A DNA stretch of 42,037 nt from a virus: positions 1 through 42,037 of the IMG/VR virus record IMGVR_UViG_3300044679_000022; one strand, 5' to 3'. Every line of letters begins with the position of its first letter. The stretch's first letter is position 1. Positions 1-42,037 of this stretch are shown piece by piece. The notes beneath the pieces are model-generated. The model saw nothing but the letters and a program-made list of their open reading frames with translations. It made no database searches and was not told the DNA's origin. A program made the position numbers and the translations under genes.

Positions 1-118
1 GTCGCGTGGGGATTTTGATTCTCCGGGGGCGGCGGCCCCATTGAAGCGATACGGGAGAAGCGCGATCGCGCTCGGCCCGGAGACGTTTTCCGCCGCCCCC
101 CGCTTTTTCGGGAAATCC

Positions 119-259
119 ATGACGACAGAAAAACGCATCATCGCAGGACGCCTGGGCGGCATCGCGCCGTGCGGCGCGATTCCTTTGCCGCGCCGCTCAG
201 TTTACCGCGACATCCGAGAGTTGCAGGCATTGGCGGCGAAGCAAACTCCACAAGGCTGA
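119..259 (+). CDS. Small hypothetical protein (46 aa)
   Basis: A 46-residue open frame starts at an ATG just after a weak GGGAAA-type ribosome site. The second half (SVYRDIRELQALAAK) is predicted by eye to be a basic, amphipathic helix, which would suit a small DNA-binding or regulatory peptide, but no family is recognised. It is the first gene of the rightward early arm. The frame stays open upstream to position 41, but the upstream residues look like untranslated GC-rich DNA. It could be spurious because it is short and has no strong ribosome site. Confidence 0.4.
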   Translation: MTTEKRIIAGRLGGIAPCGAIPLPRRSVYRDIRELQALAAKQTPQG

Positions 260-271
260 TCGTTCCCTCTA

Positions 272-301
272 GTCCCGGCGCGACATCGGTTGCGCCGGGA
301 C
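272..301. repeat. Perfect inverted repeat (10-bp stem, 10-nt loop)
   Basis: GTCCCGGCGC and GCGCCGGGAC flank a 10-base loop, in the gap between the 46-aa gene and the 76-aa gene. No T-run follows on either strand, so a classical intrinsic terminator is not supported. It may be an mRNA-processing or attenuating hairpin ahead of the 332 gene, or a protein-binding palindrome. Confidence 0.6.
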
Positions 302-318
302 GCCTGGGGGATGGAAAT

Positions 319-336
319 TAATAGGTGCTATATGGA
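319..336 (+). promoter_or_regulatory. Repeated ribosome-binding leader, copy 1
   Basis: The 18-mer AATAGGTGCTATATGGAA contains an AGGTG Shine-Dalgarno element, a short spacer and the ATG of the 332 gene. The same 18 bases occur at the start of the pentapeptide-repeat gene. The match decides both starts: ATG 332 and ATG 1034. Confidence 0.6.
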
Positions 337-562
337 AAAATTTTACGCGATAGTCGAGCCGGTTGTTGGCGACTGCCAGAGCCGATACCCACTGATGCAC
401 GGCAGGCCTAAATCCATCGTATTCGGGGATTTGCGGGCGGCCGAGCGCGCGCTGTCAAACCACGGCAAGAAGCTGTCGGGCGGCGGACGCGGGTTGATCT
501 TTGAAGTGGTGGCGGAAGGGAACGCCTTTTGCCGCGAGCCGCGCCTGACGATGGCGATTTGA
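332..562 (+). CDS. Hypothetical early protein (76 aa)
   Basis: No family is recognised. The start at 332 is chosen over the upstream in-frame ATGs because it is preceded by AGGTG at proper spacing, inside an 18-base leader that is repeated before the pentapeptide gene. The product is small, basic and soluble, with a central GKKLSGGGRG loop. The next gene starts 7 bases downstream after a GAGGA ribosome site, so the two are probably co-transcribed. Its first-gene position and lack of homology cues suit a phage early host-interaction protein, but that is inference. Confidence 0.6.
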   Translation: MEKFYAIVEPVVGDCQSRYPLMHGRPKSIVFGDLRAAERALSNHGKKLSGGGRGLIFEVVAEGNAFCREPRLTMAI

Positions 563-569
563 GGAAAAC

Positions 570-968
570 ATGTCCACATTATCCGAACAATTCGAGCACA
601 TCCGGCGCAACGTGCGACCGGAAAAACAGCGCGAAGCGATGCTTTTAACGGTCCTACAGAACAACGCAACGGCGGATATTGCATATCGGCGTGCGGCGCA
701 TGCCGGACTGGTTAAGGACGGGGTTTACGAAGAGATTATCATAGCGCTGGCGCTGCGATGCCAAGAGGTCGAGCAGCAGACAATCAGGGCAATGAAAAAC
801 TTTCCGTGCCCGTGCGAGCTTGTTCCGGGCGCGTCACCGGTCGCATGGGCCGTCAAGTTCGATGATGGAATTGACTACGGAATGGTCTGTTCTGACAAAG
901 AGACGTGCGAAGATATCGCTGCCGGACATGCGAACAGCAAGGTGGTTCCGTTGTTTGAAAGGGCGTAG
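570..968 (+). CDS. Hypothetical early protein (132 aa)
   Basis: A good GAGGA ribosome site lies 5 bases before the ATG. The protein is mixed alpha/beta by eye: an N-terminal helical half (QFEHIRRNVRPEKQREAM, then EEIIIALALRCQEVEQQ) and a C-terminal half with FDDGIDYGMVCSDKETCEDIA. The C-terminal part has two cysteine pairs (CPC near residue 80 and CSDKETC) but no recognisable zinc finger. No family is recognised. It lies in the early block between another unknown gene and the pentapeptide-repeat gene. Confidence 0.65.
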   Translation: MSTLSEQFEHIRRNVRPEKQREAMLLTVLQNNATADIAYRRAAHAGLVKDGVYEEIIIALALRCQEVEQQTIRAMKNFPCPCELVPGASPVAWAVKFDDGIDYGMVCSDKETCEDIAAGHANSKVVPLFERA

Positions 969-1019
969 TCGTGACTCGCGGGTTTTGATTGAATCGGCCA
1001 CGGATTGCAGGGGTAAAAA

Positions 1020-1037
1020 GAAATAGGTGCTATATGG
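1020..1037 (+). promoter_or_regulatory. Repeated ribosome-binding leader, copy 2
   Basis: AATAGGTGCTATATGGAA recurs here exactly as upstream of the 332 gene, with AGGTG as the ribosome site and ATG at 1034. Identity extends past the ATG into the second codon (GAA), so this is a copied translation-initiation cassette and not only a shared Shine-Dalgarno core. Confidence 0.6.
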
Positions 1038-2173
1038 AAGCTGGAAAACTAGCGTCGATTTTGGCCGAACACGCGAAATGGGCGGCCGGCAACGGCGGTA
1101 CACGCGCGGACCTGAGAGGCGCGGACCTGAGAGGCGCGCGCCTGAGAGGCGTGAACCTGTCACGCGCGGACCTGACAGGCGCGGACCTGACAGACGCGAA
1201 CCTGTCAGACGCGAACCTGTCAGGCGCGAACCTGACAGGTTCGGACCTGACAGACGCTAACCTGACATACGCGAACCTGATAGGCGCTAACCTGACATAC
1301 GCGAACCTGAGAGGCGCGGACCTGTCAGGCGCGAACCTGAGAGGCGCGGACCTGTCAGGCGCGAACCTGAGAGGCGCGGACCTGTCAGGCGCGAACCTGA
1401 GAGACGCGGACCTGTCAGACGCGAACCTGAGAGACGCGGACCTGAGAGGCGCGGACCTGGGAGTCGCGGACCTGACAGACGCGAACCTGACAGGCGCGGA
1501 CCTGACATACGCTAACCTGACAGGCGCGAACCTGGGAGGCGCGAACCTGACAGGCGCGCGCCTGAAACGCGCGGACCTGGGAGACGCGAACCTGACATAC
1601 GCGGACCTGACAGGCGCGAACCTGTCAGACGCTAACCTGACAGGCGCGAACCTGACACACGCTAACCTGACAGGCGCGAACCTGATACACGCTAACCTGA
1701 CAGGCGCTAACCTGACAGGCGCGAACCTGACACACGCTAACCTGAGAGGCGCGGACCTGAGAGACGCGGACCTGAGAGACGCGGACCTGTCAGACGCGAA
1801 CCTGGGAGTCGCGGACCTGACAGACGCGAACCTGTCAGACGCGAACCTTTCCGCAATCCGCGATGACTTTTTTGGGGTCCTCGACTCTCGGCCCAAAGAG
1901 GTCGATGGACTGGAATTGGCCCTGCGCGAGAATCGCGTGGATGGATCGACCTATAAGGGAGAGTGTGCCTGTCTTGTCGGGACAATCGCCAACGTCGCAC
2001 ATTGCAATTACGATGAGGTTCCGGGCTTGCCGATTAATTCGGCGCGTCCGGCGGAGCGGTGGTTTTTGGCGATCACGCCATTTTGCAGCGTCAAGCATCC
2101 GGTGGTGGCGATTACGCTGGGCTGGATTGCACAGTGGAAGGCGAAGCAACTGAAACATGAAGTTTTGCAGTAA
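1034..2173 (+). CDS. Pentapeptide-repeat protein with 50 tandem repeats
   Basis: Residues 1-24 form a short N-terminal helix. Residues 25-274 are 50 uninterrupted five-residue units of the form A(D/N)LXX. All 50 have Leu at the centre and 48 have Ala at the first position. Such repeats fold as a right-handed quadrilateral beta helix; 50 repeats would give about 12.5 coils. Residues 275-379 form a globular C-terminal domain (VDGSTYKGECACLVGTIAN, later ERWFLAI) that resembles a domain seen at the end of other phage or prophage pentapeptide proteins. Some pentapeptide proteins mimic DNA and bind gyrase (MfpA, Qnr); whether this one does is unknown. The start at 1034 follows the AGGTG leader; the frame also has an upstream ATG at 989 with no ribosome site. 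Confidence 0.9.
   Translation: MEAGKLASILAEHAKWAAGNGGTRADLRGADLRGARLRGVNLSRADLTGADLTDANLSDANLSGANLTGSDLTDANLTYANLIGANLTYANLRGADLSGANLRGADLSGANLRGADLSGANLRDADLSDANLRDADLRGADLGVADLTDANLTGADLTYANLTGANLGGANLTGARLKRADLGDANLTYADLTGANLSDANLTGANLTHANLTGANLIHANLTGANLTGANLTHANLRGADLRDADLRDADLSDANLGVADLTDANLSDANLSAIRDDFFGVLDSRPKEVDGLELALRENRVDGSTYKGECACLVGTIANVAHCNYDEVPGLPINSARPAERWFLAITPFCSVKHPVVAITLGWIAQWKAKQLKHEVLQ
1106..1855 (+). repeat. Tandem 15-bp coding repeat, 50 copies
   Basis: The repeats of the pentapeptide gene are also DNA repeats. Nearly every unit reads GC(G/T) (A/G)AC CTG NNN (G/C)NC, and CTG encodes the central Leu in essentially every copy except the last, which uses CTT. Codon choice is much more uniform than protein selection alone requires, which suggests recent expansion or gene conversion. 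All six frames stay largely open here, which produces long spurious reading frames on both strands. Confidence 0.9.
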
Positions 2174-2333
2174 AAAAACCGCCCTCGCCAAGACGGGATT
2201 TACTCGCCAGTGGCTTTACGCCTTGGCGCGGAAAGGGCGGATTCCCCGGCGGTTTAATCCCGCCAATGGGAAGATGGAATTCGCGGTGGATCGGTATCGG
2301 CCAAGGCGCGTTGGCAGGCCGAAGAAAATTTAA
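2157..2333 (+). CDS. Small helix-turn-helix-like protein (58 aa)
   Basis: This frame overlaps the last 17 bases of the pentapeptide gene and stops 11 bases before the next ATG. Residues 8-30 (TALAKTGFTRQWLYALARKG) look like the recognition part of an excisionase/MerR-like helix-turn-helix. The C terminus is strongly basic with an AT-hook-like RVGRPKKI. It is probably a DNA-binding regulator or accessory replication protein. No enzymatic motif is present. It could be a spurious overlap, but its composition and tight packing between two real genes favour a real gene. Confidence 0.6.
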   Translation: MKFCSKKTALAKTGFTRQWLYALARKGRIPRRFNPANGKMEFAVDRYRPRRVGRPKKI

Positions 2334-2344
2334 CTGGAGATGCA

Positions 2345-3895
2345 ATGGCATTGCGAGCAAAGAAGCCTGAACAGGTTCAGAAGCGTCTGAAAGCGTTGAT
2401 CTTTGGGCCGGCCGGCAGCGGCAAAACGCGGGCATCGCTGGAATTCCCCAAAGCCTACATCATCGACGGCGAGCGCGGCACGGAGAACTATGCCAAGCTG
2501 ATCGAAGCCGCCGATTCTGTCGTAATGGGCGTCAAAGAGGGCGCGCTCGACGTGAATGAGGTGGACAGGGAGGTCGGCGAACTGCTCTCTGTCCGCCACG
2601 ACTACCGCACGCTGGTCCTCGATCCCTTCACCACGATATTCCGCGAGGCTTGCGACGTGGCCGAGGATCAAGTGGGAACCGATTGGGGCAAGAACGTCGG
2701 CGTGGCCAATAAGAAGTGGAAATCACTGTCTAATACGATCACCAACCTGGACATGAACGTCATTATCACATGCCACGCCAAGGACGAATACAAAAAGCTG
2801 CCAGGCCGCAAGGAACGCGAGCTTATCGGCCAGACCTATGACGGCGCCAAGGGCATGGACTACCTCTTTGACCTAGTGGTCAGCCTGCGAAGCGGCGGGC
2901 GCGACGTGCCGAGCATCGCCACGGTTTGCAAGACGCGGATTGAGACCTTCCCCATGGGCGACGAATTCGCCTGGAGCTACAAGGAACTGAAACGCCGCTA
3001 CGAAGCTTTCGCCGGTCCAGGCATCCTCGAAAAGACAGCCGGATCGGTGGCAATGGCAACTGCCGAGCAAATCACGGAGCTTAATTCACTGCTGGAGGTG
3101 GTGAAGATGGGCGACGATTGGCTTGAACGGGTACTGAGCAAGGCCCAGGTCAACGAGCTTTCGCAAATGCGGTTTGATGATCTGTCCAAGTGCATCGGGC
3201 TTGTAAGAGCTAAGATACCGCCCAGTTCCGCCGCGCCCAAGGCTGCTAAGCCTCCTGTCGCCAGGAAGCCCGCCGAACAGGCTCCGTTGGCCACAAACCT
3301 ACAAGAAGTCGCCCCTCCCCCGCCCAATGCCAAGGTGGAGGCGTTCCTAGCCGCCGGCAAGCCCGTGGAGGCGGCCAAAGAGCTTGGCGCATCGCTGGGA
3401 ATGACGACGGGGGATAAGGTTGTGGCGCCCGCGCCGAAAGCGGCCGCGGAGCCGGCATCGCCAATCCCCGGCGATGGTCCAACGCAAACCACTGACGAAT
3501 ACGATCGGCAATTGCAAGCCCTGGCCGATGAACTGGAACAGGAGGCAGTCAAGACGGAGCCAGCCAAGGAAGCGCCTGAGCCGATTAAGGCGGCGGTGGA
3601 ACCCGCCGCGGCTCAGGCTGCGGCTCCATCGGACGAAGCGCGCTGGGCGCCGTCCATCTCGCACGAAGATTTCGTCGGCTACGCCATGGAAGTGGCTGAT
3701 GCCGAGGGAACGGTCGCGCCCAATGAAATCGCCAAGCGGATCGGGCTGCACGTCCGCTATCTGGCCAGCCTGACCAACAAAGAGACACTCAACGTCGATG
3801 GCTGGACGGCGGCGCAGCGCACGCGGCGGCGCAAGGTGATACTGGAGGCGATCCGGGCCGGCAAGCTTGGCGAAGATGGGAGGGTGGCGAAGTGA
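2345..3895 (+). CDS. Sak4-like AAA ATPase (phage nucleotide-binding protein)
   Basis: Residues 1-210 are a RecA-like ATPase domain of the phage AAA_24/Sak4 type. The Walker A GPAGSGKT is at 21-28, a Walker B strand (RTLVLDP) has its Asp at residue 93, and a sensor-like VIITCHAKDE follows. Sak4 proteins bind single-stranded DNA and assist phage recombination and replication. Residues 220-430 are an Ala/Pro/Glu-rich, probably disordered linker. The last ~85 residues fold separately and resemble a helical DNA-binding domain (EIAKRIGLHVRYLASLTN). At 516 aa it is about twice the length of a simple Sak4. The ribosome site is CTGGAG. It shares a GTGA overlap with the next gene and heads the replication operon. 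Confidence 0.85.
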   Translation: MALRAKKPEQVQKRLKALIFGPAGSGKTRASLEFPKAYIIDGERGTENYAKLIEAADSVVMGVKEGALDVNEVDREVGELLSVRHDYRTLVLDPFTTIFREACDVAEDQVGTDWGKNVGVANKKWKSLSNTITNLDMNVIITCHAKDEYKKLPGRKERELIGQTYDGAKGMDYLFDLVVSLRSGGRDVPSIATVCKTRIETFPMGDEFAWSYKELKRRYEAFAGPGILEKTAGSVAMATAEQITELNSLLEVVKMGDDWLERVLSKAQVNELSQMRFDDLSKCIGLVRAKIPPSSAAPKAAKPPVARKPAEQAPLATNLQEVAPPPPNAKVEAFLAAGKPVEAAKELGASLGMTTGDKVVAPAPKAAAEPASPIPGDGPTQTTDEYDRQLQALADELEQEAVKTEPAKEAPEPIKAAVEPAAAQAAAPSDEARWAPSISHEDFVGYAMEVADAEGTVAPNEIAKRIGLHVRYLASLTNKETLNVDGWTAAQRTRRRKVILEAIRAGKLGEDGRVAK

Positions 3896-4686
3896 ATGAT
3901 GTTAATTTGAGCGCCGACATCATCCCCAACCTCATATCCGCCGCCAACGAGAACTACCAATTGGCCTGCGAATACTCCGACCAGGCGTTGCCGCTCATTA
4001 AGTCTGCCATGGCCGCTGCGATCATCACCGCCGACTCGCTGACTCAGATCAAGGGCCATTTGAGTTTTGACGATCAATTCGACGATGAGGCTTGGGGCGC
4101 GTGGCTGGCGGATAACTTTGAAGGCAACGCGCACCGCGTCAGGCGATGGATGATCGAATTGCCGCACTGGCAGCGCATCAACGGACCCTTGGAAATGCTC
4201 AATCAGTTTCAGGATTTGATCGTGGTGGCGGACGAAGATGAACCAGAGGCTCCGCGAAAGCCCGTGGAATCAAAGGTCGTCGGCGATAATGGCGATGGCG
4301 GGAACCAAGTAGGGAATGCACCTCCTGCCCGAACAGCGGCGACCGTAGCCGCTCCCGCCTCGCCAGTTGCCGACGATGCCGCCAAGGCCGGATTCAAGTC
4401 GGCCAGGAAAGTGATCGAAGATGCCCGCAACGCGATGAAGGCGCTCAAGGGCGCCATCACTCGCCTGGGCAACCTCGAAACCGGCATGGAGCACATCGAC
4501 GTTTACGGCTACGCCCCGCTCATTGAGGCCGTCGATGCCGCCGATATGCAACTGCGGCTCTATGGGCCGATGATGCTCTGCCCGGCGCCGCACGCGGGGG
4601 CGAAGTGCCGGTACTGTTACGGCCTGGGGTGGATCAATAAGACGCAATTCGACAATTTACCGCCGGAAATGAAGGGTGCGAAATAG
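3892..4686 (+). CDS. DUF3102-like protein (264 aa)
   Basis: Translation starts at a GTG that overlaps the preceding stop codon (GTGA), which indicates translational coupling. The N-terminal half (DSLTQIKGHLSFDDQFDDE, then GAWLADNFEGNAHRVRRWM) resembles the DUF3102 pattern seen in phage and plasmid proteins, with a predicted helix-turn-helix around residues 60-85. A low-complexity Ala/Pro linker follows. The C terminus carries a likely zinc-binding cluster (LCPAPHAGAKCRYCYGLGW). Its position between the Sak4-like ATPase and the helicase suggests a DNA-binding replication accessory role. The DUF assignment is tentative. Confidence 0.7.
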   Translation: MNDVNLSADIIPNLISAANENYQLACEYSDQALPLIKSAMAAAIITADSLTQIKGHLSFDDQFDDEAWGAWLADNFEGNAHRVRRWMIELPHWQRINGPLEMLNQFQDLIVVADEDEPEAPRKPVESKVVGDNGDGGNQVGNAPPARTAATVAAPASPVADDAAKAGFKSARKVIEDARNAMKALKGAITRLGNLETGMEHIDVYGYAPLIEAVDAADMQLRLYGPMMLCPAPHAGAKCRYCYGLGWINKTQFDNLPPEMKGAK

Positions 4687-4692
4687 CCCGTT

Positions 4693-7431
4693 ATGAAGCT
4701 CCGCCCCTACCAACTTGAAGCCATTGCCGCCGTCCGCGAGTGCTGGGCGTCAGGGGAACGCAACGCCATTATTTCGATGGCCACCGGCTGCGGCAAGACG
4801 GTCATCTTCGCCGATCTGGCCCGCGAGCAGATGGCCCATGGCCGCGTGATGACGCTGGCCCACCGCGACGAATTGATCGAGCAGGCCCGCGACAAGATGA
4901 CGCACTGGACAGGCGTGCGGCCGGCCCTGGAAAAGGCCGAGCATTACGCCGATCGGGGGATGCACCGCGATTCGCCGCTGGTGGTGAGCAGCTTCCAGAC
5001 CCAGGCTCATGGACAACTCAAGCGTTGCCGAAGTTTCAACCCCAGTGATTTTTCGATGGTGATTGCGGACGAGTGTTTTCCGGCCGGGACACTGGTTGAT
5101 GGAAGGCGCATCGAGCGAATAAGGGTCGGCGACCTGGTTAAGTGCTGGGATCACAAGAAAAACATGAGTGTCTATCGCCCGGTACTCAATCTGTTCCGCC
5201 GAAACTCGTCCGACCTGGTCCGCATCACCCTCTCTGACCACTCGCGCCTGATCTGCACCGCATCACACCCGGTATGGTCGGACACACGGGGAAAATATGT
5301 GGCTGCCGGCTTGCTTGACAGCCGAGATATGGTGCTTAAACTCATCACATATGAGCAAAATCCATATTCCCCGCCGTCCAGTTCGGGACCTGCCCTGCAT
5401 CACCTGCGGAATCATCGTACATTGCGAGGGGAAACGCGGCAGGGAAATGGACAGGAGGGGTCGAGTATATTGCTCGCCAGCTTGCTCACAAAAAGAACGT
5501 GCTCGCTTGTCGTCCCTGCGGATGGCCAAGACAAACCGAAAGTACGCCTCGGCCAGAATGACGGCCAACAACCCGATGGCCAGACCAGAGATTCGGGCCA
5601 AAGTGTCCGCGGCGATGGCGGGAAGATCGCCAATAATTCGCGGCGGAAACGGCAGGCCGCCAAGCAAGCGAGAGGTGGCACTGGCGGTGGCGCTGGGGTG
5701 GAAAATAAACCACCACGTCAGAACGATGGCAACGCACATGGGCTTCCCATCGGTCTACAAGATAGACGTGGCCAACGAGGCCATGAAGATAGCAATCGAA
5801 GTGGACGGCGGATCGCACGGAACACTGATCCGGCAGACACAGGATCGGAAAAAAGAGTCGTTCTTACGCTCGTTGGGGTGGACCGTGTTGAGGTTTACCA
5901 ACAAACAGGTGGACGAAAATCTCGCGGGGTGCGTGGAGGAAGTCCGGTCTATAATATCGAGGTTGCCGAACACAACAACTACTTCGCCGATGGCGTCTTA
6001 GTCCACAATTGCCATCACAATCCAGCAAAAAGCCACAAGGCGGTCATTGACCACTACATGCGGAATCCCAATTGCAAGCTCCTGGGCGTGACGGCGACGT
6101 GCGATCGTGCCGACAAAAAGAAGCTGCACGGGACGGTCTGCTATCAATACGACATCGATCGGGCCATCAAAGATGGCTATCTCGTCCCTATGCAGGCCCG
6201 GCGTTACAAGATTGAGGGGATGGATTTTACGCGGATCAAGCATGGCGGCGACTTCACCGAAGGCGACTTGGACCAGATCATCCGCGAAGAAAAAACCCTC
6301 CACGGTATCACCTGTGCGGCCATAGAAGCGGCCTTTCGCCTGCCCCGCTATTGGATGCGCACCTGCGAGAATCCAGAGCTGCTCTCCCAGGAGATTGCAG
6401 AAATTAAGCCTCGCTCGACGATTATCTTCCTGCCCGCCAGGGAATCCGTTGAGCAAACCCCGCTGACCAAACTCACCGCCGACATCTTGAATCGATGGGT
6501 TCCGGGGTGTGCCCGGCCCATCGACGGCAACATGGACAAGGAGATTCGACGTGCCACAATCGACGACTTCAAAGCTGGTCGTTTCGCTTTTTTGTGTGGA
6601 TGTATGGTTCCCACGGAAGGGTTCGATGCTCCTTGTGTATCGTGCGTCGTTGTCGCTCGACCCACAAAATCCAGAGGACTTTATGCGCAAATGGTTGGGC
6701 GCGGGACAAGACCTGCTGAATCAGTTGCCGGAGTTCTCTCAGATATCGAATCCGCCGATTCCCGCCGCCAAGCCATCGCGGCGTCGGAAAAGCCGGACCT
6801 CCTGATCGTCGATCTGGTCGGCAATACCGGCCAGCACAAACTCATCACCGCGGCACACCTGTTCTGCGTCCCTGGCCGCGAATCCGCCATCAACACCGGC
6901 GAGGTGGATGACGCCAACCCCATGGATCAGGCCGCCGATGCCTCCAAGCTGTTCGATCAGGTGGCTGAATTTAAGGACGCAATCGAGAAGCTGGAAGCCC
7001 AGCGCGTGTCCCGCGCCATCGAAAACGCCATGGCCGAGCCGGACATCCTCCAGCGCGAACTGGACAGAGTGCAGGCCAGGCTGCGAGTGATCGGCGTGGC
7101 GAGTCTGGATTACCGGGAAGTGGACGTGCTTGGCAATGGGACTGAGAGCGAACCGGAACCTATGTATGCAAGCCAGGTGAAGTCCGGGCTGTCTGTGAGC
7201 AACCCGGACTTGTACCAAAAACTCTGCGGCATGGGCGTGAATCCCATGACCGCCGACAAGTATGGCGAGCGGCAGGGCTGGACGGTGCTAGTCCGCATGC
7301 GCGACAAGCAATGCACTTTGAAGCAGGCACGGTTCCTCAAGGTTCTAGGGTATCAGGATTCGGAGATTGCCGAGATGAACTTCAAGCAGGCATGCAAGGC
7401 CATTGAGGCCAGCAAGGGAGCAGAAGTATGA
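4693..7431 (+). CDS. SF2 DECH-box helicase precursor interrupted by an intein
   Basis: This is a superfamily 2 helicase of the type III restriction/RAD25-like class. RPYQLEA is at 4-10 and Walker A ATGCGKT at 30-36; LAHRDELIEQA is motif Ia. The Walker B VIADE stops at residue 127, where an intein (128-439) begins, and resumes as CHHNP at 440, so the mature protein has an intact DECH box. Motif III is GVTATCDRAD, and the motif VI region QMVGRGTRP is at about 666-674. After removal of 312 intein residues the mature protein is 600 aa. Residues after ~720 form a coiled C-terminal region ending in a small helical domain. It probably unwinds DNA during phage replication. It starts 6 bases after the previous gene and shares ATGA with the next. 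Confidence 0.93.
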   Translation: MKLRPYQLEAIAAVRECWASGERNAIISMATGCGKTVIFADLAREQMAHGRVMTLAHRDELIEQARDKMTHWTGVRPALEKAEHYADRGMHRDSPLVVSSFQTQAHGQLKRCRSFNPSDFSMVIADECFPAGTLVDGRRIERIRVGDLVKCWDHKKNMSVYRPVLNLFRRNSSDLVRITLSDHSRLICTASHPVWSDTRGKYVAAGLLDSRDMVLKLITYEQNPYSPPSSSGPALHHLRNHRTLRGETRQGNGQEGSSILLASLLTKRTCSLVVPADGQDKPKVRLGQNDGQQPDGQTRDSGQSVRGDGGKIANNSRRKRQAAKQARGGTGGGAGVENKPPRQNDGNAHGLPIGLQDRRGQRGHEDSNRSGRRIARNTDPADTGSEKRVVLTLVGVDRVEVYQQTGGRKSRGVRGGSPVYNIEVAEHNNYFADGVLVHNCHHNPAKSHKAVIDHYMRNPNCKLLGVTATCDRADKKKLHGTVCYQYDIDRAIKDGYLVPMQARRYKIEGMDFTRIKHGGDFTEGDLDQIIREEKTLHGITCAAIEAAFRLPRYWMRTCENPELLSQEIAEIKPRSTIIFLPARESVEQTPLTKLTADILNRWVPGCARPIDGNMDKEIRRATIDDFKAGRFAFLCGCMVPTEGFDAPCVSCVVVARPTKSRGLYAQMVGRGTRPAESVAGVLSDIESADSRRQAIAASEKPDLLIVDLVGNTGQHKLITAAHLFCVPGRESAINTGEVDDANPMDQAADASKLFDQVAEFKDAIEKLEAQRVSRAIENAMAEPDILQRELDRVQARLRVIGVASLDYREVDVLGNGTESEPEPMYASQVKSGLSVSNPDLYQKLCGMGVNPMTADKYGERQGWTVLVRMRDKQCTLKQARFLKVLGYQDSEIAEMNFKQACKAIEASKGAEV
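5074..6009 (+). mobile_element. Intein in the helicase DECH box, with endonuclease nested out of frame
   Basis: The intein is residues 128-439 of the helicase precursor. Block A starts at Cys128 (CFPAGTLVDG, then IRVGDLVKCWD). Block B is TASHPVW with the conserved Thr189 and His192. Block F is VYNIEVAEHNNYFADG, and block G ends VLVHN at Asn439, followed by the +1 nucleophile Cys440. All key splicing residues are present. In the precursor frame the segment between about residues 217 and 400 is an Arg/Gly/Gln-rich, featureless linker and contains no endonuclease. The +1 frame of the same DNA encodes a homing nuclease. Confidence 0.93.
5351..6001 (+). CDS. EDxHD/Vsr-like homing endonuclease nested in +1 frame of the intein
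   Basis: This 216-residue protein lies wholly inside the intein, one frame off. Residues 16-45 form a zinc-finger-like cluster (CITC, then YCSPAC). Residues 73-89 (NNPMARPEIRAKVSAAM) look like the NUMOD3-type DNA-binding motif common in homing nucleases. The catalytic PD-(D/E)XK/Vsr-like core shows YKIDVANE (Asp139), IAIEVDGGSH (Glu150, Asp152, His156), Asp165 with RKK, and GWTVLRFTN. The order matches the EDxHD homing family described with split inteins. The stop codon is 8 bases before the intein end. ATG 5351 has no clear ribosome site; an in-frame ATG at 5297 has GGGGA 4 bases upstream and would add 18 residues. It presumably cuts intein-free helicase alleles. Confidence 0.85.
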   Translation: MSKIHIPRRPVRDLPCITCGIIVHCEGKRGREMDRRGRVYCSPACSQKERARLSSLRMAKTNRKYASARMTANNPMARPEIRAKVSAAMAGRSPIIRGGNGRPPSKREVALAVALGWKINHHVRTMATHMGFPSVYKIDVANEAMKIAIEVDGGSHGTLIRQTQDRKKESFLRSLGWTVLRFTNKQVDENLAGCVEEVRSIISRLPNTTTTSPMAS

Positions 7432-7817
7432 AATCCACCGGCCTATTCGGCGATGAAGTCGATATGTTCAAGCATCCGGCGCATCGGGAGTTTTTCCGCA
7501 AGCGGTTCATCTCCAGGGAGGGACATCGCGCTGAGATTTGCCTTGATCCGAAAAACCACCCGCACGAATTGGGTGTGCGCTACCCCGATTGGTTTGACGA
7601 CGGCGATATGCACTGGGTCGACCGGCTGGATCATGGCTGGGCCAGAGGTCTGGGGAGTGTGGAAGAGTTTCGGTCCATCGCCGGCGACGTGATCGAGCGA
7701 ATCACCCTCCCCGGCGATACCGTCGTCCGCCATCACATGGTCGATGGCGATTCGTGGTGGGATGTGCTGCCCGCACATGCGATCGCGCGGCCCAAGAAGA
7801 TTAAGGGGGAGAAATGA
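7428..7817 (+). CDS. Hypothetical protein (129 aa)
   Basis: It starts with ATG overlapping the helicase stop (ATGA) and ends by overlapping the next ATG, so it is translationally coupled in the replication operon. The sequence is rich in His, Asp and Trp (HPHELGVRYPDWFDDGDMHW, then VRHHMVDGDSWWDVLP), which could bind metal, but no known fold is recognised. It may assist the adjacent helicase or the primase-like protein. Confidence 0.75.
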   Translation: MKSTGLFGDEVDMFKHPAHREFFRKRFISREGHRAEICLDPKNHPHELGVRYPDWFDDGDMHWVDRLDHGWARGLGSVEEFRSIAGDVIERITLPGDTVVRHHMVDGDSWWDVLPAHAIARPKKIKGEK

Positions 7818-8827
7818 CTATCGAAGGATTCGAGCTTGGCATTAAGTGCCCGATCTGCAATCAGACGGGCTATTGCGCCCGCTCCCCGGACGGCCGCCTG
7901 ATCGCCTGTATGAACAAGGAGGCCACCAATTCCAGGTACACGGAGGTTTTCACTGAGCATGGGCTGCAAAACTTCCACATCCACCGCGCCCCCGGCGCCG
8001 TCAATTCGGTGAGGATAGACATGATGAGAGAGGCCGACCGATTCGCCCGGGCGATGACCCCGCAGTCCCTGGCCCGCATCGCCGACATGCTCAAGGTTGA
8101 CCCGGATATTCTGACGATGTACGGCGTTGGGCATGAGGTGGAAAAGGACATCTTCACCATGCCGGTGCGGAACCTCAAGGACTGGACCATCTGCGCCTTC
8201 CTGCTGCATCGGGCCAGCGACCACCGCGAGAATTGGCTCCAGCAGCCCTACGCCGCCCGGCTGGATGGATTCTTCGTTCCCACAATCAATCCCTTCATCG
8301 GCAACAAACCGATCACGGTAATCGCCTGCCGTGGGCTGGTCAGCACGCTGGCGGTTGCGTCCCTTGGCTTTTCCGCCATCGGGCGCACAACCGCGGCCGG
8401 CGGATTCCTGGAGCTTCTGGGCCTGATGGGGCGATGCCCCCTGGACTTGATCGTCGTCCCGGACAGCGAAGGCGGCTGGGTGGTCAACCGGGCCTCTGGC
8501 GTGCCCAGCCTGATCGGCTGGGATGGGGCACTGCTCCTGTGCCGGGAGATACTGGGGCAGTGGAATCCCCATACCGACACCACCTTCCTCCAGGACATCC
8601 CCGCCGCGGTGAAGGTGGAGAGGTCGCAACTGCGGCTGATGCTGCCGGACAAGAAGTATCCCTCCCTCCACGCGATGATCCAGGCTGGGGCGGGCGAGGA
8701 GGATGTTGGCGAATTGGTGGCCAATGCGGTCAAGGTGGACGATTATTACGTCGGCGAACTGCAAAAGAAGATGGAGGCCGAGAAGAAGAAGCGGTTTATC
8801 GAGATTCAGAAGGGATCGGCGGCATGA
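7814..8827 (+). CDS. Primase/TOPRIM-like protein
   Basis: The N terminus has a zinc-ribbon-like cluster (Cys12, Cys15, Cys21, Cys32; CPICN, then IACMNK) similar to the zinc-binding domain of DNA primases. Residues about 160-225 read ITVIACRGLVSTLAVASLGF followed by RCPLDLIVVPDSEGG, which matches the alternating strand/helix pattern and D-x-D/E end of a TOPRIM fold, although the first catalytic Glu appears replaced. The C terminus is a charged helix (KKMEAEKKKR). It would prime DNA synthesis or act as a remnant or accessory primase. At 337 aa it is short for a primase-helicase, but the helicase is encoded separately two genes upstream. It overlaps both neighbours by ATGA. Confidence 0.65.
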   Translation: MTIEGFELGIKCPICNQTGYCARSPDGRLIACMNKEATNSRYTEVFTEHGLQNFHIHRAPGAVNSVRIDMMREADRFARAMTPQSLARIADMLKVDPDILTMYGVGHEVEKDIFTMPVRNLKDWTICAFLLHRASDHRENWLQQPYAARLDGFFVPTINPFIGNKPITVIACRGLVSTLAVASLGFSAIGRTTAAGGFLELLGLMGRCPLDLIVVPDSEGGWVVNRASGVPSLIGWDGALLLCREILGQWNPHTDTTFLQDIPAAVKVERSQLRLMLPDKKYPSLHAMIQAGAGEEDVGELVANAVKVDDYYVGELQKKMEAEKKKRFIEIQKGSAA

Positions 8828-9099
8828 CCACCATTGAGGACCATCTTCCCGGTTCCCCCGGCGCTCTCCGTGCTGTGCGGGTCACTTACCTGATCCGCCC
8901 GCTGGACGACCACCCAATGGCCTACAAAAACATCCCCTGGGCGATTGGCACGAAAAAGGAGAAGTACCGGGCCTACTGCAATTGCGTGGCTCGCAAGGTG
9001 TTTGAGGCGATGAGCCTGGACGGGGAGTATGTGGCGGACTTGAAAATCGAGGGGATGGCAATTGAACAGGTTAAAAAAACGAAGGACGGTGCGGCATGA
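8824..9099 (+). CDS. Hypothetical protein (91 aa)
   Basis: The ATG overlaps the stop of the primase-like gene (ATGA). The frame is open much further upstream, but that part is the shadow of the previous gene. The product is a small basic alpha/beta protein (RVTYLIRPLDDHP, then KEKYRAYCNCVARKVFEAMSLDGEYVAD). No family is recognised. Its tight coupling in the operon supports a replication-accessory role, which is inference. Confidence 0.7.
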   Translation: MTTIEDHLPGSPGALRAVRVTYLIRPLDDHPMAYKNIPWAIGTKKEKYRAYCNCVARKVFEAMSLDGEYVADLKIEGMAIEQVKKTKDGAA

Positions 9100-9197
9100 T
9101 TGAGTTAGCCTGCCTGATCGCGTGGGTGCTGGTCCTGCTGTTCACGCTGGCCCTTTGCCGTGCGGCGGGCAATGCTGATCGGCGGGATGATGAGTAA
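9096..9197 (+). CDS. Small single-pass membrane peptide (33 aa)
   Basis: A 33-codon frame starts with the ATG of an ATGA overlap and ends just inside the methyltransferase gene. Residues 2-22 (IELACLIAWVLVLLFTLALC) form one hydrophobic segment followed by a charged tail ending DRRDDE. It has the layout of a small inner-membrane phage peptide. Its function is unknown. Confidence 0.55.
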   Translation: MIELACLIAWVLVLLFTLALCRAAGNADRRDDE

Positions 9198-9981
9198 GCC
9201 TCGATTACTTGATCTGTTCTGCGGCGCTGGCGGTTGCACGCGCGGCTACCAGCTTGCCGGATTCCATGTCACGGGCGTCGATGCGAAGTCCTTTGGCCGC
9301 TATGTGGGCGACGACTTCCACCAGGGCGATGCTCTCGATTACCTAAATATTCACGGGCACGAGTTTGACGCGATCCATGCCAGCCCGCCGTGTCAAAGTT
9401 TTTCGTCTATGAAGTCGATGCCCAACGCCAAGAAACATCCCGATCTTGTGACGCCATGCCGCGACCTGCTCAAGAAATCAGGCAAGCCTTACGTAATCGA
9501 AAACGTCGTGGGGTGCCCGCTTATCAATCCGACGATGCTCTGCGGCACTATGTTCGGACTCGGCACCGGAGATGCGGAGCTTCGCCGGCACCGGCTCTTT
9601 GAGACGAATTGGCCGCTCGTCCTGCCTATGGGGATGCACTGCAAACATGGCGTTCGAGCCAGGACCGTGACGGTTATTGGCGGACACGGCCAGCCGGGAT
9701 TGAGCATCGCTCGCCGCAAAAAACAGCGGGTGATCTCCGTCCATGATTCAAGCGGTCGCGGCCATGATAATACGTTGGAGCATAAACTTCGCAAATCCTC
9801 GGTAGTCGCTATTCACGGCTCGTCCGGCGGCTCGTCCACAAGATCGGGCCTCATCTACTTCTCCAGCGCCGAACGCAACGAGGCGATGGGGATTGACTGG
9901 ATGAAAGGCGGAGAAATCAGCCAAGCGATTCCGCCGGCGTATTGTCTTTTTATTGGTGAACGACTAATGAAGTACCTTTGA
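9187..9981 (+). CDS. DNA cytosine-C5 methyltransferase
   Basis: It transfers methyl from SAM to carbon 5 of cytosine in DNA. Motif I is LLDLFCGAGG near the N terminus. Motif IV is SPPCQSFSS with the catalytic Cys at residue 69. Motif VI is YVIENVVG. The C-terminal part contains the sequence-recognition region and ends with a conserved-looking IPPAYCLFIGERL, as expected for motif X. At 264 aa it is compact. It has alternative starts at 9187 and 9190. No restriction partner is obvious unless the following HNH gene serves as one. It most likely protects phage DNA from host restriction, and it is orphan-like. Confidence 0.9.
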   Translation: MMSKPRLLDLFCGAGGCTRGYQLAGFHVTGVDAKSFGRYVGDDFHQGDALDYLNIHGHEFDAIHASPPCQSFSSMKSMPNAKKHPDLVTPCRDLLKKSGKPYVIENVVGCPLINPTMLCGTMFGLGTGDAELRRHRLFETNWPLVLPMGMHCKHGVRARTVTVIGGHGQPGLSIARRKKQRVISVHDSSGRGHDNTLEHKLRKSSVVAIHGSSGGSSTRSGLIYFSSAERNEAMGIDWMKGGEISQAIPPAYCLFIGERLMKYL

Positions 9982-10011
9982 AAATGCACCACAAACATAT
10001 ACAATCAGGGA

Positions 10012-10575
10012 ATGAAAAAATGCTGTGTTTGTCAGGAGGAAAAACCTACTTCCGAATTCGGACCAAGGAAAGGTGTCGCGGGGGCAAGGTCAAGTTGCCG
10101 GCAATGCGATGCGCGGTATCACCGAGAATACCACCAAAAGAATCTGGTGATGGTTCGCGCAAAGGCGGCCGCCTATCAGAGGAAACTCAGACGGATGCCG
10201 GAAGAATGCGCCAAATTGAGAGCGGCCCAAAAGATCAGGTGGAAACGCGGTGGGGCACAGAAGCAACAAGAGTATTTGGACCGTTTAAAATCGAGCAATT
10301 TCTTCAAATGGAAATCCCGAAAGAGCTATGTAAAACTTTCCGAGAAGGAGTTGCGGTTGATTTGGGAGAAACAGGATGGAAGATGTCGCCTGACCGGGCG
10401 ACCACTGGATTGCGGGGCCGAGTTGGATCACATTTTACCAAAGTCGAGGGGCGGAAAATCGACGCCAGAAAATTCACAGTGGCTTTGCGCCGTAGCGAAC
10501 CAAGCGAAACGGAGTTTAACCGACGCGGAATTCATTTCATTTTGCCGCGAGGTGGTAGCTTGGGCAGATCGCTAA
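10012..10575 (+). CDS. HNH endonuclease (free-standing)
   Basis: The N terminus has a zinc-ribbon motif (CCVCQEEKP, then CRQCDARYHREYH), which is typical of phage HNH proteins. Residues 134-165 form the HNH core: CGAELDHILPKSRGG with catalytic Asp139/His140, then a downstream Asn in PENSQWLC and a final NQAKR. It probably nicks or cuts DNA and may be a homing nuclease. Local base composition is more A-rich than the flanks, which fits acquisition by transfer. It follows the methyltransferase by 30 bases, preceded by a weak AGGG. A longer overlapping frame on the same strand (from 9978) is its shadow. Confidence 0.85.
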   Translation: MKKCCVCQEEKPTSEFGPRKGVAGARSSCRQCDARYHREYHQKNLVMVRAKAAAYQRKLRRMPEECAKLRAAQKIRWKRGGAQKQQEYLDRLKSSNFFKWKSRKSYVKLSEKELRLIWEKQDGRCRLTGRPLDCGAELDHILPKSRGGKSTPENSQWLCAVANQAKRSLTDAEFISFCREVVAWADR

Positions 10576-10645
10576 TTGCCTACACGCACTTCATAGGCTT
10601 GCAATTGGAGAAAGTGGCGATATCTTGGCCCCAGAAATAAAAAGT

Positions 10646-10675
10646 GCCACCGACCCCAGTAAGAAGGTCGGTGGC
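10646..10675 (-). terminator. Intrinsic terminator-like hairpin read on the - strand
   Basis: GCCACCGACC and GGTCGGTGGC form a perfect 10-bp stem with a 10-base loop. On the - strand the stem is followed by CTTTTTATTT, a T-rich tract; on the + strand no T-run follows. It would therefore stop a leftward transcript, either read-through from the virion operon or a - strand RNA made inside the 10676-11159 gap. Confidence 0.55.
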
Positions 10676-11099
10676 GAGTTCCAACTGATTTAGGCAGTCG
10701 GCACATGCAACTTACCGCATCCAACTCCGAAATTCAAGAATCAGGAAAAATACCGTCGTCGCGCCGGTCCCATTCCCCCGCGACGGCCACGATGTCGGGA
10801 TGAAAGCCCACAGAGCTTCCGCCCGGCAGGCTCTACCAGCGCCGGGGTTTTGGGAAAGCCGGGACTTCCGCCTGTGCGGCCGGCGAATTGGCATTTTCAG
10901 TATGTGCCGGTGTCCGCTGAGCGGCCCGGCAACAGCAAGACGCCCGGAACTGACCCCTACTTTAAGGGCGCTGATGGCTTTGCCGGTTTCACATGCCGAC
11001 GCCATCACACTCAAGCCTCTCTGCGGTGGCCGTATCTGCCAGCGGCGAAATGGTGTGAGCAGAGGCGACTGGAAGGTGAAAACCTCACCCGCTCCAGCA

Positions 11100-11121
11100 A
11101 GCGACTCTCTAGGGGGTCGCT
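11100..11121. repeat. Hairpin upstream of the DUF3820 gene
   Basis: AGCGACTC pairs with GGGTCGCT (one G-T wobble) around a 6-base loop, 38 bases before the ATG at 11160. It has no T-run. It could be part of a structured leader or RNA. Confidence 0.4.
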
Positions 11122-11159
11122 GCGCTCTTCAATTCCATCCCTTACAGGAAAGGTATCCC

Positions 11160-11363
11160 ATGAAATGCGAAGATGTGAAGATGCTCTTTGGCAAGCATAA
11201 GGGTAAGACGCTGGGCGACATCCTTGCCGATGACCCAGCATACTTAGACTGGCTCTCTGATGCCGATATCACCAACCAGACACTTCGGCAAGGCGTTGAG
11301 CAAATGAACGAGAAGTACGCCGCTGAGATAGAAAGGGCGGTTGAGAACCATGGCCATGAATGA
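11160..11363 (+). CDS. DUF3820 / exonuclease-X-tail-like small protein (67 aa)
   Basis: The sequence FGKHKGKTLGDILADDP followed by YLDWLSD is the signature of the DUF3820 family, which is also found as the C-terminal domain of exodeoxyribonuclease X-like proteins. It is usually associated with DNA metabolism, but the biochemical role is not established. The ATG is preceded by AGGAAAGG. Upstream in-frame codons to 10800 look non-coding and are excluded. Its stop overlaps the start region of the next gene, so it opens a new short operon. Confidence 0.8.
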   Translation: MKCEDVKMLFGKHKGKTLGDILADDPAYLDWLSDADITNQTLRQGVEQMNEKYAAEIERAVENHGHE

Positions 11364-11604
11364 ATCCGAGGCTCGCAAAGCCATCCAGCAACACGCCGGC
11401 CCGATGGCCGATGCGGTGGACGTGATCCGCGGCATGCCCAATTGCATCACCTTTGACCTGGACGACGGCGAGCCGATGCTCCTTGGCACGGGAGAGACGT
11501 GGGATCAGGCGGTGGCCGTGGCAATGCGGTACATCGAACGGATGCTCAAGTTTGAGCGGGCGATCAAGCGGTACAGGCGTACCAAGAACGCGGTGAACCA
11601 ATGA
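11350..11604 (+). CDS. Hypothetical protein (84 aa)
   Basis: It starts inside the end of the DUF3820 gene, at ATG 11350 or the second ATG at 11356, and ends with an ATGA overlap with the next gene. It is mostly helical with a basic C-terminal helix (RYIERMLKFERAIKRYRRTKN). No family is recognised. The coupling to its neighbours supports translation. Confidence 0.7.
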   Translation: MAMNESEARKAIQQHAGPMADAVDVIRGMPNCITFDLDDGEPMLLGTGETWDQAVAVAMRYIERMLKFERAIKRYRRTKNAVNQ

Positions 11605-11798
11605 TAACGCAACTTAACCCCCCTATCCCCCTCTCCACCCCCAAGGGCGACGGCTACGCCCTTCTGGTGATCGATTACGGCCAGGAGCACCATCTCCTGT
11701 GGACCGTTGCCATCGACGCCACGGGGGAGATATGGACGTTTGCCAACCCGGAGGTGCGGGCGCAGAAGAACGTGACGATGGGGAGGACGCTGCCATGA
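11601..11798 (+). CDS. Hypothetical small protein (65 aa)
   Basis: The start overlaps the previous stop (ATGA) and the end overlaps the next ATG. The sequence has a beta-rich core (YALLVIDYGQEHHLLWTVAID, then GEIWTFANPEVRAQKN). The pattern is familiar from small phage accessory proteins of unknown function, but no family name can be given with confidence. Confidence 0.7.
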   Translation: MITQLNPPIPLSTPKGDGYALLVIDYGQEHHLLWTVAIDATGEIWTFANPEVRAQKNVTMGRTLP

Positions 11799-12232
11799 AG
11801 ATCACCAAGATACCCAAAGGCTCAAAGGTCCAGGGCGGTTCCGTCGCCGGCGATACGCTGGAGGATCGGTGGGAAAGGCGGTGGCTGGACTACTTTAATA
11901 GGACACTTTGTCCGCCCTTCAGCAGCTTCGACGATCCGCCATCTGTAGCCAACCGATTGCATGCGTGTCCAGCCAGGCAATACAAAATCTTAAAAGATCG
12001 CAAGCTATCCTGGGACTTCGCATGGCCTGAATGCAAGGTCTGCGTTGAAATCCAGGGCGGCCAGTTCATGGCAAAATCCGGGCACACCAACATCGCTAGT
12101 CAGAACCGCGATGCCGAAAAACTCAGGCTGGCCAGTGCGGCGGGTTGGCGGCAACTGAACTTCACCAGCGATGACGTGAAGCATGAGAGGGGATTTGAGG
12201 AACTGGCCAAGGCGCTGGGGCTGATCGCGTGA
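11795..12232 (+). CDS. PD-(D/E)XK (Vsr/VRR-NUC-like) endonuclease
   Basis: This 145-residue protein has the core of a PD-(D/E)XK nuclease: SWDFAWPE with Asp74, CVEIQGGQF with Glu85 (Gln in place of the usual Lys), SGHTN with His97, and Asp106 followed by EKLRLA, then GWRQLNFT. Similar small phage nucleases cut branched or damaged DNA and can serve in recombination or junction resolution. It starts at ATG 11795, overlapping the previous stop. Its motif spacing resembles the intein-nested nuclease at 5351-6001, though the two are not close copies. Confidence 0.75.
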   Translation: MKITKIPKGSKVQGGSVAGDTLEDRWERRWLDYFNRTLCPPFSSFDDPPSVANRLHACPARQYKILKDRKLSWDFAWPECKVCVEIQGGQFMAKSGHTNIASQNRDAEKLRLASAAGWRQLNFTSDDVKHERGFEELAKALGLIA

Positions 12233-12474
12233 TGATTGCCATCTACCAATGCCCCACCTGCGGCCACCGGACAGCCCACCCTCTGGGCGAATGGGCGTTT
12301 GTGGCCTGCTGCGAGAACTGCTTCCAATTCATGGTGGTGGGTGATCGGCCCGATGTAGCCCAGAGGCTTCCAACCTCGGATGAGAAAGCTCGGATCAAAA
12401 AAGAGATAGCCGATGGGGAATGGGAACAGGCCAGGCCGGCCCATGAGCAATACTGCAAACGCTACTGGGGCTGA
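12232..12474 (+). CDS. Zinc-ribbon small protein (80 aa)
   Basis: The ATG at 12232 overlaps the previous stop (TGATG); a GTG at 12229 would give GTGA coupling. Two CxxC knuckles (YQCPTCGHR and CCENCFQF) form a probable zinc ribbon. The C-terminal half is helical and charged. It is the last gene of the rightward arm and overlaps by 13 bases the end of the leftward virion arm. Confidence 0.7.
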   Translation: MIAIYQCPTCGHRTAHPLGEWAFVACCENCFQFMVVGDRPDVAQRLPTSDEKARIKKEIADGEWEQARPAHEQYCKRYWG

Positions 12475-15400
12475 TTCATCGCCTGTAGCTCGGCCATCGC
12501 CGCATCCTTCTGGGCCTGCGTCATGGACCTGGACCGCCCAATCTTCCCGCCACCGTTGCCTTGCGTGAGCATGTCGAACAACGCCTCCCGCTCCGGCAGC
12601 GTGGCCACCTTGTAGACCTTGAGAACATCAGGAACGCTCAGGTGCTCGGCGGAATAGATCAGCGGACCCTGCTTCTCGTACTGGAGGCCCTGCATGACCC
12701 ACTGGCGGCTGGACTCGTCGGATATCTCATGCCCCTTGGCCCGCAACTGCTCAGCCATCGCGTTGCCCGCGTCAAAGCCGTTCTTCCCCGCCTCCTCACG
12801 CACCGCCCTGGCATCATCGATCCTCTGAGCCTCAACCGCGTCGATCGGCTCGCCGTTGCCGTGGTAGCCGAGTTGGTAGGCCAACTGCTGGGCTGCCGAT
12901 TGCTGCTCAAACCGCGGGGCCTTGGTGATCCCCAGAAAAGCCGCCGGACCAACCCCGTGGCGGAACTGCTCAATGCTATACGGCTCTGCTTGCTTGGCGA
13001 CGAATCCAGCCCGCTCCAGAATCCGCCAAGCGGGGTTGTCGTCAGGGTTGGCGATCTCCCGGTTAAAATAATCCTTATTCTCCGCCAGCCCAGTAATCGT
13101 TTCCAGCATTGGAGCCAGCTTGTTCTTAACCACCTGGCTCAGCCCAACATCCTTGATCGCCAGATAATCCTTCATCGCCGAGGGCAGGAACACTCTCGTA
13201 TCGGTCCCGTCAGCATTCTTCTGGCCATTCTTGGGGGCGTACAAATCCTGCATTGACTGCGGAGGCTGCCCTGTGTGCAGGTAGTGATAGACCGCCCCGT
13301 ACAGGCCCACCAGCGTCGGCAGGGCGACCGTGTAGGCGAGGCGATGGGTAAGCCCCGGGGCGTTGCCGGTGACAGCATCCTTGGCTCCAGCCAAGGCATC
13401 GGCGGCCCCGCCGCCAAACTCCTCCACGTTGCCCTTGTTCCAGCCCACAGACCGCAGCGTGGCGAACGACAGGTCCTTGAGCGTGCGGTTCCAGAAGTCG
13501 TTATCGTGCACTACCTGACCAAAGCGATTGTCCACCGAACGCCAAGCCGATCCCATCGCATCGGATAAATCCTGGGCATTGGTTATCGAGGGGTCCTTGG
13601 CCAGAACCGATCGCGCCATCTCGGCAAAGGCCCCCATCTTGAGCCGCGGAACCAGCTTCTCCATGATCGGCTTGGCGAATTGCTCAAGGGCGGCGAATGG
13701 CAAGCGGACACCTGCCCCGATTGGATTTCCGTTATTCCACGCCTTGAGCATCTTATCGGTCATGCCGGTGTGGTAGAACTTGTCCATCCCCATCCGGGCG
13801 CCCTGAATCTGCATCGCATCGGCGATCAGCTTCATTTCCGGCGAGGCGTTCTCAGGATGTAGCCACGCATCCGCCACCGATCCGCCTGTGAAGTAATCGC
13901 GCACGCTCGCCAAGCCGGGAACCGCCGCCGTGGCTAATCGCCTCGCGGCCAGCTTCCCTTGTCCGCCATACGCATCCTCCATCGCCAAGGCCAATTCGCT
14001 GGCCGAGGAATTGATTGCACTGGTCCCGGCATGGAAGGCAGAGATGCCAAGGTTGGCCTGATTGAGCAGATTGTTGGCCATCAGGTATCCGCGAGTCAGT
14101 GGGCCAAAGTAGGCGTGGCTGGTCAGGCCGGGAGTCAGGGCGTTCTCAAAGACATTCGCTACCGGCTCTGGAGCCTGCTTCTCGCCAAAGAGCGGATCGG
14201 GGAGCCGCTTGTAGCCCTCCATCGGCCGCTGCCCGCGGGGAAGATCATGGGTGATGCCCTGCGCCTCAAGCTCATTGAATACATTGTGGGCGGTGATCCA
14301 GCGGTCCATCTGACCCAGACGCAATCGGGCAGCGGTGATTGGGTTGCTCACGGGCTTTAAGCCGGCGGCCAGGGCGTCGGCCTGAGTCTCAAAGACGCGA
14401 GCCTTTGTGAATCCGCCGCTTCCAGCCATCGGGCGCCGGGCATAAAGCTCACGAAGAATCTTGGCGTTGGTGGCCGGATCGCCTTCGTAGACGTGAGCCA
14501 TGTAGTTTTCAAGGCCGTGGAATTCGGGGTCGATGGCCTGAATCTGCTCCAGCCGGTCATCGAACTGGCTCCGCAGATAATCGCTCACCTTTTGCAGATC
14601 GGGGGAATTCTGCGGGATGCGATGCTCGGCGTTATCGGTGATGGCCAGTTGCTCGTCCTTGGGCAGCTTGTCAATCTGCCGCTCGGCTCCCTGCATCGCA
14701 TCGTTGAATTGATCCATCCGCCGGGCGCGTGTTCCGCCGGCCTCGCGGAACAGTTGGCGTGTCTGCAAAGCCGGATCGCCCGATTGCATTCCAAACAGGT
14801 TTTTCACTCCCTCGATCGCGCGAGCCGCCCCAGACACCGACGCTGCCACGGCCGGCCGCACGTCCTGCTCGCCGAATTGGTGAACTGATTCGGGAAGTAC
14901 GATCTGGCCCGCCTGCCGCCCCATGAATGGCGTGGTGGATTCGGCGGGCAACGCCTTTTGCGGCGGGGCGATCTGGTCCCATTCGTCGGGCTGTTTGACC
15001 GGTGCTGACTCGGCGGCAGTTGGTGGCAGTTGTTGCGACTTGTCGCCACTCGGCGGCACTTGGCTTGACTCGGCGGCCGCCTCCGGTGGCTTAACTTCCC
15101 CTTGTTCGCCGGTTGTTTGCCGGTTGTTTGCAGGTTGTTCGCCGGTTGTTTGCTTCTCCTTCGGCGGTGCGATCTTACTCCACTCGTCCACACCATGAGC
15201 CAACGCCTCCCCGCCAGCCCCAATGGCCGCCATCGTGCCGACACCCTGGCCGATCGACTGCTGGGGATTGACGGTGGCTTTCGTGGCCAGATTACTCGCC
15301 GCCTGATAGCCGCCCATCTTCCCCGCCGATTCCGCCATGCCGCCGAGCAATCCGCTTGCCGGGAAGATTCGCGGCGCGGCGCCCAGGGCCATGCCCAAGC

Positions 15401-15941
15401 CGCCCTGGAGGATGTCGTTGACGTACCGGCGTTCCGGGCTGGCGTTGGTCGCATCAGCCTCCTGTGCCCCAGCCCCCATCGCCATCGTTCCAAAGGCGAT
15501 CATGCCGGGAATGCCGGATGCCGCCAGCGGGATTGAGCCAAGGATTTGCGTGCCCGTCTGACTGATCTGGCCGGCCACGGAGTTTGGATCACCAACGGCC
15601 TGTGTGGCCTCTTGCCGTTCCTCCAGAGACTCGGCCTTGAGCTTCCCTTCCAGTTTTCCTGCCAGTGCCGACGATCGATCCGCCCTGATCGCGCTCAACC
15701 CGGCCCCGGCGATGTGGGCGATTTCCCCCCCGCCGGATTCCAATTGGGCGACCATGCCGTGGTAGCCGCGGGAGATGCCGCCCTCGATATTCTCCAGCGT
15801 GCTGGGTGGCGTCCACGAACCTGACGCGCCCCCAACGGGCGGTGGCGGGGAAATCTCATCCCATTCATCTGTGGTTGCGGCGGCGGCAGCACCCTGAGCC
15901 TGCTGGGCCGGAGGCGAGATTGCGTCCCATTCATCGGGCAT
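12462..15941 (-). CDS. Large internal virion / ejection-type protein (1159 aa)
   Basis: It is the last gene of the virion operon, where podoviruses encode large internal proteins ejected with DNA. The N-terminal ~330 residues are low complexity and contain four copies of a short motif, DEW(D/S)xI(S/A)PP, near residues 3, 25, 245 and 320. Residues about 370-1100 are long and helical. The DYFTGGSVADAWL region and the later DYFNREIAN / AEPYSIEQFRHG region resemble the large polyvalent protein-associated domains of phage internal proteins. No lysozyme, protease or NTPase motif was seen. Its start overlaps the stop of the upstream gene (TAATG). It probably contributes to genome delivery; the assignment rests on position and composition. 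Confidence 0.7.
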   Translation of the reverse strand: MPDEWDAISPPAQQAQGAAAAATTDEWDEISPPPPVGGASGSWTPPSTLENIEGGISRGYHGMVAQLESGGGEIAHIAGAGLSAIRADRSSALAGKLEGKLKAESLEERQEATQAVGDPNSVAGQISQTGTQILGSIPLAASGIPGMIAFGTMAMGAGAQEADATNASPERRYVNDILQGGLGMALGAAPRIFPASGLLGGMAESAGKMGGYQAASNLATKATVNPQQSIGQGVGTMAAIGAGGEALAHGVDEWSKIAPPKEKQTTGEQPANNRQTTGEQGEVKPPEAAAESSQVPPSGDKSQQLPPTAAESAPVKQPDEWDQIAPPQKALPAESTTPFMGRQAGQIVLPESVHQFGEQDVRPAVAASVSGAARAIEGVKNLFGMQSGDPALQTRQLFREAGGTRARRMDQFNDAMQGAERQIDKLPKDEQLAITDNAEHRIPQNSPDLQKVSDYLRSQFDDRLEQIQAIDPEFHGLENYMAHVYEGDPATNAKILRELYARRPMAGSGGFTKARVFETQADALAAGLKPVSNPITAARLRLGQMDRWITAHNVFNELEAQGITHDLPRGQRPMEGYKRLPDPLFGEKQAPEPVANVFENALTPGLTSHAYFGPLTRGYLMANNLLNQANLGISAFHAGTSAINSSASELALAMEDAYGGQGKLAARRLATAAVPGLASVRDYFTGGSVADAWLHPENASPEMKLIADAMQIQGARMGMDKFYHTGMTDKMLKAWNNGNPIGAGVRLPFAALEQFAKPIMEKLVPRLKMGAFAEMARSVLAKDPSITNAQDLSDAMGSAWRSVDNRFGQVVHDNDFWNRTLKDLSFATLRSVGWNKGNVEEFGGGAADALAGAKDAVTGNAPGLTHRLAYTVALPTLVGLYGAVYHYLHTGQPPQSMQDLYAPKNGQKNADGTDTRVFLPSAMKDYLAIKDVGLSQVVKNKLAPMLETITGLAENKDYFNREIANPDDNPAWRILERAGFVAKQAEPYSIEQFRHGVGPAAFLGITKAPRFEQQSAAQQLAYQLGYHGNGEPIDAVEAQRIDDARAVREEAGKNGFDAGNAMAEQLRAKGHEISDESSRQWVMQGLQYEKQGPLIYSAEHLSVPDVLKVYKVATLPEREALFDMLTQGNGGGKIGRSRSMTQAQKDAAMAELQAMNQPQ

Positions 15942-17662
15942 TATTGACCGGCATTGAAGCCGTTATAAAGCATTGCCGGGGGAATCTGGTTCATCCCATT
16001 ATCGCCATCCTGGGGCTGCTGCTGTGGCTGGGCAAACTGCTGTTCGTCAAAGTTGGGCATCATGGCGGCGGCGATGTCGGGATGGATGGGCGGCGGGGCA
16101 ACCGGCATCGCCAACCCCTGTTGTTGCGCCGGGGGCTGCGGAGCCGGGGCCTGCGGAGCCGCGCCGCCCTGCGGTTGGCCGCCAAGTCCGCCGGCCTTAT
16201 TGCCGGTGTCGGGAGCGCCACCAGCCGAGGCGATGCCGGTTTGCGGGGGCTGTTGCGGTTGCTGCTGCGCCTGCTGGTCTTGGGCGTTGACTGCGGCGGT
16301 TGACTGTGGATCGCCAGCGGACGGGGTTCCCAGCGCGCCGAGCATATTCCGGCTCACGGGCATCGACTTTCCATCAGGATTGGTAATCGTGTCGCCCTCC
16401 TTCATTCCCTGCCCCGCCGCCCACTTCTGAATCGCCGCCTTGCCGCCGGCGTATACGTCGGGGGGAATCTCATGAATTTTCGGGCCGCCCGCATCCTGCG
16501 GCTCGGGCTGATCGGGAGAGATTGTCGATCCGGTGTAGGTGTTCTGATTCTCGCCGGCAACGGCCGATGCGGGGGCATTGGGTTGTGCCGCGGTCGGTTG
16601 CGTTGCCGGGGGTGATGGCCGTGTCGCTGGCGGAGCGGCCGAAGGTTGCGTGGCGGCGGGGGCTGGGCGAGTGGCTGCACGCATTTGTGCCGACTTGTTG
16701 GCCTTGGCGTTAAGGGCCGACACGTCCTTGAGGGCGTCGAAAGACTTCTTGGCATCGTCCATATTGGGGGGAATCGAGATAGTTTTTCCGCCCGGACCCA
16801 TGATGGTTTTATCCATCATGTTCCTCTTGATGTCGTTCATGTTCTTTTCCATGGCCGCTTGCGTGCTTAACTGCAAAGCCTTTAGTTGGCTGTCATCCAG
16901 CCCGGCCAAATCATCTGGCGTGATCTTAGCGGTCAGAGCCTTAAGGTCCGCCGGGGGATGATCCGTTAGATACTGAATGGCCACGGGATCGTGCTTCATG
17001 GCCTGTTTAACCATCGTCTGTTCAAAGTCGGGATTGTCGCCAAACAGGTCGTGCATCTCTTTGAAGTTTCGATCCTGTACCACCGATTTATTCCATGCGT
17101 TCTGAGAATCGTTGCACATCTTGTTGAACGCCGGATCGGTGAGTTTTCTTTGGTTATAATAGGTTTGCCTAGTCAAAAGCTCTTGCGGTGGAAGCTCGCC
17201 CCTGTCAGTGTAGCTGTGGATGGCTATCAGGTTTTTCATGTACCCTTCGGCATCGGGGTCGGCCATTACCTGCTGTGCCCCCAGCATGTTCTGCACCTTC
17301 TCATACTTCTCGGCGGCGGCTTCGCCCTGATTTTCAGCGATGGCCGCATAGGCCGGGCCGTGGTTTATGACGTTCTGCTTAAACGCATCCGCCCGCGTCG
17401 TCGCCGCGTCGGCCGTCTGCTGCTTAATCCCCAGCCCCGTCGTTCGGTAGGACCGCAACGCCTCCAGATAATTCTCGCGGTACTTCTGATCGGCCAGTTG
17501 CTTGGCGGCCTGGAGGATTTCCTGGGAGAGTCCCTGGAACGCCGCGGTGCGGGCCTCAGCCGCCCGTTCGCGGAGTTGTCCGCCGGCTTCGGCTCCCTGA
17601 GCGGCAACGCCCTCGCTGCCGCCAAAGCTGGATGATCCGGTTGCGCCTGAGGAGAAGTTCAT
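15941..17662 (-). CDS. Proline/glutamine-rich internal virion protein (573 aa)
   Basis: Residues 1-300 are helical and charged (QKYRENYLEALRSYR, then AEKYEKVQNMLGAQQV). Residues 320-573 are very rich in Pro, Gln, Ala and Gly and likely disordered. The gene begins in an ATGA overlap with the upstream paralogue and ends in a TAATG overlap with the large downstream gene, so the block is translated together. Position and composition resemble internal core proteins of podoviruses. No enzyme motif is seen. Confidence 0.65.
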   Translation of the reverse strand: MNFSSGATGSSSFGGSEGVAAQGAEAGGQLRERAAEARTAAFQGLSQEILQAAKQLADQKYRENYLEALRSYRTTGLGIKQQTADAATTRADAFKQNVINHGPAYAAIAENQGEAAAEKYEKVQNMLGAQQVMADPDAEGYMKNLIAIHSYTDRGELPPQELLTRQTYYNQRKLTDPAFNKMCNDSQNAWNKSVVQDRNFKEMHDLFGDNPDFEQTMVKQAMKHDPVAIQYLTDHPPADLKALTAKITPDDLAGLDDSQLKALQLSTQAAMEKNMNDIKRNMMDKTIMGPGGKTISIPPNMDDAKKSFDALKDVSALNAKANKSAQMRAATRPAPAATQPSAAPPATRPSPPATQPTAAQPNAPASAVAGENQNTYTGSTISPDQPEPQDAGGPKIHEIPPDVYAGGKAAIQKWAAGQGMKEGDTITNPDGKSMPVSRNMLGALGTPSAGDPQSTAAVNAQDQQAQQQPQQPPQTGIASAGGAPDTGNKAGGLGGQPQGGAAPQAPAPQPPAQQQGLAMPVAPPPIHPDIAAAMMPNFDEQQFAQPQQQPQDGDNGMNQIPPAMLYNGFNAGQ

Positions 17663-18642
17663 AGTTGTTGGGTCCCTTCACCAGACGCCCCACTGGTATC
17701 AATCTCATTGGCTGGTGCGGGCAATTGCGTTGACGGGCCACCAACAAAGCCGGTGGCTTGCCCAGACGGGAATCCCAGCTTGATCGCCGTCAGCCCGCTG
17801 GTCACGGTGCTGGCCAATCCCGTGAGCGTCGCCGCATTCTCGGTCGCCGACGCCGCATCGTTGGCGCTCTCCGCGGACTGATACCCGCTCACCGCCTCCA
17901 TCGCCTGCAACAGCGTGCTATTGTCGTTGCTGTACTGCGGGGCGGTCAAGTATTGGGCGAGTGCCGTGTTTCCCGCGGTGAGAACCTGCCCCTGCGCCTG
18001 GGCGACCTGCGAGGTCAGGCTGGCCAGATTGGATTCATAGGTCCGCTGGGCACTGGTCTGGCCCGCGATGTCGCCGCTTGAGCCTAGCGTCCCGCCGCTG
18101 GCCTGGGCCTGCGAATTGGCCGCCAACTGCTGCTGCTCCTGCAAGCCAAGCTGTTGCTGCTCAGATGTGCCGAGCGTGGAAAGCTGCTGCTGGGCCTGCC
18201 CATATCCAGTGGCGATGGCCTGCTCGCCCTGCTGGAGATTCTGGAACTGCTGGGCGTTGGCCTGATTGGTCTGTGCTGTCATGTACGGCAGTTCGTTGCC
18301 GACGTTGTTGATGCCGTTCACGTTCGGCGGTGACAGCACCGTCGCCGGGGGCTGCGGGTTGACCGAGAAATTAGTCCCTTGCCCAACCGCCTGCTGTGGG
18401 ATAACCGGCGGAGCTTGAATCTGCTGGGCGGCGGCGTTGCCCGCTTGCGTGGCGTTGTTGCTTTGCAGGGTTGTCGGGATGCTGGAGGCAAAGTTGCTTT
18501 GCGTGCTGGGCGGGATGATCGAGGATGACGGGGCCACGGGAGAAGTCGTGGGCGCCGCTCCCGCCACGGTGCTGCTCACAGAGGGCGAACCTTGCACCTG
18601 CGGGATCGAGGGGGCGGTGATTGTGCCTGCGGCTGCGGCCAT
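17659..18642 (-). CDS. Gln/Ala-rich virion protein, paralogue B (327 aa)
   Basis: It is a clear relative of the gene at 19128-20141: both share YMTAQTNQANAQQ(F/Y)QNLQQG near the middle and, near the C terminus, NTALAQYL-APQY-NDNSTLLQAMEA with small differences. The middle is Gln-rich and coiled-coil-like. Its ATG (18642) follows the previous stop by one base after AGGA. It ends in an ATGA overlap. A role as a core or internal virion protein is likely from position; no catalytic motif is present. Confidence 0.7.
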   Translation of the reverse strand: MAAAAGTITAPSIPQVQGSPSVSSTVAGAAPTTSPVAPSSSIIPPSTQSNFASSIPTTLQSNNATQAGNAAAQQIQAPPVIPQQAVGQGTNFSVNPQPPATVLSPPNVNGINNVGNELPYMTAQTNQANAQQFQNLQQGEQAIATGYGQAQQQLSTLGTSEQQQLGLQEQQQLAANSQAQASGGTLGSSGDIAGQTSAQRTYESNLASLTSQVAQAQGQVLTAGNTALAQYLTAPQYSNDNSTLLQAMEAVSGYQSAESANDAASATENAATLTGLASTVTSGLTAIKLGFPSGQATGFVGGPSTQLPAPANEIDTSGASGEGTQQL

Positions 18643-18643
18643 G

Positions 18644-19117
18644 TCACGATCCTACCCGAATCGACGGCAGCTTGCCGTTAAAAAGCTGCGGGAGCTTTGC
18701 CGCGATATCGCCCACGCCGGCACAGGCCGACAGGTCAACACAATCATCGGGCCGATCATCAAATGGAGTCTGGCCGGGCTGGCCATCCGCCACCGCCCTG
18801 AACATGAAGCTAAAATCTTCCGCCACGGTTCGATCAAACGCCCAGAGGTGATACTGATTAGAGGTGTCCACCAGCATCGACTCGGCTGGATAAATTTCCA
18901 GTGCCACCCACTCAGGCCCGCAGATGTCATTTTTGATCTGCTGAAAATGCCGCCAGTTATGCCAATTGAACTGGTCGATGGCCCGGATGCCCAGATGCTT
19001 GCCGCGCCCAGTGTCGCGGACGGCCACGACGTACAAATCATTGGTCCACACCTCCATATCGCCAAAGAGGGGCGACTCGTAGATCACGTCCGTTTTTTTC
19101 ATCGCCTGCCATTTCAT
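18644..19117 (-). CDS. Hypothetical protein between two paralogues (157 aa)
   Basis: It sits between two duplicated Gln-rich genes but is unrelated to them. The sequence (MEVWTNDLYVVAVRDTGRGKH, then FNWHNWRHFQQIKNDICGPE and EIYPAESMLVDTSNQYHLW) reads like a compact alpha/beta domain known in several phages without an assigned function. ATG 19117 is chosen because AGGGTG lies about 7 bases upstream; the frame also opens with a GTG at 19126. Confidence 0.7.
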   Translation of the reverse strand: MKWQAMKKTDVIYESPLFGDMEVWTNDLYVVAVRDTGRGKHLGIRAIDQFNWHNWRHFQQIKNDICGPEWVALEIYPAESMLVDTSNQYHLWAFDRTVAEDFSFMFRAVADGQPGQTPFDDRPDDCVDLSACAGVGDIAAKLPQLFNGKLPSIRVGS

Positions 19118-19127
19118 AATTTTCACC

Positions 19128-20141
19128 CTACAGTGACGCCAATGCCGTCAGCAATCCAGCCCCGGCCGAAGACGAAAGGAATCCAGCCAGCCCCGCCGCT
19201 CCCGCCACGCCAACGCCCACCTCGGCAATGGTCTGCTGCTGCGCCGCCGCATTGGCCGCCTTATTGCTCTGGTTCTCAAAAGTATTGAACGACGACTGCG
19301 CCTCCATCGCCTGCAAAAGAGTCGAGTTGTCGTTTGCGTACTGCGGCGTCGCCAGGTATTGGGCCAGCGCCGTATTGCCCGCCGCGTCCAGCGTGGCCTG
19401 CTGCTGGCTCATCTGCTCTTTGAGATTGGCCACTCCCAGTTGCCGTGTCGTTTTGCTCTGTGCCGCCACCGATCCGCTCACGGTATTGCCGGTCAGGCCC
19501 GCCGCCTGCTCCTGGGCGACGCCCGAAGATTGCATTCCCTGATTGATCGCATCGAACTGGCTTTTGGTTGCGTTCTCTTGATTCGTATTATTCGCCTCGG
19601 CCCCGGCATACCCGGAGCTTAACGCCCCAAGCCCCTGCTGTAGATTTTGATATTGCTGGGCGTTGGCCTGATTAGTCTGCGCCGTCATGTAGGGGATGAC
19701 GTTGCTGGCGGAGTTGATGCCGCCGGCGATGCTGGGCGGAGCCAGCACTGTTGCCGGAGCTTCCGGGGCGACCGAGAACGATCCAGAGCCAAGCGTTTGC
19801 GTTGGCGTCACTCCGGCCTGTGCGGCCTGCTGAGTCGCCAGCGTGTAGGCGTTCTCAGTTGACGGGCTGGCAAATGCCGAGGTGGGAATCTGCTCTCCCG
19901 CCGGAGGCTGCACGGCGGTATTTGATCCCGACGTGGAATAGGGGATGGAACTGATGAACTGATTTTGCGTTCCGGTGGGAATGGCGTTGTTGCTCGGCCC
20001 GGTCGCGGCGGTGATGGGTGTTGCGACATTGGGCGGCGGCCCGATGGTCTGGCCCTGCTGGGTTGCGGAGACGGCGGAGGTTGCCGGAAGCCCGGCCGCG
20101 TTTGCCGCCGCGAGGTTTTGCTGTAGGGAGCCGCCGATCAT
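19128..20141 (-). CDS. Gln/Ala-rich virion protein, paralogue A (337 aa)
   Basis: It is the paralogue of the 17659-18642 gene, matching in a central segment (IPYMTAQTNQANAQQYQNLQ) and a C-terminal segment (NTALAQYLATPQY, then STLLQAMEA). Small residues dominate the N terminus, and the C terminus has a hydrophobic stretch (VGVGVAGAAGLAGFL) that could insert into a membrane, as ejection proteins may do. The ATG at 20141 is chosen over a TTG at 20147. No enzyme motif is seen. Confidence 0.7.
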   Translation of the reverse strand: MIGGSLQQNLAAANAAGLPATSAVSATQQGQTIGPPPNVATPITAATGPSNNAIPTGTQNQFISSIPYSTSGSNTAVQPPAGEQIPTSAFASPSTENAYTLATQQAAQAGVTPTQTLGSGSFSVAPEAPATVLAPPSIAGGINSASNVIPYMTAQTNQANAQQYQNLQQGLGALSSGYAGAEANNTNQENATKSQFDAINQGMQSSGVAQEQAAGLTGNTVSGSVAAQSKTTRQLGVANLKEQMSQQQATLDAAGNTALAQYLATPQYANDNSTLLQAMEAQSSFNTFENQSNKAANAAAQQQTIAEVGVGVAGAAGLAGFLSSSAGAGLLTALASL

Positions 20142-20166
20142 AAACAACGATCTTAATCCGTCCCGC

Positions 20167-21057
20167 TCAAAACGCCATGATTAAAGTGCCGGCCGCCGGC
20201 GGGAAGCGAACGGCCGAGGCGTGATCGGACAGGGCGATGGAATCCGACACAGAGACGGCGATGACGGGTGTGTAGCTGATGATGACAATTCCCTGGCTTC
20301 CCGTTCCGCCCGTTCCGCTTCCGCCCCCAATGCCGCCTGCCCCGCCGCCACCTGAACCATATCCAGTAGCGTTTGATCCCGATCCCGATCCGGAGGCGCC
20401 GGCGCCGCCGCCTCCGGCCCCGCCAGCGCCACCCCCACTTCCAAGGTAGCCCGAATTGCCGCCGCCGCCGCCGCCGTAGTAGGTGGGCGATCCTGAAATG
20501 GAGGACAGAAATCCATCTCCACCAGCGCCACCTCCAGTGCTTACGCCATTTCCGCCCAGCGTTCCCGCTCCGCCGCCGCCGCCGCCGCCGCCAGACTCAT
20601 CGGTCATATCCCCGTTGCCGCCGGGGGTTCCTTGCCCGGCCGTACCCGCCGCTCCGCTCTGTCCATAGTTATAGAAATAATTGCCGCAACCTCCGCCGCC
20701 GGAACCTCCCGATTGCGGCGGAGCGCTATCTCCCATCGCTCCCGTCCCGCCGGAACCGCCTCCGAAACAGCCAATGACGGGAGAACCGCCCACATTGAAT
20801 ACGCTGATGCCGCCGTTGGCGCTGGGAGACCCGCCGGCCCCCACGTCAATTTGGATTACTTGTCCGGGAGTAACCGATATTCCAGTGACGTATCGAACGC
20901 CCCCGGCTCCGCCGCCGCCCGCTGCATTACCAGCAACAATCGCTGATCCGCCGCCACCGCCACCCGCAACCACCAGGACATCAACAGAATAGACGCCCGC
21001 CGGAACAGTCCATGGCTGATAGGTCCCTACTGTGGAGAATACGACTACGGTTGGCAT
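20167..21057 (-). CDS. Glycine-rich tail adhesin-like protein (296 aa)
   Basis: The N-terminal 30 residues (TYQPWTVPAGVYSVDVLVVAG) resemble the start of the glycine-rich domain found in phage receptor-binding and tail proteins. Residues 30-255 are dominated by Gly-rich runs of the GGGGGG / GSGSGSNATGYG kind, a composition known from polyglycine-II sandwich adhesins. The C terminus has VSVSDSIALSDHASAVRF, a motif shared with the virion protein at 27804-28736. It may be a receptor-binding tip or a fibre component. The start directly follows the previous stop. Confidence 0.65.
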   Translation of the reverse strand: MPTVVVFSTVGTYQPWTVPAGVYSVDVLVVAGGGGGGSAIVAGNAAGGGGAGGVRYVTGISVTPGQVIQIDVGAGGSPSANGGISVFNVGGSPVIGCFGGGSGGTGAMGDSAPPQSGGSGGGGCGNYFYNYGQSGAAGTAGQGTPGGNGDMTDESGGGGGGGGAGTLGGNGVSTGGGAGGDGFLSSISGSPTYYGGGGGGNSGYLGSGGGAGGAGGGGAGASGSGSGSNATGYGSGGGGAGGIGGGSGTGGTGSQGIVIISYTPVIAVSVSDSIALSDHASAVRFPPAAGTLIMAF

Positions 21058-21492
21058 TCAATACCCCAGAGCGCTGGGGAGCATGTCCCACTTGGAATTG
21101 GTCGCGTCGTAAATGCCGCCGACGTAATCAATGGCATTGGCGGCGGTGCTGAGCGTGGGAATTCCGGCCACTCCCCAATCGAAGTTTGTCGGCCAGATAA
21201 CCGTGCGGCTTCCCGTGCCGTCCTGCACGATCTTCCAGATGACCTTTTGCCCATTGATTGGATTTACTGGATTTGCCCAAGATGTGACGTTTCCGGCCAG
21301 CGTCAGCGAGAAGATGCTGTTCAGCGACACATCGGTCGCGGGCATGGCGGTGGCGAAGGCCAGCACGGTCAGCGGCTTGGCCGTGGCGGTGGATGTCTCC
21401 AGCTTGTCCAGGTAATCGTACAACTGCTGGAACGCCTTGCGGAGGCGGGGGAGTGTTTCGGCGTTGCGGTCTATGCGGGCGAGGCTGCTCAA
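21058..21492 (-). CDS. Small virion/tail-associated protein (144 aa)
   Basis: It starts with TTG overlapping the stop of the 1254-aa gene (TTGA), with GGTGG upstream. The first ~35 residues form a helix (RLRKAFQQLYDYLDKLE); the rest is beta-rich (KVIWKIVQDGTGSRTVIWP, then YVGGIYDATNSKWDML), like small phage tail or spike-cap domains. It is presumably a trimeric tail accessory protein, inferred from the N-terminal helix plus beta domain. No family is named. Confidence 0.6.
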   Translation of the reverse strand: MSSLARIDRNAETLPRLRKAFQQLYDYLDKLETSTATAKPLTVLAFATAMPATDVSLNSIFSLTLAGNVTSWANPVNPINGQKVIWKIVQDGTGSRTVIWPTNFDWGVAGIPTLSTAANAIDYVGGIYDATNSKWDMLPSALGY

Positions 21493-24400
21493 CGTCCACC
21501 GCCGCTTCGCTGCCTGCCCTGCGGCTCAACGGTCAATGTGGCGTGTTCCATGCTCAGGTAGTAACCCGCCGCCGCCGCCATCTGCAAGGTATACCACGCC
21601 CCCCGCAACCGCGTTGTGGCCGGATGATTCCAATCTGAGCCGACGGTCCCGGTTCGCGTCAGGTAAGGAGTTCCCTGGGTGACATCGTAAGCCGAGCCGC
21701 CGGCCGCCAGCGTGTACGTCCCGGAAAACGAGTTGGTATTGTCCAGCGGACCCGCCTCGCCCAGCGTGAAGTCCAGCGTGCTGATAATCGACTCTGTGGC
21801 CGGTGGCGTCGGATTGAACGGGCCAAGGGTGATGTAGTTGGGGATGGCGGTGGTCGTCAAATCCAGCACGTCGCCAGTGCCTGAGAACGTGCCCGTGTTC
21901 AACGTGAATAGTCCGCCGGTCTGTCCGCCGAAGATAATCTCCCGCTGTGCCTGTGGGCCGCCGGTCATGTAGGTGGTTGCGGTAGGTCCGACGCTGGCCG
22001 GGAAACTCACCGGCCAGAATCCCTGCCCGCGAAGATCGTAAACCAGATGCGTTCCGGCCCCGCCGCTGGTCGGCGTGACAGTGATCCATATGTACCAACG
22101 CTTGGGATCGTAAGTCACGCAAACCGTGTTCTGGGTGATGTCGATGGCTTTGAAGAACTGATCGTACTGAGTGTAACTGAGATTGGTGGGCGTCCCTGAT
22201 CCGCTCCACAAAAATAGGCCGTTGTTGTTGGCCCAATACAGGTTGCCCAGATCATCCCTGCACCACGCGGACTGAGAGAACACGCCGCTGCCGCGGTTGA
22301 TGTTGGTCACAATGCCGCCGGCCCTGGGATCGCCGGTCATCGCCCAGACCGAATCCGAGCAGCCGATCAACATGATGTCGGCATTGGACGGCATCAGGGC
22401 CGTGACGGGCGAGGGAATCACCCCCACCTCGCTTGCCGTTGACTCAAGCCCCACGGCATACGCCTGCGCCCCGTCCACCTGGGAGAAATCAAAATCGGTT
22501 GGATATCCTATTCTTGAAATATATATCGCGGTCGGGGCTGACAACTGGCCGGACAGGCAAAGGCAGCCCCGCCACTCGGCGCAAATGGCGCAGTTGACGG
22601 GAATGGGCGGCGGCGTGGGCAAAACGGATATTGTCCCGTCGGCTAAATTCAGGTCGTTGATGTAAGAGATTGCCACCGGCGGCGTGACGGCGTTGTTGGT
22701 CAGGTCGATCTGCATAATGAAGTCGCCGTCCACCGCGTACACCGTGTTATCCAGAAAACACATGCTTACGGTTGTGTCGATGCCGAACACCTGCGGCGAC
22801 TTGGCCAAAAGCGAATAGGTTCCCTCATAGCTGGAATAGATCGACACCATTCCGCCATTGACCGCCACAAGCCGCGGCAGCAGGCCAAAATTGGATGAGG
22901 TCGTGCCGGGGAGGATGGAGATGCCATAGACGCTCACCGGCGTCCCGTACCCGCCAAACTTATTGGGCATGGTCAGCGGTGCGCTGTTGCAACCGAACGC
23001 CACCTGCACATTGCCGGCGTTGACCTGCGCCCCAATGTCGTAAGCCGTGATGACCTGCGGCCCCATCGGCGCGCCGTTAAAGAGAAGCTGGGCAACTCCG
23101 CCGAAAGTGGACAGGCCGATGTTCCAGATCGGATCAGCTTGTGCGTTATAGGGCGTTGTGAATACCTGGGCGTCCACTGTGACATTGGTGATCGTGTCCC
23201 CCAGAGTCCAGTGCTGGAGGCGGATCGAGCCGGTGATCGGATTGCAGACCACCTCGTAGGCTGGATAGGTCGTTCCCGATGGCGGTGTGAAGATCAGGCC
23301 GATTTCCAGTGACGGCGGCTGGGGTCCGCCGCTAAGCTGTGGAACACAGGAAAAGCTCAAGCCCGCAAACCAGTTGGCCCCGACGATCCCGGAGGTTGCG
23401 GCACTGCTCAGGATCGAGAAGCTATAGCCGGGCGTCTGAGTGAACACTCCCTGACTGAATCCGCCCCCGGCATTGAATCCGCCCGCATCTAGGTTGCTGT
23501 AGGTTCCGTTTGCCAATGGGTTGCTCCCCGCCGCATAGCTGGAGAACGCCTCACTCATCGGCGTCCATGCTGTGCCGTCGGGCGTGCCCGTCGTCAACGC
23601 CTGGACCAGCGGCCCATAGTACGGACTGGTCGTGCCGTAATAACTGCTCCAGACATTTGCCGAGGCTTTATCCAGGCCGGCGCCGGCATCCTGCGTGTAA
23701 GGGAAAGTCTCTCGGAAAATCCGGGCATCGCCGATGGAAAACTCCAGGCATTGCAGATCGTTGACGTAAGAGTTTTTGTAAGAGACCAGCCCGGATGTGC
23801 TCGATCCACCGTAGATCGTGGCGGGGATGCCGTTCTTATTCAGGGCAATATCGTTAAACGTGTTGCTGGAGGGGGTGAAGAAATTGCTCAGGGTGAAGTA
23901 GGCCGCATAATTGGGCGGCGAGCCGATGATCGAGAAACTGCTGACACTCACGCCCGTTCCGCTGGTATTAGTGGGCAGCCCGCTCCAGGTTCCAGTGGCT
24001 CCCGTGCTGCCGGTGTAAGTGGCGATGCCGCTGGCGGTGATCTGGCCCAGCGTGCCGCCGATGTAATTGCCAGTGAGATTGTATTGCAGGTATTCCGGGA
24101 GCTTTTGAGTGCCGTAGCTGAATAGCTCAAACGGGCTGCTGTTCACGGGGTTGAACTGGACCGTTTGCCCAAGGTAGCAGTTATTGATTCCAAGCTCGGC
24201 AGTGTAGGTGTTGGAACCGAGACCTCCAGGAGTAGCTCGTAAAGAGATCGCAGTGTTGCAGATGAAGGGGGCGACGAGAGTAGAACCGCCAGTAAAGAAG
24301 TTCGTGGCGGCGTTTTGATAGTCGCCCGCGGGGGAGGCCGGGTTGACCGTCGAGAGTTGCGCCGCGACACAGAGCGTGCCGCTGTTCGATCCGAATTGCG

Positions 24401-25253
24401 CCGTTGCATAAGCACACTCCGTTTGAAATCCGAGCGTTCCTGAATGGGGCAGATAACCAGTCGCCACGCCGATCACCTGTGCCGACACCCCGAAATTCGC
24501 GCCGTCAGTCAGGAGCATTACGCCCTTGGCGATCAGCCCCGCCGTGTAGCCCGTCTCAAACATCGGCTGGCTTGCATCGGTGGCGACCAGTGACGGATTG
24601 GGATTCTCTGCCGGCGACGACAGCACCGCTCCGCCGGCGGGCAGGATGTAGGCGTTGGCGTTGGCTGTCTGCTGCTGCCCCAGTCGCATGGCCACCGGCG
24701 GCGATCCGCTGTTTGTCGGGAAGGTTCCCGCGGTCGGCACACTGCTGTTCACAAAGAGCGACCAACTCGGCGCGGCCGCCCCGTTGAAACCGATTGCGCT
24801 GCTGCTCACGTCCACAAATGGACCGGCCGCCAGGGGGAATTGCAGCATCGACTCCAGCCCCTGAACATATCCGGGCGAGGGCGTGAAAGTTGAGCTTGCG
24901 CTGGCGTTGGGCGGCGGCAGGGAGATTTCCGGGACGCCCAGGCGGTCAATGTAAAGCTGATAGGTTCCCAGCGCCCCATTGCCGGCCGCGGCGCCGATAC
25001 TGGCGACGATCAAGCCTTGAATCTCACTTGCAACTCCCGCCACCGCGCCATTAAGAGCGATCACCGGCTGGCGGAGTCCGCCGCGAAGGCGGTTGTACTG
25101 CGAGTCGTAAGGGAGCCAGTTGAGGGCGTCCCAGCAGGACTGGGGGAGAAACTGAGCGAGATATCCCTGCTGGTACTGATTCTGATTGGAACGGAGATAG
25201 CTGCGGTTCACGCCGGACTGCGGATAGGGAATAACAAGTTTCTGCGCTGGCAT
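21489..25253 (-). CDS. Very long tail/nozzle-like stabilisation protein (1254 aa)
   Basis: The N terminus (VIPYPQSGVNRSYLRSNQ) and long beta-rich body suit a podovirus tail-tubular or head-stabilisation protein. Residues after ~780 carry repeated strand motifs (VNGGMVSIYSSYEGTYSLLA, then WYIWITVTPTSGG and VYDLRGQGFWPV) typical of a beta-propeller-like nozzle. It is far longer than the usual 600-900 residue nozzle proteins, apparently because of the first ~700 residues, which could be an insertion or a fusion with a jelly-roll tail domain. ATG 25253 has GGGAAG upstream. It follows a terminator, so it may have its own promoter. Confidence 0.65.
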   Translation of the reverse strand: MPAQKLVIPYPQSGVNRSYLRSNQNQYQQGYLAQFLPQSCWDALNWLPYDSQYNRLRGGLRQPVIALNGAVAGVASEIQGLIVASIGAAAGNGALGTYQLYIDRLGVPEISLPPPNASASSTFTPSPGYVQGLESMLQFPLAAGPFVDVSSSAIGFNGAAAPSWSLFVNSSVPTAGTFPTNSGSPPVAMRLGQQQTANANAYILPAGGAVLSSPAENPNPSLVATDASQPMFETGYTAGLIAKGVMLLTDGANFGVSAQVIGVATGYLPHSGTLGFQTECAYATAQFGSNSGTLCVAAQLSTVNPASPAGDYQNAATNFFTGGSTLVAPFICNTAISLRATPGGLGSNTYTAELGINNCYLGQTVQFNPVNSSPFELFSYGTQKLPEYLQYNLTGNYIGGTLGQITASGIATYTGSTGATGTWSGLPTNTSGTGVSVSSFSIIGSPPNYAAYFTLSNFFTPSSNTFNDIALNKNGIPATIYGGSSTSGLVSYKNSYVNDLQCLEFSIGDARIFRETFPYTQDAGAGLDKASANVWSSYYGTTSPYYGPLVQALTTGTPDGTAWTPMSEAFSSYAAGSNPLANGTYSNLDAGGFNAGGGFSQGVFTQTPGYSFSILSSAATSGIVGANWFAGLSFSCVPQLSGGPQPPSLEIGLIFTPPSGTTYPAYEVVCNPITGSIRLQHWTLGDTITNVTVDAQVFTTPYNAQADPIWNIGLSTFGGVAQLLFNGAPMGPQVITAYDIGAQVNAGNVQVAFGCNSAPLTMPNKFGGYGTPVSVYGISILPGTTSSNFGLLPRLVAVNGGMVSIYSSYEGTYSLLAKSPQVFGIDTTVSMCFLDNTVYAVDGDFIMQIDLTNNAVTPPVAISYINDLNLADGTISVLPTPPPIPVNCAICAEWRGCLCLSGQLSAPTAIYISRIGYPTDFDFSQVDGAQAYAVGLESTASEVGVIPSPVTALMPSNADIMLIGCSDSVWAMTGDPRAGGIVTNINRGSGVFSQSAWCRDDLGNLYWANNNGLFLWSGSGTPTNLSYTQYDQFFKAIDITQNTVCVTYDPKRWYIWITVTPTSGGAGTHLVYDLRGQGFWPVSFPASVGPTATTYMTGGPQAQREIIFGGQTGGLFTLNTGTFSGTGDVLDLTTTAIPNYITLGPFNPTPPATESIISTLDFTLGEAGPLDNTNSFSGTYTLAAGGSAYDVTQGTPYLTRTGTVGSDWNHPATTRLRGAWYTLQMAAAAGYYLSMEHATLTVEPQGRQRSGGGR

Positions 25254-25277
25254 GGCTTCCCATCATACCAACAAAAT

Positions 25278-25303
25278 GGCCCGGTCCATCGCCGAACCGG
25301 GCC
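25278..25303 (-). terminator. Rho-independent terminator (- strand)
   Basis: GGCCCGGT and ACCGGGCC form an 8-bp stem with a 10-base loop. On the - strand it is followed by ATTTTGTTGG, a moderate T-run. It separates the 25323-25928 gene from the nozzle-like gene. Confidence 0.7.
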
Positions 25304-25322
25304 TCGCGGGGGGAGGAAATCT

Positions 25323-25928
25323 TTAGGTCAACCGCTGCGCCATGTCGGTAAAGACCAGATTGCTGTGGATGTCCACCGACACAGAGTAGATGTTGATCGC
25401 ATCGGTGGTGTGGGCCGTGGAGGTGAGGTTGATCCACAGCACGTCGCCGGGCATACAGCCGTTGCCGGAAAGATCGATGGTGCAGACGCTGGGCAGTGCC
25501 GCGGACTTGGGCACGGCGGCCGAGATTGCCTTGACCGTCAACGCGGAAGAGAGTGCCTTGCCGGTGCGGGAGCGATAGGCGGTGCAAGTCAGTGTCGGCG
25601 CATCGGTCGAGCCGTTGGTCACGCAATGCACTTTAATTTTCAGGTAGTCGTTAGTACCCGACAAGCCGTTGGGCGAGCCGGGATCGTAGTCGCCGGGAAG
25701 GCGGATGCGGAAAGAGCCAAGCACGTTACTGGAGGCCGCCGCTTGCCAGCCAATAAAGTTTGTTTCCAGTGCGGCAATGGCGGGCGTCGTTCCCGCCGTC
25801 AGGACCAGCCCGGCGCTGGTGGTGACATAGGGAACCGAGAGCATCCGCTTAAACCCGTCGCCGCCGCCGCCGGGAGAATCGCCGGTGGGGATTTGTTGCA
25901 ATTCGGCGAGTACGTTTGTCGGGTCCAT
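25323..25928 (-). CDS. Hypothetical virion protein (201 aa)
   Basis: ATG 25928 is preceded by a strong AAGGAGCC. The sequence is Ser/Thr/Ala-rich and beta-rich (FRIRLPGDYDPGSPNG, then GDVLWINLTSTAHTTDAINIY), which suggests a jelly-roll or Ig-type virion domain. It ends just before a terminator. Position in the tail block argues for a structural role. No family is recognised. Confidence 0.65.
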   Translation of the reverse strand: MDPTNVLAELQQIPTGDSPGGGGDGFKRMLSVPYVTTSAGLVLTAGTTPAIAALETNFIGWQAAASSNVLGSFRIRLPGDYDPGSPNGLSGTNDYLKIKVHCVTNGSTDAPTLTCTAYRSRTGKALSSALTVKAISAAVPKSAALPSVCTIDLSGNGCMPGDVLWINLTSTAHTTDAINIYSVSVDIHSNLVFTDMAQRLT

Positions 25929-25950
25929 AAGAAGGCTCCTTTGAAGGGCA

Positions 25951-26166
25951 CTACGTTACGCCACTCCGCCGCGAAAATCTATAGTTGGGCTTGATGTGGC
26001 TGCGAATGAACTGCCCCTTGCTGGTGGCGGCCTGGAGCTGGGCGAACACGTCCGGCGGCACGCCCGCGTAGTCATAGACTTCCCCGCCGCTGTACTCGAC
26101 GGTCAAGACGCCGCTGGTGTAGGCATAGCGATTGATGCTGGAGGATTTAACGGTTATCCAGTCCAT
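25951..26166 (-). CDS. KTSC-domain small protein (71 aa)
   Basis: The sequence ITVKSSSINRYAYTSGVLTV, then YDYAGVPPDVFAQLQAA and GQFIRSHIKPNYRF, matches the KTSC domain, a short beta-rich domain found in bacterial and phage proteins of uncertain role. The ATG overlaps the stop of the Tat-signal gene (TGATG). It lies inside the virion operon, but KTSC proteins are not known as virion components, so its role is open. Confidence 0.8.
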   Translation of the reverse strand: MDWITVKSSSINRYAYTSGVLTVEYSGGEVYDYAGVPPDVFAQLQAATSKGQFIRSHIKPNYRFSRRSGVT

Positions 26167-26396
26167 CAGGAAAGCCTGTCATTCCAAGTAATAGGAACGC
26201 CGCGAAAAGTGGGGAACAGCTTCGCCTTCACCTCAGAGGACGTAATGCCCGTGCAAGAGTTTTTGCCCAGCGTGCATTTCTGTAGGGCGATCAAGTCCTC
26301 GTTAGAGATTTTGTATGGCCTTGGCTTCACCAGCTTCGCCACAAATCCCGCGAAGGGAATCGCCGCGATCAGCCCCAGGAATTTTCGACGTGTCAT
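26166..26396 (-). CDS. Small protein with twin-arginine signal (76 aa)
   Basis: The first residues, MTRRKFLGLIAAIPFAGFVAK, contain a Tat-like RRKFLG motif and a hydrophobic stretch that could be a signal or anchor. The rest is a ~50-residue domain (KCTLGKNSC, then FRGVPITWNDRLS) with two cysteines. A strong GAGGTGATTT precedes the ATG. A Tat-exported protein inside a virion operon is unusual. It could be an envelope-acting lysis or exclusion peptide; no direct family match is recognised. Confidence 0.65.
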   Translation of the reverse strand: MTRRKFLGLIAAIPFAGFVAKLVKPRPYKISNEDLIALQKCTLGKNSCTGITSSEVKAKLFPTFRGVPITWNDRLS

Positions 26397-26408
26397 AAAT
26401 CACCTCTA

Positions 26409-27800
26409 TTAAAACGGCTGCGGGATATTCACCCCATTATAGGTATCGCAGTCGGCAAAGGTAGAGAGCCGCCCGCGACTCCTGAATCGATCCTCACTGC
26501 GGTCGCCATAGTCCAGACCGATGCCGGGGTTGCTGCGAGCGTCCTCGGCGATGGCCTTTTGCAGTGCATCGCTGTACGCCGCGAACCGCTCCGCCTGCTT
26601 GTCGTTGACCTGCAACTCCGCCTCGGCCAGGCACGCTTTAATCACCAGATCGTCGTGCTGGAATCCACAGATGCTCCGGTCGGTGGCGTTGACCAATGCC
26701 TGCGGGAACCGCTTGTAGCGGGCGGTGATCGTGTTGATGCTGGCGGGCATGGGCCAGAACATGATCTCCCACCGTCCGCCAGTCGTGCCCGCGTTGGAGT
26801 TGATCGGCCGATAGGCGTAGGCGCTGACGGTCCCAACCGCGTGCGATCCGGCCTGCATTCGCAAAAGCTCAACGGAGTCGATGGGCTTGAGTTCGATTCG
26901 CGGGCTGACCTGATTGTAAACCCATGGGTCGATGAAGATGCCCATGAAGTCGCCGGGCATGTAGTACCGCCAGGTGTAACCGTACAGTGCCGGAGAAGCG
27001 GCAGTTGTCGGGAGGGCCTGATATTGATCGGCCGCCACGGGTTGCTCGCACGGCCAGCCCGCGACGGTGAATGTGCCGGTGGACCCGGTGTAGCCGGTGA
27101 TAATCACCTCATCGACAGAGGTATCCTGATGGATGACGTTGCACCCCCATCCGGTGAAATAACCATCGGCATATTGTCCCGCGAGCGTAGAATCGACAAA
27201 AGTGGTCGTCGATGCCGAGGTGACAAGTCCCGATTGCGGCGTATCAGCGAAAGTAAGACTGAGCGGAACATTGAGGAAGTTCCACCGGGGATTTGCCGCG
27301 ATGACGCGACGGTATCCGTCGTTGACGATGCGATTGACTCGGTTAAGTTCGTAGGCGTTCGTGGGCGGGGCTACCACTCCTCCTGAAATTGTATTGGTTC
27401 CCAGGTACTCGGCCACGCGGCATTGAAGCTCAAGGAAACTCTGCCCCAGCGTCGGATCGATGATGCCTGGCGGCCCCGTGGGCAGGCCGGTGAACGGCAC
27501 GCCCGCAAGGCCGCTGGGCACAACCTTGTCGATGAACGTGCTGGGATCGGCGGTGGAGGCGGAAATCGCAAAGCCCAGATCGCCGATCGTGTTCGTGTCG
27601 GTTGCGGTAAGCGCGATGGAGTAAAGGCCGCTGCCGATCAGTGTCACCGCCCCCTGTGCCGGCGCCAGCGCCCCGCCATTCTTGCTGAGCATCACCGTGA
27701 CGTTGCTGGCCGCTCCCGTGTAGCCGGTGATGTGATCCGACGAGAGAACCAGCAGGAATGACCTGTTATAGACTGCGCCCTGTGGTATAGGTTCTGCCAT
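26409..27800 (-). CDS. Tail adaptor-like protein with N-terminal Ig-like extension (463 aa)
   Basis: Residues 1-105 are a beta-rich, Ig-like module (ASNVTVMLSKNGGAL, then SGLYSIALTATDTNTIG). Residues ~120-463 resemble a podovirus head-tail adaptor: SFLELQCRVAEYLG, then NRIVNDGYRRVIAANPRW, and a C-terminal helical part (DLVIKACLAEAELQVNDKQAERFAAYSD). Such proteins join the portal ring to the nozzle. Its length is more than twice a simple adaptor because of the added N-terminal and central beta segments. It starts 3 bases after the preceding stop. Confidence 0.65.
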   Translation of the reverse strand: MAEPIPQGAVYNRSFLLVLSSDHITGYTGAASNVTVMLSKNGGALAPAQGAVTLIGSGLYSIALTATDTNTIGDLGFAISASTADPSTFIDKVVPSGLAGVPFTGLPTGPPGIIDPTLGQSFLELQCRVAEYLGTNTISGGVVAPPTNAYELNRVNRIVNDGYRRVIAANPRWNFLNVPLSLTFADTPQSGLVTSASTTTFVDSTLAGQYADGYFTGWGCNVIHQDTSVDEVIITGYTGSTGTFTVAGWPCEQPVAADQYQALPTTAASPALYGYTWRYYMPGDFMGIFIDPWVYNQVSPRIELKPIDSVELLRMQAGSHAVGTVSAYAYRPINSNAGTTGGRWEIMFWPMPASINTITARYKRFPQALVNATDRSICGFQHDDLVIKACLAEAELQVNDKQAERFAAYSDALQKAIAEDARSNPGIGLDYGDRSEDRFRSRGRLSTFADCDTYNGVNIPQPF

Positions 27801-27803
27801 GGC

Positions 27804-28736
27804 TTATCCAATAGTCTGACGACTGCCGACCCGCGCGCCAAGGGCGGAGCTTGGCCGGCGGAACGCCACCGACGATTCTCCGGCAAAACTCGCCGAATCA
27901 GATAAGTGCAGGGAATCGGCCACAGCGGCAGCCGCGGCCATGATCGCCGCAGCGGAATCACTCATGGTGATCGAATCCGACAGCGACGGGAAGGATTTGC
28001 CAATGGCAGAGGCGCTGGCCGACAAGGTTACGGAGGCAGACAATGAGCCGGTGGCAGCGTTGTTGGCGGAAGCGGAAGCGGAAAGCGTGAGAGAATCAGA
28101 GACGGATTCGGGATAGTTCCCGCTCGCCGCCTCAAACGTGGCGTTAATTCCCGTATTGGTCGTGGAACCCGGCAGCGTCCACGTTGGGTTGGTCGCTCCC
28201 GCGGTCGTCTGAATCAGGTACGCCATGCCCCAGCCGTAGCTGACTGCTGCAACCAAAATTCCAGAAGAGTTTAATGTGAAACCAGAATCTACGGACGGAG
28301 AGGAGGAGGGCTGTATCCCAACAAAAGAAACAATAAGCTCATTATTCTGGGTTGGAGTGACGCTTCCAGGCTGAAATCCGCCGGCGGAATCATTTCCACT
28401 TCCAGTTTGTTGATCCAATGGAGAAGACGCCGCGCCGCTAAAAGCAAGGACCGCGATCGGCGAGTATGAGCCCGTGACGGTGAAGGTGTGTCCGGCCCCG
28501 ACGGACGGGCCGTAGCAATAATAAAGTTTCGCGTACTGATCCATCGAGGGGTCGTTTGAGGTTTGAATCAGCGTCCATGTGTTGCCCTTGCTATCGCTCA
28601 GGGAAAGGCCGCCCTGCAACTGGTTCGTTATCCCGACCACAATCAGATTCGCGCCGGTGGTATTGATGGCGGAAGTGGTAAGCGATGAAGCCGAAGTACC
28701 TGCAAGAGAGGTCGAAGCAATAAGAGAGAACCCCAT
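27804..28736 (-). CDS. Virion protein with SDS-repeat tail (310 aa)
   Basis: Residues 1-205 form a beta-sandwich-like domain (NLIVVGITNQ, then GNTWTLIQTSND, ELIVSFVGIQ and GINATFEAASG), as in many phage tail or decoration proteins. Residues ~210-290 are Ser/Ala-rich repeats of the type SVSDSLTLSASASA, SLSDSITMSDSAAA and VADSLHLSDSASF. A similar motif ends the glycine-rich adhesin at 20167-21057. ATG 28736 follows a short AGG. It is probably a structural or fibre component. Confidence 0.6.
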   Translation of the reverse strand: MGFSLIASTSLAGTSASSLTTSAINTTGANLIVVGITNQLQGGLSLSDSKGNTWTLIQTSNDPSMDQYAKLYYCYGPSVGAGHTFTVTGSYSPIAVLAFSGAASSPLDQQTGSGNDSAGGFQPGSVTPTQNNELIVSFVGIQPSSSPSVDSGFTLNSSGILVAAVSYGWGMAYLIQTTAGATNPTWTLPGSTTNTGINATFEAASGNYPESVSDSLTLSASASANNAATGSLSASVTLSASASAIGKSFPSLSDSITMSDSAAAIMAAAAAVADSLHLSDSASFAGESSVAFRRPSSALGARVGSRQTIG

Positions 28737-28744
28737 GGTGGAAC

Positions 28745-29290
28745 CTAGTCATTCAAAACATACGTCACGGTCAACGTGTTGCCGCTGATGACCGGCTGGG
28801 CGGTTCCGAACGACGCCTCACTCAGAAGTGTTCCGCTGGTTCCAGTAGCCACGCTGGCGATGAACGCCCCGTTGATCGTCGCGGTTCCGGTCATCGAGAA
28901 CACCGCCGGCGATGCCGTGTTGGTGATCGACTGCGAGCTTGCCGCCGCCGGAGAATACGCCTGACGGTTGCCGGTGTAGCCGACCGCCTCTGTCCAGCCC
29001 GCGTGCGATGCCAGCGTATCCGCGGCGGCCAGGGCCGAGAAGCCGGAATTGTCGATCAGGCCGACGTACCACGCCGTAATCTGGGTCACGCCGCCGATGG
29101 CCGTGTCGAGGATTTTATTGCGGCCGAGGTTGGTCACAAGATTGGGCGCGGACCATTCGCGGATCAGATTGCCATCTTTGTCGTGCAGCTTGAAGTGGAA
29201 CGTGCCGTGCAGGCGCATCTTGTCGTCAACCGCATGGCCGGCGGATAATCCTGCCGATGCCTTGTCGTTCAAATTAACCGTGTCTTGCAT
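28745..29290 (-). CDS. Hypothetical virion protein (181 aa)
   Basis: A GAGGCG ribosome site precedes ATG 29290. The protein contains HFKLHDKDGNLIREWSAPNL, then ITAWYVGLIDNSGF and GWTEAVGYTGNRQAY, a layout seen in several podovirus genomes as an unnamed structural protein near the capsid genes. It is beta-rich with Ala/Thr-rich strands. No enzymatic motif is present. Confidence 0.65.
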   Translation of the reverse strand: MQDTVNLNDKASAGLSAGHAVDDKMRLHGTFHFKLHDKDGNLIREWSAPNLVTNLGRNKILDTAIGGVTQITAWYVGLIDNSGFSALAAADTLASHAGWTEAVGYTGNRQAYSPAAASSQSITNTASPAVFSMTGTATINGAFIASVATGTSGTLLSEASFGTAQPVISGNTLTVTYVLND

Positions 29291-29297
29291 ATTCGCC

Positions 29298-29579
29298 TCA
29301 CACGTTGGGGTAAGTCGCCTTGATCTGGGCCAGCATCGTCTGGGCCAGCGAGTCGCACTGCGCCGAAGTCATGGCCGGAGTGATGATGGCATCCACCTTC
29401 GCCGCTCGCCACCACGTCTCAAGAAAGTAGTCCTGGCAGAACCAGAGGTTGCCGCTCACGCGAAGCTGCACCGGCATGGTCTGCTGCACCACCGCGACTT
29501 CGTATTGCAGATTGAAAAGGTTCAACAGCGTGCTCATCTGGAGCAGCTTGGCGGAAAGCTCTTGATAGGAAGGGAGCAA
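29298..29579 (-). CDS. Hypothetical small protein (93 aa)
   Basis: The frame starts with TTG 29579, supported by AAGGGGG just upstream, one base after the previous stop. The alternative ATG at 29537 lacks a ribosome site. The sequence is helical (SYQELSAKLLQMSTLLNLFN, then CQDYFLETWWRAAKV). It sits between the capsid block and the tail block, so it may be a head-completion factor. This is inferred only from position. Confidence 0.6.
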   Translation of the reverse strand: MLPSYQELSAKLLQMSTLLNLFNLQYEVAVVQQTMPVQLRVSGNLWFCQDYFLETWWRAAKVDAIITPAMTSAQCDSLAQTMLAQIKATYPNV

Positions 29580-29580
29580 C

Positions 29581-29769
29581 TTAGCCCCCTTGCGGGCCGC
29601 CCATCATGCCACCCATCATGCCGGTGGGGATGGAGGCGGCCACGGGAGAGCGGGCCATGGCGGGCTTGGCCATCTTGCCGGCCGCCGGCGGCTTTTTCTT
29701 CTTGCCGGGCGGCGGCGCGACCTTCCGGGCCACATTGGTCGCGGAGTTGTACTTCTTTCCGTCGTTCAT
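29581..29769 (-). CDS. Lysine/proline-rich small protein (62 aa)
   Basis: ATG 29769 lies one base after the stop of the 235-aa gene. The product is very basic and low complexity (APPPGKKKKPPAAGK) and ends with a Met/Gly-rich tail (TGMMGGMMGGPQGG). It is likely disordered and could bind DNA or the capsid interior. No family is recognised. Confidence 0.55.
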   Translation of the reverse strand: MNDGKKYNSATNVARKVAPPPGKKKKPPAAGKMAKPAMARSPVAASIPTGMMGGMMGGPQGG

Positions 29770-29770
29770 T

Positions 29771-30478
29771 CTACAGTGCCTTGGCAATCAATAGCGTCGG
29801 GGCGGTTGCACTCACTCCCGTCGCCGGGCCGCTCTGCATCAGCACAAAGCGTCCGGCCGCCGCCTGTCCCATCGTGGGGTAGGGCGAGCCATTGCCCGCC
29901 TGGATCACGCTGACGGTTCCAGAGGTGTTGTTCTGGGCGAAGGTCAGGGTGCTGGCGATATTGAGCGGATAATTGGCGTACAGCGATCCCAGCGGCACTT
30001 CCGGGCCAAAGGTGTTGCTGGGCGTCGAATAGTCCGGCACAACCACGTCGCCAACGGCAGCGTTGTTGTAGTTGACTAGGATAGGGATAACGGCGCCGGG
30101 AAGCGGGCGGGCGATCACAACCGAACATGGCCCGGTCGTTACCGGCGGGAATACGCCGCTGTTCTCCGGGGGCTGTTGGATCACCACGCCGGCGAACTGG
30201 CCGCCGGTCAGATTGATCGTGCCGGCGGTTCCATTGTTATTGGAAACATATCCGACATCCTGCACGGCCCGGCCTAGCAATTCCTCCGGCTGGAGATTGT
30301 CTAACTGGTCGCCAAAGGGCTGGAATGGGGCCAAGCCGGAAAACTTCGTGGCCGGAAGGCACGCAACAGGATCGGTGTCATAGATGACAGCGTTGCCCTG
30401 CACTAACGTCGCCGTACCCATGTAGTACGCCGATTTGAGGATCAGGTCCTCCTGATTTTGATATTGCGGCAAACCCAT
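29771..30478 (-). CDS. Putative capsid decoration/stabilisation protein (235 aa)
   Basis: It directly follows the major capsid gene with a strong AAGGAG. The sequence (SAYYMGTATLVQGNAVIYDTD, then GRAVQDVGYVSNNNG and NLTGGQFAGVVIQQ) has the beta pattern of capsid-adjacent decoration proteins. The C-terminal half includes GRFVLMQSG. It is longer than typical ~110-residue decoration proteins and could have two domains. No direct match is known. Confidence 0.6.
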   Translation of the reverse strand: MGLPQYQNQEDLILKSAYYMGTATLVQGNAVIYDTDPVACLPATKFSGLAPFQPFGDQLDNLQPEELLGRAVQDVGYVSNNNGTAGTINLTGGQFAGVVIQQPPENSGVFPPVTTGPCSVVIARPLPGAVIPILVNYNNAAVGDVVVPDYSTPSNTFGPEVPLGSLYANYPLNIASTLTFAQNNTSGTVSVIQAGNGSPYPTMGQAAAGRFVLMQSGPATGVSATAPTLLIAKAL

Positions 30479-30488
30479 AGCTGGCTCC

Positions 30489-31628
30489 TTATGCCGGGCA
30501 GGCCTTGTGAATCACGGCTCCGCCTTCGCGGACGTTCGTGCAGAAAAATTGATAGCTGTTGTCGATCCAGGTGGTGATGACGTTGTGCAATTCCACGTCG
30601 CTCATCGGATCGTGCTCGTACATCCAGTTGCCGCCCTCGACGAACGGCTTGAACTTGGCGTGATTGACCATGTACACCGGATCGGTTCCCCACGAAGGAT
30701 TCACGCTGGGGCTGTCCATATCCAACTGATTGGCGTACTCGATCGGCACGCGCTTGAAGGTCGTCGCGCCATGGAACTTGTCGGCGTCGGGGCCGAGGTT
30801 GTCGTTCTGCTTGGTGGCGATGTCCTCGTAGTTGGTGATCGTCAGCAGGTTCATGTAGATGCGGTAATTGCTCTTTGGCCCATCGCTCATGTCGGTGATG
30901 GTGATCGGCGATTCAAAGTTGATCGCATGGAAAGCCTTGCGGCAGAGCTTCACGAAGTTGGCGTCGATCTGCGTGTAGACATCGGCCCAGTTTCGCCACA
31001 GCGGCTTGGCGGTGGGATTGATTCCCGCCTTGTTTGTCAGCACATAGGTCGGCGTACTGGTCTGGCCGTAGATGATTCGCCGGCCGCAGAAGCTGCCCGG
31101 AACGTCGATCGTGCTGGAATAGCCAGAGGCCGTGGAGGGAACAACCTTATTGAGCCAGAACGGCAGGCCCGCCGGATTAACATCGTCGGTGGATGATTCC
31201 GGGGCCAGGAAGGCGCGAAGCTCCAGCAGATTGGCCAGCGAGAGCATCGCGTCGATGCGGCGGCTGGTCAGGAGCTTGATGTACATCGCGCCGCCGCGAT
31301 TGCGCAGAGCCTCGTGGCGTTCAATGCTGTACGGCACGTCGCATTGCACCCACGGCATGGCGATGCGGCTTTGCACGTCCTGCACGTTGACGGTCTGCTT
31401 CTGCCAAAGGCGGACGTGCTGGGCGTTACCGGAGTTGTCCAGCATCACGTTGCGGACAATCGACGTGCCGCCCTCGACTTCCTTTTTGTCCTTGGCGAAC
31501 CACCGATTGACGGCAATGTACTTCTGATTCTGCAGCGCAACTTCAAATTCCAAATCCGGGAGATTGGGAAGCGTGGTGCGCTGCAGATCAACAAGGTCCG
31601 AATTAGAGACGCCGCCGGTAAGAGCCAT
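30489..31628 (-). CDS. Major capsid protein (379 aa)
   Basis: It lies immediately after the scaffold gene and has a strong AAGGA ribosome site. The sequence is that of a soluble mixed alpha/beta protein with an N-terminal arm, a helical central region (RHEALRNRGGAMYIKLLTSR, then AMLSLANLLELRAFL) and a beta-rich C-terminal part (FKRVPIEYANQLD, then DPVYMVNHAKFKPF), compatible with the HK97-like fold. The call rests mainly on size, operon order and the neighbouring scaffold and decoration genes. Confidence 0.8.
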   Translation of the reverse strand: MALTGGVSNSDLVDLQRTTLPNLPDLEFEVALQNQKYIAVNRWFAKDKKEVEGGTSIVRNVMLDNSGNAQHVRLWQKQTVNVQDVQSRIAMPWVQCDVPYSIERHEALRNRGGAMYIKLLTSRRIDAMLSLANLLELRAFLAPESSTDDVNPAGLPFWLNKVVPSTASGYSSTIDVPGSFCGRRIIYGQTSTPTYVLTNKAGINPTAKPLWRNWADVYTQIDANFVKLCRKAFHAINFESPITITDMSDGPKSNYRIYMNLLTITNYEDIATKQNDNLGPDADKFHGATTFKRVPIEYANQLDMDSPSVNPSWGTDPVYMVNHAKFKPFVEGGNWMYEHDPMSDVELHNVITTWIDNSYQFFCTNVREGGAVIHKACPA

Positions 31629-31665
31629 AACTACATTCCTTGGCGATCAAAATCGCCGCTTCGGG

Positions 31666-32739
31666 CTACATGCCCAATTCATCCATTTTGTCCTGGGCGA
31701 TCTTGGCCGCGTAATCCAACTGTTCCTTGGCGTTCCGCGGCTTGTCGGCCACCGAACGGTTGCCCGGCTTGAGGGTGAACTGGCGAGCGCGGGTTTTCAG
31801 TTTGTTGACGGTCGTTCGCTGGGTGCTGGTGGCGACGTGATCGAAGGCCACGATCTTATGGGCCTCGGCAATCGCCTGGCGCACGGTGGTTTGCAGGCCC
31901 TGCGCCTTGCGGCCCTGAATGATTTCGTTGGCCTTGGTGAACAACACGTCCCGGAAAGCGATCTGCTCCGGGTTAGCCCGGTCAAGCTGTCCATACAGTT
32001 GCGGGAATTGCTTGCCAAGCTCATCGGTCACAGCGTCCCGCTCGGCGATCACCACGGCTTGCCTCTGTTCGGCCAGGGCCTGCTCTGAGGCGTCCAGGCG
32101 AGAGAGAACGGTTCGCAAAACATCGGCGTCCTGCTTACCGTGACGGCGCTCGTAGTCCAACGGGTCAATCTTGAGTTTCAGGAGCGGATCGGCGGCGGGC
32201 GGCGCGGCGGCTTGCGCCTGAGTCGCCTGGCCGTTCAATGCCTTGAACCAGAATTGCAACGCCCCGGCCGGATCGGCTTCATAGGCCGCGTCAATCGAGG
32301 CGGCGCTCATGCCGTTTTGGAGAAGCCGGTTGCGTATGCCCGGATCGAGCGGGGGAACGGCATACCCGGTTGGAGTCGAACCTGACTCCTCGTCCTCATC
32401 GGTAAGTTCGTCAACGGCGTCATCGGCCGTTTCCTCGGCTTTGGCTGGCGGAGTCAGTTCGGGATCAATCGCGCCCTCTTCCAACTCCTCTTCATGCCGA
32501 GCCTGCACCCGTTGGCGTTGCTGGTCGGCACTGGGGGCTTGCTGATGAGCGCCCTTGCCCTGGCGGATGCGGGCCATGCTCACAATCGCCTTTTCCCTGG
32601 CGGCGGCGTCGGCGGCGGCCGTGGACATGTCAACCGCCGGCTTGCCCTCAAGGGCGGCGGTGATGCTGTCCACGACTTCCTTGGAAACGCCCTCCACAGA
32701 GCCTTCGGCGGGCGTGTCGATGATTGTGTCCTCTGGCAT
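31666..32739 (-). CDS. Scaffolding protein (357 aa)
   Basis: It is acidic, Ala/Glu/Gln-rich and largely helical (RQRVQARHEEELEEGA, a DDAVDELTDEDEES stretch, and a long helix from about residue 205), with a basic C terminus (NKLKTRARQFTLKPGN) that in scaffolds contacts the capsid protein. Position directly upstream of the capsid gene fits. ATG 32739 is chosen over an upstream TTG at 32757. It begins after a terminator, so a promoter probably lies in the short gap. Confidence 0.8.
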   Translation of the reverse strand: MPEDTIIDTPAEGSVEGVSKEVVDSITAALEGKPAVDMSTAAADAAAREKAIVSMARIRQGKGAHQQAPSADQQRQRVQARHEEELEEGAIDPELTPPAKAEETADDAVDELTDEDEESGSTPTGYAVPPLDPGIRNRLLQNGMSAASIDAAYEADPAGALQFWFKALNGQATQAQAAAPPAADPLLKLKIDPLDYERRHGKQDADVLRTVLSRLDASEQALAEQRQAVVIAERDAVTDELGKQFPQLYGQLDRANPEQIAFRDVLFTKANEIIQGRKAQGLQTTVRQAIAEAHKIVAFDHVATSTQRTTVNKLKTRARQFTLKPGNRSVADKPRNAKEQLDYAAKIAQDKMDELGM

Positions 32740-32828
32740 GAACGCCAATTTGAGCAACGGAGCAGCGTTGTGTCAAGATGGGCAATCTGGGAATTGTGGG
32801 GGCAATGGCTGATATGGGAAACAAAAAA

Positions 32829-32858
32829 CCCGGCAGTGGGAACATCCCACCAGCCGGG
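32829..32858 (-). terminator. Rho-independent terminator (- strand)
   Basis: An outer CCCGGC/GCCGGG stem and an inner GTGGG/CCCAC stem form a two-part hairpin. On the - strand it is followed by TTTTTTG. It lies just past the 32874-33167 gene and ahead of the scaffold gene, and so separates portal-side from capsid-side transcription. Confidence 0.8.
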
Positions 32859-32873
32859 CGTCGATAGAATGGA

Positions 32874-33167
32874 CTATCGGATCGGCGGCAGCGGGACGCC
32901 GCCCTGCGGATCGGGGAGTTCTTTGGGAGGGTGATCCTTGAGATGCTGCTGCAAAATATCGCCGGCCTCGCGGCGCTCCTGGCCGGGGCGTTGCGGGCCG
33001 TACTGACCGTTATGGAAAACGATCAGGGCGTGCAGGAGCTTTTTCATGTCGGCGATCTGCGCATTAAGTTCCGAGAGCAATGCTTCGTGGGGGGATTGGA
33101 TCGGCTTGTACTCCGGCGGAATGATTGGGGCTGTCAAGCTTCCCTGTGGTGGAATTTCTCCGCTCAT
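32874..33167 (-). CDS. Hypothetical protein (97 aa)
   Basis: The ATG overlaps the stop of the upstream gene (ATGA). It is Pro-rich at both ends with one central helix (ALLSELNAQIADMKKLLHALI) and ends DPQGGVPLPPIR. It is probably coiled-coil and disordered. It is located between portal and scaffold, where phages often keep small assembly proteins. No family is recognised. Confidence 0.6.
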   Translation of the reverse strand: MSGEIPPQGSLTAPIIPPEYKPIQSPHEALLSELNAQIADMKKLLHALIVFHNGQYGPQRPGQERREAGDILQQHLKDHPPKELPDPQGGVPLPPIR

Positions 33168-33481
33168 CGTCGCGGCCCAAACTCTCTGAGTAAACTGACG
33201 AGCTTGCCGACCGGAATTTCCCAGCCCAAAGCCCTGTCGGCCTCACTGATGTTGGGCGAGCAGGAGAGCCAGCAGAACAGGGCTGGGGCCATCTCTTCCG
33301 GCTCGGCGGCGATCAGGCCGTCCCAGAGCTTATTGAACGCCGTGTACCGCAATTGCTGGACCAGGCGATCAACCTCGGCGACATCCTCGTCGGCGATATC
33401 GTCCTGCCAGGTCTGATCGCGGAACTGCTCCAGTGTCAGGTTGTCCGCGTTCACGCTCACGCCCTCTTTGACTGTCGGCAT
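33164..33481 (-). CDS. Hypothetical acidic protein (105 aa)
   Basis: ATG 33481 has GAGGGAT upstream. It is helical and acidic (DDIADEDVAEVDRLVQQLR, then DGLIAAEPEEMAPALF), with conserved-looking Trp and Cys residues in the second half (FCWLSCSPNISEADRALGWE). It overlaps the next gene by 4 bases. Function is unknown; the portal-scaffold position suggests an assembly role. Confidence 0.6.
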   Translation of the reverse strand: MPTVKEGVSVNADNLTLEQFRDQTWQDDIADEDVAEVDRLVQQLRYTAFNKLWDGLIAAEPEEMAPALFCWLSCSPNISEADRALGWEIPVGKLVSLLREFGPRR

Positions 33482-33490
33482 AATTATCCC

Positions 33491-33871
33491 TCACATGACA
33501 AAGTATTTTCTCCCCTCCGGGGAAGTCGTTCGCTTGTTTTTATCCGCGAATCCAAGGTCTTTCAATACACGTTTGTATTGCGAATGGCTGCGGATCACCA
33601 TCCGCCCATCTGGTAAAAACTCGTGGTGCGGAAATCGTTGCTGCGCCTCAGCGATCTGCTTGGGGGCAACGCCAAGAGAATCTGATAGCATGGGCCGGGA
33701 GTAGGCGTCATTTCCTGATGCGAGTCCGGCGAAGGCGTTGACACGCTCGCCATCTGTGACGGCCGTCTCTTTCCAGCATTTGCAGCACGTCGCCTTTTTG
33801 GGTTGCTTCTCCGCATCGTAGACCTTGTGGCCTTTCCAGCCGCAGGGGCATTTGTAAATGAAAACCGGCAT
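33491..33871 (-). CDS. Zinc-ribbon protein after the portal gene (126 aa)
   Basis: The N terminus, FIYKCPCGWKGHKVYD followed by ATCCKCWKE, forms a zinc ribbon. The C-terminal part (HEFLPDGRMVIRSHSQYKRVL, then KDLGFADKNK) is a pattern often seen in phage proteins beside the portal gene, where it reads as a short helix-rich domain. Its ATG overlaps the portal stop (TGATG). It may act in assembly or DNA handling; the exact role is not known. Confidence 0.7.
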   Translation of the reverse strand: MPVFIYKCPCGWKGHKVYDAEKQPKKATCCKCWKETAVTDGERVNAFAGLASGNDAYSRPMLSDSLGVAPKQIAEAQQRFPHHEFLPDGRMVIRSHSQYKRVLKDLGFADKNKRTTSPEGRKYFVM

Positions 33872-35784
33872 CAGCCACCTATATTTCCGGTTGTTTGAAG
33901 GTTCTGGGCCAGCGACTTAACCGGCTGGGCCGCGATTGCCCGCTGGCTCGGCTGGGCGTTACTTCGCATTGTAGTCTTTCCCGTTTTGCCCTGCTTCCGC
34001 TGCATCATCCCTGGCGCGGGCTGCTGGGGTGATCCGCCGCCGGAAATCGCCGGATTACCCGGCCCAGGCAGGCCCATTGATTCAGGCGTTGGCGGCGTGG
34101 GGATCGTCATCGCGTTGAGGCTGGGATCGCCCGTGTTCTGCATCCTCAGGAACGCCTGATGCTCATTGAAGATGTCCTGATTGAAAATCTCATCCATCTC
34201 TTTCAGGTTCAGCTTGCGGCCGATAATTTCCAGCGTCTGTGGTATCTGCACCGCGCCGCCGGTCTGTTGGCTGGCCTGTGTGATGGCGGGGATCACGTTG
34301 GTCATAAACTGCATGAGGTTCTGCACGTCGGTCTGTGGGTCGCTTCGCGTCATGGAGAACGGGACGATCTTGATGTGGTAATGAAACCACTCGCCGCGAT
34401 CTTCGTCGGGATCAAAGATCACCTGTTCGCTGATCCGCATCGGCACGCCACGGTCATTGAATACGGTTTTCTCCTTGACGCTGGGCAGTTGAATCAGCGG
34501 GTCCATGTACCCGTAGTAGGCAAGGTTCTCACATACTTCACCGGCGAAGCCATAGACCTTGTTCTGCATATTGCCGATGACGGTGGCCTTGGCGGCTTGC
34601 TGGCCGGTGTATTCGCTGGCGGTCGGCTCTTTGCTGGTGGGGCTGGACGACTCGCCGGACTGCTCGGCAAAATCTTCTTTGATCCACGCCGCCCAGGTGT
34701 AGGCTTGATCGGACGTGCCGCCCAATTCGATCTCTTTGATCTCCTCCAGGTTCTGCACGCGAACCGTCTGGCCGTCATCGGCCATGGCGATTTCATTGGC
34801 GTCCTCGCTGGCGACATCGGTGTAGGCCAATACCTTTTTGGCTCTCTCGGCCTGCCGGGAAATCTTTCGCCCGATCCGGTTGGCCAGCATGTGCGAGTCA
34901 TACCAGATCGTCGCCGGCGCCACGTCCAGCACGTTGTTGGGAACGGGCATGAATCCCAATTTGTGATACGGCCCACGCGGCGGACCTTCGTAATCGGCGA
35001 CGTGGAGGAATTTTGTCTCAACGGTGTTTCGCTGATAGGGCAGGCAGACGACCAGCTTCTCCCGCGGCAGGTAAATCTCCACCAAGTCAACGTACTTCTC
35101 CACCTCCTGACTCCAGCGATTACCCTGGCGGTCGCCGCTTATTCCTTCGGCGGTGTGGAGGGTTTGACGCAAGGTTCCAGCGTAAGAGTCTGGCAGGGCC
35201 TCAGCTTCCGCACGGCTCTTAACATAGCCGCTGTCGAGAAGCAGTTGAACGGGGACTCGCATCTTATGGCCAATTGCGACCTGCTCGTCCCAGTCGCGGG
35301 CGAGCGGGTCAAGTATGAGATCATCCGGGTCGATCCGCTGGGCGTAAGGCATTCCAACCGCGACATCTTCATCCTCGCCTTCAATGAATTGTTCGGTTGA
35401 CGCGATGCCATCCTTGATGACGCCGCAGCCGAACGTCAGGGCGTCAAAGATGCAAAGCTGGAGCGTGCGGGCGAATTGGATTTTCTCCAGCAGCCGCGTC
35501 ATGTAGAGCTTTAAGCCCTCGGCAAACCACTTGAACTGAACCAGATCGCTGGTGATATCGACTTCCGGGTTGTCCATCACCAGATCGGCCATGCGCCCAT
35601 ACAGGGCCTTGTTGAGCAGGTTCATCGGTGAAAACTTCGTGTCGTCGCCGTCGGAGATTCGCGTTTTGGCGTAGAAGCGGCCGTTGGATTGGCGGAGGAT
35701 TTTGGCGCGACCGTCCCGGTTGTGGGCGAACTTCTCCACGCTGATGTGAACGAGCTTAGAGATGACGGGGGGCGTTATTTTCAT
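33871..35784 (-). CDS. Portal protein (637 aa)
   Basis: It forms the DNA-entry ring at the capsid vertex. The length, its place after the terminase side and before the scaffold and capsid, and the helical wing/stem organisation (an LLEKIQFARTLQLCIFDA helix, then DVAPATIWYDSHMLANRIGR) match podovirus-type portals. The C-terminal ~100 residues are Pro/Gly/Gln-rich (GLPGPGNPAISGGGSPQQPA) and probably disordered. A long opposite-strand frame at 34159-35400 is a shadow of this gene. Confidence 0.85.
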   Translation of the reverse strand: MKITPPVISKLVHISVEKFAHNRDGRAKILRQSNGRFYAKTRISDGDDTKFSPMNLLNKALYGRMADLVMDNPEVDITSDLVQFKWFAEGLKLYMTRLLEKIQFARTLQLCIFDALTFGCGVIKDGIASTEQFIEGEDEDVAVGMPYAQRIDPDDLILDPLARDWDEQVAIGHKMRVPVQLLLDSGYVKSRAEAEALPDSYAGTLRQTLHTAEGISGDRQGNRWSQEVEKYVDLVEIYLPREKLVVCLPYQRNTVETKFLHVADYEGPPRGPYHKLGFMPVPNNVLDVAPATIWYDSHMLANRIGRKISRQAERAKKVLAYTDVASEDANEIAMADDGQTVRVQNLEEIKEIELGGTSDQAYTWAAWIKEDFAEQSGESSSPTSKEPTASEYTGQQAAKATVIGNMQNKVYGFAGEVCENLAYYGYMDPLIQLPSVKEKTVFNDRGVPMRISEQVIFDPDEDRGEWFHYHIKIVPFSMTRSDPQTDVQNLMQFMTNVIPAITQASQQTGGAVQIPQTLEIIGRKLNLKEMDEIFNQDIFNEHQAFLRMQNTGDPSLNAMTIPTPPTPESMGLPGPGNPAISGGGSPQQPAPGMMQRKQGKTGKTTMRSNAQPSQRAIAAQPVKSLAQNLQTTGNIGG

Positions 35785-35826
35785 AGATGAGCCGAGGCTG
35801 ACTCCGCAGCCTCTTTCAATCTACCC

Positions 35827-36570
35827 TCACAAGCCAAGCTCCGCAAAGATGCTCTCATAGTCACACCCCATCGTGCTGCACTCCCATCGTTTGGCCCGGC
35901 AGTGGTGGCTGTCGTGGTGGTTGCCGTCCAGCGCCGCCAGCACGGGAACGCCCAGCCCCTCGGCAATCGCCAGCGGCAGTGAGCTTGAGCCGATGAACAA
36001 CTTGCATCCGGCGATCAACTCGGCCATGTACAGGGCGTTGGCCGTCTGCTGCCAGGGCAGATCGACGCCATGCTCCTCTTTGAGTTTCTTCTGCTCGCTT
36101 TCCAGGCCGATGAACAGCATCGGGTAAAAGTTTTTTTCGCTGACCAGCCGATCGTGGATCGCCTTCCACGGGAAGAACAGATTCGGCCTTCGCGGGGAGT
36201 ACGCGGCGATTACATACCCGTTCTGCTTGGCCGGCTCCGGCAGCGTAAGCCACGGCCCGCGACACACCCGCCCATCCAGCCCCGCCAATGCAAGGTGGCA
36301 TTCGTGCAGGTTGCGGTGCGTGTTCCAGCGGGGGAGGATGTCAGAGAAATCAACGTCTGGCTTCTCGTCGGGATCGCCGGGATAGACGACTCGCGTGATG
36401 TAGGGCTGGGCCTCCAGCAGCGGGCGGATGAAATCCACTCGCCAGGGCGTCATGCCGTGCAGGGTGTATTTTGGGTTGACCGTCAGGTGAAGCTGGCCAC
36501 CGCCAAGGGCCTTGATGGCGTCAAGGCTATACACGATATCACCCAGATCGCGGGAGTGAGCGAATATCAT
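35827..36570 (-). CDS. GT9/heptosyltransferase-like glycosyltransferase (247 aa)
   Basis: The N-terminal HSRDLGDIVYSLDAIKALGG and C-terminal MAELIAGCKLFIGSSSLPLAIAEGLG resemble the GT-B fold of ADP-heptose:LPS transferases, where the latter segment contacts the sugar nucleotide. At 247 aa it is shorter than a typical ~350-residue heptosyltransferase. ATG 36570 has GGAAAC just upstream; a TTG at 36600 would overlap the previous gene. It follows a second glycosyltransferase. The likely substrate is a cell-wall sugar or a virion glycan; this is not shown. Confidence 0.75.
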   Translation of the reverse strand: MIFAHSRDLGDIVYSLDAIKALGGGQLHLTVNPKYTLHGMTPWRVDFIRPLLEAQPYITRVVYPGDPDEKPDVDFSDILPRWNTHRNLHECHLALAGLDGRVCRGPWLTLPEPAKQNGYVIAAYSPRRPNLFFPWKAIHDRLVSEKNFYPMLFIGLESEQKKLKEEHGVDLPWQQTANALYMAELIAGCKLFIGSSSLPLAIAEGLGVPVLAALDGNHHDSHHCRAKRWECSTMGCDYESIFAELGL

Positions 36571-36583
36571 CTTTTGTTTCCAT

Positions 36584-37369
36584 TCAGCATGGGTTATCAA
36601 ACCTCCGATTGGCCATGTCGGTCAATCCCGGCGGATCATTGAAGTTGATCTTGCCATCGTTGCGGGCAAGGTACGCAAGCAGATTCTTGGCCTCGGCATT
36701 CCACCTGTCGCCGCAGCGGTTGCTTGCCAGGCATCGCCGCAGGTGGCGAACGAGCGATGCTCGCCATTTGTAGTGGCGCACCTTATAGTCGCCCCCGCCG
36801 TAGAACATCTTGGGATCGGGATGATCCATGTGCTGATGGATGCTCGCCCCGTGATGGCCCGGCGAGAGGTTCACCCACGGCCGATGCAGCATCACCTTGC
36901 GAGTGCCGCCACGCAAGAATAGTTCAGTCATTCGCGTTTCCACGGGGTATTGCATAGAGAGCATGGCGAAGTGCTTGGCTGGCGGAAGTGTTCCATCAGA
37001 CGCCACCATGTCTACGAAATGCCCAATGACGCCATCGGCCCCGGACGCTTCCAGACGGTCAATCTCAATGCCAATCCGGCAAGGAAACTCATAAAACTCA
37101 TCCAGGTCCGCCGTGATGACCCAATCGTCATCCTTTACGCCCAGTTTGGCTAGGATATCCGCTTGGACAATGTGCTGGGTAGGCCCAATAGCCAAAGATT
37201 CTGAAATGGCGGCAACAATGAGATGCTCAAATAGATTGAAATTTGGTCGTATATATGATCCACTGGCGACACAAACGACCATCTGATCGGCCAACTGCCT
37301 GTAATGCCACAGCCAATGCCGCAGCATCCCATCTTCATCGGTCAAGACTGTCGTGATCGCCCAGATCAT
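36584..37369 (-). CDS. GT2/GT92-like glycosyltransferase (261 aa)
   Basis: The N terminus reads IWAITTVLTDEDGMLRHWLW, as in GT-A enzymes of the GT2/GT92 group. A metal-binding DLDEFYEF follows at residues 88-95, then a region rich in His and Met (SPGHHGASIHQHM) close to the active site. ATG 37369 is preceded by AAGGTGG; the frame opens at 37471, but that upstream part overlaps the preceding gene. It shares ATGA with the small gene upstream. It probably transfers a sugar to a cell-surface or virion acceptor. Confidence 0.8.
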   Translation of the reverse strand: MIWAITTVLTDEDGMLRHWLWHYRQLADQMVVCVASGSYIRPNFNLFEHLIVAAISESLAIGPTQHIVQADILAKLGVKDDDWVITADLDEFYEFPCRIGIEIDRLEASGADGVIGHFVDMVASDGTLPPAKHFAMLSMQYPVETRMTELFLRGGTRKVMLHRPWVNLSPGHHGASIHQHMDHPDPKMFYGGGDYKVRHYKWRASLVRHLRRCLASNRCGDRWNAEAKNLLAYLARNDGKINFNDPPGLTDMANRRFDNPC

Positions 37370-37596
37370 TCGTGCCACCTTACGAATTCGATTTTGCGTT
37401 GCGTTATTCTCGCGTCCCTGATAATCGCCGGATTGATCGCGGGACAGAGGATATGGCGTCCATCGTGCCACGACGCCAAATCCTCTATGGCGTCGTGGAG
37501 ACAGTGGCCAAACCCGCGGACGCCCTTCCCGTCCGGCCTAAGCCCGACCGCGTAGCGGAAACCGATAAAATATCCGATTTCGACATAGAGGGTCAC
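37366..37596 (-). CDS. Small protein between terminase and glycosyltransferase (76 aa)
   Basis: It starts at a GTG overlapping the terminase stop (GTGA) and ends with an ATGA overlap into the glycosyltransferase. The sequence (TLYVEIGYFIGFRYAVGL, then GFGHCLHDAIEDLASWHDG and RITQRKIEFVRW) is a compact alpha/beta domain with no known family. The two coupled overlaps make it a credible gene despite the non-ATG start. Confidence 0.6.
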   Translation of the reverse strand: MTLYVEIGYFIGFRYAVGLRPDGKGVRGFGHCLHDAIEDLASWHDGRHILCPAINPAIIRDARITQRKIEFVRWHE

Positions 37597-39512
37597 AAGT
37601 CCATCTCCGCCATCTCCCGCTCCCGGTTCTTCATCGTCCTGGCCCGCCGCCGATACGCCGCCGTGCCTGGGAGTATCCGCTCCCCCGGCGCACCGCTGCC
37701 CCATTCCTTCCGCCCCAGCACGGCCAGGGCGTCGGCGATGACGTGATCCCCGTGCAGGCCGCGTCCGCCGCCAAGTTCGCTTGACGCCTCGGTCGGCGAC
37801 TCGATCCGGCCCTCCTCATTAAAGGTGTACTTCTTGGCCTGCTCGATCGCTTCTTCGCAGGGGTTAATAAGCGATGGCGCCGTGGTGGCGTTGGGGATTT
37901 TCAGGGCTTGGCGGTACTCGCCCAGCAGCAGCGCCTTGCTGCCGTCGCGGCTATTTCCGCCCCCGCTGCTGTACCATCCCCACTTGCGGGTTTTCTTGCG
38001 GGTACGCTCGTCCTCAACGTACTGGTGATACATCCGCTGATAGCCGAGGAACTGGAGACGCTTGCCAAAGCGGGCGCCGCAGCCGCCGTTCTTCTCGAAT
38101 ATCACCAGCGGCAGTCCGTGCAGTCCGCCCACCCACATGGCCATGAACGCGATGATGTCGGCCATGCGCTCCGGGATCGTGTAAGCGTCCGCAAACTTGG
38201 CCACGATCATGCCCAGGTTTACCGACGTAATATCAAACACCGCCTCCCCATAGCCGACCCCCTCGGAGGGATCGCCGCTAATGACATACTTGTCGTCCTG
38301 AGGAAGGCGGCGCAGCCCGGTCATCCGGCACTCGGCCAGGGGAATCCAAAACCGCCACGGATTCACCAGTGAGTTGGCAATCAACGTGGCGGCCTTGGGA
38401 TCGCGGGCGCGGATCATGGCTTGCAGGCGATGATCCTCCACCGGCGGAATGTGCAGATTGGCTTTGAACAGAGGCTCGCGGCAGAACCTCTGGCGGTGCT
38501 GCTCAAGCTCGGCCACGTCAAAGAACAGATCGCCGGCCGCATCGTCATCCATGTCCAGATTCATCGCCACGTCCTTGGCGGATCGGCGAGCGACCTGGAG
38601 GGAGTACCAGGCCGAGGTGTGGACCATCACCTTTTTGATCGGGTCGAGGACTTCGGTTGCGCCGCGTCCTTTTTGGGGATGAAGCCACCACGGTAGCGTA
38701 ATGACCTTTCCGCGGCGTCGGCCAGTTTCAAAATCAATTCTAATTCGCTTGTAGTGAGTGTTGGGTCCGTTAGGCGTTGAATTAAAAATTCGACACGCCG
38801 TTGTATCTGCTGTAGCTGAGTCGAGGCTCTCAAGCGAATCCACTCTGGCGGCTTCATCGACATGGATAGCCGTTTTTCGAGATGCTTGACCAGCGTTCCC
38901 GGTCGTAGACTCTCCCACGATGACGCATCCGTTTTCATTGTTCTCCAAAATCCCCCAGCGGTCCTTGATCTTCCTTGGCCGCAGCCATTCCGGCTGCCAT
39001 CGCAGCAGATATCGGTGCTTCTCAAAGAGGCTGTCCATGTCGCCTTTTTTGTCCACCAAATCTTCCTTGCGGCTGATGTGCATGAAGGTGGTATTGGGCC
39101 GGAACTGCCAGAACCATTGGAACAATCCCACCACGATCCAGCTTGCCCCCATGTCGCGGCTCTTGCGCACACAGGCGTCAACGCCATTGACGATGCAATC
39201 GTACAAATCCTTGATCGCCGCTACCTGACAGTGCCAGGGAATGAACGGCACGTTTGCCGCCGGCCCCATGACGGCGTGTTCCTCGCCGTGATTGTCCACC
39301 CACTTTTGGTGATAGGTCAGGCACGCGAAGGAGATGAACCAGACCGGCGACTCGGCACAGGCATTCTTGAGCGAGCGGCGGCGCGATTCGCTGGGGGCGG
39401 ATTCCTTGAGCAGGCTTTGCCGCCAGCGAATATTGCCCATCGGATCACAGGGAATGGCCAGCCCCGTGAACGGGTCGGTGATGGTGGAGGATAAGACGAG
39501 CTTGTCGGTCAT
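37593..39512 (-). CDS. terL: Terminase large subunit (639 aa)
   Basis: It drives ATP-dependent DNA packaging and cuts the genome. The N-terminal ATPase shows RKSRDMGASW as a Walker A-type motif and AIHVDEAARVD as Walker B with its catalytic acidic residues. The C-terminal nuclease domain shows VISGDPSEGVGYGEAVF and HGDHVIADALAVL. ATG 39512 overlaps the stop of the upstream small gene (ATGA). The frame is open far upstream (to 40136), but that part is out-of-frame shadow of other genes. Confidence 0.9.
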   Translation of the reverse strand: MTDKLVLSSTITDPFTGLAIPCDPMGNIRWRQSLLKESAPSESRRRSLKNACAESPVWFISFACLTYHQKWVDNHGEEHAVMGPAANVPFIPWHCQVAAIKDLYDCIVNGVDACVRKSRDMGASWIVVGLFQWFWQFRPNTTFMHISRKEDLVDKKGDMDSLFEKHRYLLRWQPEWLRPRKIKDRWGILENNENGCVIVGESTTGNAGQASRKTAIHVDEAARVDSLESLDSATADTTACRIFNSTPNGPNTHYKRIRIDFETGRRRGKVITLPWWLHPQKGRGATEVLDPIKKVMVHTSAWYSLQVARRSAKDVAMNLDMDDDAAGDLFFDVAELEQHRQRFCREPLFKANLHIPPVEDHRLQAMIRARDPKAATLIANSLVNPWRFWIPLAECRMTGLRRLPQDDKYVISGDPSEGVGYGEAVFDITSVNLGMIVAKFADAYTIPERMADIIAFMAMWVGGLHGLPLVIFEKNGGCGARFGKRLQFLGYQRMYHQYVEDERTRKKTRKWGWYSSGGGNSRDGSKALLLGEYRQALKIPNATTAPSLINPCEEAIEQAKKYTFNEEGRIESPTEASSELGGGRGLHGDHVIADALAVLGRKEWGSGAPGERILPGTAAYRRRARTMKNREREMAEMDL

Positions 39513-39697
39513 CGCCCTGCTGCAACCACCTTTTCCTTGAACTTCCTCGCGTTGATCGCCTGCACCAGCGATTCGCGCTCGATCATCTGCCTGACCCAAT
39601 CGGCAATCGTCGGCGGCCTGCACTGCCTGGCCAGCTTCTCCAGCTTCTTGTGATGCTCCAGGGAGAGCTTCACCTGGATTCGTTTGAGTTGCTTCAT
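39509..39697 (-). CDS. Ribbon-helix-helix-like small protein (62 aa)
   Basis: It begins KQLKRIQVKLSLEHHKKLEK and continues TIADWVRQMIERE, the strand-helix-helix pattern of Arc/CopG-type DNA binders. It is coupled to the terminase gene by ATGA and could be a small terminase (DNA-recognition) subunit or a regulator. ATG 39697 is chosen; there is no clear ribosome site but a promoter-like sequence places the likely transcript start 2 bases upstream. Confidence 0.65.
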   Translation of the reverse strand: MKQLKRIQVKLSLEHHKKLEKLARQCRPPTIADWVRQMIERESLVQAINARKFKEKVVAAGR

Positions 39698-39705
39698 GGC
39701 GGGGC

Positions 39706-39733
39706 ATCTTAGCCAATTTGCTTTGGGCGTCAA
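39706..39733 (-). promoter_or_regulatory. Putative sigma70-type promoter for the packaging operon
   Basis: On the - strand, TTGACG (39733-39728), a 16-base spacer, then TAAGAT (39711-39706). The -35 matches 5 of 6 and the -10 matches 4 of 6 consensus bases. The predicted start is about 39699, only 2 bases before ATG 39697, so the first mRNA could be leaderless. It lies in the divergent gap between the packaging genes and the methyltransferase cassette. Confidence 0.4.
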
Positions 39734-39752
39734 GTGTGTGTACGATGCGGCG

Positions 39753-40334
39753 ATGCCAGACGACATTCACCCACACGGCTATTGGCTGGACGTTGGCCCG
39801 CATTCGGCTTGCCATTCGCATTGGTTTGATCGACCGCTGGCGGATCGCCTGCTGCACATTATTACGCCGGGATCGAGCGTGTGGGACATGGGTTGCGGCG
39901 ATGGCCGGTATGTCAAATTCCTCAACGATCACTCCCGCCATGCCGTTGGCATCGACGGAAATCCCAACGCCGAATACATCCACTCGTGCATGGGCGATGC
40001 CGATCTGGCCGACGTACTGTGCCTGCCCAATCGCGATTGGGTCCTTTCGCTGGAGGTGGGGGAGCACATCCCCAAGGGGCCGGGTGGAATCTGGGAACAG
40101 AATTACATTTACAACCTTCACCGCTCCAACCGCCACGGCATTATCCTCTCATGGGCCATACCGATCCCCGGCCAGGGGCACGGCCACGTCAACGAGCAGC
40201 CCAACAGCTATGTGCGGGAGAAGATTTGCGCCTTGGGCTACACCAATGATCCCGCCGAGGATAATGACGTGCGCAAGTGTGCCGAGAAGGATTGGTTCCG
40301 AAACAGCGTGATGATTTTCAGGAGAATCAAATGA
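39753..40334 (+). CDS. SAM-dependent methyltransferase (193 aa)
   Basis: Motif I is VWDMGCGDG at 43-51 and an acidic motif follows at AVGIDGNPNA, both typical of class I SAM methyltransferases. SLEVGEHIP is the post-motif region. The C-terminal half (IILSWAIPIPGQGHGHVNE) resembles small-molecule or glycan methyltransferases. ATG 39753 has no evident ribosome site. It is divergent from the packaging operon and ends in ATGA with the next methyltransferase. A role in modifying a sugar or lipid is possible. Confidence 0.8.
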   Translation: MPDDIHPHGYWLDVGPHSACHSHWFDRPLADRLLHIITPGSSVWDMGCGDGRYVKFLNDHSRHAVGIDGNPNAEYIHSCMGDADLADVLCLPNRDWVLSLEVGEHIPKGPGGIWEQNYIYNLHRSNRHGIILSWAIPIPGQGHGHVNEQPNSYVREKICALGYTNDPAEDNDVRKCAEKDWFRNSVMIFRRIK

Positions 40335-40882
40335 GCGTGGATGAACTATTCAACCCGGCTGGCGAGCCGGATATGTTTCCAGAGGATCGAAAGCCAGGGC
40401 CTCTGAACGTCGAATTCGGAGCCGGCGGCAATCGGCCTGCCGGCTACATCTGCCATGATATCGAAGTGGATATCACCAAAAAGCTCCCTTACGCCGACAA
40501 CTCGGTGGACAAAATCCGTGCCGAGCATGTCTTTGAGCACATCTCCCCGCCTGACGGGCTGCGGTTCCTTGATGAGTGCATGAGGATTCTCAAGCCAGGC
40601 GGCAAGCTCCGACTGTGCGTTCCGGCAGTGGACCGGATCATGCAGCGTTATTGGTTGGTGGGCGAGGAGGATAACGAAAGGAGAACACACTTGCGGGACA
40701 TCATACTCAACCACGGTCATCTGGCGGTTCACACCCGCATGAGCCTGTCGGCCATGCTGGATGCGGCTGGATTTTCATACACCCATGGCGAGCTTAAACG
40801 TGATGAGAATGACGGTCACTGGAAGGTGATCGGCGAGGAAAAGGATGACATTGAGACGTGCAGAATCGAGGCGATCAAGTGA
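40331..40882 (+). CDS. Methyltransferase type 11-like protein (183 aa)
   Basis: The N-terminal VEFGAGGNRPAGYICHDIEV is a modified SAM-binding loop, followed by LPYADNSVDKIRAEHVFEHI, typical of methyltransferase type 11. A helix with ECMRILKPGGKLRLCVP follows. Its ATG overlaps the previous stop. The pair with the preceding methyltransferase resembles carbohydrate-modifying cassettes, but the acceptor is unknown. Confidence 0.8.
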   Translation: MSVDELFNPAGEPDMFPEDRKPGPLNVEFGAGGNRPAGYICHDIEVDITKKLPYADNSVDKIRAEHVFEHISPPDGLRFLDECMRILKPGGKLRLCVPAVDRIMQRYWLVGEEDNERRTHLRDIILNHGHLAVHTRMSLSAMLDAAGFSYTHGELKRDENDGHWKVIGEEKDDIETCRIEAIK

Positions 40883-41100
40883 GTGAACATTTATTGGTCG
40901 GCTGCCTGACCGTGGGAATATCAATCTCTTCTTACTTCATCGGCCGCCGACATGGCGTGTCGGCGGCCATCAGGCACATCGTCCGCCACACAAAGTTGGT
41001 TCGCATCACGCCAGAGCAGATGCGTGAGCTTGATAAGTTAATGGCGACTGAGCCGGTCCCACAAGGCATTGATGATGAGTCCGGCCACCATGAGAATTAG
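40879..41100 (+). CDS. Small membrane protein (73 aa)
   Basis: It starts with GTG overlapping the stop of the methyltransferase (GTGA). Residues 4-21 (HLLVGCLTVGISISSYFIG) are one hydrophobic segment, followed by a basic region (RRHGVSAAIRHIVRH) and an acidic tail. The last 63 bases run antisense to the opposite-strand holin-like gene. It is a possible membrane anchor for the methyltransferases or a lysis-related peptide. Confidence 0.55.
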   Translation: MSEHLLVGCLTVGISISSYFIGRRHGVSAAIRHIVRHTKLVRITPEQMRELDKLMATEPVPQGIDDESGHHEN

Positions 41101-41265
41101 GCTCACCATCAGGCTGCGGCGAGTGCCGTCAGAGACAGCGCGGGCCTCCTCGATTTTCTCCATCCGGTCAACCCGCACCATCAGCCCCTCCTTGCCGTCG
41201 AGCAGACCCAATATCCGGTCCAGCTTCTCCCCGTGCTCCTGGAGAATGTAGTCGATTGTCTCCAT
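41038..41265 (-). CDS. Holin / XhlA-like membrane protein (75 aa)
   Basis: An N-terminal coiled-coil-like region (DYILQEHGEKLDRIL, then EGLMVRVDRMEKIEEAR) precedes one hydrophobic segment (SLMVSLILMVAGLIINALW), the organisation of haemolysin XhlA-type proteins and some holins. ATG 41265 is chosen; an ATG at 41301 would add 12 polar residues and neither has a ribosome site. It converges with the + strand membrane gene by 63 bases. Confidence 0.55.
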   Translation of the reverse strand: METIDYILQEHGEKLDRILGLLDGKEGLMVRVDRMEKIEEARAVSDGTRRSLMVSLILMVAGLIINALWDRLSRH

Positions 41266-41369
41266 GCTTTTATTTTCGCCGGGGCGGGACGAGTTTGGCA
41301 TGGGGGCAAATATATCAATCCGCTATCGGGCTTTCCAGAACGTCGCCTTAGGCAATCCCCATTAAAAAA

Positions 41370-41391
41370 GCCCCGGCGGGGGGACCGGGGC
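41370..41391 (-). terminator. Rho-independent terminator (- strand)
   Basis: GCCCCGG and CCGGGGC form a perfect 7-bp stem with an 8-base loop. On the - strand it is followed by TTTTTTAAT. It ends the transcript of the 41417-42019 gene and separates it from the holin-like gene. Confidence 0.8.
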
Positions 41392-41416
41392 ACTCAGGGG
41401 AGGGAAAGAGGTCTGT

Positions 41417-42019
41417 TTACGCCACAATGTTCAGGACCAGCGGGAGAACGCTGGAGCCGGCGGAATTGGTGGCGGTGATTACCGTGTCGTTCTTGCCGAT
41501 CGTCGCGGCGGAGGGGTTGCCATTGATCGTCGCCGTGCCGTCGCCGTTGTCGGTGAAGGTCAGGCCCACCGGGAGCGCTCCCGTGGTGATCGCCAGCTTG
41601 GTTCCAGGAGTGGCCGGCGTGGGCGTGGTGGCGATGGTGATCGGAGCGGGCTTGGATACGCTGAAAGTCGCGGGGCTGATTCCGGCGGCAAAGACCGGAG
41701 CGCCGGGGGTGGCCGGGCTGATGCCAACGGAAGCCGCCAGCGAAGCCAGTTGATTGGAGTTGGCCGTCGCGGTGGCAACGGCGGCGTCAAGTGAAGCCTG
41801 ATCGGCCGGCGTCAGGGTGCTGACCGTTGGCACGCCGCCGGTTCCGCCAACGACCGCGTTGGTCAGTGCGGCCAGTGAAGCGGAGTCCTGGGTGTTTACG
41901 GCGACCAGTGATTGAAGGGAGTTGGCCAAAGTTCCGGTGAGTGCGGTAAGAGCCATGATGATTGCCTCGTTCTGCTGGATTATTTTGGCCAGCATGGATT
42001 CAAGTTGTTCATTTGACAC
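41417..42019 (-). CDS. Ig-like virion protein (200 aa), possibly truncated by the window edge
   Basis: Residues 1-100 are helical and Ala/Thr/Ser-rich (ESMLAKIIQQNEAIIMALTAL). The last ~65 residues form a putative-Ig domain (GALPVGLTFTDNGDGTATING, then TVITATNSAGSSVLPLVL) common in virion and surface proteins. The start is GTG 42019, with no ribosome site, and the frame stays open to the end of the window, so the true start may be further upstream. A decoration or neck-whisker role is possible. Confidence 0.65.
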   Translation of the reverse strand: MSNEQLESMLAKIIQQNEAIIMALTALTGTLANSLQSLVAVNTQDSASLAALTNAVVGGTGGVPTVSTLTPADQASLDAAVATATANSNQLASLAASVGISPATPGAPVFAAGISPATFSVSKPAPITIATTPTPATPGTKLAITTGALPVGLTFTDNGDGTATINGNPSAATIGKNDTVITATNSAGSSVLPLVLNIVA

Positions 42020-42037
42020 GCGAGTGATTCTATCGGC

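What the first reader, a model, noticed from the sequence alone, without database searches (positions are those of the whole stretch)
5351..6001. Homing endonuclease encoded out of frame inside an intein
The intein in the helicase (5074-6009) carries a linker in the helicase frame that has no nuclease motif and is Arg/Gly/Gln-rich like an out-of-frame translation. The +1 frame of the same DNA encodes a 216-residue protein with zinc-finger-like cysteines, a NUMOD3-like motif and the full EDxHD pattern (Glu150, Asp152, His156, Asp165). Ordinary inteins carry their nuclease in frame. Here one DNA segment would encode both a splicing linker and a free nuclease, a gene nested within an intein nested within a gene. 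Free-standing EDxHD nucleases were known beside split inteins; an overlapping arrangement inside a contiguous intein would be different. Neither frame has a stop over 650 bases, which argues against decay.
Basis: partly seen in the sequence, partly recalled or inferred. Interest (0 to 1): 0.93.

Follow-up and report, generated by a model that had tools for sequence, protein, structure and literature searches.

The report
Homing nuclease nested out-of-frame in intein
A self-splicing protein insert (intein) in a phage helicase gene also encodes, in a second overlapping reading frame, the DNA-cutting enzyme that probably spreads it; this looked like a one-off but turns out to be a widespread, conserved way of building inteins that current genome annotation misses.

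Summary
The helicase ORF 4693-7431 contains an intact class 1-type intein (5074-6009, in the DE|CHH box). Its +1 frame encodes a 234-aa EDxHD/Vsr-like nuclease (best start ATG 5297, not 5351; stop 5999-6001). It is not a sequencing artefact: 43 cultured-phage records match, mostly inside helicase genes, and all eight inspected share the +1 layout. A wider search gave 71 distinct nucleases (<85% identity) at +1 and none at +2. Seventy of the 71 have no stop in the intein frame where about 750 are expected; T before AA/AG/GA occurs 0/4193 times, against 15-35% in controls. In close pairs the substitution phase flips: the nuclease is under purifying selection, the linker only has to stay open. 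AlphaFold gives a confident nuclease, and a folded Hint domain with a disordered linker. Phage pairs differ by exactly the whole intein (906, 1059, 900 bp), so the unit is mobile. Shine-Dalgarno sites inside the Hint coding region imply internal initiation. A second class exists: HNH_3 nucleases nested at +2 in terminase inteins (70/70 nested loci). Closest published relative: ShiLan, an out-of-frame HNH without splicing domains. A 2025 preprint on non-canonical actinophage inteins could not be read and may pre-empt part of this.

The parts
4693..7431 (+). SF2-type DNA helicase gene (host gene/extein plus intein), 912 aa precursor
   Evidence: (ResIII 1e-23, Helicase_C 9e-13)
5074..6009 (+). 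Intein, 312 aa, Cys1...His311-Asn312|Cys+1, inserted in helicase motif II (DE|CHH)
   Evidence: sequence read directly
5074..5349 (+). N-terminal half of the Hint splicing domain (residues 1-92, blocks A and B, T62xxH65)
   Evidence: AlphaFold pLDDT about 97
5350..5856 (+). Linker in the intein frame (residues 93-261): R/G/Q-rich, predicted disordered, the part that overlaps most of the nuclease
   Evidence: pLDDT 43-52 over most of it
5857..6009 (+). C-terminal half of the Hint splicing domain (blocks F and G, VYNIEV...VLVHN); doubly coding with the nuclease tail up to 6001
5297..6001 (+). Nested gene in the +1 frame: 234-aa EDxHD/Vsr-like homing endonuclease, zinc-finger-like N-terminus, catalytic C-terminus
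   Evidence: (DUF559 3e-12)
5288..5292 (+). Shine-Dalgarno-like GGGGA upstream of ATG 5297, embedded in the Hint coding sequence (codons of Arg-Gly)
   Evidence: -5.7 kcal/mol; group statistics
5351..5353 (+).
5396..5485 (+). CxxC...CxxxC, presumed zinc site of the nuclease (C34, C37, C59, C63)
   Evidence: conserved in 53-55 of 56 relatives
5531..5581 (+). Family signature TNRKYASARMTANNPMA of the nuclease (presumed DNA-binding segment)
   Evidence: its R-M-[KNTIM] step would force a stop if the nuclease lay at +2
5798..5845 (+). Catalytic EDxHD residues of the nuclease: E168, D170, H174, D183
5999..6001 (+). Nuclease stop codon TAG, lying inside the Leu-Val codons of the intein C-terminal VLVHN motif, 8 nt before the intein end
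   Evidence: same 8-nt position in 18 of 71 clusters
6010..7431 (+). C-extein of the helicase, beginning with the Cys+1 nucleophile

Best explanation
This is a mobile intein that carries its homing endonuclease as a separate, overlapping gene in the +1 frame. The ribosome that reads the helicase frame makes a helicase-intein precursor; the Hint halves, joined by a disordered linker, fold together and splice themselves out. A second ribosome starts inside the Hint coding sequence (Shine-Dalgarno plus ATG 5297) and reads the +1 frame to make a free EDxHD nuclease, stopping 8 nt before the intein's end. The nuclease would cut intein-less helicase alleles at the DE|(C/A/V)HH codons, and repair would copy in the whole intein. 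The linker is a by-product of the nuclease codons, and selection acts on it mainly to avoid stops. Shown by computation: two open conserved frames, the zero-stop signature, the phase flip, both sets of catalytic residues, Shine-Dalgarno enrichment, and exact whole-intein presence/absence between related phages. Inferred: protein splicing, internal initiation, cutting and homing.
For: Homology and layout: 43 phage records match the nuclease; all eight inspected records have it at +1 in open helicase CDSs. 84 loci in 71 clusters are at +1, 0 at +2. Stops: 0 in 70 clusters against about 750 expected. T before AA/AG/GA: 0/4193, against 31% in free copies beside helicases, 35% in a fractured locus, 32% in-frame, 22.5% exteins. 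Phase flip in close pairs: L004/L006 overlap [32,3,0] changes at host positions 1,2,3 versus [59,35,194] in the C-extein. Catalytic EDHD complete in 54/56; intein C1, T, H and terminal N in 43/43. Structures: nuclease pLDDT 88; Hint about 97 with disordered linker; Z 12.0 to 3hrl, 10.9 to I-Bth0305I, 9.6 to Vsr. Shine-Dalgarno: -5.8 versus -1.3 kcal/mol, p = 1e-10. Mobility: phi673/phi674, CP-T1/VchM-138 and 159E43-1b/142E35-1 differ by exactly 906, 1059 and 900 bp. A 450-bp mini-intein allele without nuclease has its +1 frame full of stops.
Against: No expression, splicing or cleavage data. The window's Shine-Dalgarno sequence is moderate and close to the ATG (4 nt). The linker is slightly more similar between relatives than the stop-avoiding null model predicts (z about 8-12 for diverged pairs), so it may carry weak constraint of its own. 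No intein-less relative of this particular helicase was found.
Confidence: 0.92

Rival explanations
1. Sequencing or assembly frameshifts: a normal in-frame intein nuclease whose frame was displaced by two compensating indels.
Against: Same +1 layout in many independently sequenced phage genomes and metagenomic contigs, with zero stops and zero T at risk positions.
Confidence: 0.01
2. Long overlapping ORF by chance, or a decaying nuclease relic.
For: The window is 54-66% G+C in 1-kb steps and has several long overlapping ORFs.
Against: DUF559 at 3e-12, 39-46% identity to phage relatives, invariant catalytic residues, substitutions concentrated at nuclease wobble positions.
Confidence: 0.01
3. 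The nuclease is made by programmed ribosomal frameshifting from the helicase frame, giving an N-extein/N-Hint/nuclease fusion, rather than by internal initiation.
For: Frameshifting would also give low nuclease dosage; no expression data exclude it.
Against: ATG/GTG with a strong Shine-Dalgarno sequence in the nuclease frame upstream of the zinc finger in most loci, and not in the third frame; in many loci the nuclease ORF opens only a few codons before that start.
Confidence: 0.06
4. The nested ORF encodes a Vsr/DUF559-like protein whose role is not homing (repair or restriction), and the intein is immobile.
For: Vsr-fold nucleases have non-homing members such as Vsr; some relatives are free-standing and not next to an intein.
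Against: Exact whole-intein presence/absence between 85-99% identical helicase alleles; nested inside inteins in several unrelated exteins; structural match to homing endonuclease I-Bth0305I.
Confidence: 0.06

Closest known systems
ShiLan domain, a 'hidden' HNH endonuclease in a mycobacteriophage methylase (Arsenault, Gosselin and Gogarten 2025, PMC11855218)
   Same: Insertion that is open in the host frame and encodes a homing-type nuclease in another frame, with the nuclease stop at the very end of the insertion; disjunct distribution.
   Different: ShiLan has no splicing domains and is thought to stay in the protein; it carries HNH, not EDxHD. Here a complete Hint domain flanks the nested gene, so the host protein can be restored.
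Fractured genes: split inteins with a free-standing EDxHD nuclease gene between the halves (Dassa et al. 2009, recalled, not read here)
   Same: Same nuclease superfamily between intein halves in phage helicase-type genes.
   Different: Here the intein is contiguous and the nuclease is overprinted on the linker. L062/L063 and, by stop pattern, L203/L213 are relatives with stops in the linker frame.
I-Bth0305I (EDxHD homing endonuclease encoded by a phage intron; catalytic domain 3r3p)
   Same: Catalytic fold (VIA-align Z 10.9) and EDxHD catalytic pattern.
   Different: Intron-encoded; its non-catalytic regions were not compared here.
Canonical inteins with in-frame homing endonucleases
   Same: Hint domain with class 1 residues, insertion at a conserved active-site motif, whole-element presence/absence.
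   Different: Nuclease out of frame and, by inference, synthesised as an independent protein.
[quoted passage not shown] 2025 preprint 10.1101/2025.01.02.630785; not held, not read)
   Same: Cited by the ShiLan paper for overlapping reading frames in actinobacteriophages, so it may describe similar inteins.
   Different: Cannot be judged here.

Membership tests
Intein (class 1) | N-terminal Cys/Ser nucleophile, block B TxxH, C-terminal His-Asn, Cys/Ser/Thr +1 | tested here: met
   C1, T62, H65, H311, N312 and Cys+1 in the window; C1/T/H/N invariant in 43 aligned inteins
Intein (class 1) | Hint fold | tested here: met
   AlphaFold model matches solved inteins by Foldseek, E down to 1e-6
Intein (class 1) | Precise insertion restoring an intact extein; intein-less alleles exist | tested here: met
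   Exact 906/1059/900-bp differences in three pairs of relatives; no empty allele found for the window itself
Intein (class 1) | Protein splicing occurs | not testable with these tools
   needs expression
Intein with in-frame homing endonuclease (canonical large intein) | Nuclease domain in the intein reading frame | tested here: not met
   +1 in the window and in all 84 loci of the close family
EDxHD (Vsr-like) homing endonuclease | E, D, H, D catalytic residues | tested here: met
   54 of 56 complete; the window complete
EDxHD (Vsr-like) homing endonuclease | Vsr/PD-(D/E)xK-like catalytic fold close to I-Bth0305I | tested here: met
   Z 10.9 to 3r3p, 9.6 to Vsr 1cw0, 12.0 to 3hrl; profile E 0.0019 to 3r3p
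EDxHD (Vsr-like) homing endonuclease | Site-specific DNA cleavage and homing | not testable with these tools
   inferred from the presence/absence pattern only
ShiLan-type non-splicing out-of-frame nuclease insertion | No splicing domain | tested here: not met
   complete Hint domain present
Fractured gene / split intein with free nuclease | Host gene split into two ORFs | tested here: not met
   Window ORF continuous; L062 is of the split type

The most novel reading that the evidence does not exclude
Out-of-frame nesting is a general, undescribed way of building mobile inteins. Different nuclease families overprinted the intein linker independently, each locked to its own frame (EDxHD at +1; HNH_3 zinc-finger nucleases at +2 in terminase inteins). 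The genetic code helps to fix the frame: at +1 every linker stop can be avoided by a synonymous change, while at +2 any Met followed by K/N/T/I/M forces a stop, a dipeptide that 68 of 69 EDxHD nucleases contain and none of 70 nested HNH nucleases does. Since the linker must mainly avoid stops, one stop plus a new start would turn such an intein into a fractured gene with a split intein (as in L062), giving a route to natural split inteins.
Probability: 0.6. Interest if true: 0.92.

Novelty: new variant of a known kind. Interest (0 to 1): 0.86.

Why it matters
It changes how inteins are read: phage inteins that look nuclease-free, with a meaningless linker, may carry a homing endonuclease in another frame, unannotated in the cultured-phage records inspected here. 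It is an unusually clean case of same-strand dual coding, with one frame coding a folded protein and the other a disordered linker, in an arrangement the genetic code explains. It suggests how split inteins and fractured genes may arise. The phi673/phi674 pair (99% identical helicase genes that differ by exactly the intein) makes homing by a nested nuclease directly testable in a harmless host.

Tried and rejected
Single-sequence viral-contig scans with the nuclease or with the window's C-extein found nothing; alignments were needed. Sequencing error and chance ORF were tested and rejected. Linker as a conserved protein: mostly rejected, because in close pairs changes fall at linker codon position 1 (= nuclease wobble) and almost never at linker position 3; a small residual similarity remains unexplained. 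NUMOD3 was not called by Pfam. PMC147447 (Gorbalenya, Non-canonical inteins) and the Gosselin preprint are not held. The literature searches turned up no intein with an out-of-frame nuclease; the nearest was the ShiLan report, whose insertion is not an intein. A tree of the nucleases is too weakly supported to count origins of nesting; it does place the window beside a free-standing nuclease (L028) and the in-frame class as a separate clade. L089 and L212 carry other nuclease-like proteins in the +1 frame and were not pursued. Sampling caveat: loci were fetched with queries that were themselves nested, so the fractions given are not prevalence estimates.

Full report
WHAT IS THERE. The window is a 42,037-base virus record. 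A helicase ORF (4693-7431, 912 aa) is open throughout and carries ResIII, Helicase_C and Hint/intein domains. The intein runs from Cys1 (5074) to Asn312 (6009), between the Glu and Cys of the helicase DE|CHH box. In the +1 frame of the same DNA an ORF (5297-6001) encodes a 234-aa protein with a DUF559/Vsr-like domain (3e-12). ORF length alone proves nothing here: several other long ORFs overlap in this G+C-rich window. Of its candidate starts, ATG 5297 has a Shine-Dalgarno-like GGGGA and ATG 5351 has none.

THE LAYOUT IS CONSERVED. tblastn of the nuclease finds 43 phage records, 32 covering at least 80% of the query; the strong matches have 39-46% identity and lie inside annotated genes, many called helicase. 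Eight records from Corynebacterium, Pseudomonas and Vibrio phages were inspected. In all of them the nuclease lies in the +1 frame of an open helicase CDS with complete intein ends, and no nuclease gene is annotated there. An alignment-based scan fetched 77 viral and 41 genome-contig loci. Six-frame profile scans put the nuclease at +1 relative to the N-terminal Hint half in 84 loci (71 clusters below 85% identity), at 0 in 8, and at +2 in none. The in-frame cases form a separate clade, mostly in Phage_Mu_F exteins. A second sample, fetched by its Hint domain, again shows mostly +1 nuclease inteins. One locus in it, L202, whose two Hint halves are no longer in one frame, has the nuclease at another offset.

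SELECTION ON BOTH FRAMES. Given the nuclease proteins and each locus's own codon usage, about 773 intein-frame stops are expected in 71 clusters. 35 are seen, all in L062; the other 70 have none. For the window alone 8.2 are expected and 0 seen (P below 0.0025 in 400 resamplings; permuting its own codons gives P = 0.01). At +1 a stop arises only if a nuclease codon ends in T before AA, AG or GA. T occurs there in 0 of 4193 cases but at 23% of other positions. The same measure is 31% in free-standing copies beside helicases, 35% in the fractured L062, 32% in in-frame inteins, 15% in other free copies and 22.5% in exteins. In close pairs the substitution pattern flips phase: L004/L006 change [32,3,0] times at host codon positions 1,2,3 in the overlap and [59,35,194] times in the C-extein. 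So the nuclease is under strong purifying selection, while the linker must mainly stay open. A small excess of linker similarity over the null remains.

WHY +1. At +1 every amino acid has a codon not ending in T, so linker stops are always avoidable. At +2, Met followed by K, N, T, I or M forces a TGA. 68 of 69 nucleases contain such a dipeptide, usually in the conserved R-M-[KNTIM] step. This accounts for the absence of +2 cases without special assumptions.

STRUCTURE AND CATALYSIS. AlphaFold gives the nuclease a mean pLDDT of 88 (171 of 234 residues at 90 or more), and the intein Hint halves about 97, joined by a linker at 43-52. The nuclease matches 3hrl (Z 12.0), homing endonuclease I-Bth0305I (10.9) and Vsr (9.6); the intein model matches solved inteins. 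EDHD is complete in 54 of 56 nucleases. C1, T, H and the terminal N are invariant in 43 inteins.

EXPRESSION. Nuclease starts lie near the end of the N-Hint coding region. The best Shine-Dalgarno energy averages -5.8 kcal/mol against -1.3 in matched extein stretches (p = 1e-10) and -1.1 in the third frame. In several loci the site is plain, for example AAAGGAGG. Internal initiation on the helicase mRNA is therefore the likeliest route (inferred). The nuclease stop is 8 nt before the intein end in the window and in 17 other clusters.

MOBILITY. The phi673 and phi674 helicase genes are 99.1% identical outside an exact 906-bp intein. CP-T1/VchM-138 (96.4%) differ by 1059 bp and Vibrio 159E43-1b/142E35-1 (85.1%) by 900 bp. 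The empty alleles of these three pairs read DEVHH or DEAHH where filled ones read DE|CHH, consistent with co-conversion of the Cys codon (inferred). At the same site related Vibrio phages carry an empty gene (PS17B.1) or a 450-bp mini-intein (268E42.1, K459) whose +1 frame is full of stops. The same nuclease occurs as a free gene directly upstream of intein-less helicases (L028, L044, L096), and the tree pairs the window with L028 (99/83). Exteins with +1 nucleases include SF2 and SNF2 helicases, DNA polymerase III clamp-loader subunits and a terminase.

BEYOND THE FINDING. Six Hint-based loci carry an HNH nuclease at +2. A scan with these found 80 loci: 70 nested, all at +2, with no Met-[KNTIM] (6 in the 10 others). 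Eight host ORFs were checked: seven match terminase large-subunit families. In the 46 clusters that could be tested, 0 host-frame stops are seen against 196 expected, and the starts have Shine-Dalgarno enrichment (p = 2e-15). TJE1 and Highwayman terminases are named examples. L062, where the host gene is split and the nuclease stands between the halves, and L203 and L213 by their stop pattern, suggest a route from nested to split inteins.

COMPARISON AND NOVELTY. The closest published case read here is ShiLan, an out-of-frame HNH in a phage methylase without splicing domains (PMC11855218). It cites a preprint on non-canonical actinobacteriophage inteins and Gorbalenya 1998 for overlapping frames; neither is held, so priority for the basic idea is open. 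Fractured genes with EDxHD nucleases (Dassa 2009) are known to me from memory only. I file it as a new variant of a known kind: an intein by its tested features, an EDxHD nuclease by its tested features, but not a canonical nuclease-bearing intein, because the in-frame feature was tested and not met.

LIMITS. There are no expression or biochemical data. Sampling began from nested queries, so fractions are not prevalence. Clusters are related by descent. The start codon in the window is a prediction.

Noticed in passing
L224-L303 (70 loci), L304, L305; first seen in L197, L199, L200, L214, L217, L222: A second, separate class of nested nucleases: HNH_3 with zinc fingers at +2 inside inteins, mostly of phage terminase large subunits, with no Met-[KNTIM] dipeptide and no host-frame stops in the clusters tested.
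   Followed up: partly
L062/L063, L203, L213; L210/L223 and L216 with other nucleases: Loci with stops between the Hint halves and a nuclease ORF between them, like fractured genes; in L062 the C-Hint has its own ORF. L210/L223 look GIY-YIG-like by eye (not confirmed by Pfam) and L216 matches a TnsA-like domain.
   Followed up: partly
L028, L044, L096: Free-standing nuclease genes of the same family directly upstream of intein-less helicases. In L044 the helicase frame shifts at the intein site.
   Followed up: partly
L089/L090: Radical SAM protein with an intein whose +1 frame encodes a different, unassigned protein sharing only a short RMKxNNPM-containing stretch with the nuclease family.
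   Followed up: no
L212: Intein with a weak HNH match (E 0.003) in the +1 frame.
   Followed up: no
L139 (Vibrio phage PS65A.1) and L064: One host gene with two inteins: L139 has a LAGLIDADG-like intein (by eye) in the P-loop plus the 450-bp mini-intein; L064 has a LAGLIDADG domain plus the +1 nuclease intein.
   Followed up: no
window 2345-3895: Sak4-like ssDNA annealing protein upstream of the helicase (PHROG 124, 5e-18).
   Followed up: no
L142, from the same record as L028: RecA-like protein with an intein carrying what looks by eye like an in-frame HNH motif, in the same phage as the free-standing EDxHD nuclease.
   Followed up: no
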